64,000 nt of DNA, taken from the NCBI RefSeq assembly GCF_000224005.2, contig NZ_CP007031.1, positions 2,943,001 through 3,007,000 of the forward strand, in the 5' to 3' direction. The translations under genes and the position numbers were made by a program. The number at the start of each line of letters is the position of its first letter. Positions within the stretch are counted from its first letter, which is position 1. Of the stretch, positions 1 to 64,000 are shown one piece after another. This DNA is from Marichromatium purpuratum 984. Its GTDB lineage: Bacteria > Pseudomonadota > Gammaproteobacteria > Chromatiales > Chromatiaceae. A model generated the notes under the pieces. That model was not told the DNA's origin, did not search any database, and worked only from the letters and a program-made list of their open reading frames with translations.

Positions 1-425
1 ACTGGGTCGGCAGCCGCATGTGCCAACTGATCGAGACCGACCCCCTACCCCTGGCGGTGTTCCCGGAGGGGTGCGCCTACCGCGCCCATGCCATCGACGC
101 ACTCGCGGCGAACGGCCGCGCCTGGCGGCTGGCCTATGTCAGTCCCAGCCTCGTCGGGATCCAGGCCGCCGTACTGGGCGGACTCGGGGTCTCGGTGCTG
201 CCGGACAGCTCCCTGTTACCCGGCCACCGGACATTGGGCACGGCCGACGGACTCCCCTCGCTGCCAAGCGTCGAGCTGGCCCTCGAGATCGCCCCGAGCG
301 GGCTGTCGCGTGCCGGGGAATCGCTCGTCGACTACATCCTGGGGCGGGTCGAGGACGGATTCGAATCACTCGATCCGATGACCGATGAGCAGGTCTCGAC
401 GAGGGTGGAAGTCGAGGACGGATGA
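1..425 (+). CDS. LysR-type transcriptional regulator, C-terminal part (5' end outside window)
   Basis: The reading frame is open from the left edge and ends in TGA at 423-425. The visible 141 residues match the end of a LysR substrate-binding domain: a WVGS strand near the left edge, then LPLAVFPEGCAYR, then a segment around VSPSLVGIQAAVLGGLGVSVLP, the usual second-lobe helix and strand. The DNA-binding domain is not in the window. An in-frame ATG at position 18 is internal, since similarity begins before it. Family identity is likely; the target and effector cannot be inferred. Confidence 0.8.
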   Translation, partial: WVGSRMCQLIETDPLPLAVFPEGCAYRAHAIDALAANGRAWRLAYVSPSLVGIQAAVLGGLGVSVLPDSSLLPGHRTLGTADGLPSLPSVELALEIAPSGLSRAGESLVDYILGRVEDGFESLDPMTDEQVSTRVEVEDG

Positions 426-485
426 GCGGGCTCCGCCCCTCATTCATCCCCCGCACGATCATCGTCACCACTCCGGGTGCGATGC

Positions 486-890
486 TCATCCCTTACCCGC
501 ACAGCGTCCGATCATCGCCGAGCAACGCTTGATGCTGCCGAAGCCCCAACCGGCGCGGTTGTTGCTGGCGACGGCGACGACGCGCCCGTCGCGCACACGG
601 ATATCGAAGACACAGGCGCGGGCGTCGTCCTCGGGGGCTGGGGCCGGGGTGGCACGCAGCAGGCCATCGGCGCCGCGGCGCTGCGCCGAGGAGTAGTGGC
701 GCAGCGTGACACCGGGATCCGTGGCCGACCGAGTGACCGACAGCGGCTCGCCGATGCAGTGCGCGAGCCGCTCGACCTCAGCGCCGAGCAAGCGCTGCTC
801 GGCCTCGTGGACCTGGTGCAGATGGGGCGCGCCGCAGCCGCCGGAGAGCAGTGCGACGGCGACGAACAGGAGCGGCTTCTGGATACGCAT
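486..890 (-). CDS. Small putative lipoprotein
   Basis: A 134-residue protein with a short basic N-terminus, a hydrophobic stretch at about residues 6-18 and a lipobox (LSGGC), so it is probably exported and lipidated. Downstream are GSIKRCSAMIGRC near the C-terminus and a probable Cys-containing beta-rich body; no family is recognised. It lies just downstream of, and in the same direction as, the membrane-protein gene ending at 906 (15-bp gap), so the two may be cotranscribed. It is convergent with the LysR fragment. Confidence 0.6.
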   Translation of the reverse strand: MRIQKPLLFVAVALLSGGCGAPHLHQVHEAEQRLLGAEVERLAHCIGEPLSVTRSATDPGVTLRHYSSAQRRGADGLLRATPAPAPEDDARACVFDIRVRDGRVVAVASNNRAGWGFGSIKRCSAMIGRCAGKG

Positions 891-905
891 GATCGTCTCC
901 CCCGC

Positions 906-1358
906 TCAGGTCCGCACCGGCTGGCCGCGCAGCCGGCCGCTCAACCGCAGCCCGTCGCGCAGACTCAACCCGAGCAGCGTGGCGTTGACCGCGCCGGCGA
1001 CCAGCTCCAGCCCCTGCACCGCGTAGAAGACGCCGTCGAGTTCCCCCGCCCCGGCCTTGGCGGCGAGGAAGAAGGCGCAGGGCACCAGCACCAGCAGACC
1101 GTTGGCGGCGATGATCGGCATCCGCCGGCGCTTGGCCGCGACCAGCGCCCCCTGGCGATCACGCGCCAGCGCAAAGCCCGATCCGCCGACCGCCGCGAGC
1201 GCCGGGATCAGCACCAGCAGGCCCCAGGGGATGGCGGTCTTGACCGCGACGATGGCCGCCGGGGCGCCGAGGGTCTCGACGATCACCGTGGCGAGCCAGA
1301 AGCTCAGGATGGTCAGCAGCGCCAGCACGCCGGCGATGGGATGGATCCACTTGGTCAT
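906..1358 (-). CDS. Small four-helix membrane protein of unknown function
   Basis: A 150-residue hydrophobic protein with about four predicted membrane spans (around residues 5-25, 38-60, 82-102 and 112-132). The ATG at 1358 was preferred to an in-frame upstream start at 1385 because GGAG precedes it and the upstream start lies inside the probable operator. It is divergent from the MarR-type gene at 1438 with a palindromic spacer between, so it is probably the MarR target, perhaps involved in resistance or redox stress. Function is not recognised. Confidence 0.65.
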   Translation of the reverse strand: MTKWIHPIAGVLALLTILSFWLATVIVETLGAPAAIVAVKTAIPWGLLVLIPALAAVGGSGFALARDRQGALVAAKRRRMPIIAANGLLVLVPCAFFLAAKAGAGELDGVFYAVQGLELVAGAVNATLLGLSLRDGLRLSGRLRGQPVRT

Positions 1359-1384
1359 GACGGTCTCCGCTCCAGGGTTAAACA

Positions 1385-1416
1385 TAGCTTGCTATATAGC
1401 ATTGCATTTCAAGCTA
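1385..1416. promoter_or_regulatory. Probable MarR-family operator between divergent genes
   Basis: TAGCTTG (1385-1391) and CAAGCTA (1410-1416) form an inverted repeat, and GCTATATAGC (1391-1400) is a perfect 10-bp palindrome. This AT-rich block lies in the 79-bp divergent spacer of a marR-like gene and a membrane-protein gene, the usual place for autorepression. The binding protein is inferred. Confidence 0.55.
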
Positions 1417-1437
1417 TACAAGTGCTATCAAGACGCC

Positions 1438-1881
1438 ATGACATTCAGCAGAGACGACTCGGCGGGCTATCTCGCCAACCACCTGGCGCGGCTCTTCGCG
1501 CGCGAGCTGCAAGCGCGGATCAAACCGCTGGGCCTGAGCATCGGCACCTTCCCGGCGCTGCTGGTGCTGTGGGAGGGCGACGGGCTGACCCAGCGCGAGT
1601 TGATCGCCGCGCTCGACATCGAGCAGCCGACCATGGCCAACACCCTGGCGCGGATGGAGCGCGACGGCCTGATCCAGCGCCGACGCGACCCGCACGACGG
1701 GCGCGCCCAGCGCATCTGGCTGACCGAGACCGCCCGCGCCCTGAAGGAACCGGCGACGGCGGCGGCCACGGCGGTCAATGCCCGCGCCCTCGCCGGGCTC
1801 TCGGCGACCGAGCGCGCGACCTTCGTCGCGCTGATGCGCAAGGTCGTCACCGGGTTGCAGCCCGACGACGAGGTCGTCTGA
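1438..1881 (+). CDS. MarR-family transcriptional regulator
   Basis: A 147-residue protein with the winged-helix layout of MarR: helices over residues 5-45, recognition region LTQRELIAALDIEQPTMANTL, then the wing with the typical D-x-R motif in RRRDPHDGRAQRIWLT. The C-terminal helix would complete the dimer interface. It probably represses itself and the divergent membrane-protein gene through the palindromes at 1385-1416. Start is ATG at 1438; longer frames upstream run through the operator and are unlikely. The ligand is unknown. Confidence 0.85.
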   Translation: MTFSRDDSAGYLANHLARLFARELQARIKPLGLSIGTFPALLVLWEGDGLTQRELIAALDIEQPTMANTLARMERDGLIQRRRDPHDGRAQRIWLTETARALKEPATAAATAVNARALAGLSATERATFVALMRKVVTGLQPDDEVV

Positions 1882-1890
1882 GCCCTCCGC

Positions 1891-1935
1891 ACGCCGGTGT
1901 TGGGTTGCCGAGTCCGACCACCCAACCGACGGCGT
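1891..1935. terminator. Possible bidirectional terminator hairpin
   Basis: ACGCCG...TTGGGT (1891-1905) pairs with ACCCAA...ACGGCGT (1920-1935) around a central loop, between the convergent marR and RND genes. There is no clear T-tract, so termination strength is uncertain. Confidence 0.45.
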
Positions 1936-1952
1936 GACGACACGACGAGACC

Positions 1953-4900
1953 TCAGTCGCGCTCGGCCTCCAGCGCGCCGAGCCAGCCGAGGTCGTCGAG
2001 GATGGCATAGAGCGCAGGCACCAGCAGCAGCGCGGCGAGCGTCGCGGTGGTCAGCCCGAAGGCCAGGCTGGTGGCCAGCGGGATGAGGATCTGCGCTTGC
2101 AGGCTCTTCTCCAGCAGCAGTGGAGTCAGCCCGGCGATGGTGGTGATCGAGGTCAGCAGGATCGGGCGGAAACGCGCCCGCGCCGCTTCGGCGGCGGCCT
2201 CGATCACCGCCGCGCCGCGCGCCCGCGCGGCGCGGATGAACACCACCAGCAGGATGGAATCGTTGACCACCACGCCGAACAACGAGGCCATGCCGGTGAT
2301 GCTCGGCATCGCCATGTCGATACCGAGCGCGAGATGGCCGAACACCACCCCGATCAGCGCCATCGGGATCACCACCATCACCGTCAGCGGTGCCAGATAG
2401 CCGCGAAACTGCAGCGCCAGCAGCATGTAGACGCCGATCAGTCCGAGTGCCACGTTACGCACGATCGACTGCCCGGTGAGCCGCGACTCGCGGATCTCGC
2501 CGTGGAACTCCACCTGGATCTCCGGGTAATGCGCGCGCAGCTCTGGCACGAACTCGGCCTGAGCCAGACCGAGCAGCTCACGGGCATTGACCAGCTCACG
2601 GTCGACCTCGCCCTGGATGGTCACCGCACGGCGCCCGTCGATGCGGTGGATACGCGCCCAGCCGCGCACCTCCTCGACCTCGGCCACCAGCGACAGCGGC
2701 ACCAGCACGCCGTCGGGGCCGATCACCATGAAGTCGTCGAGATCATCGAGCCCCATCCGGTCGGCCGCCACCACCCGCAGATTGACCTCGTAGCGCTCGC
2801 GCCCGACCTGGAACTCGTCGATCTCCACCCCCTGGAAGGCGGCGCGCACCTGCTCGGCCACCGCCCGGGCATCAAGCCCGAGGACATCGGCGCCGGGCTT
2901 GAGCCGCAGCCGCAGCTCGCGCTTGCCGGGGCGCAGGTCGTCGCCGAGGTCGAGCACCCCGGCATGCCGCAACAACCAGCGCTGGAACTCGCCCGAGGCC
3001 GCGCGCAGCCGGTCGAGATCGGTACCGAGCAGACGGATGTCGATCGCCCGCCCCGCCGGGCCGATCGCCGGTTCGGTGTACTTGATGTTGATGACATCGG
3101 CCAGCGGACCGGTCTCCTCGCGCCAGGCGGCAAACAGGTCGTCGAGGGCGAAGGCGCGCCGCTCGGCCTCGAGCAGGTCGACCACCACCCGGGCGACATG
3201 GGCACCGCCCTCGTAGGCATCGGGGTTCTGGCCGAAACGCACGGCGACGTGTCGCACCAATGGTGTGTCGTCGGGTTGCCCGGCCATGACCCGCGCGGCG
3301 GCACGCCCGAGCGCCGCCTCAAGTTCCCTCACCACCGCCTCGGTACGCGCCAGCGGCGTGCCCTGCGGCAACAGCACCCGGGCCTCGATGACATCACCGT
3401 CGAGTTCGGGGAAACCGACGAACTTGAGCCGCCCACCGGCGACCATCGCCACCGAGACCAGGAGCAGCATCAGCGCCAACCCGAGGGTGAGATAACGCCA
3501 CGCCAGGGCGCGATCGACCAGCGGCCCAAAGACCCCGTCGCGCAGCCACGCGAAGCCGCGCTCGACGCCCTGGCGCAACCGCGAGAGCGGACGACCACGC
3601 TCGCGTGCCAGGACGTGATTGAGATGATGGGGCAGGATCCAGAACGCCTCGATCAGGCTCACCGAGATCACCAGTAACAGCACCACCGGCATGATCCGCA
3701 GGATCTGCCCGAGATCCCCGCCGATGAACACCAGCGAGCCGAACACCAGGGTGGTGGTGGCGAAAGAGGCGAGCACCCCGGGCAGCACCTCGCGCGCGCC
3801 CGCGATCGCCGCCTCGGCGGGGGCGGCGCCGCGCACCAGCCGGGCGGCGATGTTCTCGGCGATGACGATGGCATCATCCATCAGCAGGCCGATGCCGATC
3901 AGCAGCCCGACCATCGAGATCATGTTGACGGTGATGCCGAACAGCGGCATCAGCACGAAGGCGCCGAGAAAGGAGACCGGCAACCCCATGGTCACCCAGA
4001 AGCTGTAGCGGATACCGAAGAACAGCCACAGCACCAGGAACACCAGTGCCAACCCCTGAAGACCGTTACGCATCAGCATCTCCAGCCGGTCGCGCACCAT
4101 CGAAGCGACGTCCTGGGTGAGCGCGAGCGCGACCCCGGCGGGGGCGCGGGTCCGCTCGGCGGCGACGAAGGCGCGCACCGTCTCGTAGATGTCGAGCACG
4201 TCCTGGTCGAGCGTCTTGCTCACCACCAGCAGCGCGGCGCGCCGTCCGTCGAAGCGCACCTGGTCCTCGGGACGATCGAAGCGGTCGGTGATGGTGGCGA
4301 TCTCGCCGAGACGGATCTGTGCCCCGCTCGCCCCCGAGATCACCACCAGATCGGCGAAGTCGGCGGCGCGCTTGCGCTGATCGTCGAAGCGCAGCAGCAG
4401 ATCCTCGTCCGGTCCCTCGATCCAGCCGAGCGGAGTGCCGACGCTGTGACGAGCGACGACCTCGGCGACCTCGGCGGCGGACAGACCGTACTGGCGCAGC
4501 CGCCAGGACGGGATCTCGAGACGGATGTGATGATCGGAGAAGCCCTGGATCTCGATCTGGGCGATCTCGGTCTCGGCCAGCATCCGCGCCTCGAGATCCT
4601 CGGCATACGCCTTGAGCGCGACCGGATCATCGGGGCCGGTGACCGCCACCGCGATCACCGGATCGGTGCGACCGAGTTCGCGTACCACCGGGCGTTCGGT
4701 CTCGTCGGGGAAGTCGTCGATGGCATCGATCTCGGCGTTGACGTCGTCGAGAAAGCGCATCATCTCCGCGCCCTCGCGCATCACCGCGACCGCCACCCCC
4801 TGACCCTCGGTGGCAGCACAACGCAGCTCGTCGAGATCGGTGACCGCCTCGAGCGCGTCCTCGACACGACGACAGATCGCATCCTCGACCTCGTCCGGGG

Positions 4901-5057
4901 TGGCGCCGCGATAGACCACCCGCACCTCAACCTCGTCGTTGGCAACCTCGGGCAGGGTCTCGCGCTGCAGACCCGGCAGACTCGCCAGGCCGAGGATCAT
5001 GATCGCGGCCATCAGCAGGTTGGCCGCGGTCTGGTGACGGGCGAACCAGGCGATCAT
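1953..5057 (-). CDS. RND-family efflux pump, inner-membrane transporter subunit
   Basis: A 1034-residue protein of normal length for AcrB/MexB-type transporters. The N-terminal helix (about 10-28) is followed by a periplasmic porter domain, then a helix cluster containing GLLIGIGLLMDDAIVIAENIA, where the paired Asp residues in TM4 are the proton-relay residues of RND pumps. The second half repeats the layout with a periplasmic domain and a C-terminal helix bundle. It works with the adaptor encoded just upstream (4-bp overlap, ATGA type) and an outer-membrane channel not found here. Regulation is probably by the TetR protein at the head of the operon. The substrate cannot be read from sequence; organic or drug export is more likely than metal export because the metal-pump signature residues are not obvious. 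Confidence 0.92.
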   Translation of the reverse strand: MIAWFARHQTAANLLMAAIMILGLASLPGLQRETLPEVANDEVEVRVVYRGATPDEVEDAICRRVEDALEAVTDLDELRCAATEGQGVAVAVMREGAEMMRFLDDVNAEIDAIDDFPDETERPVVRELGRTDPVIAVAVTGPDDPVALKAYAEDLEARMLAETEIAQIEIQGFSDHHIRLEIPSWRLRQYGLSAAEVAEVVARHSVGTPLGWIEGPDEDLLLRFDDQRKRAADFADLVVISGASGAQIRLGEIATITDRFDRPEDQVRFDGRRAALLVVSKTLDQDVLDIYETVRAFVAAERTRAPAGVALALTQDVASMVRDRLEMLMRNGLQGLALVFLVLWLFFGIRYSFWVTMGLPVSFLGAFVLMPLFGITVNMISMVGLLIGIGLLMDDAIVIAENIAARLVRGAAPAEAAIAGAREVLPGVLASFATTTLVFGSLVFIGGDLGQILRIMPVVLLLVISVSLIEAFWILPHHLNHVLARERGRPLSRLRQGVERGFAWLRDGVFGPLVDRALAWRYLTLGLALMLLLVSVAMVAGGRLKFVGFPELDGDVIEARVLLPQGTPLARTEAVVRELEAALGRAAARVMAGQPDDTPLVRHVAVRFGQNPDAYEGGAHVARVVVDLLEAERRAFALDDLFAAWREETGPLADVINIKYTEPAIGPAGRAIDIRLLGTDLDRLRAASGEFQRWLLRHAGVLDLGDDLRPGKRELRLRLKPGADVLGLDARAVAEQVRAAFQGVEIDEFQVGRERYEVNLRVVAADRMGLDDLDDFMVIGPDGVLVPLSLVAEVEEVRGWARIHRIDGRRAVTIQGEVDRELVNARELLGLAQAEFVPELRAHYPEIQVEFHGEIRESRLTGQSIVRNVALGLIGVYMLLALQFRGYLAPLTVMVVIPMALIGVVFGHLALGIDMAMPSITGMASLFGVVVNDSILLVVFIRAARARGAAVIEAAAEAARARFRPILLTSITTIAGLTPLLLEKSLQAQILIPLATSLAFGLTTATLAALLLVPALYAILDDLGWLGALEAERD

Positions 5058-6373
5058 GGTTGCACCGCCTGGGCGCGCAGCATCCGCCTCAGGCGCTCGT
5101 CGGGCTCAACGGCCAGACGCATGCCCTCGACCACCGGCACCAGATCGGAAACCACCACCCGCGCCCCCGGCTCCAGCCCTGCGGCGATCACGCTCAGCTC
5201 GCCCTGGGTGTAGCGCACCTCGACCGGACGACGGCGCAACCGATCCTCGGCGTCGGCCACCAACACCGCACCGTCGCGCACCGCCAGGCGCGGCACCACC
5301 AGCTGCTCGCCGGCCGGACGACCGCGCAGCACCACCTCGACGAACATGTTCTTCGACAGCGGCGGGCGATAGCCGGGGCGGATCTTGTCGAAGGGGCGAT
5401 CGACCGCAACCACCACGCCCATGGTGCGGGTGCGCGGGTCGACGGTGTCGTCGAAACGCACGAACTCGGCCCGCCACTCGGCGACATGGTTGCCGAGATC
5501 GAGCCGCACGCGGGCCTCGACCCCGGTGACCGACTCGACCAGCTCGCCGAGCCGGGTGACATCGACCTCGATCGCGGGTCGATCGAGGAACAGCCGACGC
5601 AGCGCCGCCAGCGGCACCTGCGCCTCGATCTCCATGCGCTCGACCATGTCGCCGACGAACAACCGCTGCCCGACGCCGACGTACTGCTCGGCCTCGACCG
5701 CGAGATCGGCCACCCGCAGCTCGAAGGGTGCGGTGATGCGAGTATGGGCGAGATCGCGCTCGGCGCGCCGTGCCTTGGCCTCGAGCAGGGCCTGCTGGGC
5801 GGGGATCAGCGCCAGGGTGTTGTCGAGTCGTCGCACCTCGGCACGACTGGCGAGCAACGCCCGCTCCGAGTCATCGACCACGCTCTGCGAGGTGGTGCCC
5901 TGGCGGATCAGCCGCTGGTTACGGACCAGCGCCGCCTCGGCCAGCTCGAGATTGCGCCGCTCGATCACCAACAACGCCTCGGCGTTGCCGCGCTGCACCT
6001 CCAGATCGGCGAGTTCGGCGCGCGCCTGCGCCAGCAGCAGCTCGTAATCGACCGGGTCGATGCGCAACAGCTCACCGCCGGCAGCATGGATCTCGCCCTC
6101 GCGCAACCTCGGGTGGATCCACACCACCCGCCCGGCGACCTGGCTCACCGCCGCCCACACCCGTTCGGGCCGCACCGAGCCATAACCCTGGGCGGTCGGC
6201 GCGAGCGCCACCAGGCTGGCCTCGACCACCCGCGCCGCGCGTACCGGCTCGGTCGGCTCGACCAACGCCGGCGGCTCGCGCCCACGCACCATCAGCACCA
6301 GGGTCAGGACACCCAGCATGATCGGGGGCAAGAGCAGCAGTCGACGCCAATGACGCGGCGGTGCTAAAGGCAT
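5054..6373 (-). CDS. RND efflux periplasmic adaptor (membrane fusion protein)
   Basis: A 439-residue adaptor with an N-terminal membrane anchor (about residues 10-27), a lipoyl-like half, a long alpha-hairpin (about 115-210, rich in Glu, Ala, Arg and Leu), the second lipoyl half and beta-barrel/membrane-proximal domains. The start codon overlaps the end of the TetR gene by 10 bp and the stop overlaps the pump start by 4 bp, so the three genes are translationally linked. It connects the inner-membrane pump with an outer-membrane channel. Confidence 0.9.
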   Translation of the reverse strand: MPLAPPRHWRRLLLLPPIMLGVLTLVLMVRGREPPALVEPTEPVRAARVVEASLVALAPTAQGYGSVRPERVWAAVSQVAGRVVWIHPRLREGEIHAAGGELLRIDPVDYELLLAQARAELADLEVQRGNAEALLVIERRNLELAEAALVRNQRLIRQGTTSQSVVDDSERALLASRAEVRRLDNTLALIPAQQALLEAKARRAERDLAHTRITAPFELRVADLAVEAEQYVGVGQRLFVGDMVERMEIEAQVPLAALRRLFLDRPAIEVDVTRLGELVESVTGVEARVRLDLGNHVAEWRAEFVRFDDTVDPRTRTMGVVVAVDRPFDKIRPGYRPPLSKNMFVEVVLRGRPAGEQLVVPRLAVRDGAVLVADAEDRLRRRPVEVRYTQGELSVIAAGLEPGARVVVSDLVPVVEGMRLAVEPDERLRRMLRAQAVQP

Positions 6374-7035
6374 GACTCGTCTCCCTCAATATGACCGGCG
6401 AGGGCGCTCTCGGCGAGCGCGGCAACCACCCGGCGAATGTGGACGAGGTCGCACTCGTCGAAACCCTCGCGACCCATGTAACGCAGCAATGCGGTACGAC
6501 CGGCGCGGAAGATCACCGCCTGGCCGATCAGCGCATGGGCGATCACCCGGATCTCGTCGTCGTCCGCCGGGCGACCGCGCGCGCGTCCGATCAACTCACC
6601 GAGCACGTGATGAACGGGACCGAACAGGGTCTCGTAGAGGATCTCGAAGGCCTCGGTCGGTCGCCCCTGCTCGCGGATGATCAGGCCCGGCACGTGACGG
6701 CCGAACTCGTCGCCGAGCAGACGCGAGGCCAGACGCCCGATCAGGTCGCCGACCAGTCGTCGACATTCCTCGGGGCTGGCGTCGGCATAGGCGGTGCGGA
6801 TCCACGACAGGTCCTCGTGCAGCAGCGCACGCATGCGCTCGCCGAGCAGCCGTGCAGTGGCCAGATAGAGCCCGTGCTTACCGCCGAAGTGGTAGGAGAT
6901 GGCGGCGAGGTTGACCCCGGCGGCAGTGGCCAGCTCGCGGATACTGACCGCATCGTAGTCACGCTGGCCGAAGGCCTCGAGCGCAGCCGCGAGCAGACGC
7001 TCGCGGGTCTCCTGGGTAGAGGGTCTGGTGGTCAT
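6364..7035 (-). CDS. TetR/AcrR-family regulator of the RND operon
   Basis: A 223-residue protein. The N-terminal helix-turn-helix (TRERLLAAALEAFGQRDYDAVSIRELATAAGV followed by NLAAISYHFGGKHGLYLA) is textbook TetR, and the C-terminal half resembles the CecR/YbiH type. Start ATG at 7035 was chosen because the domain begins right after it; in-frame starts at 7059 and 7119 are possible but lie towards the operator. It is first in the operon with adaptor and pump. Two palindromes at 7073-7107 upstream are the likely autoregulatory operators. Confidence 0.85.
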   Translation of the reverse strand: MTTRPSTQETRERLLAAALEAFGQRDYDAVSIRELATAAGVNLAAISYHFGGKHGLYLATARLLGERMRALLHEDLSWIRTAYADASPEECRRLVGDLIGRLASRLLGDEFGRHVPGLIIREQGRPTEAFEILYETLFGPVHHVLGELIGRARGRPADDDEIRVIAHALIGQAVIFRAGRTALLRYMGREGFDECDLVHIRRVVAALAESALAGHIEGDESCL

Positions 7036-7072
7036 CACGGGCTCGCTGATCAGGAACATGCCAGAAACATAG

Positions 7073-7107
7073 TTCAAACGAACGTTTAATTCAAACGATC
7101 GTTTGAA
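7073..7107. promoter_or_regulatory. Two TetR-type operators upstream of the RND operon
   Basis: TTCAAACGATCGTTTGAA (7090-7107) is a perfect 18-bp palindrome. Directly beside it, 7073-7089 carries a near-identical imperfect copy with the same AAACG/CGTTT arms. Tandem palindromes just upstream of an autoregulated TetR gene are the expected operator arrangement. Confidence 0.7.
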
Positions 7108-7119
7108 ATTTATCCCCAC

Positions 7120-7434
7120 AGAGACACGGCCAAATCGCTGGCGGCGGTTGAGTCAGTCTCCAGCCACCAGTGGGGAAGCTTTCGCCGACTCCCCTCAACG
7201 CCCTCGTCCCCTTCACACCACTACGGTTCAACTTCTGGAGGGTGGAGGGTGGAGACTGATGGCTGACGGCTGACGGCTGATGGCTGACGGCTGACGGCTG
7301 ACGACTCGCGAAAAAACCGCCCACCACCCCCTTCAAACCCTTCGCGTCCTTCGCGCCATTGCAGTTCAATTTCCTGGAGGCTGGAGGCTGGAGGCTGGAG
7401 GCTGAAAGCTGAAAACTGGCAACTGAACGACCCA
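7120..7434. repeat. Intergenic region with short tandem repeats and an imperfect 50-bp duplication
   Basis: No gene is seen. The region holds a run of 7-bp units of the form GGCTGAC/GGCTGAT (about 7259-7302, six or more units) and a second run of GGAGGCT units (about 7376-7404). Each run follows a related sequence ending in GTTCAA-x-TTC-x-TGGAG (about 7190-7243 and 7331-7380), so the two halves look like diverged copies of one unit. Confidence 0.6.
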
Positions 7435-7455
7435 GGCGCCGGATTACCCGGCGCC
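7435..7455 (-). terminator. Hairpin downstream of the chemoreceptor gene
   Basis: GGCGCCGG (7435-7442) pairs perfectly with CCGGCGCC (7448-7455) over a 5-base loop, 18 bp past the chemoreceptor stop codon. There is no T-tract, so it may terminate weakly or protect the mRNA 3' end. Confidence 0.5.
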
Positions 7456-7472
7456 CGACTGGCATGGACGGT

Positions 7473-10025
7473 CTAGAACTTGAACCGCCCGACACGCTCC
7501 TGCTGTTCGGCCGCGAGCTGTGCCAGCTCACTCGCAGCATGGTTGATCTGGGTCGAGCCGGCAGCAATGCTCTCGACCGCCTGGGTGCTGTTGATCAGGT
7601 TGCGATCGACCTCCTGGGAGACGGCCGACTGCTCCTCGGCGGCGCTGGCGATCTGGGTGTTCATATCCTTGATCGCGCTCACCGCCTGGGTGATCTGATC
7701 GAGCGAGTTGCCCGCCTCGGCGGCCATCTCGACACTCTCCTGAGCCTGACTGCGACCCTGCTCCATCACCGTCACCGCCTGTCCGGCACCGGACTGCAAG
7801 CGCTCGATCATCTCCTGGATCTCGGTGGTCGAGGCCTGGGTGCGACTGGCCAGGGTGCGGACCTCGTCGGCGACCACCGCGAAGCCGCGCCCCTGCTCGC
7901 CGGCGCGCGCGGCCTCGATCGCGGCGTTGAGCGCGAGCAGGTTGGTCTGTTCGGCGATGCCGCGAATGACATCGAGCACCTTACCGATCTCCTCGGAGTC
8001 GGCCGAGAGCCGGCCGATCACCCCGGTCGCCTCCTCGACCTGCCGCGACAGCGCCTCGATCGAGCCGACCGCGCGAGCGACCACCTCACGACCGGCGCCC
8101 GCGTCCTGATCGGCCTGGCGCGTCGCCTCGGCCGCCTCGGTCGCATGGCGCGCGACCTCGGCGACGGTGGCGGTCATCTCGTTCATCGCGGTGGCGACCT
8201 GATCGAGTTCGGCCTGCTGACGACGGACCTGCTCGTCGGTCTGCTCACTGGTGGCCGAGAGTTCCTCGGCAGCGGCGGCCAGCCGCTCCCCTCCCCCGGC
8301 GACCTGGGAGACCAGCTCGCGGACCTTGGCCTGGAACAGGTTGAAGGCGACGGCCAGTTCGGCCAGCTCATCCTTGCCGAGGGTCTCGATCTCGCGGGTG
8401 AGGTCGCCCTCGCCCTCGGCGATGTCGCGCATCGTCTCCGAGACACCATGGATCCGGCTGACGATGACCCGCGCCACCAACAGCATCACCCCGACGCCGA
8501 CGGCGATGCACAGCACCGCCACGCCGAGCATCACCGTCGCGGCCCGCTTGGCGCTGGCCTCGGCCTGGTCGGCTGCGGCGGTGACCACGTCCATGGGCAC
8601 GGCCACGCCGACCGACCAGGGGTGCTCGTCCTCGCCGAGGCGGATCGGCACGAAGGCCAGCAGCTCACCGTCCACCTCGCTCACCGTGGTCTTGCCGGCC
8701 TGAATGTCGTCGATGATCCGCGCCGACTCGGGGTGCAGCTCAGAGAAGGGCTTGCCGACCAGATCCGGTCGCCGGCTGGAAGCCACCAGCGTCCCCTCAT
8801 AGGAAACCAGGGCGATCTTGCCCCTGCCCTCATAGAGGGTTGAGGCGACCTCCTCGATCAGGCGCTGCAGATGCGACAGCGCGATATCGACGCTGACCAC
8901 GCCACGGAAGCGATCGTCGCTGGTGATCGGCACCACCACGGAGGTGATCAGTTGCTCACGTCCCTGTATCTCGTAGAGATAGGGATCGATCACCCGCTCC
9001 TTGCCGGTGCGCTTGGGGATCAGGTAATAATCCCCAATCCCCGCCACGTCGTAATCATGCGCCGCCTCGAGCACCAGCTCGCCATTGCGCCCACGCGTCC
9101 AGTAAGGAATGAAGCGACCACTGGCGTCGGTCCCAGAGGTGTTGGCGAATTCGGCATCCATGCCGTCGAAGGCGTTCGGCTCCCAGACGCTGTAGAGACC
9201 GGCGAAGCCGGGGTTGTTCTGCAGCACCGAACGCAGCATCTGGTTGATGTCGTCGCGACTGTAAAAGGACATGTCGTCGGACCAGAGCCCGGAGGCGAGC
9301 ACCCAGCCCCACTCGGGTACCAGACGACCATAGGACAACTTGGGCGTGGTGCCACCCTCACCCGGCCGGGTCCAATCGTAATAGATATAGCCGCCCCCCT
9401 CCGCGCGAGCTTGATCACTGAGCGCGACGAAGAAGTTCTCGTTCCGTCCCATCGCGGTGTTGTAACGCGGATCGTCCATCACCAGCCCCTCGAGCTGGGG
9501 TTGATGAGGGTGCATGAGCATGCGCGGATAGGGCGTTCCCAGATCCTGGATCCACAGATAATTGTCGCCGTCATAGCGCATGCTGCGCACCAGCTCGATG
9601 GCGCGATCCTGGGCCTCGGCCAGCGGCATCTCGCCGCGCTCGGCCGCGCCAACCAGGGGAGCGATCGCCGAAGCGGCCAGATCGGAGACAACCTCCATGC
9701 GCTTGTAGCGTGCACGCAGCCGCGTCCAGTCCGATTCACTCAGTGCCTCGCCCTCTTTGTACGCGGCCGAGGCGAAGGCCTGGGCCAGGCTGCGTACCAC
9801 ACCGAAGGCGCGATCGGCATCGCCCTTGATGATCGCGGCCTGCTCACGCGCGGCGTTGACGATGAAGGCACGACCGTTGTCCAGCGCGTCTTCGCGCTGC
9901 TGCTCGGTCATCTGTTTCATCTGATGCAGGGCGTAGGCGGTAATCCCTCCGCCGAGCACGATCAGTGTCAGCCCCGACCACAGGGCGATCTTGAAGCCAA
10001 TCGAATGTCGATTGAGTAGCGTCAC
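7473..10025 (-). CDS. Methyl-accepting chemotaxis protein with two Cache-type sensor modules
   Basis: An 850-residue chemoreceptor. TM1 at about 12-32 is followed by a large periplasmic region with an sCache_2-like part (signature around [18 protein letters not shown]) and a second Cache-like part ending near residue 450. TM2 lies at about 497-520, then HAMP, then the cytoplasmic signalling hairpin with the conserved tip in [14 protein letters not shown]. It ends in VGRFKF without a CheR-docking pentapeptide. Translation probably starts at GTG 10025, preceded by GGAG. Ligand is unknown; Cache receptors typically sense small organic acids or amino acids. It is monocistronic with a hairpin after the stop. 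Confidence 0.93.
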
Positions 10026-10438
10026 ACTAATATCTCCTCACTTCACTGTCGGACGCTCGCGCCTGCGTTGACACGTCCCCCCGGACCGCTCGTCGCATCC
10101 AGCGCGAACCCGGGCAAGAGATCAGCCTTTTCCGCGCCAGTCCATGTCGAGTGACAGACAGTGTGTGTCAGATCAAGCTTTTTGATGAAAGCGGCTCAAG
10201 TCCGTCATGCGAATCGCAGCCGCTGGCGGGAGACCGATCAGCAAGCCCGACGGCACGATACCATCAACTCGCACGCGCGCGCGTTGGAGCAACCGCCACC
10301 AGACATCGCAAGACCGGCATCGCGACGACGCTCTCGACACACAGCCTCAACGCACCATCGACCACCTTGGCGAGTCGTCAAGCCGTCCCCATCCACTGCT
10401 CCAGACAGGCCCGCCCAATGTCCCGCCAGGATCTCACC
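10026..10438. other. Intergenic region between divergent chemoreceptor and solute-binding genes
   Basis: About 410 bp without a convincing gene. It includes the GGAG ribosome site of the chemoreceptor near 10035 and a small inverted repeat (ATCAA/TTGAT around 10173-10188). A long open frame running into the solute-binding gene lacks a start signal and has no recognisable protein similarity before 10439. Confidence 0.5.
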
Positions 10439-11263
10439 ATGCGCCAACCCAACCCCGCCTCTCTCGCCCGGCACAGGCTCATCGCACGCCTCATACAGGT
10501 GACAGCGCTGATGCTGCTGTGCGGCGCGGCCACCCTGGCCCAGCCGGCCAGGGCGACGACCGAAACCCCACCGCTCAACGTGATCTGTGACCTCTGGGCG
10601 CCCTACCAGATGGTCGTCGACGGCAGGCTCGACGGCTTCAGCACCCAGGTGGTGCGCCGCATCTTCGAGCGGCTCGACGTGGCCGTCCGCGAGACCCGGA
10701 TCTACCCCTGGAAGCGCGCCATCATCATGCTCGAACGCGGTGCCGCCGATGCGCTCTTCTCGGCCAATCACACCGACGCGCGCGACGAATTCGCCCTCTA
10801 TCCCGGACAACCGCTGGTGGAAAGCCCCTGGGAACTCTGGACCTCCCGCGAGTTGGCGGCGACCTACCAGGGACTCGACGACCTGCGAGGGCGCAAGGTC
10901 GGCGTGGTCCGCGGCTACAGCTACACGCCGGAGTTCTGGGCATTCGTCGAGCGCCACCGGGTCTACGAGGCGGCCGAGAGCGACGAGCAGAACTTCCGCA
11001 AGCTCCAGGCCGGGCGGCTCGACTTCGTGATCGCCGAGCACGGCAACGCCCACCACATCATTGAGCAACTGGGGATGCTCGACAGTGTCGAGCCGATCAC
11101 CGCTCACCCGATCAAGACCGACGGGCTTTACATCATCTTCAGCAAGGCGCGCGTCTCTCCCGAACTGGTCGAGCGTTTCTCCGTCGAACTCGACCGTTTC
11201 AAGCAAGAACCTGAGTACCAGCAACTCCTGCGGGACTATCTCGGCAAGGGCCAGACACACTGA
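10439..11263 (+). CDS. Periplasmic solute-binding protein, family 3 type
   Basis: A 274-residue protein with an N-terminal signal peptide (about residues 1-35, cleavage probably near ARATTE) followed by a family-3 substrate-binding fold: LNVICDLWAPYQM, DGFSTQVVRRIFERL, and a second lobe with LRGRKVGVVRGYSYTPEF. AGGA lies 8 bp before ATG 10439, so this start was preferred to 10418. There are no permease or ATPase genes nearby, so it is an orphan binding protein, perhaps acting with the adjacent chemoreceptor or a distant transporter. Such stand-alone proteins are common and often annotated as amino-acid binding. Confidence 0.8.
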   Translation: MRQPNPASLARHRLIARLIQVTALMLLCGAATLAQPARATTETPPLNVICDLWAPYQMVVDGRLDGFSTQVVRRIFERLDVAVRETRIYPWKRAIIMLERGAADALFSANHTDARDEFALYPGQPLVESPWELWTSRELAATYQGLDDLRGRKVGVVRGYSYTPEFWAFVERHRVYEAAESDEQNFRKLQAGRLDFVIAEHGNAHHIIEQLGMLDSVEPITAHPIKTDGLYIIFSKARVSPELVERFSVELDRFKQEPEYQQLLRDYLGKGQTH

Positions 11264-11318
11264 GCGAGGCATGTGGGGGTTGACATCCAGCACGCGAGAG
11301 ACTAGCGTTATCGCAAAC

Positions 11319-11337
11319 GATAACGATTGTCATTTGT
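11319..11337 (+). promoter_or_regulatory. Fur box upstream of hemP
   Basis: GATAACGATTGTCATTTGT matches the 19-bp Fur consensus at about 13 positions and lies 37 bp before the hemP start. It implies iron-repressed expression of the haem-use genes downstream. Confidence 0.7.
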
Positions 11338-11373
11338 AAGACTTCACCAACGCGAGACTGGAGACCGAGCGCC

Positions 11374-11565
11374 GTGACCATGCCATCCGTTCCCTCGACA
11401 GACAGCCACCGCCAGGGCCACATCTGCCGCAAGAGCCCGCCGCAGATGCGCAGTATCGACAGCCGTACCCTGCTCGGTGGTCAACACCTGCTGCTCATCG
11501 ACCATGCCGGTGAGCGCTACTTCCTCAGGATGACTCGCAACAACAAGCTGATCCTGACCAAATAG
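11374..11565 (+). CDS. hemP: Hemin uptake protein HemP
   Basis: A 63-residue basic protein with the conserved HemP core: SIDSRTLLGGQHLLLIDHAGERYFLR followed by MTRNNKLILTK at the C-terminus. HemP/HmuP proteins are small regulators or accessory factors of haem uptake. The frame opens with GTG at 11374 after GGAG; an ATG two codons later is also possible. A Fur box lies just upstream and a HemS-like gene follows within 1 kb, so it heads an iron-regulated haem cluster. No haem receptor or ABC transporter is in this stretch. Confidence 0.88.
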   Translation: MTMPSVPSTDSHRQGHICRKSPPQMRSIDSRTLLGGQHLLLIDHAGERYFLRMTRNNKLILTK

Positions 11566-11857
11566 TCCCGGCCGGCGCGGCGCCGACTCTGGCCCCCACA
11601 GCCAGTCCCGTTCGCCGCGCGGCCCCGCCGACAGGACCAGGAACATACAGATTCCCGACATGGACATCGCCACACCAGAACCCGCGTCAACCGGGGCGGC
11701 AACGCCACCCCGGACACCCCCGCCAGCCCTGACCCAGGGGCATCGCTGCGCCGCACGGATGCGGCACCCTGTCGACACCTCCCCAGCGGCACGCGAACAC
11801 CCTCGCCCCACCGCTACCGAGAGCGTGTCTCCGATGACGACCTCAGAGGTACAGGAC

Positions 11858-12127
11858 ATGCAGGACATCACCGACCAACTCGCCGCCCAGGATCTCTCCC
11901 GACTCGCGCCCGGCGAGCTGGAATCGCGATTGCGCGAACTCATCCGTCGCTATGCGCGCGAAGGCTCGACGCGCCATGCCCGGGCCGTGATCCAGCACAT
12001 CGAAGCCCTCTATCTGCACCCTGCCGGCAGCCGCGATCCCGACCAACAGAGCCATCTGCGCCGCTTCGCCCGGCACTGGCGCTGGCTGGCCGAGCAGCGT
12101 ACCGGCACCCTGGCGCATAGCCACTGA
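11858..12127 (+). CDS. Small uncharacterised protein in the haem cluster
   Basis: An 89-residue helical protein rich in Arg, His and Leu. ATG 11858 is preceded by AGAGGT at good spacing; an in-frame ATG at 11834 is an alternative. The segment 11566-11857 also stays open in this frame but is Pro/Thr-rich and probably untranslated. It sits between hemP and the HemS-like gene and is probably part of the same iron-responsive transcript. Several His residues (in RHARAVIQHIEALYLH) could bind haem or metal, which is speculation. No family is recognised. Confidence 0.55.
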   Translation: MQDITDQLAAQDLSRLAPGELESRLRELIRRYAREGSTRHARAVIQHIEALYLHPAGSRDPDQQSHLRRFARHWRWLAEQRTGTLAHSH

Positions 12128-12280
12128 ACGACCACCACCGTCGCCCGCGACCTCCGGGCACGAAACCAGGCCGCGCCAGCCCGCCGACGCCCGCCAGCCG
12201 CACCTTCCCGGCCAGTGATACCCGCGCCCTGTCCGCGCCCGGACACGGACCGCCTCCAGCCTGATCGACAGGAGCCGCAG

Positions 12281-13177
12281 ATGCACGCCAACGCCACCCG
12301 CCCCGCCACCTTCGCCTCGGTCATTCCACTGCACCCGGGCACACCGCCAGCACGGCGAACCTGGCCCGAACTACTCTGGGACCTGGGGTGTCTCGAGCAG
12401 CTGTGGATCGAAACCGAGCTGCCCGGCGTGCGGCTGACCCAACAGGCGCGGCTACAGGGCATCCGAGTGCGTGATCATTACGCCTGGCTGGAAGGACGCG
12501 GTTTCGCCCTGCACGGCTTCCTCGCGCATTGGCAACGCCTGCGCGCCCAACCGCGCGGGCTGCGCATCGAGGACGCCAGCGGCAGCGCGCTGCTCGAACT
12601 CTCGCTCGCGCGCGATGCCAGCGACTTCGCCCTGCGCACCCTCCTCCACACCCACGCCACCGTGACGGATGAGCGACCGCACGCGTCGAGTCCCGGCCGC
12701 CTGCACACGTCGCCGTCCACCTGGCAAGGCCCGGAAGATCCGGCCATCCGGCACGACCTGGCCGAGGCCTGCGGCTGGTTGAGGCTCCACCCGCCCCGGC
12801 TGCGCGATCACGGCCGGCTCACCTTGGTCGATCACGAGCTGGTCGGGTGTCTGTTCGAGGCCCTCGCCGACCAGGGGCGCGCACTGCGCGTGCTCACCGG
12901 CACCCGCGGCGTCGCCCAGCGCTTCAGCGGCGTCTTCCATACCCATCACCGCCGCTCCGGCCCCTGGCTGCAACTCATCGGCGACGGCGCGCGGATGCGT
13001 CTCGACACCGCGGCGGTCGACAGCGCCTGGGTGTTCCAGCGCACCGGCACCTCCAGGCGCCAGCTACGCCTGTATGACGACAGCGGTCGCGCACTGGCGA
13101 TCATCGAGGATCATCCGGCACTCGACGGCAGCGAGGACCCGATCTGGCGCACCTTGATCAACGCGCTCTCGGACTGA
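12281..13177 (+). CDS. Divergent HemS/HmuS-like hemin-degrading or haem-trafficking protein
   Basis: A 298-residue protein with two related halves, as in HemS/ChuS. The second half is clearest: LTGTRGVAQRFSGVFHTHH, then SGPWLQLIGDGARMRLD, then VDSAWVFQRTGT and LRLYDDSGRALAII, which follow the order of the HemS C-terminal repeat (GNRGC, GPWLNVLD, AWVVRKPT, LELFD). The first half has the weaker counterpart GFLAHWQRL and LRIEDASGSALLELSLARDASD. It is shorter than typical HemS (about 345 residues). AGGAG lies 6-7 bp before ATG 12281. The hemP and Fur-box context supports a role in cytoplasmic haem iron release. Confidence 0.68.
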   Translation: MHANATRPATFASVIPLHPGTPPARRTWPELLWDLGCLEQLWIETELPGVRLTQQARLQGIRVRDHYAWLEGRGFALHGFLAHWQRLRAQPRGLRIEDASGSALLELSLARDASDFALRTLLHTHATVTDERPHASSPGRLHTSPSTWQGPEDPAIRHDLAEACGWLRLHPPRLRDHGRLTLVDHELVGCLFEALADQGRALRVLTGTRGVAQRFSGVFHTHHRRSGPWLQLIGDGARMRLDTAAVDSAWVFQRTGTSRRQLRLYDDSGRALAIIEDHPALDGSEDPIWRTLINALSD

Positions 13178-13242
13178 CTGAAAACACATAACGTGTTAAC
13201 TTGTTGGCGCGCCACCCCGGCCGACAACAGGAGCACACCACC

Positions 13243-14640
13243 ATGTCGACACCGATCCGTCTCGAGGCGTTGCGCGAGGAGTACACCCAGCTCTTCAACA
13301 GCTGTACGACCGTCCCGGATCACGCCGGCGCCGTCGCACGATTGGTCACGCGTATCCTCGCCCAGCAGGAGCGCTATCGCGCGCTCGGCGCCATCGCCGC
13401 GGTCCCCTGGCCGGTGATCGCCGTCATCCACGCGCTCGAGTCCGGGCTGCGCTTCGACCGTCATCTGCACAACGGCGACCCGCTGCACGCCCGCACCCGT
13501 CGCGTCCCCGCCGGTCGACCACCAGGCGAGCCGCCGTTCAGCTGGGAGCGCTCGGCGCTCGACGCGTTGCACCTGAGCGGGCTTGCCGGCTGGCACGACT
13601 GGGGACTGGCCGGCACCCTGTTCCGGCTCGAGGCCTACAACGGCTGGGGCTATCGCAAGTACCACCCGGAGGTGCGATCGCCCTACCTGTGGTCCTTCTC
13701 GGGGCACTACGGCAAGGGCAAATATGCCGCCGACGGCCGCTTCGACCCCGAGCTGGTCTCGCGCCAGTGCGGCGCAGCGACCCTCCTCAAGGCGCTCGAG
13801 ACGCACGGCGTCGAGGTCTTCGACGAGCCGGCGACGGCGGAGACGACCGGCGCGCCCGCCACACTCGACTACCCCGGAGTGATGCTGCGCCAGGGCGTGC
13901 GCGACAGCGCGCTGGTGCGCCGGGTACAGACGCGACTCAATGTCCTCGGCTGCGCGACTCCGGCACTGGTGATCGATGGCGACTTCGGCAGCAAGACCGA
14001 AGCGGCGTTGCGACTGTTCCAGGCACGCAGCGAGGACCCGCGCGGCGAGCCGCTGGTGGTCGACGGCATCCTCGGGCCGCTGACCTGGGCGGCGCTGTTC
14101 GGCGCCGAGCCGCCCCGCAGGCGCGCCGCCGACAGGCTGCTGACCAAGGTGCTGGAGATCGCCCGCGGCGAGATCGGGGTGCGCGAGGAACCATTGGGGT
14201 CGAATCGCGGCCCCCGGGTCGAGGCCTATCTCGCCAGCACCGGACTCGACGGCGGCCACCCCTGGTGCGCGGCCTTCGTCCACTGGTGCTTCGCCGAGGC
14301 CGCGCACGGCCTCGGCATCGACAACCCCTGCATCAACACCGCCGGGGTGCTCGATCACTGGAACCGGGCCGGACACGAGGGGGTGCGCCGCATCACCCAG
14401 GCCGAGGCGAGCGCCGACCCGGCACGGGTCCAGCCCGGCGCGATCTTCGTGATCGACACCGGCGACCCCGGCGGCGCCGGTCACACCGGATTGGTCGAGC
14501 GCATCGAGGGCGTGCGGCTGGTGACCATCGAGGGCAACACCAATGTCGCCGGCGGGCGCGAGATCGGCGTGCTGCGCCGACACGGCCGCAAGATCAACAG
14601 CATCAACAAGGGCTTCATCGACTACGCCAACAACGGCTGA
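13243..14640 (+). CDS. Peptidoglycan-acting protein: lysozyme-like, PG-binding and CHAP-like amidase domains
   Basis: A 465-residue protein with three parts. Residues about 40-190 form a lysozyme-like module seen in phage and bacterial wall-lytic proteins (VIAVIHALESGLRFD, HNGDPL, PPFSWERSALDAL, LEAYNGWGYR, SPYLWSF). Residues about 210-290 form a peptidoglycan-binding domain (IDGDFGSKTEAALRLFQ, VDGILGPLTWAALF). The C-terminal 165 residues look CHAP-like, with HPWCAAFVHWCFAEA containing the candidate catalytic Cys, and GHTGLVERIEGVRLVTIEGN giving the His. No signal peptide is evident. It stands alone; it could be a domesticated phage lysin. Confidence 0.75.
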   Translation: MSTPIRLEALREEYTQLFNSCTTVPDHAGAVARLVTRILAQQERYRALGAIAAVPWPVIAVIHALESGLRFDRHLHNGDPLHARTRRVPAGRPPGEPPFSWERSALDALHLSGLAGWHDWGLAGTLFRLEAYNGWGYRKYHPEVRSPYLWSFSGHYGKGKYAADGRFDPELVSRQCGAATLLKALETHGVEVFDEPATAETTGAPATLDYPGVMLRQGVRDSALVRRVQTRLNVLGCATPALVIDGDFGSKTEAALRLFQARSEDPRGEPLVVDGILGPLTWAALFGAEPPRRRAADRLLTKVLEIARGEIGVREEPLGSNRGPRVEAYLASTGLDGGHPWCAAFVHWCFAEAAHGLGIDNPCINTAGVLDHWNRAGHEGVRRITQAEASADPARVQPGAIFVIDTGDPGGAGHTGLVERIEGVRLVTIEGNTNVAGGREIGVLRRHGRKINSINKGFIDYANNG

Positions 14641-14646
14641 GCGCGC

Positions 14647-15999
14647 TCAGTCGGGCTCCGCCACCGACTCGACCCGGGCGGTGAAGCGCCCACCGCTCAC
14701 CCGCACCCCGACCCGCTGCCCCGGGGCGAGCACACTCGGATCGCGCACCGGGGCGCCGCCCGGCGGCTGGGTGACCAGAGCATAGCCACGCGCCAGGGTC
14801 GCCAGCGGACCGCGCGCGTCCAACCCGGCGACCGCGCGCGCCAGTCGCGCGCGCTGGCGCTCGAGCTGCGCCGCCTGCCCCTGATGCAGCCGCCGCTCCA
14901 GGGCCGCCAACCGTACCCGCGCCGGCGTCAGGCGCCGCCCCGGATGACAGCGCTCGAGACGATTGGCGAGCGCGTCCAGACGCTGCGTCTCGTGCCGCAA
15001 CCGCACCGCCAGCGCCGCGCGCAGCCGCGCCTCCAGACGATCGAGCTGCTGGGCGCGCTGTTCGAGCCGGGCGCGCGGGTGGAGCAGCCGCAACCCACGC
15101 TCCAGCCCCTGCACCCGCCGCCGTTCGGTCTCAATGCGTTGGCGCAACGCCAGCGCCAGCCGACCCTCGAGCCGATCGAGCCGGGCGAGCAGCGGCTCGC
15201 GTGCCGGGGCGACCAGCTCGGCCGCTGCCGAGGGCGTGGGCGCGCGCCGATCGGCGACCAAATCGACGATGCTGAGGTCGGTCTCGTGCCCCACCCCGCT
15301 CACCACCGGGATCGACGAGGCGGCGACGGCGCGCGCCAGGGTCTCGTCGTTGAACGCCTCCAGGTCCTCGCGCGCGCCGCCGCCACGGGCGAGGATCAGC
15401 GCGTCGCACTCGGCACGGGCATTGGCCTGCGCCAGCGCCGCGAGCAGCGAGGCCGCGGCACCCTCGCCCTGCACCTGGGCCGGGTAGATCAGTACCGCCA
15501 GCCCCGGCTGACGCCGTCGCAGCACCACCAGCAGATCGTGCAGCGCCGCCCCGCTCGGCGAGGTGATCAGCCCGACCTGACACGGAAAAGCCGGCGGCGC
15601 GCGCTTGCGCTCGGGCGCGCACAGGCCCTCGGCCTCGAGCCGCGCGGCCAGGCGCTCGAAGGCCAACCGCGCGGCGCCCTCGCCGTCGGCCTCGACCGAC
15701 TCGACGATGAGCTGGAAGTCACCGCGCGGCTCGTAGAGCCCGACACGCGCGCGCACCACCACCTGCTGACCATTGGCCGGACGCATCGCGAGCGACCGCC
15801 CGCGGCCGCGGAACAGCGCGCAGCGCACCGCCGCGCCGCTGTCCTTGAGAGTGAAATAGAGATGTCCCGAGGCCGGCGCGGCGAGATTCGAGACCTCGCC
15901 ACGCACTCGCAGCGGAGGGAAGGCGCCGTCGAGCACCGCGCGCACCTCGCGATTGAGTCGCGAAACCGTATAGACCTCGGGATCGAACACTGCAGACAT
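14647..15999 (-). CDS. xseA: Exodeoxyribonuclease VII large subunit
   Basis: A 450-residue protein with an N-terminal OB fold (VYTVSRLNREVRAVLDGAFPPLRVRGEVSN, HLYFTLKDSGAAVRC) and the XseA catalytic core (VGLITSPSGAALHDLLVVLRRR, LILARGGGAREDLEAFNDE, PVVSGVGHETD, DRRAPTPSAAAELV), then a coiled-coil rich in Arg and Leu and a C-terminal YALVTQPPGGAPVRD. With XseB it degrades single-stranded DNA. ATG 15999 was chosen; TTG 16002 is adjacent. It is divergent from guaB, as in many gammaproteobacteria. Confidence 0.95.
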   Translation of the reverse strand: MSAVFDPEVYTVSRLNREVRAVLDGAFPPLRVRGEVSNLAAPASGHLYFTLKDSGAAVRCALFRGRGRSLAMRPANGQQVVVRARVGLYEPRGDFQLIVESVEADGEGAARLAFERLAARLEAEGLCAPERKRAPPAFPCQVGLITSPSGAALHDLLVVLRRRQPGLAVLIYPAQVQGEGAAASLLAALAQANARAECDALILARGGGAREDLEAFNDETLARAVAASSIPVVSGVGHETDLSIVDLVADRRAPTPSAAAELVAPAREPLLARLDRLEGRLALALRQRIETERRRVQGLERGLRLLHPRARLEQRAQQLDRLEARLRAALAVRLRHETQRLDALANRLERCHPGRRLTPARVRLAALERRLHQGQAAQLERQRARLARAVAGLDARGPLATLARGYALVTQPPGGAPVRDPSVLAPGQRVGVRVSGGRFTARVESVAEPD

Positions 16000-16032
16000 C
16001 AATCAAACCCCACGACCAAGGGAAAACGCTAG

Positions 16033-16061
16033 TTTACAAAAACAAATATAAGTTTTATAAT
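16033..16061 (+). promoter_or_regulatory. Sigma-70-type promoter of guaB
   Basis: TTTACA (16033-16038), a 17-bp spacer and TATAAT (16056-16061) form a near-consensus promoter in the AT-rich xseA/guaB divergent spacer, about 50 bp before the guaB start. Confidence 0.75.
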
Positions 16062-16107
16062 TTCAGGTTACCTTCCACCCTGCGCCATCCCCGGAGCCCT
16101 TTCACCC

Positions 16108-17574
16108 ATGCGTCTGATCCAGGAAGCCCTTACCTTCGATGACGTCCTCCTCGTCCCGGCTCACTCCACCGTGATCCCGAGTGAGGTCGACTTCCAGACC
16201 AAGCTCACCCGCGAGATCGAGTTGCGCATCCCGTTGGTGTCGGCGGCCATGGATACGGTGACCGAGGCACGGCTGGCGATCTCGATGGCGCTCGAGGGCG
16301 GCATCGGCATCATCCACAAGAACATGACCATCGAGCACCAGGCCCGCGAGGTACTGACGGTCAAGAAGTACGAGAGCGGCATCATCCGCAACCCGATCAC
16401 CGTCTCGCCGCACCTGAGCATCGGCGAGGTGGTGCAGATCACCCACGCCAACAACATCTCCGGCGTGCCGGTCACCGACAACGGCGAGCTGGTCGGCATC
16501 GTCACCGGTCGCGACCTGCGCTTCGAGAAGCGGATGGACGCCCCGGTCTCGGCCATCATGACCCCCAAGGAGCGACTGGTCACGGTGCGCGAGGGCGCCG
16601 ACCGTCAGGATGTCATGAACCTGCTGCACAAGCACCGCATCGAGAAGGTACTGGTGGTCAACGACCGCTTCGAGCTGCGCGGCCTGATCACCGTCAAGGA
16701 CATCCAGAAGGCCAAGGACTTCCCCAAGGCCTCGCGTGACAGCCAGGGCCGGCTGCGCTGCGGCGCCGCCGTCGGCGTCGGCAAGGGCACCGAGGAGCGG
16801 GTCGCGGCGCTGGTCGAGGCCGGCGTCGACGTGGTGGTGGTCGACACCGCCCACGGCCACTCCAAGGGCGTGCTCGACCGGGTGCGCTGGGTCAAGCAGC
16901 ACTACCCCGACGTGCAGGTGATCGGCGGCAACATCGCCACCGCCGAGGCGGCGCGCGCGCTGGTCGAGGCCGGCGCCGACGCGGTCAAGGTCGGCATCGG
17001 CCCGGGCTCGATCTGCACCACCCGCATCGTCGCCGGTGTCGGCGTGCCGCAGATCACCGCAGTGGCCAATGTCACCGAAGAACTCAAGGACAGCGGCGTG
17101 CCGGTGATCGCCGACGGCGGCCTGCGCTTCTCCGGCGACGTCGCCAAGGTGATCGCCGCCGGCGCCAACAGCGTGATGATCGGCGGCATGTTCGCCGGTA
17201 CCGACGAGGCACCGGGCGAGGTCGAGATCTACCAGGGTCGCTCCTACAAGTCGTATCGCGGCATGGGCTCGCTCGGCGCCATGGGCGCCACCGAGGGCTC
17301 CAGCGATCGCTACTTCCAGGAGAACACCGACAAGGAGAAGCTGGTGCCCGAGGGCATCGAGGGCCGCGTCCCCTACAAGGGCAGCCTGCGCAACGTGGTC
17401 CACCAGCTCGTCGGCGGTCTCGGCTCGAGCATGGGCTACACCGGCTGCGCCACCATCGACGAGATGCGCACCAAGCCGCAGTTCGTGCGGGTGAGCGCCG
17501 CGGGCATGCGTGAGTCGCACGTCCACGACGTGCAGATCACCAAGGAAGCGCCCAACTACCGCATCGACAACTAA
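16108..17574 (+). CDS. guaB: Inosine-5'-monophosphate dehydrogenase
   Basis: A 488-residue enzyme of full length that oxidises IMP to XMP with NAD+, the committed step of guanine nucleotide synthesis. N-terminal [19 protein letters not shown] is diagnostic; two CBS domains lie at about residues 92-200; the catalytic loop [11 protein letters not shown] contains the active-site Cys, and [13 protein letters not shown] is the flap region. It is cotranscribed with guaA, separated by a 123-bp gap with a strong hairpin. Confidence 0.97.
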
Positions 17575-17578
17575 GCCC

Positions 17579-17606
17579 CATCGCGGCGCCCGAGGGCGCC
17601 GCGATG
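17579..17606 (+). terminator. Perfect 12-bp hairpin between guaB and guaA
   Basis: CATCGCGGCGCC (17579-17590) pairs perfectly with GGCGCCGCGATG (17595-17606) over a 4-base CGAG loop, 5 bp after the guaB stop. No T-run follows, so it is more likely an mRNA processing or attenuation element than a full terminator. Confidence 0.6.
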
Positions 17607-17697
17607 CGCTTTGCGCCGATGCTCCGGGCGCGGTCGGGTCGGTCGGACCCGCGCGGCGGCGACCGGGGTGGCGCCAACCCCTAGCAGCAGATCACCA

Positions 17698-19284
17698 ATG
17701 TCCAGCCACACCTCCAACATCCACGCCGACCGCGTCCTGATCCTGGACTTCGGCTCCCAGTACACCCAGCTGATCGCGCGCCGCGTGCGCGAGGCCGGCG
17801 TCTATTGCGAACTCCACCCGTGCGACATGGACGCGCAGGCGATCCGCGACTTCGCCCCGCGCGGCATCATCCTCTCCGGCGGCCCGCAGTCGGTGCACGA
17901 GGCCGAGACCCCGCGCGCCGATCCGCTGGTCTTCGAGCTCGGCGTACCGGTGTTCGGCATCTGCTACGGCATGCAGACCATGGCCGCCCAGCTCGGCGGC
18001 AGCGTCAACGCCGCCAACCACCGCGAGTACGGCTACGCCCAGGTGCGCGCACGCGGTCACTCGCGCCTGCTGCGCGACATCGAGGACCACACCAGCGCGG
18101 ACGGCTTCGGTCTGCTCGACGTGTGGATGAGCCACGGCGACCGCGTCGAGAGCCTGCCCGAGGGCTTCACCGTCATCGCCGAGACCGACAACGCCCCGCT
18201 CGCCGGCATCGCCGACGAGAGCCGCGGCTTCTACGGCGTGCAGTTCCACCCCGAGGTCACCCACACCCGTCAGGGCAAGCGCATCATCGAGCGCTTCGTC
18301 CACGACATCTGCGGCTGCGCCAGCCTGTGGACCCCGAGCAACATCATCGACGACAGCATCGCCCGCATCCGCGAGCAGGTCGGCGGCGACAAGGTGCTGC
18401 TCGGACTCTCCGGCGGGGTCGACTCCAGCGTGGTCGCGGCGCTGCTCCACCGCGCCATCGGCGATCAGCTCACCTGCGTGTTCGTCGACAACGGCCTGCT
18501 GCGTCTCGGCGAGGGCGATCAGGTGATGCGCACCTTCGCCAACCACATGGGCGTGAAGGTGATCCGCGTCGACGCCGAGGAACGCTTCCTCGGTCGGCTC
18601 AAGGGCGTCTCCGACCCCGAGCAGAAGCGCAAGATCATCGGCAACACCTTCATCGAGGTGTTCGACGACGAGGCCAGCCGCATCGAGGACGTCAAGTGGC
18701 TCGCCCAGGGCACCATCTACCCCGACGTGATCGAGTCGGCCGGCGCCAAGACCGGCAAGGCCAAGGTCATCAAGTCGCACCACAACGTCGGCGGCCTGCC
18801 CGAGGAGATGAACCTCTCGCTGGTCGAGCCGCTGCGCGAGCTGTTCAAGGACGAGGTGCGCAAGATCGGCGTCGAGCTGGGCCTGCCCTCGGAGATGGTC
18901 TACCGCCACCCCTTCCCCGGCCCCGGGCTGGGCGTGCGCATCCTCGGCGAGGTCGAGAAGGACTATGCCGAGACCCTGCGTCAGGCCGACCACATCTTCA
19001 TCGAGGAGCTGCGCGCGGCCAACCTCTATGACCAGGTCTCGCAGGCCTTCGCCGTGTTCCTGCCGGTGCGCTCGGTCGGCGTCGTCGGCGACAACCGTCT
19101 CTACGCCCACGTCATCGCGCTGCGCGCGGTCGAGACCATCGACTTCATGACCGCCCGCTGGGCCCACCTGCCCTACGACTTCCTCGAACGCGTCTGCCTG
19201 CGCATCGTCAACGAGGTCAATGGCGTCTCACGCGTGGTCTACGACATCACCGGCAAGCCGCCGGGGACCATCGAGTGGGAGTGA
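17698..19284 (+). CDS. guaA: GMP synthase (glutamine-hydrolysing)
   Basis: A 528-residue enzyme converting XMP to GMP with glutamine and ATP. The class I amidotransferase domain holds the nucleophile Cys in [11 protein letters not shown] and the His/Glu in [11 protein letters not shown]. The ATP pyrophosphatase domain begins with the P-loop [13 protein letters not shown], and the C-terminal dimerisation domain ends [17 protein letters not shown], the universal GuaA ending. ATG 17698 gives the standard start ([21 protein letters not shown]); a longer upstream frame is not conserved. Confidence 0.97.
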
Positions 19285-19348
19285 GGTCGGGAGGGCTGTC
19301 GCCGGAGTGTGTTGCTGGCGGCAGCTAGAGATCAGGAAGAGAGGAAGA

Positions 19349-19372
19349 AGCCCGCGTGAGCGGGCTTTTTTT
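19349..19372 (+). terminator. Rho-independent terminator of guaBA
   Basis: AAGCCCGC (19349-19356) pairs with GCGGGCTT over a GTGA loop and is followed by a run of T residues to about 19372, 65 bp after the guaA stop. The following 280 bp up to 19651 contain no gene that I can support and mark a shift to lower GC. Confidence 0.85.
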
Positions 19373-19651
19373 GTTTCTGCAGGAGGGGGAAGTGTAGGAT
19401 TTGGTGGTTGGGGGAATTGGAGTCTGGAATCTGGGTGTCCTTTTTCTTGCGGGGAATATGATCACACGGGATGCAACACCTAAGCCGCGACCTGCACGGC
19501 TTGCCGTGCGCCGGCGCAGCGCGCAGCTAATGCGCGGGCGGAATTGACTAGCTGGCAAGCTCTCGGATATGGTTCGGGATGACAATTTTGTGACGAATTC
19601 AGCACTAACAGACCCAAGACGCACTTGCTAGTTGCAACTGGATTACCGATT

Positions 19652-20590
19652 ATGATTGGCATCTTTCCCTCCGACATCCCCGCTCCATGGTGGCTTCGTC
19701 TTCCCATCTATCTTCTGAGGTTTTTTCGCAAGACAAGCCTTGGAAGATATTTTGCTTTCCATTTCCGCAATCGGCTCGATTTATTCCTTTTTGCGGAGTT
19801 ACACCAAAAGGCGATACACGACATTCGTTCTCTTACGACTGCCCAATTGACGCTTGCGGAAAATAAGGAGCTTGCTTATGAGCATTTCGAAAGAGTCGCA
19901 GATTCTTGTAGAGACGTAATGGCCAATACGCTCGAAGTGTCGCCAGAGCAACTACATGCAACAATAAAAATATTCGCTGAGGATGATTGCCACGAAGCCA
20001 TCATCGGCCCCAACGATGGCGGCGGCATGAACGCGGAGGAGCACGAAAAGCTGATCGATAGAATCGGAGAACTTAAAGTATACACGCTTGCGCGTTCTAC
20101 AGATTCTAGCAACTATTGGTCGGGCAGGCCGTTTGATGTCGGCAGCAATCATTTTCATTTAGTTAGAGAGAACTCGAGTTTCGCGTCTATTTTGGGGGTG
20201 AAAGACAAGTACAATGATTGGCGGAGAAAGGCCTGCAATTGCTTTGTCGAAAACAGACTGACAGAACTCGCTAAACTTGAGAAATATGCGAACTCTGGGG
20301 TTTATTGGCAAGACCATTACTTGGCGGCAGCGGTCTTCCCGATAAGATATACACATCATGTAACCAGGCAACCGATTGTGGTTGGCTTTCTGACGTTCGA
20401 TGCCAAACATGCGGTTTTCGGCGCGTTTGGGGCGTACCCTGATATCTTCAATTTTGCAGATCCGATCAAGTATCGGGATGCGCTTTGGTCGAAAACTTTT
20501 TTCCATGTCGGAGGAATCTTGGCTGACACTCTAATGCCAGGGCTGCTGCAGTATCACCGGAATCGGGGCAGCAACTTAGACAGCATATAA
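19652..20590 (+). CDS. Uncharacterised protein with N-terminal hydrophobic segment and GAF-like C-terminal half
   Basis: A 312-residue protein whose base composition is clearly AT-richer than its neighbours. Residues 9-22 form a short hydrophobic segment (LRLPIYLLRFF). Residues about 50-80 are helical. The C-terminal half runs HLVRENSSFASILGVKDKYNDW, then a long helix, then FPIRYTHHVTRQPIVVGFLTFDAK, in the style of a GAF-like sensor domain. ATG 19652 is preferred to TTG 19625. A small gene starts directly after the stop. The isolated position, foreign composition and sensor-like fold recall accessory or defence genes, but no family is recognised. Confidence 0.6.
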   Translation: MIGIFPSDIPAPWWLRLPIYLLRFFRKTSLGRYFAFHFRNRLDLFLFAELHQKAIHDIRSLTTAQLTLAENKELAYEHFERVADSCRDVMANTLEVSPEQLHATIKIFAEDDCHEAIIGPNDGGGMNAEEHEKLIDRIGELKVYTLARSTDSSNYWSGRPFDVGSNHFHLVRENSSFASILGVKDKYNDWRRKACNCFVENRLTELAKLEKYANSGVYWQDHYLAAAVFPIRYTHHVTRQPIVVGFLTFDAKHAVFGAFGAYPDIFNFADPIKYRDALWSKTFFHVGGILADTLMPGLLQYHRNRGSNLDSI

Positions 20591-20605
20591 ATGTCGAGGA
20601 TCAGA

Positions 20606-20806
20606 ATGAAAAAAACCGCCGCTTTGAACAGGTTTGAGAAGTTGCTTGAGATGCGTGAGGATTGGCCGTCAAACGAGGGGCCAAGCGGCATTGTACAAAA
20701 ACTGGATAGAGGTCTACTGGAGATAGCCGATCGGCATTCCAGGGCTGCTCAGGGAGAGCAATCTCGTCGAGAGCAGAGAGAGACTAAGGGAAAATCCCCC
20801 GTTTGA
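20606..20806 (+). CDS. Small protein paired with the GAF-like gene
   Basis: A 66-residue charged protein (MKKTAALNRFEKLLEMREDW at the N-terminus, Arg/Glu/Gln-rich C-terminus). GAGG lies 7 bp before ATG 20606; an in-frame ATG at 20591 abuts the upstream TAA. Tight spacing implies an operon with the preceding gene, perhaps as partner or regulator. It shares the lower GC of that gene. Nothing is recognised between 20807 and 21049, except two copies of ACTGTCAACTC (20852-20862 and 21032-21042). Confidence 0.5.
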   Translation: MKKTAALNRFEKLLEMREDWPSNEGPSGIVQKLDRGLLEIADRHSRAAQGEQSRREQRETKGKSPV

Positions 20807-21049
20807 GCATCAGCCAAACGAATGGAGCAGGGAGGAACGCCAGTAACCAGTACTGTCAACTCAAGGGGGCCTTGAAGAATCGCCATCCCGAAGTGTCGCC
20901 GTACTCGTGATACATTTTGGGGCATCCCTGTCCCAAAGTGACTGCGCTCGGCGACAGCCTTCTTGCCCCGATTCGCCCGGGTCTTGTAAGGGGCACCGAC
21001 AACCATTTACGGGTCTTATCAAACAGGTAAAACTGTCAACTCCCCCTTT

Positions 21050-21322
21050 TTAGGTCCATCCATAAATAGACACTGCGGTATGTCCGCGGCGGTTGAGAAA
21101 CTCGATGGGTGAAAGATCGCCGAGCGATTCGTGCGGTCGGCGTAGGTTGTATTCGTCGAGCCAGTCGTCTGCCTGTTGGCGAACCTCCTCGAGGGTGTTG
21201 AAGAGCCAGGCATCGAGGACCTCGCGGCGGAAGCTGCCGTTGAAACGCTCGATGAAGCCGTTCTGGGTCGGTTTCCCGGGGCTGATGAAGTCGAGGGCGA
21301 TGCCACGTTCGGTGGCCCAAAG
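21050..21322 (-). pseudogene. IS3-family transposase fragment (OrfB C-terminal end)
   Basis: The minus strand encodes the end of an IS3-type integrase core: ISPGKPTQNGFIERFNGSFRR, then LDEYNLRRPHESLGDLSPIEF, the final catalytic Glu region and C-terminus. The upstream part of the gene is missing: the reading frame enters the RAYT-associated hairpin at 21325-21344, so the element was cut exactly where that hairpin begins. Non-functional remnant. Confidence 0.85.
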
Positions 21323-21324
21323 TA

Positions 21325-21514
21325 GTAAAGGGACACCCATTTACCGTTGACGCTCCCGCTCCCAAGGCGCTCTCCTACGCTTCCTCCAACACCTCCAGCG
21401 GAGATGCCCCATGACTCGTCCCCGCGCCTCGCTCGTCTCCTTGTCTAATACGCCTTGGTATCACGTCGTCACGCGCTGCGTGCGCCGGGCGTATCTGCGC
21501 AGTATAAAAGCAGT
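21325..21514 (+). mobile_element. RAYT element copy A (left end, promoter and first 29 codons only)
   Basis: It begins with the perfect hairpin GTAAAGGGACACCCATTTAC (21325-21344), then the built-in promoter region and the transposase start at 21411 (MTRPRASLVSLSNTPWYHVV). Similarity to full copies stops at about 21498 and is followed by CAGTATAAAAG twice (21500-21521), running into the next hairpin. The promoter spacer has a small extra insertion. It cannot encode an active protein. Confidence 0.8.
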
Positions 21515-21541
21515 ATAAAAGGACACCCACTTACCGTTGAA
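21515..21541 (+). repeat. Mini-copy of the RAYT left end (hairpin only)
   Basis: A hairpin variant ending CACCCACTTAC followed by only CGTTGA of the promoter; it is then interrupted directly by the next hairpin at 21542. It is the shortest left-anchored copy in the array, about 25 bp. Confidence 0.75.
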
Positions 21542-21819
21542 ATAAAGGGACACCCATTTACCGTTGACGCTCCCAAGGCGCTCTCCTACGCTTCTCTCAA
21601 GATCCCCAGCGGAGATGCCCCATGACCCGTCCCCGCGCCGTGCTCGTCTCCTTGTCCGATACGCCCTGGTATCACGTCGTCACGCGGTGCGTGCGCCGGG
21701 CGTATCTCTGCGGCTTCGATCGGCTGACGGGGCGTAGTTTCGAGCATCGGCGCGGGTGGGTGGAGTTGCGGTTGCGTCAGCTCGCCGGGGTGTTCGCGAT
21801 CGATGTGGCGGCCTACGGG
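21542..21819 (+). mobile_element. RAYT element copy B (truncated after about 65 codons)
   Basis: Hairpin 21542-21561, promoter, and a transposase start at 21622 ([20 protein letters not shown]). The reading frame matches full copies to VFAIDVAAY at about 21817, just before the HVH catalytic motif, then runs into the hairpin of copy C. The upstream half of the HUH domain alone is not functional. Confidence 0.82.
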
Positions 21820-21841
21820 GTAAAAGGACACCCACTTACCG

Positions 21842-21870
21842 TTGACGCTCCCAAGGCGCTCTCCTACGCT
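21842..21870 (+). promoter_or_regulatory. Promoter carried inside every RAYT left end (shown for copy C)
   Basis: TTGACG, a 17-bp spacer and TACGCT follow the hairpin by 2 bp. The -35 box matches the consensus at five of six positions; the -10 box is weaker. The same arrangement recurs in copies B, D, E, F and G, so each transposition of the left end also moves a promoter reading outward to the right. Confidence 0.65.
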
Positions 21871-21899
21871 TCTCTCAACACCTCCAGCGGAGATGCCCC

Positions 21900-23096
21900 A
21901 TGACTCGTCCCCGCGCCTCGCTCGTCTCCTTGTCCGATACGCCCTGGTATCACGTCGTCACGCGCTGCGTGCGCCGGGCGTATCTGTGTGGCTTCGATCG
22001 GTTGACCGGGCGGAGTTTCGAGCATCGACGCGGGTGGGTGGAGTTGCGGCTACGGCAGCTCGCCGGGGTGTTCGCGATCGATGTGGCGGCCTATGCGGTG
22101 ATGAGCAATCACGTGCATCTGGTAGTGCGGGTGGATGCCGATCGGGCGGCGGGGTGGTCGGATGATGAGGTGCTGCGGCGCTGGCGGTGTCTGTTCCGCG
22201 GGCCTGTGGTGGTGGAGCGGTTCTTGTCGCCGGCGACGCGGGCGGGGATGACCGAGGCGGAGCTGGATGGGGTCGCGGGGTTGGTCGCGATCTATCGGGC
22301 GCGGCTGGCGGATCTCTCGTGGTTCATGCGGGTGTTGAACGAGTCGATCGCGCGGGCGGCGAACCGGGAGGACGGGGTGCGGGGACGGTTCTGGGAGGGA
22401 CGCTTCCGTTCGCAGGCGATCCTCGACGAGACGGCGCTGTTGGCGGTGATGGCCTATGTCGATCTCAACCCGATTCGGGCGGGGATTGCGGAGGCGCCGG
22501 AGGAGAGTGCGCATACCGGGATTGCGGCACGGATCGCCGCCTTGCGTGCGGGCGATGAGGGTACGGCGATCGGGCAGCACCTCGACGTGGCGTACCGCCC
22601 GAATGTCGGGCCGGAGACATCACCAGAGATCTCTCCCGATTCGCAACGACCGATTCCCTACCAGCGCAAGACACCAGCCAGCCACGCACCCACACCGCCC
22701 GAACCCGAGAACGACGCCTCACCGGACGCCCGCAGCACCAACCTCTGGGAAGCGGCCCTCAACCGCCTCCCCCCTGCCCCACTACTACCCTTCGGCAACC
22801 CCGCCGAGGTCCCGGCGGCGATCCCCTTCACCTTCGGCGACTATCTGACCCTGGTCGACTCGCTCGGTCGCGCCCTGCATCCACGCAAGCGCGGGGCGAT
22901 CCCGGCGGAGCTGCCCGACATCCTCACCCGGCTCGGAATCGCGCCGGAGCGCTTCGTCGAGCACGCGGGCTTCCTGCTCAAGGGGTTCGGTGCCGCGATC
23001 GGTGCGCCAGAGCGACTGACCGCACTCGCCGCACAGCGCGAGTGTCGTTATCTGCGGGGATTGCGGCGCGCCCGACTGTTGTTCTCGGCTGCTTGA
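21900..23096 (+). CDS. REP-associated tyrosine transposase (RAYT), copy C, full length
   Basis: A 398-residue HUH-superfamily transposase. The HUH motif is SNHVHLVV (about residue 62-69). The following helical part contains NESIARAANREDGVRGRFWEGRFRSQAI and YVDLNPIRAGI, whose Tyr is the candidate nucleophile. A variable Pro-rich linker (about 225-295) leads to a C-terminal module with DYLTLVDSLGRALHPRKRGAIPAELPDIL and ERFVEHAGFLLKGFGAAIGAPERL. RAYTs nick and join single-stranded DNA at short hairpins. AGCGGAG precedes ATG. The linker is nearly identical to copy F but different from copy G. Confidence 0.9.
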   Translation: MTRPRASLVSLSDTPWYHVVTRCVRRAYLCGFDRLTGRSFEHRRGWVELRLRQLAGVFAIDVAAYAVMSNHVHLVVRVDADRAAGWSDDEVLRRWRCLFRGPVVVERFLSPATRAGMTEAELDGVAGLVAIYRARLADLSWFMRVLNESIARAANREDGVRGRFWEGRFRSQAILDETALLAVMAYVDLNPIRAGIAEAPEESAHTGIAARIAALRAGDEGTAIGQHLDVAYRPNVGPETSPEISPDSQRPIPYQRKTPASHAPTPPEPENDASPDARSTNLWEAALNRLPPAPLLPFGNPAEVPAAIPFTFGDYLTLVDSLGRALHPRKRGAIPAELPDILTRLGIAPERFVEHAGFLLKGFGAAIGAPERLTALAAQRECRYLRGLRRARLLFSAA

Positions 23097-23184
23097 AGGA
23101 AGGTCACCCCAGCGTCTCAGGGAAGACTCGTAGCGGACCGTCTTCCGCTCAAGGCCGGTATCATTCGATGGGGAACGCGCCCGT

Positions 23185-23418
23185 TCAGCCCGCGTGACCG
23201 AGGTAGCCCTCGATCATGGGCGTCCATTCCGGGCTCTGGATCATGCGCAGAATCCACCGATTGACGGGCTCGCGTAGCTCGGTCTCCGGCGGAAGCGCGA
23301 TGCCGTAATCCTGCCGCAGCAGAATGCCCGGCAGCACACGGAGTTCACCGGCATGCTCCGAGCTGACCAGGTGTCTCAGGATAGGCAGGTCATAGACGAC
23401 GGCATCGGCCCGCCCGGC
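23185..23418 (-). pseudogene. 3' fragment of the glutamate-receptor-like channel gene
   Basis: The minus strand encodes the last about 78 residues of the protein at 27750-28847, nearly identical (AVVYDLPILRHLVSSEHAGELRVLPGILLRQ at its start). The upstream part is absent: the frame passes into AAGTAAA-type stutter sequence and a hairpin. It is a passenger of RAYT copy C and has no start or membrane part. Confidence 0.88.
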
Positions 23419-23464
23419 CAAGTAAACACAAGTAAAAAACACAAGTAAAAAGACACCCATTTAT
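23419..23464 (+). repeat. Stuttered RAYT hairpin junction
   Basis: Three successive starts of the same sequence occur: CAAGTAAACA, CAAGTAAAAAACA, then CAAGTAAAAAGACACCCATTTAT, the last being a complete though degenerate hairpin (23445-23464). Only the third continues. It joins a broken host gene on the left to an IS701-like fragment on the right. Confidence 0.7.
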
Positions 23465-23612
23465 CAGAGCTGCTGACGACGGCGCCGCGCAAGAACGGTT
23501 GGCAGTTGGCCGAGATATTAGGCGAGCGGCGTCCGGACGGGGTGCAGCAACTGCTCAACATGGCACGCTGGAACGCCGAGGCAGCGAGCTAGGTGCTGAA
23601 CGCCATAACGTC
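23465..23612 (+). pseudogene. Degenerate fragment of the IS701-like transposase
   Basis: The plus strand reads LLTTAPRKNGWQLAEILGERRPDGVQQLL and ARWNAEAAS before an in-frame stop. This matches an internal N-terminal part of the transposase at 28999-30159 with several substitutions. Both ends are missing. From 23613 to 23833 I see no gene, apart from possible control DNA of the next module. Confidence 0.82.
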
Positions 23613-23833
23613 TCACGCAAAGAACGCTATAATCTCATCCGGCCTTCTTAAAGATCACTAACATGACAAGCTGGCCTTCCCCACGACTGAGAATCGATGA
23701 GGTCACGGGCGCCACTCTCGGTCAGTGAGAGGCGTGGATTTGCCACGAGCCGACGCCAGAGGAGGCCCTGGGCGGGCCGCTTTGGAGGGTCGATCAAAGA
23801 CAACTGTCATCCATGTGCACCTGAAGGTTCCCC

Positions 23834-24136
23834 ATGAAATCCATCCGTGTCGAGCGCGCCCTCAAGAAGCTGGGCGCCGACATCCGCGATGCACGGCGGC
23901 GCCGGCGCATCAGTACCGAGCTGATGGCCGAGCGCATGGGCGTTTCGCGCGGAACGCTCAACCGCCTCGAAGCTGGCAATCCAAACGTCGCGATCAGCGC
24001 CTGGGCCTCGGCCCTGATGATTCTCGGTAAGCTCGATGCGCTCGCGGAGCTGATCGACCGGACGAAAGACCCGCTCGGGCTGGATCTCCTCGAGGAGCAG
24101 TTGCCGCAGCGCATTCGCGGAGGCCGGGTGCGGTGA
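23834..24136 (+). CDS. hipB: HipB-like Xre-family antitoxin/regulator
   Basis: A 100-residue protein with a helix-turn-helix (ADIRDARRRRRISTELMAERMGVSRGTLNRLEAG) of the Xre/HipB type. Its TGA overlaps the GTG start of the HipA-like gene (GTGA), the usual coupling of hipBA. In HipBA modules the antitoxin binds operator DNA and neutralises the HipA kinase. Here the partner is truncated, so the antitoxin may be an orphan. AAGGT precedes ATG at useful spacing. Confidence 0.85.
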   Translation: MKSIRVERALKKLGADIRDARRRRRISTELMAERMGVSRGTLNRLEAGNPNVAISAWASALMILGKLDALAELIDRTKDPLGLDLLEEQLPQRIRGGRVR

Positions 24137-24876
24137 GCACGTCCCTGGTTGTCACTTTGGATTGGCTGGGTGAGCGTCTGACGGTCGGCCAGCTCGATAT
24201 CTTCACCAGCCAGCGGGGAACCGAGCGCTATCAGTTCACCTATGATCGAGACTGGTGCCGGACGGGCTTCGCCATCGATCCCGACTTGGACCTCTTGCCA
24301 GGGATGCCCTTTCAGGCGAGCAAGCTGTGGGGCGCCTTCCAGGACATCGCCCCCGACCGCTGGGGACGGCTCGTCCAGGACCGGGTTTTCGACCACTACC
24401 TGAGCGAAAGCGATTACCTCCTGGGGGTCTCCGATCACATGCGGATGGGTGCCTTGCGATTGAGTCGCGCGGAGGCTCCCGGAGAATTCCTAGCCCTAAC
24501 CACGAACGTTCCGAAGCTGGTCCATCTACGGGCACTGGAAGCGGCGATCGCACGCCTGGAACAAGGCGTACCGACCGGTGCCGACCTCGCGCTCCTCGCC
24601 CAGCCGGGCTCATCCCTCGGCGGCGCCCATCCCAAGGCGGCGATCGAGGACAAGGGCAAGCTCTATATCGCCAAATTTCAATCCCGGCTCGATACCGAGC
24701 GGGTAGGGGCCTGGGAGGCGACTATGCTGGATCTCGCGGGAGCAGCGGGCCTGCGCGTGGCGAAGCATCGATTGCTCAACGCGAGCGGTGAGCGACCTGT
24801 GCTGTTGGTGGAACGGTTTGATCGACAACAAGGAGGAAGGGTTCCGTTCGCCTCGGCCATGACCCTGGCTGCATAG
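24133..24876 (+). pseudogene. hipA: Truncated HipA-like toxin kinase
   Basis: 247 residues corresponding to the N-terminal and early kinase part of HipA: VGQLDIFTSQRGTERYQFTYDRDW, then LPGMPFQASKLWGAFQDIAPDRWGR, the Gly-rich loop SSLGGAHPKAAI, and LLVERFDRQQGGRVPFASAMTL. The protein ends at a TAG created at the RAYT hairpin (24875-24894). The catalytic loop and DFG-like metal-binding region, which follow in intact HipA (about 410-440 residues), are lost, so kinase activity is unlikely. Start is GTG 24133. Confidence 0.85.
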
Positions 24877-25221
24877 AAAGGGACACCCACTTACCGTTGA
24901 CGCTCTCGAGGCCCTCTCCTACGCTTCCTCCAACACCCCCAGCGGAGATGCCCCATGACTCGTCCCCGCGCCGTGCTCGTCTCCTTGTCCGATACGCCTT
25001 GGTATCACGTCGTCACGCGGTGCGTGCGCCGGGCGTATCTCTGCGGCTTCGATCGGCTGACGGGGCGTAGTTTCGAGCATCGGCGCGGGTGGGTGGAGTT
25101 GCGGTTGCGTCAGCTCGCGGGGATGTTCGCGATCGATGTCGCGGCCTATGCGGTGATGAGCAATCACGTGCATCTGGTGGTGCGGGTCGATGCCAATCGG
25201 GCGGCGGGGTGGTCGGAAGAA
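24875..25221 (+). mobile_element. RAYT element copy D (truncated after HUH motif)
   Basis: Hairpin variant 24875-24894 directly at the hipA break, promoter, and a transposase start at 24955. The frame runs through [22 protein letters not shown] to about 25217 and then enters the next hairpin. The HUH motif is present but the catalytic-Tyr helix is missing. Confidence 0.82.
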
Positions 25222-25410
25222 ATAAAGGGACACCCACTTACCGTTGACGCCCCCAAGGCGCTCTCCTACGCTTCTCCCAACACCCCCAGCGGAGATGCCC
25301 CATGACTCGTCCCCGCGCCGCGCTCGTCTCCTTGTCCGATACGCCCTGGTATCACGTCGTCACGCGTTGCGTGCGCCGGGCGTATCTCTGCGGCTTCGAT
25401 CGGGACGGAA
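25222..25410 (+). mobile_element. RAYT element copy E (truncated after about 34 codons)
   Basis: Hairpin 25222-25241, promoter, and transposase start at 25301 ([20 protein letters not shown]). Similarity ends at GFDR near 25402 and a perfect hairpin begins at 25411. Non-coding in practice. Confidence 0.82.
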
Positions 25411-26410
25411 GTAAAGGGACACCCATTTACCGTTGACGCTCCCAAGGCGCTCTCCTACGCTTCATCCAACACCTCCAGCGGAGATGCCCCATGACCCGTC
25501 CCCGCGCCTCGCTCGTCTCCTTGTCCGATACGCCCTGGTATCACCTCGTCACGCGCTGCGTGCGACGCGCCTATCTCTGCGGCTTCGATCGGTTGACCGG
25601 GCGGAGTTTCGAGCATCGACGCGGCTGGGTGGAGTTGCGGTTGCGTCAGCTCGCCGGGGTGTTCGCGATCGATGTGGCGGCCTATGCAGTGATGAGCAAT
25701 CACGTGCATCTGGTGGTGCGGGTGGATGCCGATCGGGCGGCGGGGTGGTCGGATGATGAGGTGCTGCGGCGCTGGCGGTGTCTGTTCCGCGGGCCTGTGG
25801 TGGTGGAGCGGTTCTTGTCGCCGGCGACGCGGGCGGGGATGACCGAGGCGGAGCTGGATGGGGTCGCGGGGTTGGTCGCGATCTATCGGGCGCGGCTGGC
25901 GGATCTCTCGTGGTTCATGCGGGTGTTGAACGAGTCGATCGCGCGGGCGGCGAACCGGGAGGACGGGGTGCGGGGACGGTTCTGGGAGGGGCGCTTTCGC
26001 TCGCAGGCGATCCTCGACGAGACGGCGCTGTTGGCGGTGATGGCCTATGTCGATCTCAACCCGATCCGCGCCGGGATCGCGGAGACGCCGGAGGAGAGTG
26101 CGCATACCGGGATTGCGGCGCGGATCGCCGCCTTGCGTGCGGGCGATGAGGGTACGGCGATCGGGCAGCACCTCGACGTGGCGTACCGCCCGAATGTCGG
26201 GCCGGAGACATCACCAGAGATCTCTCCCGATTCGCAACGACCGATTCCCCACCAGCGCAAGACACCAGCCAGCCACGCACCCACACCACCCGAACCCGAG
26301 AACGACGCCTCACCGAACGTCCGCAGCACCAACCTCTGGGAAGCGGCCCTCAACCGCCTCCCCCCTGCCCCACTACTCCCCTTCGGCAACCCCGCCGAGG
26401 TCCCGGCGGC
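25411..26410 (+). mobile_element. RAYT element copy F (3'-truncated)
   Basis: It begins with the perfect hairpin GTAAAGGGACACCCATTTAC (25411-25430) and its promoter. The transposase gene 25491-26417 keeps both catalytic regions but stops at NPAEVPAAG, losing the last about 90 residues. The break coincides with a 19-bp duplicated junction (26408-26445). Confidence 0.85.
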
Positions 26411-26417
26411 GGGGTAA
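25491..26417 (+). pseudogene. RAYT transposase copy F, missing the C-terminal module
   Basis: 308 residues nearly identical to copy C up to residue 307, including [21 protein letters not shown] and YVDLNPIRAGI. The stop is formed by the GGGTAA of the following hairpin. The HUH domain could still fold; whether the lost C-terminal KRG module is needed is unknown. Copy F shares the copy C linker, so these two are sister copies. Confidence 0.82.
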
Positions 26418-26445
26418 AAGGACACCGGCGGGGTAAAAGGACACC
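26408..26445 (+). repeat. 19-bp exact tandem duplication at a RAYT junction
   Basis: GGCGGGGTAAAAGGACACC occurs at 26408-26426 and again at 26427-26445. It consists of the last bases of the truncated copy F plus the first part of the hairpin. Only the second unit continues as a whole hairpin (26433-26452). Confidence 0.85.
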
Positions 26446-27661
26446 CACTTACCGTTGACGCTCCCAAGGCGCTCTCCTACGCTTCTCTCAACACCTCCAG
26501 CGGAGATGCCCCATGACTCGTCCCCGCGCCTCGCTCGTCTCCTTGTCCGATACGCCCTGGTATCACGTCGTCACGCGTTGCGTACGCCGGGCGTATCTCT
26601 GTGGCTTCGATCGACTGACCGGACGGAGTTTCGAGCATCGACGCGGCTGGGTGGAGCTGCGGCTACGGCAGCTCGCCGGGGTGTTCGCGATCGATGTGGC
26701 GGCCTATGCGGTGATGAGCAATCACGTGCATCTGGTGGTGCGGGTGGATGCCGATCGGGCGGCGGGGTGGTCGGATGCCGAGGTGTTGCGGCGCTGGCGG
26801 TGTCTGTTCCGGGGACCGGTGGTGGTGGAGCGGTTTCTGTCGCCTGCAACGCGGGCAGAGATGACTGAGACGGAGCTGGATGGGGTCGCGGGCTTGGTCG
26901 AGACTTACCGGGCGCGGCTGGCGGATCTGTCGTGGTTCATGCGGGTGTTGAACGAGTCGATCGCGCGGGCGGCGAATCGGGAGGATGGGGTGCGGGGGCG
27001 GTTCTGGGAGGGACGCTTTCGCTCGCAGGCGATCCTCGATGAGACGGCGCTGTTGGCGGTGATGGCCTATGTCGATCTCAACCCGATTCGGGCGGGGATC
27101 GCGGAGACGCCGGAGGGGAGTGCGCATACCGGGATCGCGGCGCGGATCGCCGACTTGCGCGCGAACGAAGGTGACACGGCAGGACGATCGTTCGCAGTCA
27201 TAGAGCGATCGACACCTGAGGTTGGCGAGGCCCCGCCAACGGCGTGCACCGCCGCAGCGCCCGAGACCAACCACGCCGACAGCTCACCAGATGCCCGCAG
27301 CACTCACCTCTGGGAGACTGTCCTCGATCGCCTGCCCCCTGCCCCACTACTGCCCTTCGGCAACCCCGCCGAGGTCCCTGCAGCAATCCCCTTCACCTTC
27401 GGCGACTATCTGACCCTCGTCGACTCGCTCGGCCGCGCCCTGCATCCGCGCAAGCGCGGGGCGATCCCGGCGGAGCTGCCCGAGATTCTCACCCGGCTCG
27501 GCATCGCGCCGGAGCGCTTCGTCGAGCACGCCGGTTTCCTGCTCAAGGGGTTCGGTGCCGCGATCGGTGCGCCAGAGCGACTGACCGCACTCGCCGCACA
27601 GCGCGAGTGTCGTTATCTGCGGGGATTGCGGCGCGCCCGGCTGTTGTTCTCGGCCGCTTGA
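26433..27661 (+). mobile_element. RAYT element copy G, full length
   Basis: Hairpin 26433-26452, promoter, and a complete transposase gene (26513-27661). Beyond its stop lies the convergent glutamate-receptor-like gene, which is intact here, so this is the best candidate for the resident locus whose flank was copied with copy C. No matching right-end hairpin is seen between 27662 and 27749. Confidence 0.82.
26513..27661 (+). CDS. REP-associated tyrosine transposase (RAYT), copy G, full length
   Basis: 382 residues, identical in plan to copy C: HUH motif SNHVHLVV, helix with GRFWEGRFRSQAI, candidate Tyr in YVDLNPIRAGI, linker, and C-terminal KRGAIPAELPEIL module. The linker (about residues 220-280) differs in length and sequence from copies C and F, whereas the rest is nearly identical, which suggests recombination or faster linker drift. 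It carries its own promoter and AGCGGAG ribosome site. With copy C it is the only complete gene of the family here and could act on all the truncated copies. Confidence 0.9.
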   Translation: MTRPRASLVSLSDTPWYHVVTRCVRRAYLCGFDRLTGRSFEHRRGWVELRLRQLAGVFAIDVAAYAVMSNHVHLVVRVDADRAAGWSDAEVLRRWRCLFRGPVVVERFLSPATRAEMTETELDGVAGLVETYRARLADLSWFMRVLNESIARAANREDGVRGRFWEGRFRSQAILDETALLAVMAYVDLNPIRAGIAETPEGSAHTGIAARIADLRANEGDTAGRSFAVIERSTPEVGEAPPTACTAAAPETNHADSSPDARSTHLWETVLDRLPPAPLLPFGNPAEVPAAIPFTFGDYLTLVDSLGRALHPRKRGAIPAELPEILTRLGIAPERFVEHAGFLLKGFGAAIGAPERLTALAAQRECRYLRGLRRARLLFSAA

Positions 27662-27749
27662 AGGAAGGTCACCCCAGCGTCTCAGGGAAGACTCGCAGCG
27701 GACCGTCTTCCGCTCAAGGCCGGTATCATTCGATGGGGAACGCGCCCGT

Positions 27750-28847
27750 TCAGCCCGCGTGACCGAGGTAGCCCTCGATCATGGGTGTCCATTCCGGGCT
27801 CTGGATCATGCGCAGAATCCACCGGTTGACGGTCTCGCGTAGCTCGGTCTCCGGCGGAAGCGCGATGCCGTAATCCTGCCGCAGCAGAATGCCCGGCAGC
27901 ACACGGAGTTCACCGGCATGCTCCGAGCTGACCAGGTGTCTCAGGATGGGCAGGTCATAGACGACGGCATCCGCCTGCCCGGCGGCGAGCGCGTCCAGTG
28001 CCTCGGAGACATCCGCAACCGATCTGTAGCGCACCAGCTTCTGGTCGAGGAAACGGGCGCTGGTGCTGTCCTCGGCCGTCACCACCCGCTTGCCGTAGAG
28101 GTCGCTGAGCCCGCTCACGTTCTGCCCCAGCTCGCCCACGGTCAGCGAGCTTGCAATGGCTGCTGTGAAGCTGGAGACGACCACCACACTGGTGAACATC
28201 CAGACCAGTCCGATCAGCCGCCCGGCGAAGGTCACGGGGGCCTTGTCGCCATAGCCGACGGTGGTCATGGTGACGGCGGACCACCAGATGCCCGAGCCGA
28301 TCCCCTTGGCCGGTTTGCCGGAGAACTGTTCGTTGCGGCGACGCTCGGCGAGCCAGACCAGGGCGCCGAGCAAGGTGAGGACACCCAGCAAGGCCGCCAA
28401 GGACTGCAAAAAGGCACCCGAAGCGACGCGCCTGAGCGCGGAGAACCAGGTCAGCTCGGGGCGCTGCGGGACCGCCACCCCGAGCCCGGAGGTGAAGAAG
28501 GGATGCGTGAAGTCGACCCGCTGCTCGCGCTCGGCGGTGATGGTCAGGGCGGCGGCGGCCGCATCGACCTCTCCAGCGGCAACCGCATCCAACATCTCGT
28601 CGAGTCCCATTTCCTTGAACTGGACCCGGAACCCTTCCTCGTCGGCGATACGCCGGATCAGCTCGATGGTGATGCCATCCCAGCTCTTCTCCCGCTTGAT
28701 GGCGAAGGGCGGCGCATCGCGCGTGGCGATGACGAGTTCGCGCTCGCCCGACGGCTCGTCGGCCCTGCCCTCTGCTGGCGTCATGAGCGACAACAACACG
28801 CTCAAGGCAATCAAGATCAGCGGTGATTGACGCCCTACGCTCTTCAT
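27750..28847 (-). CDS. GluR0-like glutamate-receptor channel (periplasmic binding lobes plus K+-type pore)
   Basis: A 365-residue membrane protein. Residues 1-29 form a signal peptide. Lobe 1 of a family-3 binding domain (about 36-130) is followed by TM1 (about 147-167), a pore loop with TMTTVGYGDKAP (selectivity filter TVGYGD at 196-201) and TM2 (about 208-233). TM2 ends with SFTAAIASSLTVG, resembling the SYTANLAAFLT motif of ionotropic glutamate receptors. Lobe 2 follows. This is the architecture of bacterial GluR0, a ligand-gated K+ channel. ATG 28847 has AGGAG 8 bp upstream. An IS begins only about 80 bp upstream and could affect its promoter. Confidence 0.88.
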   Translation of the reverse strand: MKSVGRQSPLILIALSVLLSLMTPAEGRADEPSGERELVIATRDAPPFAIKREKSWDGITIELIRRIADEEGFRVQFKEMGLDEMLDAVAAGEVDAAAAALTITAEREQRVDFTHPFFTSGLGVAVPQRPELTWFSALRRVASGAFLQSLAALLGVLTLLGALVWLAERRRNEQFSGKPAKGIGSGIWWSAVTMTTVGYGDKAPVTFAGRLIGLVWMFTSVVVVSSFTAAIASSLTVGELGQNVSGLSDLYGKRVVTAEDSTSARFLDQKLVRYRSVADVSEALDALAAGQADAVVYDLPILRHLVSSEHAGELRVLPGILLRQDYGIALPPETELRETVNRWILRMIQSPEWTPMIEGYLGHAG

Positions 28848-28929
28848 GGCGGATACTCCTCGCACGCCTGTCTCGTCCGCCGCGAACCGGCCATGCGCCA
28901 GCGGTGCAGCTATCAAACAGCAGCCATAC

Positions 28930-30335
28930 TACTACTACTACAGCCGCATATTTTTTGTGTTGTGATATGTGGACTCAACGGCTTGGTTTTCAAACAACAT
29001 GAAGTACAGCGAGGTCTCTGGCTGGGAGACGGAACTGGACAGGATCCATCAGCGCCTGGCGGCGTGTTTTCGTCGTCCTGAGCCGCGCGCCCGAGCGCGG
29101 GGTTATCTGCAAGGGCTGCTGACGACAGTGCCACGCAAGAACGGTTGGCAGCTGGCCGAAACCTTGGGCGAACGGCGCCCGGACGGGGTGCAGCGCCTGC
29201 TCAACACGGCACGCTGGGACGCCGAGGCGGCGCGCGAGGTGCTGCGTGCCTATGTCGTCGAGGCGCTGGGCGACGCCGAGGCGGTGCTGATCGTCGATGA
29301 GACCGGTTTCTTGAAGAAGGGCACGCACTCGGTGGGGGTGCAGCGCCAGTACAGCGGCACGGCGGGCCGGGTCGAGAACAGTCAGATCGGGGTGTTTCTG
29401 TGTTACGCCAGCCGGCACGGCGCGGCCTTCATCGATCGGGCGCTGTACCTGCCCAAATGTTGGGCGAATGACCCCGCACGCTGCGCCGAGGCCGGCGTCC
29501 CGGAGCAGGCACGCCGCTTCCAGACCAAACCAGCCCTGGCGCGTACGATGCTCGAGCGCGCACTCGATGCCGGGGTACCTTGTGGCTGGGTGACGGGCGA
29601 TGCCGTCTACGGTAAGGATCGCAAGCTGCGCCTGTGGCTCGAGGCGCGCCAACAGCCCTTCGTGCTCGCCGTGGCGGGCAATGAACCGGTGTGGTTCGAT
29701 GGCCCGCAGACCCATCGTGTCGCGGCACTGGCCAAGGCGCTGCCAGAGACGGCCTGGCAGCGCCACGCCGTCGGCGCCGGGAGCAAGGGCGCGCGCACCT
29801 TCGAGTGGGCCTGGGTGCCGCTGTGGCGCCTGCAGCTCAGCGCCGAGGAGCGCGCCTGGGGGCATTGGCTGGTGGTGCGGCGCAACTGCAACCGCCCCGA
29901 GGAGCGGGCCTACTACATCGCCTTCGCGCCCCGCGCCGAGGCCACACTCGAGCGCCTGGCCAAGGTCGCCGGGCAGCGCTGGGCGATCGAGGTCGGCTTC
30001 GAGCTGGCCAAGCAGCAGTGTGGGCTCGACGAGTATGAGGTGCGCCGCTGGCCGGCTTGGCATCGCCATATCACCCTTGCGCTGCTGGCCCATGCCTGCC
30101 TCGTCGTGCTGCAACGACGGGCGAAAAAGGGGGCGCTGTCGCCGGGCGGATCGCACTGACCGCCCCTGAGATCCGGCACCTGCTCGAGGCGCTGTTGTGG
30201 CGCGAACGCGCCCCGCCTGATGCTGTCATCGCCTGGTCGGATTGGCGACGACGACATCAGGCGCGGGCCAGGGTCTGTCATTATCGAGCGCGAGGGGCTG
30301 GGCCGCCATAATGATGTGCGGCTGTAGTAGTAACA
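28930..30335 (+). mobile_element. IS701-like insertion sequence
   Basis: The ends form inverted repeats: the left end near 28930-28950 reads TACTACTACAGCCGCATA and the right end near 30315-30335 reads TGTGCGGCTGTAGTAGTAACA, which is its reverse complement apart from a few bases. The transposase gene lies between them with about 175 bp of non-coding DNA after it. A partial relative lies at 23465-23612. Exact ends and target duplication were not determined. Confidence 0.8.
28999..30159 (+). CDS. IS701-type DDE transposase
   Basis: A 386-residue transposase with the family's signature: AVLIVDETGFLKKGTHSVGVQRQYSGTAGR holds the first catalytic Asp, GVPCGWVTGDAVYGKD the second, and RWAIEVGFELAKQQCGLDEYEVR the Glu. 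ATG 28999 was chosen because it starts the conserved region; an in-frame GTG at 28969 is possible. Reading frame and inverted repeats are intact, so the element may be active. It inserted upstream of the glutamate-receptor-like gene, pointing away from it. Confidence 0.9.
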   Translation: MKYSEVSGWETELDRIHQRLAACFRRPEPRARARGYLQGLLTTVPRKNGWQLAETLGERRPDGVQRLLNTARWDAEAAREVLRAYVVEALGDAEAVLIVDETGFLKKGTHSVGVQRQYSGTAGRVENSQIGVFLCYASRHGAAFIDRALYLPKCWANDPARCAEAGVPEQARRFQTKPALARTMLERALDAGVPCGWVTGDAVYGKDRKLRLWLEARQQPFVLAVAGNEPVWFDGPQTHRVAALAKALPETAWQRHAVGAGSKGARTFEWAWVPLWRLQLSAEERAWGHWLVVRRNCNRPEERAYYIAFAPRAEATLERLAKVAGQRWAIEVGFELAKQQCGLDEYEVRRWPAWHRHITLALLAHACLVVLQRRAKKGALSPGGSH

Positions 30336-30373
30336 GGAGCGCTGCAGCGGTTGCCTGATACCCGAATGAACGA

Positions 30374-30556
30374 ATGAAAGGACACGCACTGGTGCACTGA
30401 CAGTTGGGGATCCGCCTGATGCCCTCCCCTCTCACCCATCTCGGCATCGTGCCCGAGCGCTTCGTCGAGCACGCGGATCTCCTGCTCAAGGGTTTCGGGT
30501 CGATGATCGACGCACCGGAACGGATAACCTCGATCGGCGGGAGTGTCACTATCTAG
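30374..30556 (+). pseudogene. Decayed RAYT 3' end with degenerate hairpin
   Basis: A hairpin-like ATGAAAGGACACGCACTGG (30374-30392) is followed by DNA coding LTHLGIVPERFVEHADLLLKGFG and IDAPERI before a stop. This is the C-terminal RAYT module with many substitutions and no upstream part. It is older than the copies at 21-27 kb. A matching remnant lies at 36090-36180, and both are followed by yqhD-tail DNA. Confidence 0.75.
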
Positions 30557-30629
30557 CGAGAGGTGTGACTCTAGAACGTCTGAGAGAGACGTCGCTGCCG
30601 GGCGAGAACGGCGCCGGACCTCAACGCAG

Positions 30630-30705
30630 AGCGACCGCCCGCACCTCGGCCGAACCGATGTCCCACACTCGCCGAGCGACAGCAGATGGCGGTCATTCAG
30701 CACCC
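30630..30705 (-). pseudogene. Diverged copy of the yqhD 3' end
   Basis: The sequence CCGCACCTCGGCCGAACCGA and its flanks match the DNA at 36305-36370, which encodes the last residues of YqhD (GDIGSAEVRAILEG). The order RAYT tail then yqhD tail is the same at both places, so this is a copied segment, not a coincidence of composition. It ends shortly before the dksA-like gene stop at 30758. Confidence 0.7.
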
Positions 30706-30757
30706 AGTCCATCCGCCAAGCCCGCCAGCATCGAGCCCGAGGTGGTTGGGCCGCCGC

Positions 30758-31207
30758 TCAGAGATCCGGCCGGGTCTGTCGCTCTCTCAGCTCGCGCCGC
30801 TCCTGCGCTTCCACACAAAGCGTTGCGACCGGACGGGCATCGAGCCGCGCCAAGCCAATGGGCTCGCCGGTTTCTTCGCACCACCCATAGCTGCCGTCAT
30901 CGATGCGGGCAATTGCCGCAGCGATCTTGCCCAAGAGCTTGCGATAGCGATCACGGGTGCGCAGCTCCAAGGCCTGGGCAGCCTCGCGGCTGGCGCGGTC
31001 CAATTCATCGCCGACCTCATGATGACTGTCGTGCCCCAACTCTGCGAGAGTCGCCTCGGTCTCGGCGAGTAACGCTGATTGCCAGTCCAGAAGCTTTCGC
31101 CTGAAATAGGCCAATTGACGCGGTCCCATATAGCCGTCGTCCATAGGTGGTCCGCCGTCGGCGACATCAGAGGGCGGCGCATGCCGCATGTGCTCAGTGT
31201 CTTGCAT
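30758..31207 (-). CDS. dksA2: DksA2-type RNA polymerase-binding regulator (two-cysteine form)
   Basis: A 149-residue DksA/TraR-family protein. A coiled coil (about 30-105) carries DELDRAS with the Asp pair and Ala expected at its tip, which enters the RNA polymerase secondary channel with ppGpp. The C-terminal globular part GWCEETGEPIGLARLDARPVATLCVEAQ has only two of the four Zn-binding Cys, as in DksA2 proteins that work without zinc. It lies in a set with a COG0523 GTPase and DUF1826 gene behind a probable Zur site, matching a zinc-sparing role. Start at 31207 is the longest; shorter ATGs exist at residues 7 and 22. Confidence 0.88.
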   Translation of the reverse strand: MQDTEHMRHAPPSDVADGGPPMDDGYMGPRQLAYFRRKLLDWQSALLAETEATLAELGHDSHHEVGDELDRASREAAQALELRTRDRYRKLLGKIAAAIARIDDGSYGWCEETGEPIGLARLDARPVATLCVEAQERRELRERQTRPDL

Positions 31208-31299
31208 CGCATCGTCACCGCTTCAGTGGATTGAAAGCCGAGACCGCCGCAACCGGCGAGAGTACAGCCATTGGCAGCGCCACACGACAAACCTCCAGG

Positions 31300-31536
31300 T
31301 CATGCCTCGCGCTCGGCCCGGCGAAACCAGGCCAGTACTCGGTTCAGGTGTGCCTCACCATAGAGACGCGCGAAGCGTTGCGTCTCCTCGTTGCCCAGGT
31401 CGCTCAAGACGGCAATGCGCGCCTTGAGAAAAGCCGGGGTCAGCGCCAACGCACACTTGACCTCGATGCAATAACGCCAGCTGGCGTAGTCGCTGGGTAT
31501 CAGCTCTGCGGCGTAACGTTCGCTGTCATCGACCAT
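31300..31536 (-). CDS. Small protein of the Zur-type operon
   Basis: A 78-residue protein (MVDDSERYAAELIPSDYASW at the start, then CIEVKCALALTPAFLKARIAVL) with two Cys six positions apart. It follows the GTPase gene by 4 bp, with AGGA before the ATG; an in-frame upstream ATG at 31554 would overlap the GTPase gene. It is probably translated with the operon and may assist it, but no function is known to me. Confidence 0.6.
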   Translation of the reverse strand: MVDDSERYAAELIPSDYASWRYCIEVKCALALTPAFLKARIAVLSDLGNEETQRFARLYGEAHLNRVLAWFRRAEREA

Positions 31537-31540
31537 GGCA

Positions 31541-32767
31541 TCAGTCCTCGTCATGCTCGGCAAACCAGCGGGGAAATGGGTCTTCGAATGACTTCCAGAG
31601 AGCCGCCCCTCCAGCCATTTCCTCGTCGCTGAGGAGACAACGATCGAGGATTTCACGGGTTTGTTCAGGCTCGAGATTCTGGCCGATGAACACGATTTCT
31701 TGGCGGCGATCGCCGTACTCACCGTCGAACTCGGCCATAATCCTTGCGCGCTGCTCGGGGTCCGTCGGCCAATGCTCACGGGGTGCGGCGGCCCACCAGA
31801 TCCCGGCCGGCCCATGGCGCACGATGCCTCCGGCCTGCGACCACTCGCCAGCCGCGTCGGGGCGCGAGGCCAGCCAGAAGAAGCCCTTCGAGCGCAGCAC
31901 GTTACCAGGCCAATCGGTCTGCAGCGCAGCCGCGAACCGAGTGGGATGAAACGGACGGCGCGCGCGATAAACGAAGCTGCCGATGCCGTACTCCTCAGTT
32001 TCCGGTGTATGTTCACCACGCATCTCGGCGAGCCAGCCCGGCGATCGCGCGGCACGAGCGAAGTCGAACCGCCCGGTGCCGATCACCTGGTCAAGCGGAA
32101 CCTTGCCAAAGCTGGCGTCGAGGATACGCGCATGCCGATTGAGCTGGCGCAAGGCATGTCGGAGTCGTTCACGCTCGGCAGCCGTGATGAGGTCAATCTT
32201 GTTGAGGAGGATGACATCGGCGAACTCGACCTGGTCGATCAACAGATCCGAGACGGTACGCCTGTCGTCCTCGCCGAGCGACTCACCGCGAGCTTGGAGG
32301 CTTTCGGCATGCTCGAGATCGACATCGAAGTTCACCGCGTCGACCACCGTGACCATGGTGTCCAGGCGGGCGATGTCGGACAGGCTGGTGTCCTCTTGGT
32401 CCCGGAAGGTGAAGGTCTCGGCCACCGGCAGCGGCTCGGAAATGCCGGTGGACTCGATCACCAGATAATCGAAACGCCCTTCCTTCGCCAACCGGCTGAC
32501 CTCGACCAGCAGATCCTCGCGCAGCGTGCAGCAGATGCAGCCATTGCTCATTTCGACCAGTTTCTCCTCGGCGCGATTGAGCTGGACCTCCCTGTTGACC
32601 AGGTCGGCGTCGACGTTGACCTCGGACAGATCGTTAACGATGACCGCAACGCGTTGCCCCTCCCGGTTGTTGAGAATGTGGTTGAGCAGTGTGGTCTTGC
32701 CGGCACCGAGAAAACCGGACAACACCGTGACCGGCAGTGTCTGTTCGACGGTGGGTTGCGAGTGCAT
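31541..32767 (-). CDS. zigA: COG0523-family GTPase (ZigA/YciC-like zinc metallochaperone)
   Basis: A 408-residue P-loop GTPase: Walker [10 protein letters not shown] (residues 18-26), the metal-binding CxCC motif CICC (77-80), NKID as the G4 base, and a C-terminal CobW_C domain ending [17 protein letters not shown]. ZigA/YciC-type members are induced in zinc starvation and are thought to deliver zinc to client enzymes. AGGAG lies 8 bp before ATG 32767. It follows DUF1826 on the same strand and precedes a small gene and dksA2, a common zinc-limitation operon. Confidence 0.92.
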
Positions 32768-32903
32768 GCGGGCTCTCCTGTGTGCGTACATCGAACGGTT
32801 TGAGACGCGGTCTCACGCACGCCAAGGCGGTCAGTGAAACGGATCACCCATCGGCAAGAAGGCGGCTCGCCGATCTTGGCGCGGTGCTGAGCGCCTCCAT
32901 GGC

Positions 32904-33551
32904 TCAGCAATCCAGGCAGAACAGAACACGGGTCTGCCCCGAGCCGGCAGTCGGCGGAGAGCGATGCACCAGCCCCCGACCAGCGTTGCCGGGATAGGCA
33001 TCGCCCTTCAGGATGCCCACCCAGAAGGGCAGGAACCGACACGGCTCGCCGATTCGGACAATGCGCGCATTTGGCGCACCGCTGGCCTGGGCGTCGCGAT
33101 CGACCTGCTCGTCGGTCAACCACTCGGTGCCCGGTCCGCGATACGTGCACAACAGACGTAGATAAGTGCGATCGACATGGAAACGCGGACAACCATCAGC
33201 GTCGGTCGTCTCCAGTCGCACGCTCACCTCGCGCCCCGCGCAAACGGCGAAGAACAGATCCGCCAGCCGTCGCAGGTCGGCGAGCCAGGCACTGAAGGCG
33301 CTCGGATTCAGCCCCTGTGCACTCAGAAGCGCACCGATATCCTCGTCGAAGGTCGGCGGCGACGTCCGGCAACGGATATCCGGCAGATCAGTCGCCCGCA
33401 GACACGCGACCTCACGCTCGACGGTCTCGATCGGGCGGCGCCGCCACAGACTCAGATTGAGTTCAGGCGCGGTGACATAGCGTAGATCGCAAGGTTGCTC
33501 ACTGATGAGGTGCCGAGGAGTCTCGGGGGTAGCCAAAGGAGTGCTTGGCAT
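32904..33551 (-). CDS. DUF1826 family protein
   Basis: A 215-residue soluble protein with RFHVDRTYLRLLCTYRGPGTEWL near the middle and LPFWVGILKGDAYPGNAGRGLVHRSPP, a motif with His and Asp typical of DUF1826. The domain has an oxygenase-like look, and members are often encoded beside COG0523 GTPases in Zur-controlled sets. ATG 33551 was chosen; TTG 33566 is the next possible start. A Zur-like site lies 24-45 bp upstream. Its exact role is unknown. Confidence 0.75.
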   Translation of the reverse strand: MPSTPLATPETPRHLISEQPCDLRYVTAPELNLSLWRRRPIETVEREVACLRATDLPDIRCRTSPPTFDEDIGALLSAQGLNPSAFSAWLADLRRLADLFFAVCAGREVSVRLETTDADGCPRFHVDRTYLRLLCTYRGPGTEWLTDEQVDRDAQASGAPNARIVRIGEPCRFLPFWVGILKGDAYPGNAGRGLVHRSPPTAGSGQTRVLFCLDC

Positions 33552-33574
33552 CAGGCCCGCTCGCAACGAGGAAA

Positions 33575-33596
33575 GTAAAATATGTTATATCATTAC
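33575..33596 (-). promoter_or_regulatory. Probable Zur box
   Basis: The minus strand reads GTAATGATATAACATATTTTAC. The core ATGATATAACAT is a palindrome with two mismatches and resembles the gammaproteobacterial Zur consensus. It lies immediately upstream of the DUF1826 start, consistent with zinc repression of the operon. Confidence 0.6.
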
Positions 33597-33742
33597 TTTT
33601 TACCGTCGCATAGATCAGTAAACCCTTATTCAATAGAGGAAAAACCCACTTCAGTCAGCCAACTGGCGACACTGAAGTCGGGAAACCGGATCCCCCAAAA
33701 GATCAGTCAGTCACCAACAAAAAATCACCGAAATTAACGAAA

Positions 33743-33804
33743 TTAAAGGACACCCATTTACCTCCAAATTAAGGGACACCCATTTACCAGGGACACCCAT
33801 TTAC
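33743..33804 (+). repeat. Cluster of three RAYT-type hairpins
   Basis: Motifs at 33743-33761, 33768-33787 and 33789-33804 are repeated head to tail, each GGACACCCATTTACC. The left junction is stuttered (CGAAATTAA twice) and the right side continues with a partial CATTTACC (33810-33817). No RAYT gene follows. Instead a truncated plasmid gene begins. Confidence 0.82.
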
Positions 33805-34028
33805 CTCGCATTTACCTCAACGTGAACCTGGCCTCGGTACATGTGGCCGTTGTGCTCTGTCGGTTTCGAGATGTAGCCGCCCATCATGTCCTTCGGCACT
33901 TCGGCCGCTCGCGGCCCATACAACTCGGCCGTGCTTTCCCGGAACTTGTAGACCAGCTCAAGCGCGCCGGGGTAATCGCGGACGAAAGCCCACGTCACTC
34001 CCTGCGCTTCGGCTTTCGTCAAGGGCAT
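33801..34028 (-). pseudogene. Truncated plasmid-type gene (position of TraC in an IncP-like set)
   Basis: 75 residues: MPLTKAEAQGVTWAFVRDYPG, then LVYKFRESTAELYGPRAAEVP. The last few residues and the stop come from hairpin DNA, so the gene is cut at about 33815. AAGGAGGG precedes the ATG at good spacing. It follows the next gene upstream by 3 bp. Order topoisomerase, small acidic protein, this gene recalls IncP traE-traD-traC, but identity as a primase start is only a guess. Confidence 0.5.
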
Positions 34029-34031
34029 GGT

Positions 34032-34415
34032 TTAGCCCTCCTTGGCCTTACGCTCGATAGCCGCCGGCACGGTTTCGCCGGGCCGAAGCCCATACAGCTC
34101 GCGGGCATTGGTCGTTGTCGGGACCGGCGGCAAGTCGCTGCTCGGGCCGTCATCATCCAGGAAAACCGGCTCTTCATCGCCGCCCAGCTCGGCCAGGTCG
34201 TCGGTGCTCTCGGCCGCGTCCTGCTCGCTCAAGGCGTCCTCCACGAAAGCGCCGGCGCGCTCGGCTTCATCGGGATCGAACTCGGCCTGGTAGCCAGGCG
34301 TGCCGGCGTCGGCCAGCTTCTCGCGCATAGCCTCGTTGGCGGCGGCGGTGTCGTCGATGGCGGGCAGCTCGGACAGCGCATCGTCGGCGGTACGGGTGTT
34401 GTCGTTCGCGGTCAT
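34032..34415 (-). CDS. Small acidic plasmid-type protein (TraD-like position)
   Basis: A 127-residue acidic protein ([19 protein letters not shown] at the start, Asp/Glu-rich body, C-terminal [21 protein letters not shown]). AGGAG precedes the ATG. It lies between the topoisomerase fragment and another truncated gene, all on the minus strand and tightly spaced. No domain is recognised. The size and position fit IncP TraD; sequence similarity was not tested. Confidence 0.5.
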
Positions 34416-34455
34416 GGTTGTTGCTCCTTTCGTAGTTGCTCGGTCGTGATCGTGG

Positions 34456-35413
34456 TTACTCGGCCGCAGCGGCGGGACCGTTGCGTCCCTTGCTGTAGTC
34501 GGGCCGGCCTTTCAGGTCGGGATAGGTCTGCTTGCATGTCGGGAAATTGCTGCACCCCCACCAGAATTGCCCCTTCTTCCGGCTCGGGCGGCGGGAAAGG
34601 CCGCTACCGCAGGCCATGCACTTATGCAGGGACGAAACCGGGGCGGCCTCCTTGCCGCCGGCGATGGTCACGGCACCGCTGTTGGCCTTCGCCACCTGGT
34701 CCCGGATGAAAGCCTCCTGCTTGGCAACGAATGCCAACAGCTCGGCGGTGCCCTGCTCGATGCCCTTCAACATGCGCTCGTACAGGGCGGTGAGGACGGG
34801 GCTTTTCACAACCTCGGGCAGCGCGTCGATCATGCTGCGCCCCAGGGTCTTGCTGACGATCTGCTTGCCCTTGACGGCCAGGAACTCGCGGCGTTTCAAC
34901 TCCGAAATGATGGAAGCGCGAGTAGCGGACGTGCCGATGCCGTCACCGTCGCGCAGCATATTCTTGTGCTCCGGGTCGCTGACGAACTTGTGGATGTTCT
35001 CCATCGCCCGAATCAACGTACCTTCCGTGAATCTGGCCGGCGGCTTTGTTTTCGCATCGCGGCGGGTGGCGTCGATGCAGGCAACTTCGTCACCCTGTTT
35101 CATCGCAGGCAGGTTCTGGCTACCGCCGTCCTCGCCCTGGTTCTTGTCGGCATCGTCGTCGCCCTGATCGTACACGTCACGCCAGCCGTTGCGCGTGACC
35201 ACCTTGCCGGTAGCCGCGAACGTCTCGCCGGCGATCTCCACGCCCACGGTCGTCTGCATGAATTCATGCAGCGGGTAGAACTGCGCCAAGTAGGCCCGAA
35301 CGATCAGCTCGTAGATGTTGCGTTCGCGCTCGTTGAGGCCATCCTTGTTGCCCTTCTGCATCGTCGGCACGATGCCGTGGTGAGCAGTGATCTTCTCGTC
35401 GTTCCAGGTCTTG
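34456..35413 (-). pseudogene. traE: Topoisomerase III (TraE/TopB-type) C-terminal fragment
   Basis: About 318 residues of a type IA topoisomerase: ITAHHGIVPT, then RNIYELIVRAYLAQFYPLHEF, the GDGIGTSATRASIISELKRREFL motif, and a C-terminal zinc finger CMACGSGLSRRPSRKKGQFWWGCSNFPTCK. The first half with the catalytic Tyr is missing, replaced at about 35415 by an IS5-type element. Conjugative plasmids of the IncP group carry such a gene (traE), so this block is probably plasmid-derived. Confidence 0.82.
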
Positions 35414-35414
35414 G

Positions 35415-35998
35415 ACTTAGAGGCTCTATCAAAAGCCCTATGCCCACTCCAAGGCATTCCAGCAAATGAGTGCGAGTCCCAGGAAGAGAAACGCCTCGTG
35501 AATATCGGCCCGGCGCTCGAAGCGCATCCGCAATCGGCGGAACTGATGCAGCCACGCCAGCGAGCGTTCGACGACCCAGCGGGTCGTTCCCAGCCCGCTG
35601 CCATGTGGGGTGTTGCGTCGCGCGAGCTGCGGTTGGATGTTGCGCGTGCGCAGTGCCGCGCAGTGGGCCTTGGAGTCATAAGCGCGATCGCCCTGCACGC
35701 GTTCGGGTCGATGGCGGGGGCGGCCACGCCGTCCGCTACGCACGGGTGTGATGCCATCGACCAGGGCGATGAGTTGCGTGACATCGTAGGCGTTGGCGCC
35801 GGTGAGCACGGCATGCAGCGGAATGCCCCGGGCGTCAGTGATCAGATGGTGCTTGCTTCCCGGGCGAGCGCGATCGGTCGGGTTGGGGCCGGTGCACTCA
35901 CCGCCGCCGACGGCGCGAATCGAGGCGCTGTCGACCAACGCTCGCGACCAGTCGATGCGATCGCTGGCCTCAAGTCGCTCGAGCAGCTTGTAAGAAAT
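35415..35998 (-). mobile_element. IS5-family (IS427-like) element, broken
   Basis: The left boundary near 35419 (GAGGCTCTATCAAAAGCCC) resembles the terminal repeat of IS427-group elements. The transposase reads on the minus strand: SRALVDSASIRAVGGGECTGPNPTDRARPGSKHHLITDARG, GDRAYDSKAHCAALR and TTRWVVERSLAWLHQFRRLRMRFERR. The 5' part is missing because the frame is cut at about 35996 by a hairpin. It cannot move on its own. Confidence 0.82.
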
Positions 35999-36002
35999 TG
36001 AA

Positions 36003-36062
36003 ATTAAGGGACACCCATTTACCTCGGAGTACCGAAAGGACCGAAAAGGGACACCCATTTAC
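36003..36062 (+). repeat. Pair of RAYT-type hairpins at an IS break
   Basis: Hairpins at 36003-36022 and 36043-36062, both with GGGACACCCATTTAC. Stutters include GAAATT twice before the first and CCGAAAGGA/CCGAAAAGG before the second. TTTACCT is repeated after it. They join the cut IS5 gene to RAYT-tail DNA. Confidence 0.82.
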
Positions 36063-36089
36063 CTTTACCTCGGCGACCTGACCGTCAGG

Positions 36090-36180
36090 GATCTGCAGGC
36101 TATCCCCGCCCGCGCTCCAGCATCGCCCCAGAGCGCCTCGTCGCGTGCGCCGATTTCCTGCTCAAGGGCTGCGGATGACG
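36090..36180 (+). pseudogene. Decayed RAYT C-terminal remnant
   Basis: The plus strand encodes SIAPERLVACADFLLKGCG before a stop, matching IAPERFVEHAGFLLKGFG of the intact copies. It is the older trace of a RAYT locus beside yqhD. From 36181 to 36280 there is only diverged DNA leading into the yqhD stop. Confidence 0.65.
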
Positions 36181-36280
36181 GCGGCGCAGCGAAAGAGCTG
36201 CGGTGCGCCCGGGTGTCGTCCTCGAGCGCCTGAGTGGAGAGCGCGCCGGCATCCCTGCCGAACGCGTACGCCGTCAAGGC

Positions 36281-37435
36281 TCAGCGCAGCGCGCCCTCGA
36301 GGATCGCCCGCACCTCGGCCGAACCGATGTCGCCGCGCTCACCGAGCGGCAGCAGGTGGTTGTCCTCCAGGCCGGCGACCAAGGTGTCGATCGCGGTGGC
36401 GTCGAGCCCGGCGTCGGCGAGCGAGGTCTCGACACCCATGCGCTGGAAGAACGCTCGGGTTTGCGCGATCGCCTGATCGATACGCGCCTCCGGCTCGCCC
36501 TGGTCGATCCCGAAGACCCGTTCTGCGTACTGCAGCAGCTTGTCGCGCTTGGCCGCGCGGCGGGCCTGCATCAGCGCAGGGAGCACGATGGTCAGGCTGC
36601 GCCCGTGGTCGATGCCGAAGTGCGCGGTCAGCTCGTGACCGATGCGGTGGGTGGCCCAGTCCTGCGGCACGCCACAGCCGATCAGGCCATTGAGCGCGAG
36701 CGAGGCGGCCCACATGATGTCGGCGCGCAGCGTCAGATCATTGGGGTCGTCGAGCGCCTTGGGGCCGGTCTCGATCAGGGTCAGCAGCAAGCCCTCAGCG
36801 AAGCGATCCTGCACCCGGGCATCGGCGGGATAGGTGAGATACTGCTCGATGACGTGGACGAAGGCGTCGACCACCCCGTTGGCGATCTGGCGCGGCGCCA
36901 GGCTGAGGGTGGTGGCGGGGTCGAGGATGGCAAAACGCGGGCGCACCAGCGGGCTGTAGAAGGCGAGCTTGCGCTCCGCTCGGGTCACCACCGCGTTGAT
37001 ATTGGTCTCCGAGCCGGTCGCCGGGAGGGTGAGCACGCAACCCAGCGGCAGCGCCTCACGCACCGGCGCCTGCTCGGCGAGGATCGCCCAGGGGTCGTCA
37101 CCCGCATAGCACGCGGCGGCGGCGACGAACTTGCTGCCATCGATCACCGAGCCGCCGCCAACGGCGAGCAGATAGTCGAAGCCACCGGCGCGCACCCGCT
37201 CGACCGCGCGCATCAGCGTGTCGTAGCGCGGGTTGGGCTCGATGCCACCGAAGGCTTCCCAGTCGAAGCCGGCGAGCGCCGCTGCCACCTGATCATAGAC
37301 CCCATTGGACTTGATCGAGCCACCGCCATAGAGCATCAGCACCCGCGCCCCAGTGGGGATGGCCTCGGCCAGCGCGGCGATCTGGCCGCTGCCGAAGTGG
37401 ATGCGGGTTGGGTTCTCGTAGACGAAGTTGTCCAT
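36281..37435 (-). CDS. yqhD: NADPH-dependent aldehyde reductase (iron-type alcohol dehydrogenase)
   Basis: A 384-residue enzyme similar to E. coli YqhD through its whole length: NPTRIHFGSGQI at the N-terminus, LMLYGGGSIKSNGV and LLAVGGGSVIDGSKF for NADPH binding, LPATGSE, and the metal ligands in NGVVDAFVHVIEQYLT and HRIGHELTAHFGIDHGRSL. It reduces reactive short-chain aldehydes such as methylglyoxal or those from lipid peroxidation. It is divergent from an AraC gene resembling its known regulator YqhC. Confidence 0.93.
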   Translation of the reverse strand: MDNFVYENPTRIHFGSGQIAALAEAIPTGARVLMLYGGGSIKSNGVYDQVAAALAGFDWEAFGGIEPNPRYDTLMRAVERVRAGGFDYLLAVGGGSVIDGSKFVAAAACYAGDDPWAILAEQAPVREALPLGCVLTLPATGSETNINAVVTRAERKLAFYSPLVRPRFAILDPATTLSLAPRQIANGVVDAFVHVIEQYLTYPADARVQDRFAEGLLLTLIETGPKALDDPNDLTLRADIMWAASLALNGLIGCGVPQDWATHRIGHELTAHFGIDHGRSLTIVLPALMQARRAAKRDKLLQYAERVFGIDQGEPEARIDQAIAQTRAFFQRMGVETSLADAGLDATAIDTLVAGLEDNHLLPLGERGDIGSAEVRAILEGALR

Positions 37436-37633
37436 CGCGACTCCTGTGGATTCGGTACAAGGGGCATGCGTTGCCCGTGACCCTATCAGCCTACCCTGCG
37501 GCTATCGCAGCCTGAACCGTCGATCCTGCCGATTACTTGCCTTATCCTGCTCAATCCGGGCGAATCTCCCACAAATTATGCCCAATAAAGGATAAGATCC
37601 TGCTTCCGGGCCATCACATGAAAAGACACCAGC

Positions 37634-38566
37634 ATGCCGCCAGGACTTCAGCAACCGCTCGCGCGGCTGCGCGCCGCACACCAGGCACGTGCGCGCAGTG
37701 GCACCTTCGACACCGAGATCCCCGGGGTCCGCGTGTTCTGGACCGACACCTCTGCGGCTCGCACCCCGATGATCTACGAGCCCGGGATCGTGATCATCGC
37801 CGGCGGCCACAAGACCGTCTATCTCGGGCGCACCCGCTTCGGTTACGACCCCAATCACTATCTGATCGTCAGCGTACCCTTGCCGCTCGAATGCGAGACC
37901 CACGCCAGTCCGAGCGATCCCCTGCTCGGGTTGTTCATCGCCATCGACTGGACCCTGCTTCACGAGTTGGTCGCGCTGGTCTGCGGCGGACTCGCGCCGC
38001 AGCGGCCGCAGGCCGCCGGACTGCCGCGCGGACTCGCGCCGGTGGCGCTCGATGCCGAGATGATCGCCACCACCGGCCGACTGCTGCACGCGCTCGACTC
38101 GCCGCTGGAGTCGCAGGTGCTGGGCCGGGCGCTGGTGCGCGAGCTGCACTACCGTGCCCTGCTCGGTCCCCATGGTCCGGCGCTGTGTGCGCTCACCCAG
38201 CACCAGGATGCCGATGCACGCATCGCCCGGGCACTGGCGCGCATCCATCGTGACTATGCCAAGGCGCTGAGCGTCGAGTCGCTGGCCGCCGAGGCGCACA
38301 TGGGCGCCTCGACCTTCCATCGCGCCTTCAAGCAGATCACCGGCGAGACCCCGCTGCGCTATCTCAAGCGCATCCGGCTCGACCGGGCCCGGGCGCTGAT
38401 CGCCGCCCAGGGGGTGCGCGCGAGCGTCGCCGCCACCCGGGTCGGCTACCAGAGCGCCTCGCAGTTCAGCCGCGAGTTCAAGCGTCACTTCCGGGTCTCG
38501 CCGGCGGAGGTGCGACATGCCACGGCGAGCGTCGCCGGCCCGGTCCCCGACGACTCGCGGCCCTGA
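37634..38566 (+). CDS. yqhC: AraC-family regulator of yqhD (YqhC-like)
   Basis: A 310-residue protein with an AraC_N domain (about 20-180; MIYEPGIVIIAGGHKTVYLG) and two C-terminal helix-turn-helix motifs (LSVESLAAEAHMGASTFHRAFKQITG, then VAATRVGYQSASQFSREFKRHF). It activates the divergent yqhD in response to aldehydes in E. coli. The 198-bp spacer holds the promoters. Here the first ATG (37634) is used. Confidence 0.9.
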   Translation: MPPGLQQPLARLRAAHQARARSGTFDTEIPGVRVFWTDTSAARTPMIYEPGIVIIAGGHKTVYLGRTRFGYDPNHYLIVSVPLPLECETHASPSDPLLGLFIAIDWTLLHELVALVCGGLAPQRPQAAGLPRGLAPVALDAEMIATTGRLLHALDSPLESQVLGRALVRELHYRALLGPHGPALCALTQHQDADARIARALARIHRDYAKALSVESLAAEAHMGASTFHRAFKQITGETPLRYLKRIRLDRARALIAAQGVRASVAATRVGYQSASQFSREFKRHFRVSPAEVRHATASVAGPVPDDSRP

Positions 38567-38576
38567 GCGGACCCGC

Positions 38577-40577
<2,001 letters not shown>

Positions 40578-40736
40578 GATTCGATCCACCTCTCGTCCGC
40601 CGACCATGGCGGTTTCGATCTTCCATTGTGCTGCCGCCGACCCACATTGCGTCGACGACGATCAAGCCGCATAGACTGTATAGCGAACGCCATGACGTCA
40701 ACGCGGATGTACGATTGCGACCCGTGGAGGCAGCGG

Positions 40737-42158
40737 ATGGGCCAGGAGATCGCCAGCGACCGGTTCAGCGAGGCCGATCTCGCGCGCTTCACCACCCGGT
40801 TGCGCGAGGAGACCGCACTGCTCGGGCGCTGGTTCGCCGAGGGGCGGATCGCGCGCGCGCCCCCGATGCTCGGCTTTGAGCTCGAGGCCTGGCTGGTCGA
40901 CACCGCGATGCACCCGGCCCCGCGCGCCCCGGCGCTGCTCGATGCGCTCGCCGATCCCCGGGTGGTCCCGGAGCTTTCGGTGTTCAACATCGAGTTCAAC
41001 GGCACCCCGCTCGCACTCGGCGCGACGACCCTCTCACAGCTCGCCACGACGCTCGGCGAGCCGCTCGAGCGCGCCCAGCGGGTGGGCGAGGAACTCGGGC
41101 TGCGGGTGGTCACCATCGGCACCCTGCCGACGATCGGCGCCGAGCAGCTCGACATCGAGGCGATGTCGCCGCTGGCGCGCTATCGCGCGCTCAACGCCCG
41201 TATCTTCGCGCTGCGCCAGGGGCGAGCGCTGTCGCTGATCATCGACGGCGACGAACCGCTCGAGCTGCACTGGCACGACGTCATGCTCGAGGCCGCCGGG
41301 ACCTCCTTCCAGATCCATCTGCAGGTCGCCCCCGAGCACGCCGCCCGGGTCTACAACGCCTCCAAGATCCTCAGCGGCCCGCTGGTGGCGATCAGCGCCA
41401 ACTCGCCCTTCCTGTTCGGTCATGCGCTGTGGGAGGAGACGCGGATCGCGCTGTTCGAGCAGGCGGTCTCGGTCGGCGGCGCGATCCTCCAGGAACGGGT
41501 CAACTTCGGCCAGCGCTATGCCGCGCACTCGATCCTCGAGACCTTCGAGGCGAATCTCGCGCGTTATCCGGTCCTGCTGCCGCAGTGCAGCGACGAGCCG
41601 CCCGAGGCGCTCGCCCACCTGCGCCTGCACAACGGCACCATCTGGCGCTGGAACCGGCCACTGATCGGCTTCGACGACGCCGGCCGCCCGCATCTGCGCA
41701 TCGAGCATCGGGTGATCCCCGCCGGTCCCACGGTTGCAGACGCCATCGCCAACACCGCGCTCTATCTCGGCGCGGTGCACGCGCTCAGCCACGACCCGCG
41801 ACCACCGGAGCAGCGACTGCCCTTCCCCCTGGCGATGGCCGGTTTCTACGACTGCGCCCGCGCCGGGCTCGGCGCGCGCATCCGCTGGCTCGACGGGCGC
41901 GAGCACGAGGTCGCCACCATCCTCCGCGACGACCTGCTGCCGCGCGCCCATCGCGGGCTGGAGGCGTTGGGGATGGGCGCAGACGAGCGCCGACACTGGC
42001 TCGACATCATCGCCCAGCGTCTCGCCCGGCGACGCACCGGCGCGGCCTGGCAACGCGCCTGGGTGGCGCGCCACGGCCACGACATGCATGGGTTGACCGC
42101 CGCCTATCTGGCACGCCAGCGCGCCGGTCACCCGGTGCACCAATGGAGCATCGACTGA
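40737..42158 (+). CDS. Glutamate-cysteine ligase family 2-like protein
   Basis: A 473-residue protein with the GCS2 fold: LGFELEAWLVD at the N-terminus (catalytic Glu), ELSVFNIEFNGTP, and MLEAAGTSFQIHLQVAPEHAARVYNA. GGAGG precedes ATG 40737 by 6 bp; the in-frame ATG 40692 is weaker. It precedes an M14-type deacylase by 39 bp on the same strand. The pair could build and hydrolyse an amino-acid conjugate; the substrate is unknown. Confidence 0.82.
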   Translation: MGQEIASDRFSEADLARFTTRLREETALLGRWFAEGRIARAPPMLGFELEAWLVDTAMHPAPRAPALLDALADPRVVPELSVFNIEFNGTPLALGATTLSQLATTLGEPLERAQRVGEELGLRVVTIGTLPTIGAEQLDIEAMSPLARYRALNARIFALRQGRALSLIIDGDEPLELHWHDVMLEAAGTSFQIHLQVAPEHAARVYNASKILSGPLVAISANSPFLFGHALWEETRIALFEQAVSVGGAILQERVNFGQRYAAHSILETFEANLARYPVLLPQCSDEPPEALAHLRLHNGTIWRWNRPLIGFDDAGRPHLRIEHRVIPAGPTVADAIANTALYLGAVHALSHDPRPPEQRLPFPLAMAGFYDCARAGLGARIRWLDGREHEVATILRDDLLPRAHRGLEALGMGADERRHWLDIIAQRLARRRTGAAWQRAWVARHGHDMHGLTAAYLARQRAGHPVHQWSID

Positions 42159-42197
42159 ACCAGGGACGACCATCCCGAGGACGCAGAGACCATCGCC

Positions 42198-43235
42198 ATG
42201 CTGCAACAGCTCGACCACCTGCCGGAGGGACTGCTCGAGACCCCGGCGCCCGGACTCGAGGCCCTGCTCGGCGGCCCGACCCTGATCCATCTTCCGGGAC
42301 AGCGCCAGGCGCCGCTATTCGTCTCGGTGCTGCTCCACGGCAACGAGACCGTCGGCTGGGAGGCGGTGCGCGCCCTGCTCGCCGCGCGTCTGACCCGCTA
42401 CGGCGCGCTGCGCCTGCCCCGTGCGCTGAGCCTGTTCATCGGCAATGTCGCCGCCGCCGCCCACGGCGTCCGGCGGCTGCCCGGACAACCGGACTACAAC
42501 CGGGTGTGGCCCGGTGCCGCGCCCGACCATGGCCCGGAGCAGCTGATGATGGCCCAGGTGGTCGAGACCATGCGTGCACGCGCGCCCTTCGCCAGCGTCG
42601 ACCTGCACAACAACACCGGGCGCAACCCGCACTATGGCTGCGTCAACGTGCTCGAACCTCGGACACTGCAGTTGGCGAACCTGTTCGCCCGCACCCTGGT
42701 CTATTTCACCAGCCCCACCGGGGTGCAGTCACAGGCCTTCATCGGCATCTGTCCGGCGGTCACGGTGGAGTGCGGCAAGGTCGGCGAGCAGAGTGGTATC
42801 GACCACGCGCGCGAGTTCGTCGGCGCCCTGCTCCAGCTCACCGAGCTGCCGGCACGCCCGCCGCCGGCACGTGAGTTCGACCTGTTCGAGACCGTCGCCC
42901 GCGCCCGCGTCCCGCCCGAGGTACACTTCGGCTTCCCCCCCGAGCAGGCCGACCTGGTGCTCGACCCCGCGCTCGAACAGCTCAACTTCTGCGAGCTGCC
43001 GGCGGGCATGGCCTTCGGTCGGGTGCGCCCCGGCAAGGGGCTCTGTGTCGAGGTGCACGACGCCGAGGGCCGAGACCTGAGCGCGCAGTTCTTCAGGCTC
43101 GATGGCGATGCGCTGTTGCTGCGCCGCCCGGCGATGCCCTCGATGCTCACCCGCAACGAGGTGGTGATCCGCCAGGACTGTCTCTGTTATCTGATGATCC
43201 GTCGCGAACCGCCGCTGGCCGTACGCGACGATTGA
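42198..43235 (+). CDS. Succinylglutamate desuccinylase/aspartoacylase-family protein (M14-like)
   Basis: A 345-residue zinc-dependent protein. LFVSVLLHGNETVGWEAV carries the HxxE zinc motif, DLHNNTGRNPHYGCVN the second His region, and TVECGKVGEQSG the catalytic Glu region. It follows the GCS2-like gene in a two-gene unit. Substrate is uncertain. It is convergent with the YdcF-like gene (6-bp gap). Confidence 0.85.
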   Translation: MLQQLDHLPEGLLETPAPGLEALLGGPTLIHLPGQRQAPLFVSVLLHGNETVGWEAVRALLAARLTRYGALRLPRALSLFIGNVAAAAHGVRRLPGQPDYNRVWPGAAPDHGPEQLMMAQVVETMRARAPFASVDLHNNTGRNPHYGCVNVLEPRTLQLANLFARTLVYFTSPTGVQSQAFIGICPAVTVECGKVGEQSGIDHAREFVGALLQLTELPARPPPAREFDLFETVARARVPPEVHFGFPPEQADLVLDPALEQLNFCELPAGMAFGRVRPGKGLCVEVHDAEGRDLSAQFFRLDGDALLLRRPAMPSMLTRNEVVIRQDCLCYLMIRREPPLAVRDD

Positions 43236-43241
43236 GCGGGC

Positions 43242-44033
43242 TCAACCCGAGGCCGGACGCGGCGAGCCCGTGACCAGGCGGCGCAACCGATACCACAGCC
43301 AGCCGAGATGTTCGTGGAGCGCGTAGTAGCTGACCACGAAGCCGCGCGCCGAGGGCAGCCAGTCACGATAGTTCCAGTCATCCGGGTCGGGGTCGTGGAG
43401 AAACCCGGTGGGCGCGGCGATCGGCGCCAGACCGACCTCCTCGAACACCCGCAACGCGCGTCTCAGGTGCCAGGCATCGGAGACCAGCAGGATGCGTCGA
43501 TGGCCGTCGTGCGCGAGCATCGGCGCCGAATAGGCGGCGTTCTCCCAGGTGTTGAGGCTCCGCGCTTCGATCCCGGCGACCGTGATGCCGTACTCCTCGA
43601 GCAACACCTCGGCCATCAGCCGGGCAATCGGTGGGTCCTCCGGCGGCGGGCTACCGCCGCTGACATAGAGCGGCAACCCGGTGGCGCGCTGCAGATGCGC
43701 GGCGTAGCGCAGACGACGCAGGGTGGCGCTGTCGACGCTCTCGCCGCCGTACTCCGGGGCCGCGCTCGTACGCCCGGCGCTGAGCACCAGGATCGCCTCG
43801 GCATCGGTCGGGATCGGGTGACCGGGGGTGGCGAGCGGCGCATGTCGCTCCAGCGGCGCCATCAGCCAGGCGCCGACGGCCGGCAGGCTCATCGCCGCGA
43901 GCGCCAGGGTGGCGGTCAGCAGCAGCACCCGCCCCACCCCGCCCTGCACCAGCAGCGCGGCCAGCAACAACGCCAGCACCAGGATGCCGGGCGGCATCAG
44001 CAGGCTCTTGAGTACGCTGTAGAGCACGCTCAT
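43242..44033 (-). CDS. YdcF/ElyC-like (DUF218) membrane protein
   Basis: A 263-residue protein with two N-terminal helices (about 9-29 and 35-55) and a DUF218 domain: AILVLSAGRTS, LPLYVSGG, and RRILLVSDAWHLRRALRVFEEVG. ElyC-type proteins act in envelope carbohydrate or lipid-carrier metabolism. ATG 44033 was chosen; the upstream frame overlaps lipA. It follows lipA by 19 bp, so they are probably cotranscribed. Confidence 0.8.
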   Translation of the reverse strand: MSVLYSVLKSLLMPPGILVLALLLAALLVQGGVGRVLLLTATLALAAMSLPAVGAWLMAPLERHAPLATPGHPIPTDAEAILVLSAGRTSAAPEYGGESVDSATLRRLRYAAHLQRATGLPLYVSGGSPPPEDPPIARLMAEVLLEEYGITVAGIEARSLNTWENAAYSAPMLAHDGHRRILLVSDAWHLRRALRVFEEVGLAPIAAPTGFLHDPDPDDWNYRDWLPSARGFVVSYYALHEHLGWLWYRLRRLVTGSPRPASG

Positions 44034-44052
44034 GCGCGCCGGGGGCGGCGCC

Positions 44053-45018
44053 TCACAGCGGCGCCTGCAGGTCGGCATGATAGGAGGAGCGGACCATGGC
44101 GCCGCTGGCGACATTGCGAAACCCCATCGCCTCGCCATCTTCGCGCAGGGCGTCGAACTCCTCCGGGGTCCAGTAACGACGCACCGGCAGGTGCGCGCGC
44201 GAGGGCTGCAGATACTGTCCGAGGGTGAGCATGTCGCAGCCGTGCTCGCGCAGCGCGCGCATCACCTCCAGCACCTCGTCGCGGGTCTCGCCGAGCCCGA
44301 GCATCAACCCCGACTTGGTGAGCACATCGGGGTGGCGCGCCTTGAACGCCTCAAGCAGTCGCAGCGAGCCGGCATAGTCGGCACCGGGCCGGGCCTCGCG
44401 ATAGAGCCTGGGCACGGTCTCGAGGTTGTGGTTGAAGACGTCGGGCACCGCGTCGTCGACGAAGCAGTCGAGCGCGACCGACTCGCGACCGCGGAAGTCC
44501 GGCACCAGCACCTCGACGCGGATCCCCGCCTCCTGGGCGCGCACCGCGCGCACGCAGGCGGCGAAGTGAGCCGCGCCGCCATCGCGCAGGTCATCGCGAT
44601 CGACCGAGGTGATGACCGCATAGCGCAGCCCCATCGCCGCGATCGAACTGGCCAGGTGCTCGGGCTCGGCGGGATCGGGCGGCTCGGGACGACCGTGGGC
44701 GACGTCGCAGAAGGGACAACGGCGGGTGCAGACATCGCCGAGGATCATGAAGGTGGCGGTGCCGTGGTTGAAGCACTCACCGAGGTTCGGGCACATCGCC
44801 TCCTCGCACACGGTGGCGAGCTTGTGCTCGCGCATCAGCGCCTTGATGCGCCGCACCTCGGCGCCGAGCGGGGCGCGCGCGCGGATCCAGGCGGGCTTGC
44901 GCAGCACCGGGGCATCGGTCGCGACCTTGACCGGGATGCGGGCGAGCTTGTCGCGGCCGCGCTGGTGGGTCTCTGGGGTCGCGCGCGAGGGCGCGCGCAG
45001 CGGATCCTGATCTGACAT
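44053..45018 (-). CDS. lipA: Lipoyl synthase
   Basis: A 321-residue radical-SAM enzyme that inserts two sulfurs into octanoyl groups. The auxiliary cluster motif [12 protein letters not shown] and the radical-SAM motif [10 protein letters not shown] are both intact; the C-terminus has the conserved RSSYHAD with the Ser that binds the auxiliary cluster. ATG 45018 is the domain-consistent start. No lipB is adjacent. Confidence 0.95.
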
Positions 45019-45148
45019 GGACGGGTTCCCGGCCTCGCGCTCACACGAGGCTGTTGCGGTTGACGACATCCGCATCATCATCGGGGAGACGAGACGGCGA
45101 AACAAGCGCGACCAGAGTCAGGTCGCGCCGGCCAACGGAGGACGGGAA

Positions 45149-45727
45149 TCAGTCCTCGGGCGGCAGCAACCGATCGACGAGGATCGCAAACCAGGGAGTG
45201 AACCACTCCGGGTGCATGCGCAGGGCGCGACGGATCGCCGCCACCGACATCCACCGCCAGGCGCCGACCTCGGCGGGGTCGGGCTGTGGGGTCTCGGTGA
45301 AGTGACCGTGGTAGATATGCAGGTATTCGTGCTCGATCAGGCCCGAGGCCTGATCCTCGGCGCGATAGATCAGCTCGTTGCGCTCGGTGAGCGGGACGCG
45401 GAAGCCGAATTCTTCCTTGAGCCGCCGACCGGCGCCGGCGACCGTGGTCTCGCCCGGGCGCGGGTGGCCGCAACAGGTGTTCGACCAGCGGTTGGCGAAG
45501 TGATACTTGGCATCGGCGCGGCGCTGCAGCAACAGCTCGCCACGGGCGTTGAACACCAGGATCGAGAAGGCGCGATGGAGTCGGCCGTCGACGTGCACCT
45601 CCAGCTTGCCGGCCGGACCGATCTCGCGATCCTCGCGGTCGACGACGATCAGCTGCTCGCTGGCGTCGCGTCGGGCGACCTGCTCGAGTTCGGCGGCATT
45701 CAGGGGCGGAAGGACTTGGGCGGTCAA
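45149..45727 (-). CDS. idi: Isopentenyl-diphosphate delta-isomerase type I
   Basis: A 192-residue Nudix-fold enzyme interconverting IPP and DMAPP for bacteriochlorophyll and carotenoid synthesis. NTCCGHPRPGE carries the active-site Cys, GAGRRLKEEFGF the Nudix-like Glu cluster and EHEYLHIYHG the second catalytic Glu. The start appears to be TTG 45727, preceded by GGAGGTGAG at ideal spacing. It lies 94 bp after the RuBisCO-like gene, on the same strand as the puf genes, so it could be read with them. Confidence 0.9.
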   Translation of the reverse strand: MTAQVLPPLNAAELEQVARRDASEQLIVVDREDREIGPAGKLEVHVDGRLHRAFSILVFNARGELLLQRRADAKYHFANRWSNTCCGHPRPGETTVAGAGRRLKEEFGFRVPLTERNELIYRAEDQASGLIEHEYLHIYHGHFTETPQPDPAEVGAWRWMSVAAIRRALRMHPEWFTPWFAILVDRLLPPED

Positions 45728-45821
45728 GGTCTCACCTCCAGCGCGCTCCCGCCCCACCAGGCGCGCGACGGGGTGCGGGAGACGTCGTTCGGATTCAGGG
45801 TCGGATCGGGGCGCCGACGAC

Positions 45822-47123
45822 TCAGCGCGTCCCGAAGGCGTCGATGGCCGCGCGCAGCTCGACGTGCTCGGCGGCATAGTCTAGCAGGGGAACGCCCTGG
45901 GCGATCGCCTCCCAGGCCTGACGAATGCTCGCCGCACCACCACGCGGGCCATGCGGATGGCCGAACACGCCGCGCCCCGGCACGAAGCCGAAGTCGACGG
46001 TGCCGAGCTTGTCGTGGACCCTTGCAAGGGTGAGCGCGTTGTCGCTGCCGCCCGGGACCGGCAGACTTGGCAACAGCTCGCCCATGGGCTCGAGACAGGC
46101 AGCGGCGTTGGCGCGCACCTCGTCGTCGGAGGTGAACATGCGCGAACCGAAGCCGGGCATGATGACGACGTCGAACCCGGCCAGACGCTGCAGCTTGGCA
46201 AACACCCGCGAGTGGATGCCGAAGCGCTCCATGCGACTGAAGGGCGCGATGAAGGGGAAGTGGGCAACCAGCGGCACCTGGGTGTGCTCGCGCAGCATAC
46301 GCACCGCGCTCAGGCCCACCGGCATGGCGTTGACCAGCAGCGCGTTGGCGCCGCGGGCAACGGCACGATCGTGCAGCTCGATCAGGTTCTCGACCTCGTC
46401 GGTGACATTGGCGAGATAGATCTTGGGGGTGCCGGTCTCGGCCTCGGCGCGACGCCGCGCGGTGCCGAGCAGCTCGGCGCGACGCTCGAGCGGACACCAG
46501 TCGGTGTCGGCGAGCATCTCGTCGTCCTTGGCGATGTCGAGCCCACCGAGCCAGCCCTGGTAGCCGAGTTCGCTGAAGGCCTCGGGCGGCAGACCGATGT
46601 TGGGTTTGATGACACCGAAGAAGATCGGCCGATCATAGGCCTGGAGCCGATCGCGCAGCCCCTGGACGCCGAACTTGGGTCCGGGGAACTGGGCCAGATA
46701 GGCCGCCGGGAAATGGATGTCGAGCAGCTTGACCACCGGCGCGCCGGGCGAGAAGAAGGTGCCCTCGCCGCACACCGCGCTCAGCAGGTTGGGGATGCGC
46801 GGGCCGAAGTTGCGATGGGGATGGGCGATGCGCACCCGGCAGGCGGAGACGCCGGCGGTGACCTCGGGTTCGAGGCCATAGCTGAAGCCCGGACGGTCTC
46901 GCTCCAGCACCTCGAGTTCGACCGCGCGCGCGCCGAAGCGCGGGCGCAGGTCCTCGTCGCTGCCGACGCGGCGCCACTGCGCGGTGGACTGCTCAGCGCA
47001 GAAGTGCGCGACCGCCTCGCGCGGATCGCCGCTGCATTCGAGGTAGTAGTCGAGCAGGATGTAGTCGTCGGCCACCAGCTCGTCGAGCGTGGCGAAGAAG
47101 CCCTCGCAATCGGCAGGGGTCAT
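45822..47123 (-). CDS. RuBisCO-like protein, form IV (photo type)
   Basis: A 433-residue protein. The barrel motifs correspond to RuBisCO but with changed active-site residues: GVIKPNIGL (first Lys at 173 kept, second replaced by Asn175), GLDIAKDDE (carbamylated-Lys position 199 plus Asp/Glu kept), and [11 protein letters not shown] where loop 6 Lys is lacking. This is the pattern of green and purple sulfur bacterial form IV proteins, which do not fix CO2; they have been linked to sulfur or thiosulfate metabolism. It begins 4 bp after yjbQ. The start is ATG 47123. Confidence 0.92.
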
Positions 47124-47127
47124 GGGA

Positions 47128-47556
47128 TCAGCGGACTCCGGAGATCTGGATATTGAGGGTGCGCGCCTCGCGCGGACCGTCGAGTTCGACGAAGAAGATC
47201 GACTGCCAGCGACCGAGCAGCAGCTCGCCGTTGTCGACGGGGATACTCTCGGAGGCATTCATGAACAACCCGATGAGATGGGCATGGGCATTCTCGCGAC
47301 CGTCGACCGGCGCCCGGTCGTGCCCATATCCCGCACCCTTGGGCGCCAGACGGGTGAGAAATTCCAGCATGTCCTGCTGCAGCATGGTCTCACGCTCGTT
47401 GAGGGAGACGAAGGCAGTGGTGTGCGGAGAATGAAGGGTGACCGTACCCGCCCGGATCGATTCGCGCGCGAAGGTTGCTTGAACCTCGGCGGTGATATCG
47501 ATGATTTCGATAGGGGCGGTGGTCCGCAGCGACAGGCGGCGGCTGTGGAAATGCAT
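47128..47556 (-). CDS. yjbQ: YjbQ/UPF0047 family protein
   Basis: A 142-residue protein with the family's core: [19 protein letters not shown] and [40 protein letters not shown]. YjbQ proteins have a weak thiamine-phosphate synthase-like activity in suppressor studies; the real role is unclear. It is the first gene of a unit with the RuBisCO-like gene (4-bp gap), downstream of the puf cluster. Confidence 0.88.
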
Positions 47557-47634
47557 TGGGAAGGCTGACGTAGCTCGGGAAATGAGGCGTGACGGAGCGA
47601 GGGAGACCGGGGTCCCCTCGTCCGCAACCGGGAA

Positions 47635-47829
47635 TCAGCGCAGGGTCGGCAGGGGCGACATGTCGCCGACGGCCGAGTAGCCGATTGCCTCTCCCTTGAA
47701 CCAGCTGTAATCCGGAACACTGAGCAGCAGCAGATGGAACACCAGCGCACAAGTCGCGAAGGACCCGACCACGGCGATGATGATCATGCGCGGATCAACG
47801 ATCTGCCAGATCTGCCAAATCTTGTTCAT
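47635..47829 (-). CDS. pufA3: Light-harvesting alpha polypeptide (third puf alpha, no beta partner)
   Basis: A 64-residue antenna alpha chain: MNKIWQIWQIVDPRMIIIAVVGSF, then TCALVFHLLLLSVPDYSWF, with the His ligand for bacteriochlorophyll in VFHLLLLS. The C-terminal tail (GEAIGYSAVGDMSPLPTLR) is longer than that of PufA2, and the membrane helix contains polar Ser, Thr and Cys. GGAG lies 8 bp before ATG. It is the last gene of the puf set, separated from pufA2 by 333 bp without a beta gene. Confidence 0.88.
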   Translation of the reverse strand: MNKIWQIWQIVDPRMIIIAVVGSFATCALVFHLLLLSVPDYSWFKGEAIGYSAVGDMSPLPTLR

Positions 47830-48162
47830 TGAGTATCTCCATGAGACATGACTGGAAGGGCTCCAAGTCGCGGGCCATCTCCCGTCAATATCCGCCATGC
47901 GGTTGAACCCTTCGTTCTGGGTCGAGGACACCGCAACTACGCACGAGAATGGACGAAGACTGTCCCCTGCCGAGATCGGATGAGCAGCGACGGCTCACGA
48001 CAGACATAAAGACCGTATGGAACTTTACCGGGAGCAAAGACGGCGACTTCATGTAGAGACCGATCCGCCATCGACGTGTTTTCCCCCACATCGATAAGGG
48101 TTTCGAGGCGCTCCGCTGGCCGCCAGGCAACCAGCGGAGCGCACTCCGTACCACGCGAACGA
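47830..48162. other. Intergenic gap between pufA2 and pufA3 without a beta gene
   Basis: 333 bp. No antenna beta pattern (E-F-H-x-x-F/W...H-x-L-x-W) is found in any minus-strand frame. In Allochromatium vinosum the corresponding place holds pufB3, so this may be a lost gene. Open frames here lack family features. Confidence 0.55.
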
Positions 48163-48297
48163 TTACGCGCCGCTCACCCAGTTGAATGCCGGGCTGCTGA
48201 GCAGGATGAAGTGGATCAGCAGGGCCAGCACGAACAGGAAGCCGAGCAGTGCGACCAGGGTTCTACGCGGATCAAAGATCTGCCAAATCTTATGCAT
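48163..48297 (-). CDS. pufA2: Light-harvesting 1 alpha polypeptide 2
   Basis: A 44-residue alpha chain: [20 protein letters not shown], then [15 protein letters not shown]. It has the classical KIWxxxDPRR start and His in ALLIHF, the magnesium ligand. It follows pufB2 by 81 bp. No C-terminal extension is present, unlike PufA1. Confidence 0.93.
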
Positions 48298-48378
48298 GGT
48301 TCTCTCCAGTGTCTTACAGGTGGGTGGATCCGGATCTTCGGGCACCCGATCGGTCTTCGACCAAAAACCCCTGGACTG

Positions 48379-48525
48379 TTACAGCCAGGGACGCCACAAC
48401 CACACGAGGATGTGTGCAACGACGACGATCCCCGTGAACGCGACGAAACTGGACACGAAGATGCCGTGAAATTCCCTGGCTTCGTCTTCGGTCAGTCCAG
48501 ACATCGAGCGGTTTTCATGAGCCAT
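48379..48525 (-). CDS. pufB2: Light-harvesting 1 beta polypeptide 2
   Basis: A 48-residue beta chain: N-terminal [20 protein letters not shown], membrane span with [13 protein letters not shown] at the C-terminus. EFH and AHILxWLWRPW are the antenna beta signatures; the His in VAHIL binds bacteriochlorophyll. It lies between pufC and pufA2. Confidence 0.93.
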
Positions 48526-48691
48526 TGAATGCTTTCCTCTCGATCGTCACCTTAAGCGATCGACTTCGCCGGTGCTCAACGTCCCGGGGGGGCGCATGGC
48601 TCCCTGGGCTGCGACGTTACCGAAGTGCGCACACTCCGGTGCCGTCTAGGGCGTCCCTGCCCCGATCACGAGCGAAGTCCGAGTCCGCCCG

Positions 48692-49879
48692 TTACAGCTG
48701 CTGAGTATCCGCCTCGACAGGCGCAGTCTCCTGCTCCTCGACCGGTGCAGTCTCCTGCTCCTCAGCCGGTGCAGTCTCCTGCTCCTCGACCGGTGCAGCT
48801 TCCTGCTCGGCGACCACGACGGTCTCCTGCTCGGCAGCGGCGGCGGCCTCTTGCTCGGCCTGGGCGACGAGGTCGGCCTGCGGGATGAGACCCGGATAGT
48901 CCTTCAGCATCTTCGCACCATAGAGCGGCTTGTAAGCGCCCTGGTGACAAGTCTTACAGCTGACGCGGTAGGGGTCGCCATAAGGGCCCCGGCGCGAATC
49001 GGGCAGCGCCTCGTTGAGCGGCCACAGGTAGTCCTGGTTGATCTCGCGCACATGGCGGATCGCATACCAGGCGGTGGTCCGCTTGGGCGTGCTCTGATCC
49101 CAGGCGAAGAACGACCGGCTGTTGTGGCAGTAGGTGCAGTTCACGCCCAGCGCATCCGAGATGTGCATCATCAGACCATAGGTCCACTCGGCCTGCTTGA
49201 TCGAGTTGGCGTTCCCCGACGGCAGGGCGGTGTTGCCGATGACGCGGATCTCGTTCTCCTGATCGAGGAACGGGGTCAGCGGATCAAACGGCAGCGACGA
49301 GTAGGCGACGGTCGACACCCCGGAGATGTTCTGACCGGTCGGCACCACGCCCGAGGGCTGATCCGGACCCGGATCGCTGGTCCAGACGTACTCCGGCACC
49401 GGGTTGCCGCGGTGACAGGTGTAGCAAGTCACACCCGTGTCGGCGACGTGGTCCTTCCAGGCGCTGTTGGCACGACGGGTCAGCTCGAACATCCGCCGCG
49501 ACACCACCTTGGTGTAGATGTCGTCGGAGGCGAAGTCACCGGGGACGTGGCAGTAGTTACAGCCCTCTTCCGGAGAGACCCACATGGTCACCGCCACCAT
49601 GGTGCGAGTGAACTCGGCCATGGTGAGGTCGTCGAGCACCTGCACGTTCTGGTAGATATCGGTCGCCATCGGGCCACCGGGAGCCGCCGCCGGGATCACC
49701 TGGGGAGGCAGGTTCTCCTTGATGCTGGCCTCGAGCAGCCGAGGATTCTTGACGTGCTCCATGGCCAGACCGCGGTAGCCGCCCTGCACGACCTCTGGTG
49801 GCGGACGCTCGCACCCGAGCAACACCACCGAAGCAACCAGTGCTACAGCTGGGATGGATGCTTGCTTGCCAATATTCAT
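48692..49879 (-). CDS. pufC: Photosynthetic reaction-centre tetraheme cytochrome c subunit
   Basis: A 395-residue lipoprotein: lipobox LLGC with Cys23, and four haem motifs CNYCH (107-111), CYTCH (152-156), CTYCH (248-252) and CKTCH (308-312). It donates electrons to the special pair. The start overlaps the pufM stop as ATGA. Unusually the C-terminus extends by about 55 residues rich in Glu, Gln and Ala, ending in three EEQETAP repeats. Confidence 0.96.
48714..48809 (-). repeat. 24-bp coding repeats in the pufC tail
   Basis: GTCTCCTGCTCCTC units recur with an exact period of 24 bp (8 codons), coding EEQETAPV or EEQETAPA. Three full units are clear with weaker units upstream in the gene. Confidence 0.75.
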
Positions 49880-50850
49880 TGCGACACCCCCTGCAGCATC
49901 AACGGGTCTTGCACGGTGGTTTCGATCGGATAGCTCGGCGCGACGCCGTGCTTGACCGCCCAGAGGTACCAGTTGTCGACAACGGTGCCGGTGAGCAGGA
50001 TGCCGATACCAGCGGTGATCACGGTCAGGACCGCACACCACCAGGCCCAGCGGTGGATCGACTCCATGGTCGCGTTGAAGCCCATGGTCCAACGCCAGAA
50101 CAGTGCGGCACGCTCGGCGGCGGTACCACGATCCACCACCTGGTCGATCTCACGGTCGCCACCGAAGCGGCTCACCGCCAGGATGGTCGCGCCGTGCATG
50201 GCGAAGAGCAGCGCCGAACCGTAGAGGAAGGCGATCGAGACCATGTGGAACGGGTTGTAGTACAGGTTCCCGTAACGGATCGAGAAGGCAGCCGTCCAGT
50301 CCAGGTGGGGGAAGATGCCGAAGGGCACGGCCTCGGCCCAACTTCCCATCATCACCGGGCGAATGAAGCCCAGGCTGAGATAGAAGAAGATGGCCGCCGC
50401 GAACGCCCAGGAGAGGTACTGGCTCATACCCAGGTCGGCCGCACGCTTGTAGGTGCGAATCCACCACAGGATGATCGAGGTGGTCAGGAAGAACCCGGTC
50501 GCCAGCCACCAGCCACCTTCGGTGAGCGGCGGAATGGTCAGACCGTACTCCGGAGCCGGCGGCTCGAGTGCGAGCCAGAAGAAGTTCTTGACGAACTCGA
50601 TCGGGCTCCAGTCGACGCTGGCCAGCATGTTGAAGCCGATGATCAGCAGCGCGATGGTGCCGAAGATCAGCGACAGAGTGCCGGTGAATCCGAGATAGAT
50701 GGGACCGAACTGTGCGTCACCGATCTTCCCGAGCCAGTAGGAGAAAATAGGCTTTCCGAGACGTGGTAGCTTACCCTTCGGCAGCGGCACACCCGGATAG
50801 GCCGGGCAGCGCACTTGCACGCTCGTAAAGATGTTCTGATATTCAGGCAT
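49876..50850 (-). CDS. pufM: Photosynthetic reaction-centre M subunit
   Basis: A 324-residue five-helix protein. It carries the conserved [10 protein letters not shown] and [26 protein letters not shown] (quinone and iron-binding region) and [19 protein letters not shown] with another iron ligand. With PufL it binds the special pair, pheophytins, quinones and iron. It is 16 bp after pufL, the usual tight spacing. Confidence 0.97.
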
Positions 50851-50866
50851 TGTAGTCTCCTAGATC

Positions 50867-51703
50867 CTACCAGAGCGGAAGCTCGAGCCACCAGTTCCAC
50901 CATTCCGGCCAACCGCGGGTCCAGAAGGGGCCACTGATGACGATACACACCGCGCTCCAGAAGACGGCGGCCAGCGCCAGGAACAGACCCAGGCGGTGGA
51001 TGCCGAGTGCGCCGATGGAGTAGCCGACGAGATCACGGAAGAAGGTGTTCTCGTGCTCACCGGTCTTGACCGGCTCACCCTTCTGAGGATTGGTCACCGA
51101 CAGGATCAGCGAGCCGTGCATCGACAGCGCCAAGCAGGTGGTGAAGAAGAAGGTGATGCCGAGCATGTGCGCCGGGTTGTAGTGGAAGTGGAGGAACTGG
51201 TACCCCACGTTCGACACCCAGTCGAGGTGACTCAGGATCCCGTAGGGGAAGCCGTGCCCCCAGGCACCCATCAGCACCGGACGAACGACCACCAGCGTCA
51301 GGTAGGCACCGATCGCGAACGCGAATGCGAAGGGAATGTGGAACCCGATACCGAGCTTGCGGCAGATCTCCACCTCGCGTAGCGCCCAGGACACGAAGGC
51401 GCCGATGGCGCAGATGGTGATGATTTGCCACAACCCACCTTCGGTCAGCGGTGCCATGCCTAGACCATAACTCAGGTCCGGCGGCGCGATGCTGATCTGC
51501 CAGAGGTTGTAAGTCTGAAGTTCGGCGTTGGGACCGATGGTGGCGCCCCAGACGATCAGGAGCACACCCAACAATGCGAAGAAGAAGCCCGTCACTCCGA
51601 AGAAGCCGACATAGAACGGCCCCACCCAGAAGTCGAATAGGTCTCCCCCTATCAGCGTCCCGCCACGGACGCGGTATTTTCTCTCAAAACTGAGCATGGC
51701 CAT
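50867..51703 (-). CDS. pufL: Photosynthetic reaction-centre L subunit
   Basis: A 278-residue five-helix protein starting [21 protein letters not shown], with the ligand region [30 protein letters not shown] and the C-terminal helix around [18 protein letters not shown]. Length matches PufL. It follows a stem-loop downstream of pufA1 which probably sets the L/M level below that of antenna. Confidence 0.97.
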
Positions 51704-51752
51704 CGTAAAAATCCTCTGCTGGGGAGGCCCCGAGCCGGTTGCCTCCTCTTAG

Positions 51753-51768
51753 CCTGTCGCACGACAGG
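51753..51768 (-). ncRNA. Intercistronic mRNA hairpin between pufA1 and pufL
   Basis: CCTGTCG (51753-51759) pairs with CGACAGG (51762-51768). It is followed by a second, imperfect inverted repeat (about 51771-51795). In other purple bacteria hairpins here slow decay of the antenna part of the puf mRNA. The role here is inferred. Confidence 0.5.
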
Positions 51769-51818
51769 TGGACTCGACCACCAGGGTCGGGTCACGCCCG
51801 TCGCCCCCGTTGAAAACC

Positions 51819-52022
51819 TTACTGGTTCTGGGGCACAACCGGCGTCACCTGCTGGACCGGCGAGGCCGGGATACCGTCCTCGAGCCAGTTGAACTCAGTG
51901 GTGCTCAGCAGAATCATGTGGATGGCGAGAGCCAGCACGAGCAGGAAGGCGAAGATGGCGATCAGGACACGACGCGGATCGATGAGCATCCAGATCTTCC
52001 ACATGGTTTCAGTCGGGAACAT
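51819..52022 (-). CDS. pufA1: Light-harvesting 1 alpha polypeptide 1
   Basis: A 67-residue alpha chain: [20 protein letters not shown], helix with [16 protein letters not shown] (His ligand), and a C-terminal tail of about 20 residues rich in Pro, Val and Gln. ATG 52022 is preceded by GGAG; a TTG two codons upstream is less likely. Confidence 0.94.
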
Positions 52023-52108
52023 AGTCAATTCTCCTCAAAAAATCGTAAGGGTCGTGCAGCAGTTGCCGCGCAGGCCGCCCAGGCGATGCCTGTGCACCTA
52101 CACTCGGA

Positions 52109-52252
52109 TCAGAGCCAGGGACGCCACAGCCAAGCGAGGATGTGCGCCACGACCACGATGCCGAAAAAGGCCATCATGCTCTGTACGAAGATGCCGTGGA
52201 ACTCCTGCGCTTCCTGCTCGGTCAGACCGCTCAGGCTGGGGTTGTCAGCCAT
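52109..52252 (-). CDS. pufB1: Light-harvesting 1 beta polypeptide 1
   Basis: A 47-residue beta chain: N-terminal [20 protein letters not shown] and C-terminal [12 protein letters not shown] with the ligand His. CGGAGG precedes the ATG. It is the first gene of the puf operon proper. Confidence 0.94.
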
Positions 52253-52569
52253 TGGATAAATCCTCCGAATTTGGAGCTAAACCTCAATTACGCCGCACTT
52301 GCCCCGTGCGGCGACGGGGGCCGTGAGACTGTCCGCCACGGCTGATAAGGCACCCAAGGCCAGTCGGGCGAAGTCCCATCGTGCCGATCTCCCCCTGGAG
52401 GGCGATTGGCAATCCGATACACCACCCCCGGATACCTCTTGTACCCCGATTCCGTTCGCTCCTTGCTCGGAGATCGATCGAGGTTGGCGTCGTGCGCATG
52501 GCTCACGGATGACTCACAACAGCGCGGACTCGAAAGTACGATGGCCCTACGGGCTGGCTGGATTTTGGG
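52253..52569. other. puf leader region
   Basis: About 317 bp between the control sites at 52570-52613 and pufB1. No pufQ-like gene is recognised. Small open frames in both strands have no family features. It probably holds the puf promoter and mRNA leader. Confidence 0.5.
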
Positions 52570-52613
52570 TGTCAGTCTAGCTTGACTGACACAGATGTCA
52601 ATCTACATTTACA
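52570..52613 (-). promoter_or_regulatory. Tandem CrtJ/PpsR-type sites upstream of puf
   Basis: TGTCAGTCTAGCTTGACT (52570-52587, TGT-N12-ACt) and TGTCAATCTACATTTACA (52596-52613, TGT-N12-ACA) are separated by exactly 8 bp, the spacing that CrtJ/PpsR uses cooperatively. TGTCAGTC and GACTGACA also form an overlapping inverted repeat. Confidence 0.65.
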
Positions 52614-52822
52614 CCAGTTTTTCGCCCAACCATGCCCCGGATCAGGATTCGATCCACCCCGGGACGACGAGGCGTGGTGTAAGCATTGAAATGACGGCGA
52701 CGGACGCGCCACGGGAGGAGAGAGAAGTCGCGCCCCAAGGCGGGCGGAGCGCGAACGACAGGGTCGGACACAGACACCGAGACGAGGCCAGTCACCCCGC
52801 CTCGGCGCCTCTGGAGCAGGAC

Positions 52823-54271
52823 TCAAGCGCTGGAGACGACCGTGCGCGACTGCTCCACCTGCGCGACTTCGACCTGCTCGAGGCCGGCGGTACGTGCGGC
52901 ACGCTCGGCGGCGTCACGCAACCGCTTGGCCGCCGAGATGCGCACCAACACCGGCTGCGCCTCGACGATCTGGTCGAACAGCGCGCGCGCCTCGGGCGCC
53001 CAGGGCAGCTCGCGGTGCATCCGCGCCGGCGTCGGATCGACGCGATCGAGATCACTGCCCAGCGGCAGGATGTTGAACAGCGTGTCGAACAGTGCGTTGC
53101 ACACCTCCTGGACCAGATAGGTCGCCCCGGCATAGCCCATGAAGGGGGTGCCGGTATGACGCCGGATCACGGTCCCCGGGAAGGAGGCCGGGATATAGGT
53201 CGCGCGGGCACCGATCTCGGCGAGATACATGCGCTCGTTGTAGCTGCCGAAGACGATCAGCGGGGTCTTCTCCTGCACCGCGGTGCGGATCGCATCGTTG
53301 TCGATCTTCACCCCGGCGCGGCGCGAGAAGGCGAAGTTGCACGGCAGCCCCAGCTCGTCCTCGAGGAAGTGGCGCACTCCACGGGCATAGGTCTCGCTGG
53401 CCGAGATGCCGAAACTCGCGGTACCGAAGAAGTCCTGGGTGACCGAGCGCCACAGATCCCAGATCGGCTTGATGGTGGTGTGCTTCTCGCGCTCGATGAA
53501 GGGCTCGGGGTCGAGCCCGAGCAGCTCACCGAGAGTACGCAGGAACTTGGTGGTGCTGTGCAGCCCGATCGGCGCCTGCAAATAGGGTCGATCCAGCGCC
53601 TCGCACAGCGCCCGACCGCTCTCGCGATACAGGCACACGTTGACGTCGGCGTCGGCGAGCCTGGGGATCTCCGAGAGTTCGCAGCCGAGCGGAAAGGTCA
53701 GGTTGACCTCGGCGCCGATCCCCTCGATCAGCCGCTGGATCTCGGCCAGATCCGAGGGCATGTTGAAGGTGCCATACATCGGACCGATGATGTTCACCTT
53801 CGGCTTCTCGTCCGGGCCGCGCTCGCGGCGCTTCGCCGCCTTGCCCTTCTTCGGTCCGTACTGGGTCCACAACCAGTACATCGCGCGATTGGCGCTCTGC
53901 CACTGGTCCTCGTCGATGGTGCGCGGCAGGAAGCGCTGGATATTGGTGCCTGCGGGGGTCACGCCACCGCCGATCATCTCGGCGATCGAACCGGTCACCA
54001 CCACTGTCGGCAGTTTCGGATCGAGGCTCTCGAAGGCTCGGCGCATCGCCTGCTCGGTCCCCTCCTGCCCCAGCTCCTCCTCACCCAGCCCGGTCACCGC
54101 CACCGGCAGCTCGTGCGGCGGCAGACCGTCGGTGTAGTGCAGCACCGCCGTCACCGGCAGGTTCTCGCAGCCCACCGGGCCGTCGATGATCACCTGCAGA
54201 CCCTTGACGGCGGTGAAGACGTAGACAGAGCCCCAGTAACCGCCAGCGCGGTCGAGGTCGTTGATCAGCAT
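52823..54271 (-). CDS. bchZ: Chlorophyllide a reductase subunit Z
   Basis: A 482-residue nitrogenase-like subunit that with BchY forms the catalytic core for reduction of the chlorin B ring. It includes [22 protein letters not shown] (cluster Cys region) and [20 protein letters not shown]; later [22 protein letters not shown]. It is 13 bp after bchY and the last bch gene before puf. Confidence 0.96.
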
Positions 54272-54284
54272 CGGTAGGACGTCC

Positions 54285-55766
54285 TCAGTGCGCGGCTCGG
54301 GCCGACTTAGCGCGACGCGTGCCGGGCGCCACGGGCCAGACCCCGCTCGTGGCCCCCTCCCCGACCCCGGCGAAGAACGCCTTCATGGTGTCGAAGCGGG
54401 CACGGTTGCCCAGCGCAGCGTTGATCACCTGCGCCAACGAGCCGGCCCCGGCAGGCCCCATCAGCGGGCGTGCCGAGATCAGATTGGTGAAATAGAGCGC
54501 GGGGATGGTCATCTCCTTGGCCGCCTGCACCACCGGCGTGGTGCCGATGGCCAGATCCGGCTCGAGTGCCTTCACCGCAGCCAGGTCCTGCTCCAGCGAG
54601 GCGCGGAACTGCACCGGCACGCCGCGCTCCTCGAGCCAGGCCAGATCGGCCTCCGACCAAGGCGTACGCGGACAGGCGGTGCCGACATAGGGCACCTCGG
54701 CACCGGATTCGATCAACAGGCGCGCGACCAGCAGCTCCGAACCCTCGTAACCGGAGACCAGCACCCGCCCCTTGATCGGCGCACCGGAGAGCGCGCCCTT
54801 GATCGCCGGCAGGAAACGGTTCTTCGCCGCGTCGACCGCATCACGCGCAACCCCGCAAGCCTCGCCGATGGCGTCGAGCCAGGCGGCGGTGCCCTCGACC
54901 CCGACCGGGGCCGATCCCACCACCGAGCGTCCGGCGGCGATGAACTCGCGCGCGCTGTCGGCGTAATGCGGATGGATCGCGGCGGCGGCAGCGCAATCGA
55001 GCGCGGCATAGAGTTCACGCCACTCGCGGGTCGGAATCACCGGACCGGCGGCCAGCCCGAGCGGCTCGAGCAACATGCCGATGCCGACCGGATCGGCCGG
55101 GAACATCTCGCCGAGCAGGGTGACCGTGGGACGCTCGCTGCGACCACCGCGCGGCGCCTGTACCGGCCCCTGCTCGGCCTCGCGGCGGGCGTAGTTGAGC
55201 ATCGCCCCGGCGAGCACGTCCTTGGCCTCGGCATGGGTCGGCACACCGAAGCCGGGGATGTCGATGCCGAGCACACGCACCCCGTTGTGCTCCTTGGGCA
55301 GCAGCCGCAGCGGCACACCGGAGGCGGTCGGCACGCACAGATTGATCACCACGATGGTGTCGTAACGCTCGGGATCGGCAAGCGTGTCGACGGCCTCGCG
55401 CACATCCTCGTAGAGCTGGCCGGAGACCAGGCTCTCGGAGTCGAACGGGATGTAGCCGATCGAGCGACGCGCGCCATAGAAGTGAGCGGTGAAGCTCAGA
55501 CCGTAGACACAGCAGCCGGAGCCGACCATCAGCATCGCGGTACGACGCATCCGCAACCCGACGCGCAGCGCGCCGAACGAGGGACACATGGTCTGCGGCT
55601 GGTCGTGCGGGGCGGCGACCGCGTTGGCGTCGAGCCGCGCGATCAGCGCGCTGTCGCCGGCGGTCTCGGCGGCGTGACGCAGCACGTCGCGGTGCTGACA
55701 GACACCATCGCCAGGAGCGGCGACGAGCTGCGAGCCGCGGGGGCCGTCCTGGTGCTGATCAGACAT
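54285..55766 (-). CDS. bchY: Chlorophyllide a reductase subunit Y
   Basis: A 493-residue subunit with [43 protein letters not shown] containing the expected Cys residues for the Fe-S cluster, and [23 protein letters not shown] 55766 overlaps the bchX end by 8 bp. It works with BchZ and the ATPase BchX. Confidence 0.96.
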
Positions 55767-56715
55767 CGTCGTAGACCACCTCGAGCGAGGGCCGCTCGAT
55801 CGCGGCGGTGCTGCACATGTCGGTCGGCTGTGCCGGATCGAGCACCACGTTGCGACCCACCTCATCGCCCTTGAACAGACCGAGCAGCCCCTCGTGATCG
55901 AGCGGCTTGGGACGGCGCGGCGGTGCCTCGGCGACATTGCTCGCCAGCTCCTCGAACAGCGGCCCCCAACGTTCGCCGGGACGACCGATGATCTCGTAAT
56001 TGGCGCTCTTGCGGCGGATCTCCTCGTGCGCCGGGATGGTGGCGAGGATCGGGATGTCGACCGAGCTGGCAAAGGCCTGGGCCTCGCCGGTGCCGTCGTC
56101 CTTGTTGATCACCATGCCGGCGACGCCGACGTTGCCACCGAGCCCGGCGAAGTACTCGACCGCCGAGCAGACGTTGTTGGCGACGTAGAGCGACTGCAGG
56201 TCGTTGGAGCCGACCACGATCACCTTCTGACAGAGGTCGCGGGCGATCGGCAGACCGAAGCCGCCGCAGACCACGTCACCGAGGAAGTCGAGCAGCACGT
56301 AGTCGAAGTCCCAGTCATTGAAGCCGAGACGCTCGAGCAGCTCGAAGCCGTGGATGATGCCGCGCCCACCACAGCCACGCCCGACCTCGGGACCGCCGAG
56401 TTCCATCGCGAACACGCCGTCGCGCTTGAAGCAGACATCACTGATCACGACCTCCTCGCCGGCGCGCTTCTTCGCCGCCGAGGTCCCGAGAATGGTCGGG
56501 CAGGAGCGCCCACCGAACAGCAGCGTGGCGGTATCGCTCTTCGGGTCGCAGCCGATCAGCAGCACCTTTTTGCCCTGCTGTGCCAGCATGTACGACAGGT
56601 TGGCCAGCGTGAAGCTCTTGCCGATGCCACCCTTGCCGTAGATGGCGATGATCTGCGTCTCCTTGGCCGCGGATGCCGCGCAGACCGGCGCGGGGGTATT
56701 GACGGATACGCTCAC
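55759..56715 (-). CDS. bchX: Chlorophyllide a reductase iron protein
   Basis: A 318-residue ATPase: P-loop GKGGIGKS (27-34), CDPKSDTATLLFGGRSC, and the two Fe-S Cys regions GPEVGRGCGGRG and DFLGDVVCGGFGLP. It passes electrons to BchYZ. GTG 56715 overlaps the bchC stop (GTGA) and has GGAG upstream; ATG 56751 inside bchC is an alternative. Confidence 0.95.
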   Translation of the reverse strand: MSVSVNTPAPVCAASAAKETQIIAIYGKGGIGKSFTLANLSYMLAQQGKKVLLIGCDPKSDTATLLFGGRSCPTILGTSAAKKRAGEEVVISDVCFKRDGVFAMELGGPEVGRGCGGRGIIHGFELLERLGFNDWDFDYVLLDFLGDVVCGGFGLPIARDLCQKVIVVGSNDLQSLYVANNVCSAVEYFAGLGGNVGVAGMVINKDDGTGEAQAFASSVDIPILATIPAHEEIRRKSANYEIIGRPGERWGPLFEELASNVAEAPPRRPKPLDHEGLLGLFKGDEVGRNVVLDPAQPTDMCSTAAIERPSLEVVYDDV

Positions 56716-57683
56716 GAAATCGCTCTCCAATCCAGAATCATCTTCAGGCACATCGGGTCACCGAAGGCGGTGCGGTAGGCACGATCGGCCTCGGTGGCCG
56801 GCTCCCGATGCGTAATGAGCCCGTCCAGGGACAACCGGCCGGACTCGACCAGTTCCTTGACCGCGACCAGGTCGGCGGGATGCCACTGCGCCGCCACCTT
56901 GAACCGCGCCTCGCGCATGAACGCCGGCGGGAAGTCGAACGACAGCGGCTGGCTGTAGAAGCCGGCGAGCACGATCTCGCCCTGCGGCGCAAGCCGCCCG
57001 ACCAGGGTGTCGAGGATCGCCGGATCGCCGCTGACATCACAGATCCGGCGATAGTCGCGGCGTGGATCATCGTCCGGCGCCACCACACTGTAGCCGAAGC
57101 CCTCGGCACCCGCGGCGCGGTCGGGGTTGACCTCCCACACCACCGGGGCGTCGCCCTCACCGAGCGCAGCGATGCGCGCGAGCAAGCGCCCCAGTACACC
57201 GTGACCGATGATCAGCTCGGCATGGGCACCACCGTCGGGCGTGGCGATGGCGTGATAGGCGGTCGCCGCCAGCGCGAACAGCACCGTCTGCTCGCCGAGC
57301 GCCTCGTCGACCACGGTCAGGCGCGCGCCTGGAACCACCACCCGGGCAGAGGCGCCGCCGAACAGGCCGCGCACCTCGCCATAGCACAGGGCACCGGGCA
57401 CGAAGACATAGTCGCCGACGGCGACACCGGCGTCGGGTCCGGCGTGGACGACACGGCCAACCGACTCGTAGCCGGGCACCAGGGGGTAACCCATGCCCGG
57501 GAAAGGCGGCATCCGCCCGGACCACAGCAGGCGTTCGGTGCCCGTGCTGATACCGCTCCAGTCGATCTCGACGACGGCGTCGGCATCTCCCGGCGGAGTG
57601 AGCGGCAGGCGCTGCAGCGAGAGCTGCTTGGGCTGCTCGAGCACCACGGCGAGGGTATCGAGTTTCGATGTATCGGAATTCAA
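56712..57683 (-). CDS. bchC: 3-hydroxyethyl bacteriochlorophyllide a dehydrogenase
   Basis: A 323-residue alcohol dehydrogenase-like enzyme: EIDWSGISTGTERLLWSGRMPPFPGMGYPLVPGYESVG is the BchC hallmark, followed by ELIIGHGVLGRLLAR for the nucleotide-binding fold. It oxidises the C3 hydroxyethyl group. It follows crtC in the same direction by 184 bp. Confidence 0.95.
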   Translation of the reverse strand: MNSDTSKLDTLAVVLEQPKQLSLQRLPLTPPGDADAVVEIDWSGISTGTERLLWSGRMPPFPGMGYPLVPGYESVGRVVHAGPDAGVAVGDYVFVPGALCYGEVRGLFGGASARVVVPGARLTVVDEALGEQTVLFALAATAYHAIATPDGGAHAELIIGHGVLGRLLARIAALGEGDAPVVWEVNPDRAAGAEGFGYSVVAPDDDPRRDYRRICDVSGDPAILDTLVGRLAPQGEIVLAGFYSQPLSFDFPPAFMREARFKVAAQWHPADLVAVKELVESGRLSLDGLITHREPATEADRAYRTAFGDPMCLKMILDWRAIS

Positions 57684-57867
57684 GGCGCGACTCGGACGAT
57701 GAATATTGATGGGTGCGTCAGTTTAACCAAAGTTACCGACCCGTCCAGGCGGGGGGAACCCGGTAAAACCTCTGCGGTAAAGGGGAATCCCGGTCCGCCA
57801 GCAGCGTCGCCACCGGGTCGCGACTGGAGTCACGACATGGGGCCGACGTTGCTGACAGGGCGCTCGA

Positions 57868-58866
57868 TCAGCGCTTGGGCATCCGGTAGGGAAGCAGTGG
57901 CTGGACCCAGGGCGAGGTGAAGCGATCGAGCGAGACGCTCTCGTGCACCGCTTCGGCCTGACGCCCCTGCAGCTTGGCGGAGACCACCGAGCGGGTGTAG
58001 AAGGGCGTGTCTTCCAGGGTCTCGACGATCCGCGGCGGCTCGTCGGCCTGCATGCTGCGCGGCGAGCGCCAGACGGTGCCGCGCGGCAACTTGTGGTTGG
58101 GCGGCGGATCGAACTCGCTGATGGTGCCGTCGGCGGCGAAATTGAGCGCCAGCGAGAACGGCGTGCCGTCGCGACGATCCATGTTGTAGAGCACCGCAGA
58201 CTCGTCCTCGCCCAGCGTGGCACGACACCAGTCCCAATAGGCGAAGGCGTCCTCGAGCGGCTCGGCGCCCCAGTTGCGATCGAGGTAGGCGTGGCCGCTC
58301 CACTTCAGATCGGGACGGTCCAGCTCGACCTCGACACGCGCGGTCGGCGCGATCGGACGCCAGTGGTGGCGACCATTGGCATCGAGTGTGAACACCCGCT
58401 GATTGATGAAGTTGGGCTTGACGTGGATGCGTCCGCGGATGCGCTGCGGCACCACCCGCTGCGGGAAGGGCATGCCCATTTCATCGAGTTCGACGGTCAG
58501 GGTCTGGTCCGGGTTCCAGCGCACCGAGCTCGGCCCGATGGTCAGGGCGTCGTCGCTCTGGGTCAACGCGTCGGCGCCACGCTCGGTCATCGCCCAGCGC
58601 CGCTGCTCGCCGTACAGGCAGGCGTTGACCGCGCAGTACTCGCGCGGATCGAGCTTGCCGCGATGGCGACCCTTGAAGTAGTAGGGCGAGAAGACGCTGC
58701 CGATGAAGGCGATGATCGTCAGCCCATGACGTCCGTCGTCGCTGAGTGCATCGACATACCACCAGGCGTAGCCACGCGGCGGTACGTCGATGTTGAAATC
58801 AGGTGCCGGCCCCTGGGTCTCGATGGGCTGCGCCGCGTCGGCGCCCCGTGGCTCTGCTGCTCGCAT
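57868..58866 (-). CDS. crtC: Hydroxyneurosporene synthase (carotenoid 1,2-hydratase)
   Basis: A 332-residue protein: RGYAWWYVDALSDDGRHGLTIIAFIGSVFSPYYF at the N-terminus and KWSGHAYLDRNWGAEPLEDAFAYWDWCRA in the centre. It adds water to the psi end of acyclic carotenoids. ATG 58866 is preceded by GGAG; ATG 58920 is an alternative. It is 102 bp after crtD. Confidence 0.93.
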   Translation of the reverse strand: MRAAEPRGADAAQPIETQGPAPDFNIDVPPRGYAWWYVDALSDDGRHGLTIIAFIGSVFSPYYFKGRHRGKLDPREYCAVNACLYGEQRRWAMTERGADALTQSDDALTIGPSSVRWNPDQTLTVELDEMGMPFPQRVVPQRIRGRIHVKPNFINQRVFTLDANGRHHWRPIAPTARVEVELDRPDLKWSGHAYLDRNWGAEPLEDAFAYWDWCRATLGEDESAVLYNMDRRDGTPFSLALNFAADGTISEFDPPPNHKLPRGTVWRSPRSMQADEPPRIVETLEDTPFYTRSVVSAKLQGRQAEAVHESVSLDRFTSPWVQPLLPYRMPKR

Positions 58867-58968
58867 CTTGCGCAAATCTCCAGCATCAATGGAATTGAGA
58901 ATGGCGGCACACCGCCCCACCCCGCCGTCGGATATCCGACCCGATGGAGAGCACCGGATCGGACGGGG

Positions 58969-60489
58969 TCAGCGCGGAACGACGACCGAGCGCGGCTGCT
59001 GGATCTCCAGGTCCTGGAGCAACGAGAACGCCGCCAGTCGCCCGGAGATCGAGGCCATCGGAATCCCCGCGCCCGGATGCACCGAGCCACCGGCCATGAA
59101 CAGACCCGGGACCCGGGTCTCGGCCTTGGCGCGGTCGAAGGAGCCGAACAGGCCGTGGGTCACACGGCCGAACACCGCGCCACCGGAACCCGGATAGGTT
59201 CGATCGAAGTAGGCCGGCGTGGTCACCGCCACTTCCTGGCTGTCCTCGAAGGTCAGGCCGCAATGCTCGAGCAGCTCCATCACCCGTGCCTCGCAGGTGC
59301 GGATATCGGCCTCCGGCAGGACCTGAGTGTCACCGCGCGCCGGTGCATTGACCATCACCAGCAGACGCTCGGCATCGGTCGGCTCGGGGGCCTCGGGGTT
59401 GCCACGATCCTGGGCGCAGATGTAGACGCTCGGCTCGGAGGGCAGGGTCAGATCATCGAAGACCTGACGGAACTCGAGCTTGTAGTCGCGCGGGAAGAAC
59501 ACGTTGTGGTACTGCAGCGGGAAGCCCTTGGGCTTGGCTACCAGGTTCCAGGTGACCACCGAGTGCGAACGCTTGCGCGGCGCGACCTTGGCCACGGCCT
59601 TGCTCGCCGCCTTGCCGAACATCCCGGCACCCAGCGCCGCGGCATCGCCGTTGTAGACCACGGCATCGGCCTCCAGACGCTCGCCGTTGTCGAGCAGCAC
59701 GCCACGGGCGCGACCGTTCTCGACCAGCACCTCGGAGACGTTCTCGCCGAAGCGGAACTTGACCCCACGCTCCTCGGCGAGCTTGGCCACCGCCTCGGGC
59801 AGGTTGTGGATACCACCGTCGACGGCATAGACACCACGTCGCTCGACGTCGGTCACCAGCATCAGGGTCGCCGGCGCCTGATAGGGCGAGGCCCCGACAT
59901 AGGTGGAGTAACGGCCAAACAGCTGACGCAGGCGCTCGTCCTTGAAGTAACTGCTGAGGGCCTGCCACAGGGTGAACACCGCCTTGATACGTGCCAGCTC
60001 ACCCATGCCCCGCCAACCGAAGCGACCGAAGATCGAGATCGGCGTCGGCTGCGAGGAACGCATGAAGGGACCATAGAGCGCACTGAAGACACGCTCGGAG
60101 TCACGCGCGAACCGTCGGAAGGCGTCGGCCTCGGTGCCACCGGCGAACTCGGCGATCGCCTGTGCGGTGCGCTCATGGTCGGAGAACAGGTCGAGCCGTT
60201 CGTCCTCGCTCCAGGCATGACGCGCAAGGATATCGGCCTTGTGGAGCTTGACTCGTTCGTGGAGATCGGCACCCGCCTCGGCGAAGATGTCCTCGAACAC
60301 CCAGGGCATGGTCAGTACCGTCGGCCCGGTGTAGAAACTCTGCCCGTTGGCCTGCTGCTCGCGCAGCTTGCCGCCGGGACGATCACCACGCTCGATGACG
60401 GCCACGTCGAGACCGTTGACCGCCAGCTTCAGAGCGGCGGTCAGACCGCCCATACCAGCTCCGATCACGAGGATGCGCTTAGTGTGCAT
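58969..60489 (-). CDS. crtD: Hydroxycarotenoid 3,4-desaturase
   Basis: A 506-residue phytoene-desaturase-family flavoprotein: KRILVIGAGMGGLTAALKLAVNGLDVAVIERGDRPGGKL at the N-terminus for FAD, and FMAGGSVHPGAGIPMASISGR at the C-terminus. It desaturates 1-hydroxycarotenoids in the spheroidene/okenone type route. It is the first gene of the minus-strand superoperon. Confidence 0.94.
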   Translation of the reverse strand: MHTKRILVIGAGMGGLTAALKLAVNGLDVAVIERGDRPGGKLREQQANGQSFYTGPTVLTMPWVFEDIFAEAGADLHERVKLHKADILARHAWSEDERLDLFSDHERTAQAIAEFAGGTEADAFRRFARDSERVFSALYGPFMRSSQPTPISIFGRFGWRGMGELARIKAVFTLWQALSSYFKDERLRQLFGRYSTYVGASPYQAPATLMLVTDVERRGVYAVDGGIHNLPEAVAKLAEERGVKFRFGENVSEVLVENGRARGVLLDNGERLEADAVVYNGDAAALGAGMFGKAASKAVAKVAPRKRSHSVVTWNLVAKPKGFPLQYHNVFFPRDYKLEFRQVFDDLTLPSEPSVYICAQDRGNPEAPEPTDAERLLVMVNAPARGDTQVLPEADIRTCEARVMELLEHCGLTFEDSQEVAVTTPAYFDRTYPGSGGAVFGRVTHGLFGSFDRAKAETRVPGLFMAGGSVHPGAGIPMASISGRLAAFSLLQDLEIQQPRSVVVPR

Positions 60490-60586
60490 GGACCTGCCTT
60501 ACCAGTTCTGCTTCGTTTGACAATGAAAGGAATGAGTCGGTCGATGCACCGAGCCTACGCCGGGTGTAAACAGGCCAACCACAAAC

Positions 60587-60630
60587 TGTCTAGTTAACTA
60601 GACACTTTAATCTGTAAATTTTACACGACA
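60587..60630. promoter_or_regulatory. Tandem CrtJ/PpsR-type sites in the crtD/crtY spacer
   Basis: TGTCTAGTTAACTAGACA (60587-60604) is a perfect palindrome of the TGT-N12-ACA form, and TGTAAATTTTACACGACA (60613-60630) is a second site. The gap is 8 bp. They lie about 100 bp upstream of crtD and 240 bp upstream of crtY and could repress both. Confidence 0.75.
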
Positions 60631-60873
60631 CTCGTCGGAGAGCACAAACCAGCCAGGGTGGACAGGAGGCGCGACAGATCAAGGCAGCGCGCGACCACCA
60701 CCACGACCAAGCGTCGTGGACGGTCAACATATCAAAAGGGAGGCCCGGATGGATTGATCCGCGACATGGACCCGGACGCGGCGAACGCGCAGCATGGCGC
60801 TTTTGCACGGAGCGGGATCACGCGCAACATCCGCCCCGCGCCCCAACACCAACGGTTGATCGAGGACACCTCC

Positions 60874-62064
60874 ATGCAAGAGGCCCCCAACGCGCAGCAC
60901 TTCGACGCCGACTACATCCTGGTCGGAGGCGGCTTGCAGAACGCCCTGATCCTATTGGCCCTGGCCGAGCGGCGCCCCCAGACCCGCGTCATGCTGTTCG
61001 AGCGTGACCAACGCCTCGGCGGCAACCATACTTGGTCGTTCCAGGCCATGGACCTGCCACCGAGCAGCCAGGACTGGGCGAGCCGGCTCGCCGAGCACCA
61101 CTGGCCCGGCTACCAGCTCTACTTCGACAAGTCGTCGCGCTGGGTCGAGGGGCAGTACAGCTCGCTCGGCTCGGAACACCTCGAGCGGCTGGTGCAGGAA
61201 GCCGCGGCGGACAACCCGAACATCCAGATCCACACCGGCGCCGAGGTCAGCCGCGTCGAGGCGCACGGCATCGAACTCGCCGACGGACGCCGCTTAACCG
61301 CCCAGGTGGTGGTCGATGCCCGCGGCCCGGAGCACGCCCCCCGGCAGCGCGGCGGTGGCTACCAGAAGTTCGTCGGACTGGAGTGCCAACTCGCGCGTCC
61401 GGCACCGATGAACGCGCCGATCCTGATGGACACACGCTGTCGCCAGCACGACGGCTTCCGCTTCCAGTACATCCTCCCCTTCACCGCCGAGCGCGTGCTG
61501 ATCGAGGACACCTACTTCTCCAACAGCCCGGACATCGACGAGCAGGCGCTGAGCGAAGACACCCTGGAAGAAGCGAAACGCTTCGGCCTCGAGATCGCAC
61601 AGGTCATCCGCACCGAGGTCGGGGTCCTGCCGATGCCATCGCGCAGCACCTTCGCGCCGAGCGACAGCGGACCGATCAACGCCGGTTATGCCGGTGGCTG
61701 GTTCAACCCCGGCACCGGGTACTCGCTGGCAGCAGCCGCCCGTCTCGCCGACTACCTCGCCTCGGTGGCGCCGGAGACCGTGTTCAGCGATGCCGGCTGG
61801 AAGCGCCTGACCCGCACCATGCGCACCCAATCGCGCTTCCTCGCCTTCCTCAATCTGATGATGTTCGGCATGTTCCACGGAGCATGGCGCAACAAGTTGA
61901 TGGAGCGCTTCTATCTGGTCTCCGATCGCGCCATCCACCGCTTCTTCGCGATGGAGATCAACCCGGTCGACATGTGGAACATCATGTGGGTGGGCGCACC
62001 CTGGACACCGAAGCGGCGCTTACGTCACGCCGAACGCCCCGACAGCCAGTCGATCTCGGTCTGA
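60874..62064 (+). CDS. crtY: Lycopene beta-cyclase, CrtY type
   Basis: A 396-residue flavoprotein: DADYILVGGGLQNALILLAL (dinucleotide fold), GGNHTWSF, VVVDARGPEHAP, FQYILPFTAERVLIEDTYFS, and YAGGWFNPGTGYSLAAAARLAD near the C-terminus, all typical of CrtY. It forms a beta-ring from a psi end. Most purple bacteria with only acyclic carotenoids lack it; okenone producers use such a cyclase to start the chi ring. ATG 60874 has GAGG 8 bp upstream. It is divergent from crtD. Confidence 0.92.
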   Translation: MQEAPNAQHFDADYILVGGGLQNALILLALAERRPQTRVMLFERDQRLGGNHTWSFQAMDLPPSSQDWASRLAEHHWPGYQLYFDKSSRWVEGQYSSLGSEHLERLVQEAAADNPNIQIHTGAEVSRVEAHGIELADGRRLTAQVVVDARGPEHAPRQRGGGYQKFVGLECQLARPAPMNAPILMDTRCRQHDGFRFQYILPFTAERVLIEDTYFSNSPDIDEQALSEDTLEEAKRFGLEIAQVIRTEVGVLPMPSRSTFAPSDSGPINAGYAGGWFNPGTGYSLAAAARLADYLASVAPETVFSDAGWKRLTRTMRTQSRFLAFLNLMMFGMFHGAWRNKLMERFYLVSDRAIHRFFAMEINPVDMWNIMWVGAPWTPKRRLRHAERPDSQSISV

Positions 62065-62242
62065 TCCGGCGCCCCCGTCGCCCGTCCGCACGCGAACGGG
62101 CAACGGGGGTCCGACGACCGCGACCAGCGACGCACACGAGCAGCATTCGCACGACATGGACATGCGCCTCCAAAGGAGGCAGCAATCAGGCGGAAGGGGT
62201 GAAACAGGGAGTGAGGGGATGGGCGTCAGGAGGACAGCATGC

Positions 62243-62276
62243 AAAAAGGGCCAGACCGTAATGATCTGACCCTTTT
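62243..62276. terminator. Bidirectional terminator between crtY and pucA
   Basis: AAAAAGGGCCAGA pairs with TCTGACCCTTTT around a 9-base loop with one mismatch; an A-tract on one side and T-tract on the other fit use from both directions. It lies about 180 bp after crtY and 45 bp after pucA. Confidence 0.8.
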
Positions 62277-62320
62277 CGTGCTCATAGCGCGGAACTCGCG
62301 CTCAAGCAGACCTGGAGGTC

Positions 62321-62563
62321 TTACTTGAACTCGGGAGCCGGAGCGACGACGGCCGCCGGCTGCGCGACACGCACGGAATCCTTGAAGCCGTAGCCCGGCA
62401 GCGAAAGCGCATAGCTGTGGATCAACCACATCTGTACGAAGAGGATGCCGAAGAAAGGCACCATCCAGGTGGCCGGATTGATCACGGTCCAGATCTTCCA
62501 GTCATCCTCGGGATGATTGATGGTGGCAATGCTCTCATCAGCCATCATGACAGGCACTTTCAT
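62321..62563 (-). CDS. pucA: Light-harvesting 2 alpha polypeptide
   Basis: An 80-residue alpha chain: N-terminal extension MKVPVMMADESIATINHPED, then DWKIWTVINPATWMVPFFGI, VQMWLIHSYALSLPGYGF with the His ligand, and a C-terminal Ala/Pro/Val tail. AAGGAG precedes the ATG. The long N-terminus and tail are unusual for LH2 alpha (about 52-60 residues). It follows pucB by 45 bp. Confidence 0.93.
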   Translation of the reverse strand: MKVPVMMADESIATINHPEDDWKIWTVINPATWMVPFFGILFVQMWLIHSYALSLPGYGFKDSVRVAQPAAVVAPAPEFK

Positions 62564-62608
62564 AGGAATATCTCCTTAACGAGTACGGGAAGCTGAAACG
62601 CTAACGCC

Positions 62609-62752
62609 TTAGAACCAGGGCTGGTAGATCCAGGTCACGACGTGGACCGCCGAAGCGATCATGACCCAGCTCCACACACCATGCTTCCAGTGCTCGTGGA
62701 ATTCCTTGGCCTGCTCGTCGCTCAGGCCGGACAGATTCTTCGATTCCGCCAT
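62609..62752 (-). CDS. pucB: Light-harvesting 2 beta polypeptide
   Basis: A 47-residue beta chain: N-terminal MAESKNLSGLSDEQAKEFHE, then WKHGVWSWVMIASAVHVVTW and C-terminal IYQPWF. The His in EFH and AVHVV are the expected ligands. First gene of the pucBA operon; two CrtJ/PpsR-type sites lie upstream. Confidence 0.94.
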   Translation of the reverse strand: MAESKNLSGLSDEQAKEFHEHWKHGVWSWVMIASAVHVVTWIYQPWF

Positions 62753-62871
62753 TGTCTAATCCCTCTCAAGAGGTTAGCTGTAGATGAAGACATCTTTCAC
62801 GTGACGCAGCATCGCCGTGGCGTCGAAGCTTATGAGGATTTCAGGCTTGCCTCAGCATCGCCGCGTGCGAG

Positions 62872-62915
62872 TGTTAGTTTAATCTGACATCGAACGCTGT
62901 CAAGCAAGATTTACA
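62872..62915 (-). promoter_or_regulatory. Tandem CrtJ/PpsR-type sites upstream of pucBA
   Basis: TGTTAGTTTAATCTGACA (62872-62889) and TGTCAAGCAAGATTTACA (62898-62915), both TGT-N12-ACA, separated by exactly 8 bp. They lie 120-163 bp before pucB. Confidence 0.72.
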
Positions 62916-62936
62916 TAAAAATACAGCGGTCGTTCA

Positions 62937-63131
62937 TCAGCCCACCGCAGCAGTGAACTCAACGATGAACACCCCCCGTTCGGTGGCGTCCAGCAGCAGG
63001 CCTTCGTCTATCGCACCATTCAAGAACCGAGCCATATGCATATCGATGCGGATCAGTAGCCCCTTCCATCGCGAATCGGCTTCATCGAGCGCGTACGCAA
63101 CATTGGTTGCGCTCCAAGCGAATGACGACAT
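62937..63131 (-). CDS. Possible small ORF between puc and pucC-like genes
   Basis: 64 codons beginning at ATG 63131 (MSSFAWSATNVAYALDEADS at the start). It uses more AT-ending codons than neighbours, has no ribosome-binding site and no recognised domain. It lies downstream of the terminator of the pucC-like gene, so it would need its own promoter. Probably not a gene, listed because the frame is intact. Confidence 0.2.
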   Translation of the reverse strand: MSSFAWSATNVAYALDEADSRWKGLLIRIDMHMARFLNGAIDEGLLLDATERGVFIVEFTAAVG

Positions 63132-63149
63132 CGGCACGAGACGGGCACG

Positions 63150-63173
63150 AAAAAGGGGCGCCCGAACGCCCCT
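63150..63173 (-). terminator. Rho-independent terminator of the pucC-like gene
   Basis: On the minus strand AGGGGCG and CGCCCCT (63154-63160 and 63167-63173) form a 7-bp stem with a 6-base loop, followed by five T residues. It is 74 bp after the stop. Confidence 0.82.
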
Positions 63174-63246
63174 CTGTACAGCCGTTCGCTCCACGCGATT
63201 CAGGCGGCTACCCATCGGGTATGCCCGCAACGCGTGGACACCGGAG

Positions 63247-64000
63247 TCACGGCATCTGATCAAGCCCGAACTGCGCCGGAGCACGCGAAGCTTCACGACG
63301 CGCACGCAACAGCAACGGGATCAACACCAGCAGCGCGGCGACCAGCAGCACCACCTCGAGACCGTAGACCACTCGATAGGCCAGCGACGGATCGGTGAAC
63401 TCGGCCCCCAGGATACCCGCCTCCGCCATGCTGGTGATGCCGTCGCGCAACGCGCCACCCAGCGCGATCGCCAGACCCTGCGTGGTCGCCTGGACCGCGC
63501 CCCAGGCCCCCAGCGCCAGACCGGCGTTACCACGCTGGGCCAGCCCCATCGCCGCGGTCAGGGTGCCGACACCGAGCAGCCCGGCCCCGAAGCCGATCAA
63601 GGCGGTTCCGAAGCGGAACAGCATTGGCGACTCGGCAGTGGCAGAGACGATCACCAACAAGAAGGCGAACACGCCGATCAGCGCACCCGAACCCGCAAGG
63701 CGATAGGAATCACCACCGCGACTCAGCAGATAGGCCGACAGCGCGAAGGCGGCAAAGGTACCGCCGGCGAGGATCGCGGTGAGCGTGGTCGTCTGCGATA
63801 CGGTCAACCCCAGCACCTGCGCGCCATAGGGCTCGAGCAGGATCTCCTGCATGCTGAAACCGGCGGTCCCCAGTCCCAGGGCGATCAGCAGACGACTGGC
63901 CAGCCCGCCCTTGAGGAAGGCCCGCCAGGTCTCGGCGAACGGCGGTCGTGGGATGTTTGCCACCGCGCGCTTGAGATCGATCGACTCCTGACGCCACAGC
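63247..64000 (-). CDS. pucC: BCD-family (PucC/LhaA-type) membrane transporter, C-terminal part
   Basis: The frame is open to the right edge (LWRQESIDLKRAVANIPRPPFAETW continues upstream of ATG 63963), so the gene extends beyond the window. At least six membrane segments are visible, with LIALGLGTAGFSMQEILLEPYGAQVLGLTVSQTT, the BCD signature. Such proteins support antenna assembly, probably by handling bacteriochlorophyll. It lies upstream of pucBA on the same strand, but a terminator separates them. Confidence 0.88.
   Translation of the reverse strand, partial: LWRQESIDLKRAVANIPRPPFAETWRAFLKGGLASRLLIALGLGTAGFSMQEILLEPYGAQVLGLTVSQTTTLTAILAGGTFAAFALSAYLLSRGGDSYRLAGSGALIGVFAFLLVIVSATAESPMLFRFGTALIGFGAGLLGVGTLTAAMGLAQRGNAGLALGAWGAVQATTQGLAIALGGALRDGITSMAEAGILGAEFTDPSLAYRVVYGLEVVLLVAALLVLIPLLLRARREASRAPAQFGLDQMP

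Follow-up and report, generated by a model that had tools for sequence, protein, structure and literature searches.

The 325 bp that follow a complete RAYT gene (copy C) in Marichromatium purpuratum 984 probably mark where a left-end-anchored duplication stopped on its right side, the element itself having a fixed left end and no detectable right end. Copy C belongs to an array of complete and truncated units within the 64,000-nt stretch of DNA analysed here (NZ_CP007031.1, positions 2,943,001 to 3,007,000; hereafter the window). The features of this array are as follows, in window coordinates.

21327–21505, plus strand: copy A, a left-end-anchored stub in which the element is cut after about 175 nt, beside a left-end stutter
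From about 21505: the left-end stutter beside copy A, GCAGTATAAAA twice
21540–21821, plus strand: copy B, a left-end-anchored stub of about 280 nt that directly joins the left end of C
21816–23096, plus strand: copy C, a complete subclass 2.3 TnpA_Y1 unit with a 398-aa ORF at 21900–23096
23094–23418, no strand assigned: duplicated flank (spacer plus the final 78 channel-gene codons, the latter on the minus strand), 97.8% identical to 27659–27983
23420–23463, plus strand: three tandem left-end stubs at the break, 10 + 13 + 21 nt (AAGTAAACAC / AAGTAAAAAACAC / AAGTAAAAAGACACCCATTTA)
23466–23598, plus strand: decayed IS701 transposase fragment, 86% identical to 29112–29244 and to other genomic copies
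23834–24872, plus strand: hipB-like gene and hipA-like gene, cut by the left end of copy D
24873–25217, plus strand: copy D, a left-anchored stub
25220–25408, plus strand: copy E, a left-anchored stub and remnant of the resident element, 99.5% identical to the start of the single M. gracile copy
25409–26411, plus strand: copy F, a left-anchored stub of about 1000 nt, the nearest relative of the body of C
26412–26428, plus strand: left-end stutter G′ (GGGTAAAAGGACACC)
26429–27661, plus strand: copy G, a complete unit with a 382-aa ORF at 26513–27661
27750–28916, minus strand: intact channel gene (ligand-gated channel and periplasmic-binding domains), the source of the duplicated 78 codons

The duplicated flank

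As the initial annotation had recognized, the 325 bp after copy C are a second copy of the DNA after copy G. The segments 23094–23418 and 27659–27983 differ by seven substitutions in 325 aligned positions, with no gaps, and the match stops exactly at 23418. One substitution falls in the spacer (1/89) and six in the channel-gene portion (6/233), a piece of 78 codons that was duplicated in one block with the RAYT tail. A whole-genome search found the 325-bp stretch at just these two places. In M. gracile DSM 203 the channel gene is single-copy and adjoins one RAYT, which makes the 325-bp duplication lineage-specific. The 78 captured codons come without a start codon and are presumably inert. ‘Gene capture’, the term first applied to them, describes the outcome fairly; the process that the data support is left-end-anchored duplication by an element lacking a detectable right end, not read-through past a normal end by a copy of G.

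Relationship of copies C, F and G

Counted separately, the divergence of the flank does not exceed that of the gene (7/325 in the flank against 52/671 in the 5′ coding part). Along their length, C and G are identical for the first 78 nt, differ at 52/671 positions in the 5′ coding part, cannot be aligned in the middle, and differ at 20/199 and 7/183 positions in the 3′ coding part and at 7/325 in the flank. Divergence is thus 7.8–10% across most of the gene versus 2.2% in the flank, and the difference between gene (52/671) and flank (7/325) is significant (Fisher P = 0.0003). This identity profile, with its unalignable middle, rules out C as a direct copy of G; C is instead paralogous to F. 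From the body of F it differs at 22/671, 2/141 and 3/105 positions, 27/917 in total (2.9%), a value that does not differ from that of the C–G flank (7/325; P = 0.56). Because the C–F gene divergence matches the C–G flank divergence and the C–G gene divergence does not, C with its flank is a paralogue of F with its flank. It resembles F plus flank as they stood before the arrival of G, which later cut F at about 26411. C is itself a mosaic, with a G-like left part of about 300 nt, an F-like body and a G-like tail. Copy G, in turn, has a stretch of 180 nt in its middle that is identical to the M. gracile copy, and E matches the beginning of that copy at 99.5%; remains of the old resident are thus spread across the array.

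These mosaics (C, F and G), and the many RAYT copies that supply homology for exchange, are what one would look for had RAYT and flank arisen by an ordinary segmental duplication, through replication slippage or unequal RAYT–RAYT exchange, with a left end interrupting at 23419 later; Ectothiorhodospira haloalkaliphila, too, has repeats made of tail plus flank. Homologous exchange nonetheless leaves unexplained both why, in different genera, left edges fall together on the left end and why 8–12-nt stutters are placed exactly there, and we judge this account improbable. The region is repeat-rich, which might raise the suspicion of an assembly artefact, but that is scarcely credible given that C and G are 2–10% different along their length, that the genome is one contig with 99.96% completeness, and that the same pattern is seen in independent assemblies.

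The break at 23418

The right end had been described as having no hairpin or repeat. Three left-end repeats in fact stand directly after 23418: AAGTAAACAC (23420–23429), AAGTAAAAAACAC (23430–23442) and AAGTAAAAAGACACCCATTTA (23443–23463), all of them copies of the RAYT left end, the sequence with which each copy of the array opens. With up to two mismatches allowed, AAARRGACACCCAYTTA has 14 matches in the window, one of them at 23447–23463, where shuffles gave an expectation of 0. Folding of the break stub returned no stable fold, and what is present is a left-end repeat rather than a demonstrated hairpin. With these stubs to the right of 23418, a bare break is rejected; they are a weaker, direct-repeat form of the hairpin or inverted repeat that the initial annotation had named as contrary evidence.

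Left and right edges in Marichromatium

The geometry of these units is a fixed left edge and a variable right edge. Their joints carry left ends, their bodies are mosaic, and among orthologues the right flanks are collinear but the left flanks unrelated. We tallied 17 right-truncated copies from three Marichromatium genomes. Fourteen meet the next left end within 0–16 nt and one more at 39 nt (15/17), the 39-nt gap itself containing a mini-stub; the two exceptions (066a and 078) comprise one gap of 934 nt and one copy without a following left end. Neither the right-flank comparison nor a search for inverted left-end cores found a conserved right end, and complete copies at non-orthologous loci have nothing in common past the stop codon. 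In orthologous pairs the right flanks are collinear and the left sides differ. At the locus under study, M. gracile has one RAYT copy and a 50-nt stub.

At another locus the states before and after such an event can be compared. The order in M. bheemlicum is hipBA, then RAYT from position 547 to its end, then the flank; in M. gracile the same RAYT ends at 617, left-end stubs come next, and a complete RAYT then leads into that same flank. The new left end was thus joined inside the resident RAYT at 617, without a second tail. In both M. gracile and M. bheemlicum the hipBA segment itself (23834–24872 in the window) is found at a different locus, inside RAYT sequence or abutting it; in M. bheemlicum it is inside a RAYT, with a 24-nt RAYT repeat at the joints.

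Where left ends are adjacent, their first 30 nt resemble each other more than those of other pairs from the same genome do (P = 0.0002); the rest of the sequence does not. Within the present array, most neighbouring units are not each other’s nearest relatives, so that several came from other copies and not from in-place duplication. Simple in-place tandem duplication of all array stubs is rejected, as the bodies of adjacent units show no greater similarity than other pairs; it does fit the 100%-identical cases in Extensimonas, Azoarcus and Aromatoleum described below.

The flank had originally been attributed to read-through past the normal end of the element. The normal end does not stand up, as no right end is detectable and complete copies share nothing past the stop codon; one-ended read-through itself is still a live rival. 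An F-type copy (not G) beside the channel gene would have been mobilized from its left end, the strand would have run 325 bp past the gene, and the product would have inserted 3 kb upstream. One-ended transposition would be expected to yield a constant left end and right ends that vary. Moreover, several array stubs have donors elsewhere, and solitary left ends are dispersed. Yet the supposed hop is local, foreign flank is found in no other copy (C alone carries flank among about 30 Marichromatium units), and the right edge abuts left-end stubs just as ordinary stubs do. We hold this route to be unlikely; it differs from left-end-anchored duplication mainly in where the joint forms.

IS91, ISCR and Helitron elements, which use a different group of HUH enzymes, move with one-ended read-through. 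They share with the units described here one fixed end, another that varies and the occasional capture of flanking gene pieces, but the Marichromatium element has no identified termination sequence and its capture is local. The edge pattern is compatible with an IS91/ISCR-like one-ended transposition from a defined initiating end. Helitron gene capture is among the subjects of PMC4778049.

Protein class and known systems

Judged by motif, length, copy number and fold, the protein belongs to TnpA_Y1 subclass 2.3 and has a RAYT-like HUH fold. The motifs N70 H71 H73, W165 E166 and Y186 D188 L189 N190 P191 are invariant across 25 relatives and correspond to the NHxH, WE and YVDLNP entries in the published motif table of TnpA_Y1 subclasses (PMC6006769). 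H73 and Y186 are 113 residues apart, in keeping with the subclass 2.3 expectation of near 110 aa. The proteins are 382–398 aa long, and the predicted model has a long helical stretch between the HuH strand and the Y helix as well as C-terminal helices. The M. purpuratum genome holds 12 N-terminal matches at 93–100%, multiple divergent copies in one genome being a mark of subclass 2.3 in Chromatiales. A Foldseek search with the model placed 4er8 (TnpA_REP) first, with probability 1.00 and a modest E of 0.01, followed by IS200, IS608 and ISDra2. Sequence searches of Pfam, PHROGs and PDB gave no family assignment, and the scores against the canonical RAYT model, NCBIfam NF047646, were 41.6 and 42.0 bits, under its cut-off of 80.

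Subclass 2.3 as published (PMC6006769) shares the NHxH/WE/YVDLNP motifs, the spacing of about 113 residues between HuH and Y, the extra C-terminal domain and the presence of several divergent copies in Chromatiales. That survey found no REP-like flanks or end sequences, whereas here there is a conserved left end (GGACACCCA core, foot and arm) together with left-anchored duplicates. With RAYT/TnpA_REP and its REPs (PMC2817692, PMC8266576) the element has in common the HUH fold nearest to 4er8, short dispersed end-like repeats and a foot just 5′ of a palindrome-like sequence; it differs in being multi-copy, in lacking a GTAG foot, in its weak hairpin and in its NCBIfam score. Any one tnpA_REP is reported to be mostly single copy and to show no evidence of mobility (PMC8266576). 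No GTAG foot with a stable REP hairpin was found flanking the Marichromatium genes: the feet are AAGT, GGGT, AAAT and others, and the left-end fold is weak (z −1.35 to +0.4), so a stable left-end hairpin in Marichromatium is rejected.

IS200/IS605 elements (IS608, ISDra2) share the Y1 HUH fold, and the foot/arm complementarity seen here is like their guide–cleavage-site pairing. Their palindromic ends lie on both sides, however, whereas in Marichromatium no palindromic right end was detected, non-orthologous complete copies having no common right-flank sequence, and each duplicated unit includes the foot. The TIRYT/TIRtrons (PMC3733652) likewise have RAYT-like genes without REPs, and inverted end repeats resembling theirs occur in a genome of the same class (G277). 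To the right of the Marichromatium copies no inverted left-end core was found. Among the matches listed by a literature search with the core sequence, no paper dealt with this element.

The left end and its duplications in other genera

The Marichromatium left end consists of a foot of about 4–10 nt, then GGACACCCA, then a 3′ arm with partial complementarity to the foot. Nearly all of the relatives examined have the core upstream; at 61 loci outside Marichromatium it stands, with at most one mismatch, 40–115 nt before the ATG. At these 61 loci the complementarity of foot and 3′ arm exceeded all 2000 shuffles, and a foot stutter of at least 8 nt was present at 21 of the 61, compared with 16 of 1740 control positions; both tests include partly related loci and A-rich composition, neither effect being removed.

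Left-anchored duplications occur in some of these other genera. Direct duplications with the left edge at the left end, and with varying points at which they stop, are 100% identical in Extensimonas (56 and 289 nt), Azoarcus (538 nt) and Aromatoleum (50 nt), and one of 150 nt in Comamonas is 97% identical. Overall, such self-duplication was seen at roughly a dozen of about 40 loci examined. Many loci of relatives showed no duplication, the relatives in G277 have terminal inverted repeats, and locus L221 has right-anchored repeats; left-anchored behaviour is thus common but not universal. In G277, three loci (L128, L129 and L133) carry the inverted end repeats, and two gene-truncated copies retain the right repeat. 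At L221 and on the L181/L186 contig, in an Oceanospirillaceae MAG and in E. haloalkaliphila, subclass 2.3 genes adjoin right-anchored or tail-plus-flank repeats.

A proposed route for left-end-anchored duplication

In left-end-anchored duplication, each new joint would fix the left end to arbitrary DNA at its left, and the duplicated unit would begin at the left end and finish where the copied strand stopped. Stops would have fallen after 5–20 nt (stutters), inside the gene (stubs) and, once, 325 bp into the channel gene (copy C); the right edge of nearly every unit is the next left end. Several observations weigh against this account: C alone carries flank, most array neighbours are not nearest relatives, the left-end fold is weak in Marichromatium, and some relatives have inverted or right-anchored repeats or no duplication at all. 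The transposase may cut at the 5′ side of the foot and remain bound to the 5′ phosphate of the left end, which could then be passed to a free 3′-OH, for example that of a nascent strand, to give a product of the form (left end ... x)(left end ...). The nascent strand would have been copied from the left end to x, usually a point near the left end or in the gene; with a resident copy downstream, the right side might be resolved by homology. We infer this chemistry of cleavage and strand transfer on the model of TnpA_REP, which forms a 5′-phosphotyrosine that is attacked by a free 3′-OH (PMC8266576).

More broadly, we tentatively suggest that an HUH transposase subclass without a working right end could act as a generator of left-end-anchored duplications in several beta- and gammaproteobacterial lineages, rejoining its left end to free 3′ ends and so writing stutters, truncated genes and occasional pieces of neighbouring genes upstream of itself. 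The conserved left end and the one-sided duplication signature make a defined DNA substrate available, along with a genetic read-out, and left-anchored duplication would account for gene fragments copied beside such genes without a second transposon end.

Distribution of left-end cores

In the M. purpuratum genome 27 left-end cores are in forward orientation and one in reverse, nearly all of them at 1.89–3.52 Mb, with dnaA at about 1.3 kb. Orientation was head-on to replication at seven of eight loci, which is not significant (P = 0.07, with the position of the terminus assumed). Solitary cores in the window, at 33744–33803 and 36005–36061, lie inside and at the right-hand boundary of some 5.4 kb of DNA (roughly 30.7–36.08 kb) that M. 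gracile lacks at this place.

Follow-up and report, generated by a model that had tools for sequence, protein, structure and literature searches.

Two decayed RAYT/yqhD remnants in Marichromatium purpuratum as probable halves of an old tandem duplication anchored at a transposase left end

Introduction

RAYTs are HUH enzymes, and their cut leaves a 3'-OH and a 5'-phosphotyrosine. In related enzymes the 3'-OH can prime replication after the cut, and both uses might spread REPs, according to parts of PMC8266576. The RAYT or TnpA-REP systems, with their REPs, BIMEs and REPIN clusters, combine a Y1 HUH transposase with a short, partly palindromic motif repeated near the transposase genes, and parts of PMC3116915 and PMC3733652 report that such clusters occur in tandem together with flanking DNA. 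In TIRYT, the transposase genes lie between terminal inverted repeats with a GGGGWSAS motif (parts of PMC3733652 and PMC6006769). For the Helitron Helraiser, the left end is required and the right end is dispensable, with truncations and transduced flanking DNA (in part of PMC4778049).

The RAYT array described here lies in a window of 64,000 nucleotides, which is part of the 3.78 Mb single-contig genome of Marichromatium purpuratum. Like the RAYT/TnpA-REP systems, it has a putative Y1 HUH transposase, a short, partly palindromic motif near the transposase genes and tandem clustering, but it differs in that the motif is on the left only, the transposase gene is multi-copy, and the copies are whole-gene prefixes with variable right ends, some of which run into a neighbouring gene. 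A RAYT gene has REPs at both sides, usually as inverted pairs, whereas in 13 copies the motif was found on the left only. The core of the left-end motif (LE throughout), GGGACACC, resembles GGGGWSAS as given in the same parts of PMC3733652 and PMC6006769; unlike in TIRYT, these 13 copies are not enclosed by a pair of terminal inverted repeats, there being no inverted copy on the right within 700 bp downstream. Helitron read-through follows the same logic as the one proposed here, but in a eukaryotic system whose RepHel protein has two catalytic tyrosines and whose right end is a terminator (part of PMC4778049), whereas in Marichromatium a small bacterial Y1 enzyme would be at work and units are stacked at resident left ends. 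In pattern, these units have one fixed end, one variable end and flanking DNA taken along, as in one-ended mobilisation. One-ended transposition of IS91/ISCR elements likewise has one fixed and one variable end, but the transposase family differs from RAYT. Judged by title or abstract, none of the papers listed in literature searches gives an account of arrays of RAYT prefixes that are anchored on the left and carry gene tails.

Results

The RAYT array extends over 21.3-27.7 kb of the window, and its intact copy C (26434-27661, + strand), with the RAYT gene at 26513-27661, ends adjoining a channel gene with ligand-binding domains (27750-28916, - strand). The RAYT protein matched the REP_Tyr_transpos model NF047646 with an E value of 1.1e-10 and 41.6 bits, which is below the curated cut-off of 80 bits, and no Pfam family was matched. 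Read by eye, its translation contains HVH and a Y in YVDLNPIRAG, which may be the HUH motif and the catalytic tyrosine of a RAYT. Three LE-anchored partial units (24876, 25223 and 25412; together 24876-26411, + strand) each stop close to the next LE.

Two remnants, designated L and R for the left and right copies, lie beyond the channel gene. An IS701-family insertion with terminal inverted repeats (28920-30332, + strand; NF033540, 447 bits) stands between the channel gene and L. In L, a degenerate LE (30376-30393, + strand) is followed by a decayed RAYT C-terminal tail whose ORF lacks its 5' part (30397-30585, + strand) and by a copy of the yqhD 3' flank with the last yqhD codons (30586-30745, - strand; firm to 30700 and probable to 30745). 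This LE agrees with 11/16 consensus positions by eye, is weak when taken alone and was missed in the motif scans; its position relative to the RAYT tail is that of the intact LE of R and of both LE-like sequences of M. gracile described below. R (36044-36245, + strand) consists of an intact LE (36048-36063) and a decayed RAYT C-terminal tail, next to the source of the yqhD tail, an intact yqhD-like alcohol dehydrogenase gene (36281-37435, - strand) which scores 551 bits with PRK15138, below the cut-off of 645, and has 99% and 93% identity in two congeners. The copies are 5.7 kb apart with 5.3 kb between them, comprising a block of DksA-like, ZigA GTPase and DUF1826 genes (30758-33566, - strand), three consecutive LE motifs (33743-33805, + strand), an IncP-type traC-traD-traE fragment with a cut IS5 element (33806-35999, - strand; LE motifs at both sides) and, between this fragment and R, two LE motifs.

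Pairwise alignment shows L (30397-30700) to be a diverged, collinear copy of R (36078-36370), with a local score of 92 and a common order of RAYT C-terminal remnant, yqhD 3' flank and yqhD coding tail. The maximum was 39 among 500 dinucleotide shuffles of L and 58 among 264 other window stretches. Taken separately, the RAYT tail scored 60 (shuffle maximum 26), the yqhD flank and tail together 82 (maximum 34) and the yqhD coding tail 82 (maximum 31). The coding tail is 84% identical over 69 bp (30633-30700 / 36302-36370), and in a scan of 629 other 400-bp stretches on both strands, R and L themselves excluded, the next-best stretch scored 38 compared with 82 for L. A chance match as the source of the likeness is thus ruled out by the shuffles and window scans. 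Since the yqhD 3' flank is duplicated as well (30586-30632 / 36246-36292), L is one collinear segment. Around 30724-30745 the match picks up again, with 15/22 identical positions at an offset of +1, the best of 9 offsets tried, so that judging by these letters the copy may extend to 30745, adjoining the dksA-like gene. The RAYT part of L begins at about 30404, past the degenerate LE at about 30376, and its tail is 88% identical over 69 bp to the intact copy C (27487-27555). Compared with R, the yqhD tail of L has a frameshift and lacks 9 bp, and hence it is a dead fragment. A sequence-only reading of this DNA had placed at 30374-30705 a diverged repeat of the RAYT-tail/yqhD-tail order of R; the alignment bears this out, with limits close to those measured and a collinearity that goes beyond short codon likeness.

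The arrangement in relatives was compared next to that of M. purpuratum. M. gracile DSM 203 follows the window collinearly in two stretches, one running downwards from 44701 to 36085 and the other from 28931 to 27277, with ~ 272 bp in between. Its channel gene and yqhD are separated by 0.5 kb, in which two remnants, c1 and c2, lie in tandem, each with an LE-like start. In a four-copy alignment, the pairing of L with c1 and R with c2 was supported by 22, 25 and 27 sites at three gap settings, whereas only 3-4 sites joined L to R and 2-3 joined L to c2, and a 10-12 bp gap is common to L and c1. L is thus the ortholog of c1 and R that of c2. On this orthology the tandem pair predates the split from M. 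gracile, in keeping with the age given to the capture in the sequence-only reading, and, the pair being that old, L has at no time been at a distant locus. Furthermore, the left flank of L (30333-30364) joins the channel-gene upstream region in M. gracile, which represents the empty site of the IS701 element. Both this element and the DksA-like/ZigA/DUF1826 block are missing between or beside the remnants in M. gracile, and the DNA of 5.3 kb that parts L from R, with its zinc genes and cut IncP plasmid fragment, was inserted later. M. bheemlicum DSM 18632 likewise has a RAYT remnant joined to this yqhD flank; to its left, where the contig starts, there is another RAYT end that has decayed less.

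Some further likenesses were observed. ZigA had no match in the three congeners searched; another genome (G010) holds DNA similar to the DksA-like/ZigA/DUF1826 block with the order kept. In the M. purpuratum genome, positions 387244-387303 (G000:C1) match the region of the RAYT-tail end and yqhD flank at 82% with no RAYT seen nearby, and this stretch is also present in M. gracile.

The RAYT units have in common the left-end motif RGGACACCCAYTTAYC, variable stop points and an abutting next left end. A window scan for the motif RGGACACCCAYTTACC, with G put at its first place, gave 13 hits with at most 2 mismatches (0.01 expected); in the genome, the motif has 41 hits with at most 1 mismatch, compared with 1 for the reversed pattern. 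Exact RGGACACCCAYTTAYC was present in 3/116 family genomes, all Marichromatium, and was not found in the fourth Marichromatium congener, whose genome is 83% complete. The LE can form a weak hairpin. Units, defined as intervals between consecutive motifs at most 5 kb apart, were surveyed at 21 loci around LE motifs (one window stretch and 20 other regions), giving 61 units, 45 of which are at least 60 bp long. Twenty of these 45 are complete prefix copies, matching the beginning of an element that comes after them, with a cover of 0.88-0.99, and the other 25 have a cover of 0.33 or below. Several of the loci are orthologous among three congeners, and many of the units, being from such clusters, are not independent; the same holds for the repeat pairs below.

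Among within-locus repeat pairs of at least 60 bp, shorter ones being dropped, the left boundary was at an LE in both copies in 39/63, while 1% of positions are that near an LE. Right ends lay within 40 bp of an LE in 30/63 upstream copies compared with 10/63 downstream copies. The remaining 24 pairs, some of which are unrelated repeats, had no LE start in both copies, and the L/R pair is outside the 39 because the LE of L is too decayed. At several unit junctions, short duplications start 8-12 bp upstream of the LE. The unit at 25412 is 96.8% identical to 21821, compared with 92.8% to its downstream neighbour 26434.

Elsewhere in the genome, a second LE array (G000:C1:1888000-1900000) has another sequence after the motif (ATCAGCTTGAAGTCGCT) and again displays the prefix-copy pattern. 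At 23446-23598 of the window, an LE directly precedes a stretch from the interior of an IS701-type transposase gene, which is 86% identical over 133 bp to 29112-29244. The LE motifs of the genome form about nine clusters; with the terminus assumed near 1.9 Mb, and dnaA being at base 205, 8/9 face the same way with respect to the fork.

A common right end was not found, either by comparing the DNA 3' of the RAYT ORF among full copies or by scanning for an inverted LE. Past the ORF, shared sequence is limited to a few sets of orthologous or closely similar copies: copy C, the 23-kb copy and one M. bheemlicum copy form one set, loci L076 and L079 another, and loci L084 and L090 a third (L078 and L094 are one place sampled twice, as are L081 and L087). 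No inverted LE clearly above the reversed control was seen up to 700 bp downstream of the 13 RAYT copies; the best had 4-7 mismatches of 16 in 13/13 copies, compared with 4-6 for the reversed pattern, which was the sole control.

Gene tails and plasmid DNA were observed beside left ends. The unit at 21821-23418 (+ strand) extends 322 bp past its own ORF, and 234 bp of this (78 codons) is the tail of the channel gene located just after copy C. The unit matches 27277-27983 over 707 bp at 95%, the 78 codons being at 96%. The IncP-like fragment is 80.8% identical to pJS3066, an IncP plasmid. It starts at most 25 bp from the LE on its left, inside traC, which is cut, and its right edge is inside the IS5 transposase gene, at the next LE; the IS5 model match begins only at position 76 of 258.

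Discussion

In our preferred reading, which we hold to be rather likely, L and R are halves of an old tandem duplication beside yqhD which was made by left-end-anchored, one-ended mobilisation through a Y1 transposase and later separated. The data show that L is a collinear copy, that the two remnants lie in tandem in M. gracile and are orthologous to L and R, and that the IS701 element and the zinc/plasmid block later came to separate the pair. As to the cause, we infer a Y1 (HUH) cut at the left end, no fixed right end and joining beside a resident LE. A RAYT remnant would first have been fused to the yqhD 3' flank. The Y1 transposase would then cut at the left end, copying or displacement would proceed over a variable length with no fixed right end to stop it, and the unit, running from the left end of the remnant through the RAYT tail into yqhD, would be joined to its target directly upstream of the resident left end. 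The outcome would be a pile-up of left-anchored units with free right ends, some with tails of neighbour genes or foreign DNA. Later on, IS701 would have entered the left flank of L, and the zinc genes and plasmid fragment would have parted L from R. The units may have been copied in situ from their neighbour or may have been inserted after arriving from another place, and both fit; the second is favoured by the plasmid fragment lying between LEs and by the closer identity of 25412 to 21821 than to 26434. The preferred reading is backed by the tandem pair and orthology in M. gracile, the LE frequency, the left boundaries and prefix copies, the failure to find a right end, the channel-gene tail at 21821-23418 and the IncP fragment. 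Against it stand the 24 repeat pairs with no LE start in both copies, the missing coding tail of c1, the short junction duplications, which could equally stem from replication slippage, and the non-independence of many units.

A serious rival, which we nevertheless regard as rather unlikely, is a plain tandem duplication beside yqhD by replication slippage or unequal recombination, with no transposase, followed by decay and insertions. The adjacency of the L and R orthologs in M. gracile would be expected from it, the short junction duplications near LEs resemble slippage products, and REP elements are known to form tandem clusters that include flanking DNA (parts of PMC3116915 and PMC3733652). 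However, it predicts neither the LE as left boundary in 39/63 repeat pairs nor foreign DNA bounded by LEs.

The yqhD coding tail is retained in L only, since c1 of M. gracile stops near the yqhD stop codon; it was either lost from c1 in M. gracile or arose separately in M. purpuratum. It is quite unlikely, in our view, that this tail was outside the old tandem unit and was either brought in together with the zinc/plasmid block or created when that block inserted, for instance through recombination with a related strain. The missing tail of c1 and the position of the tail of L, adjoining the dksA-like gene, agree with such a late arrival, but the RAYT tail and yqhD flank of L that are orthologous to c1 run collinearly into it, and a loss of ~ 100 bp in M. 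gracile is equally simple. An independent second capture, in which the RAYT/yqhD junction would have been transposed to a locus of its own at 30.6 kb, in line with the sequence-only reading, is suggested by the distance between the copies when the M. purpuratum genome is taken alone, but it is very improbable and was rejected, given that in M. gracile the ortholog of L is directly beside that of R, between channel gene and yqhD, and that the left flank of L continues from the channel-gene upstream region once IS701 is discounted.

The same reading had likened L to the case of copy C. This part stands in so far as a parallel is found at 21821-23418, where a channel-gene tail is carried, while read-through by the transposase itself would be the presumed cause. 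The sequence-only interpretation is supported in part: it is plausible that the process was alike in both cases, and at L it is old, but L is a local tandem copy that was parted from R later on, with no second locus.

Under left-end-anchored, one-ended mobilisation, the left-anchored units of all lengths would be a record of copying stop points, and the model predicts LE cleavage, priming from the freed 3' end and a right end that is unnecessary. More broadly, and only tentatively, these RAYTs could represent a Y1 lineage without a right end, whose left-end motif was seen in no genus but Marichromatium in the 116 family genomes examined. This lineage would copy any length from its left-end hairpin, take along plasmid DNA and the tails of adjacent genes and stack its units beside resident LEs, as a prokaryotic counterpart of Helitron read-through capture. 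If this is true, small bacterial transposases would duplicate gene ends and acquire plasmid DNA in a Helitron-like manner.
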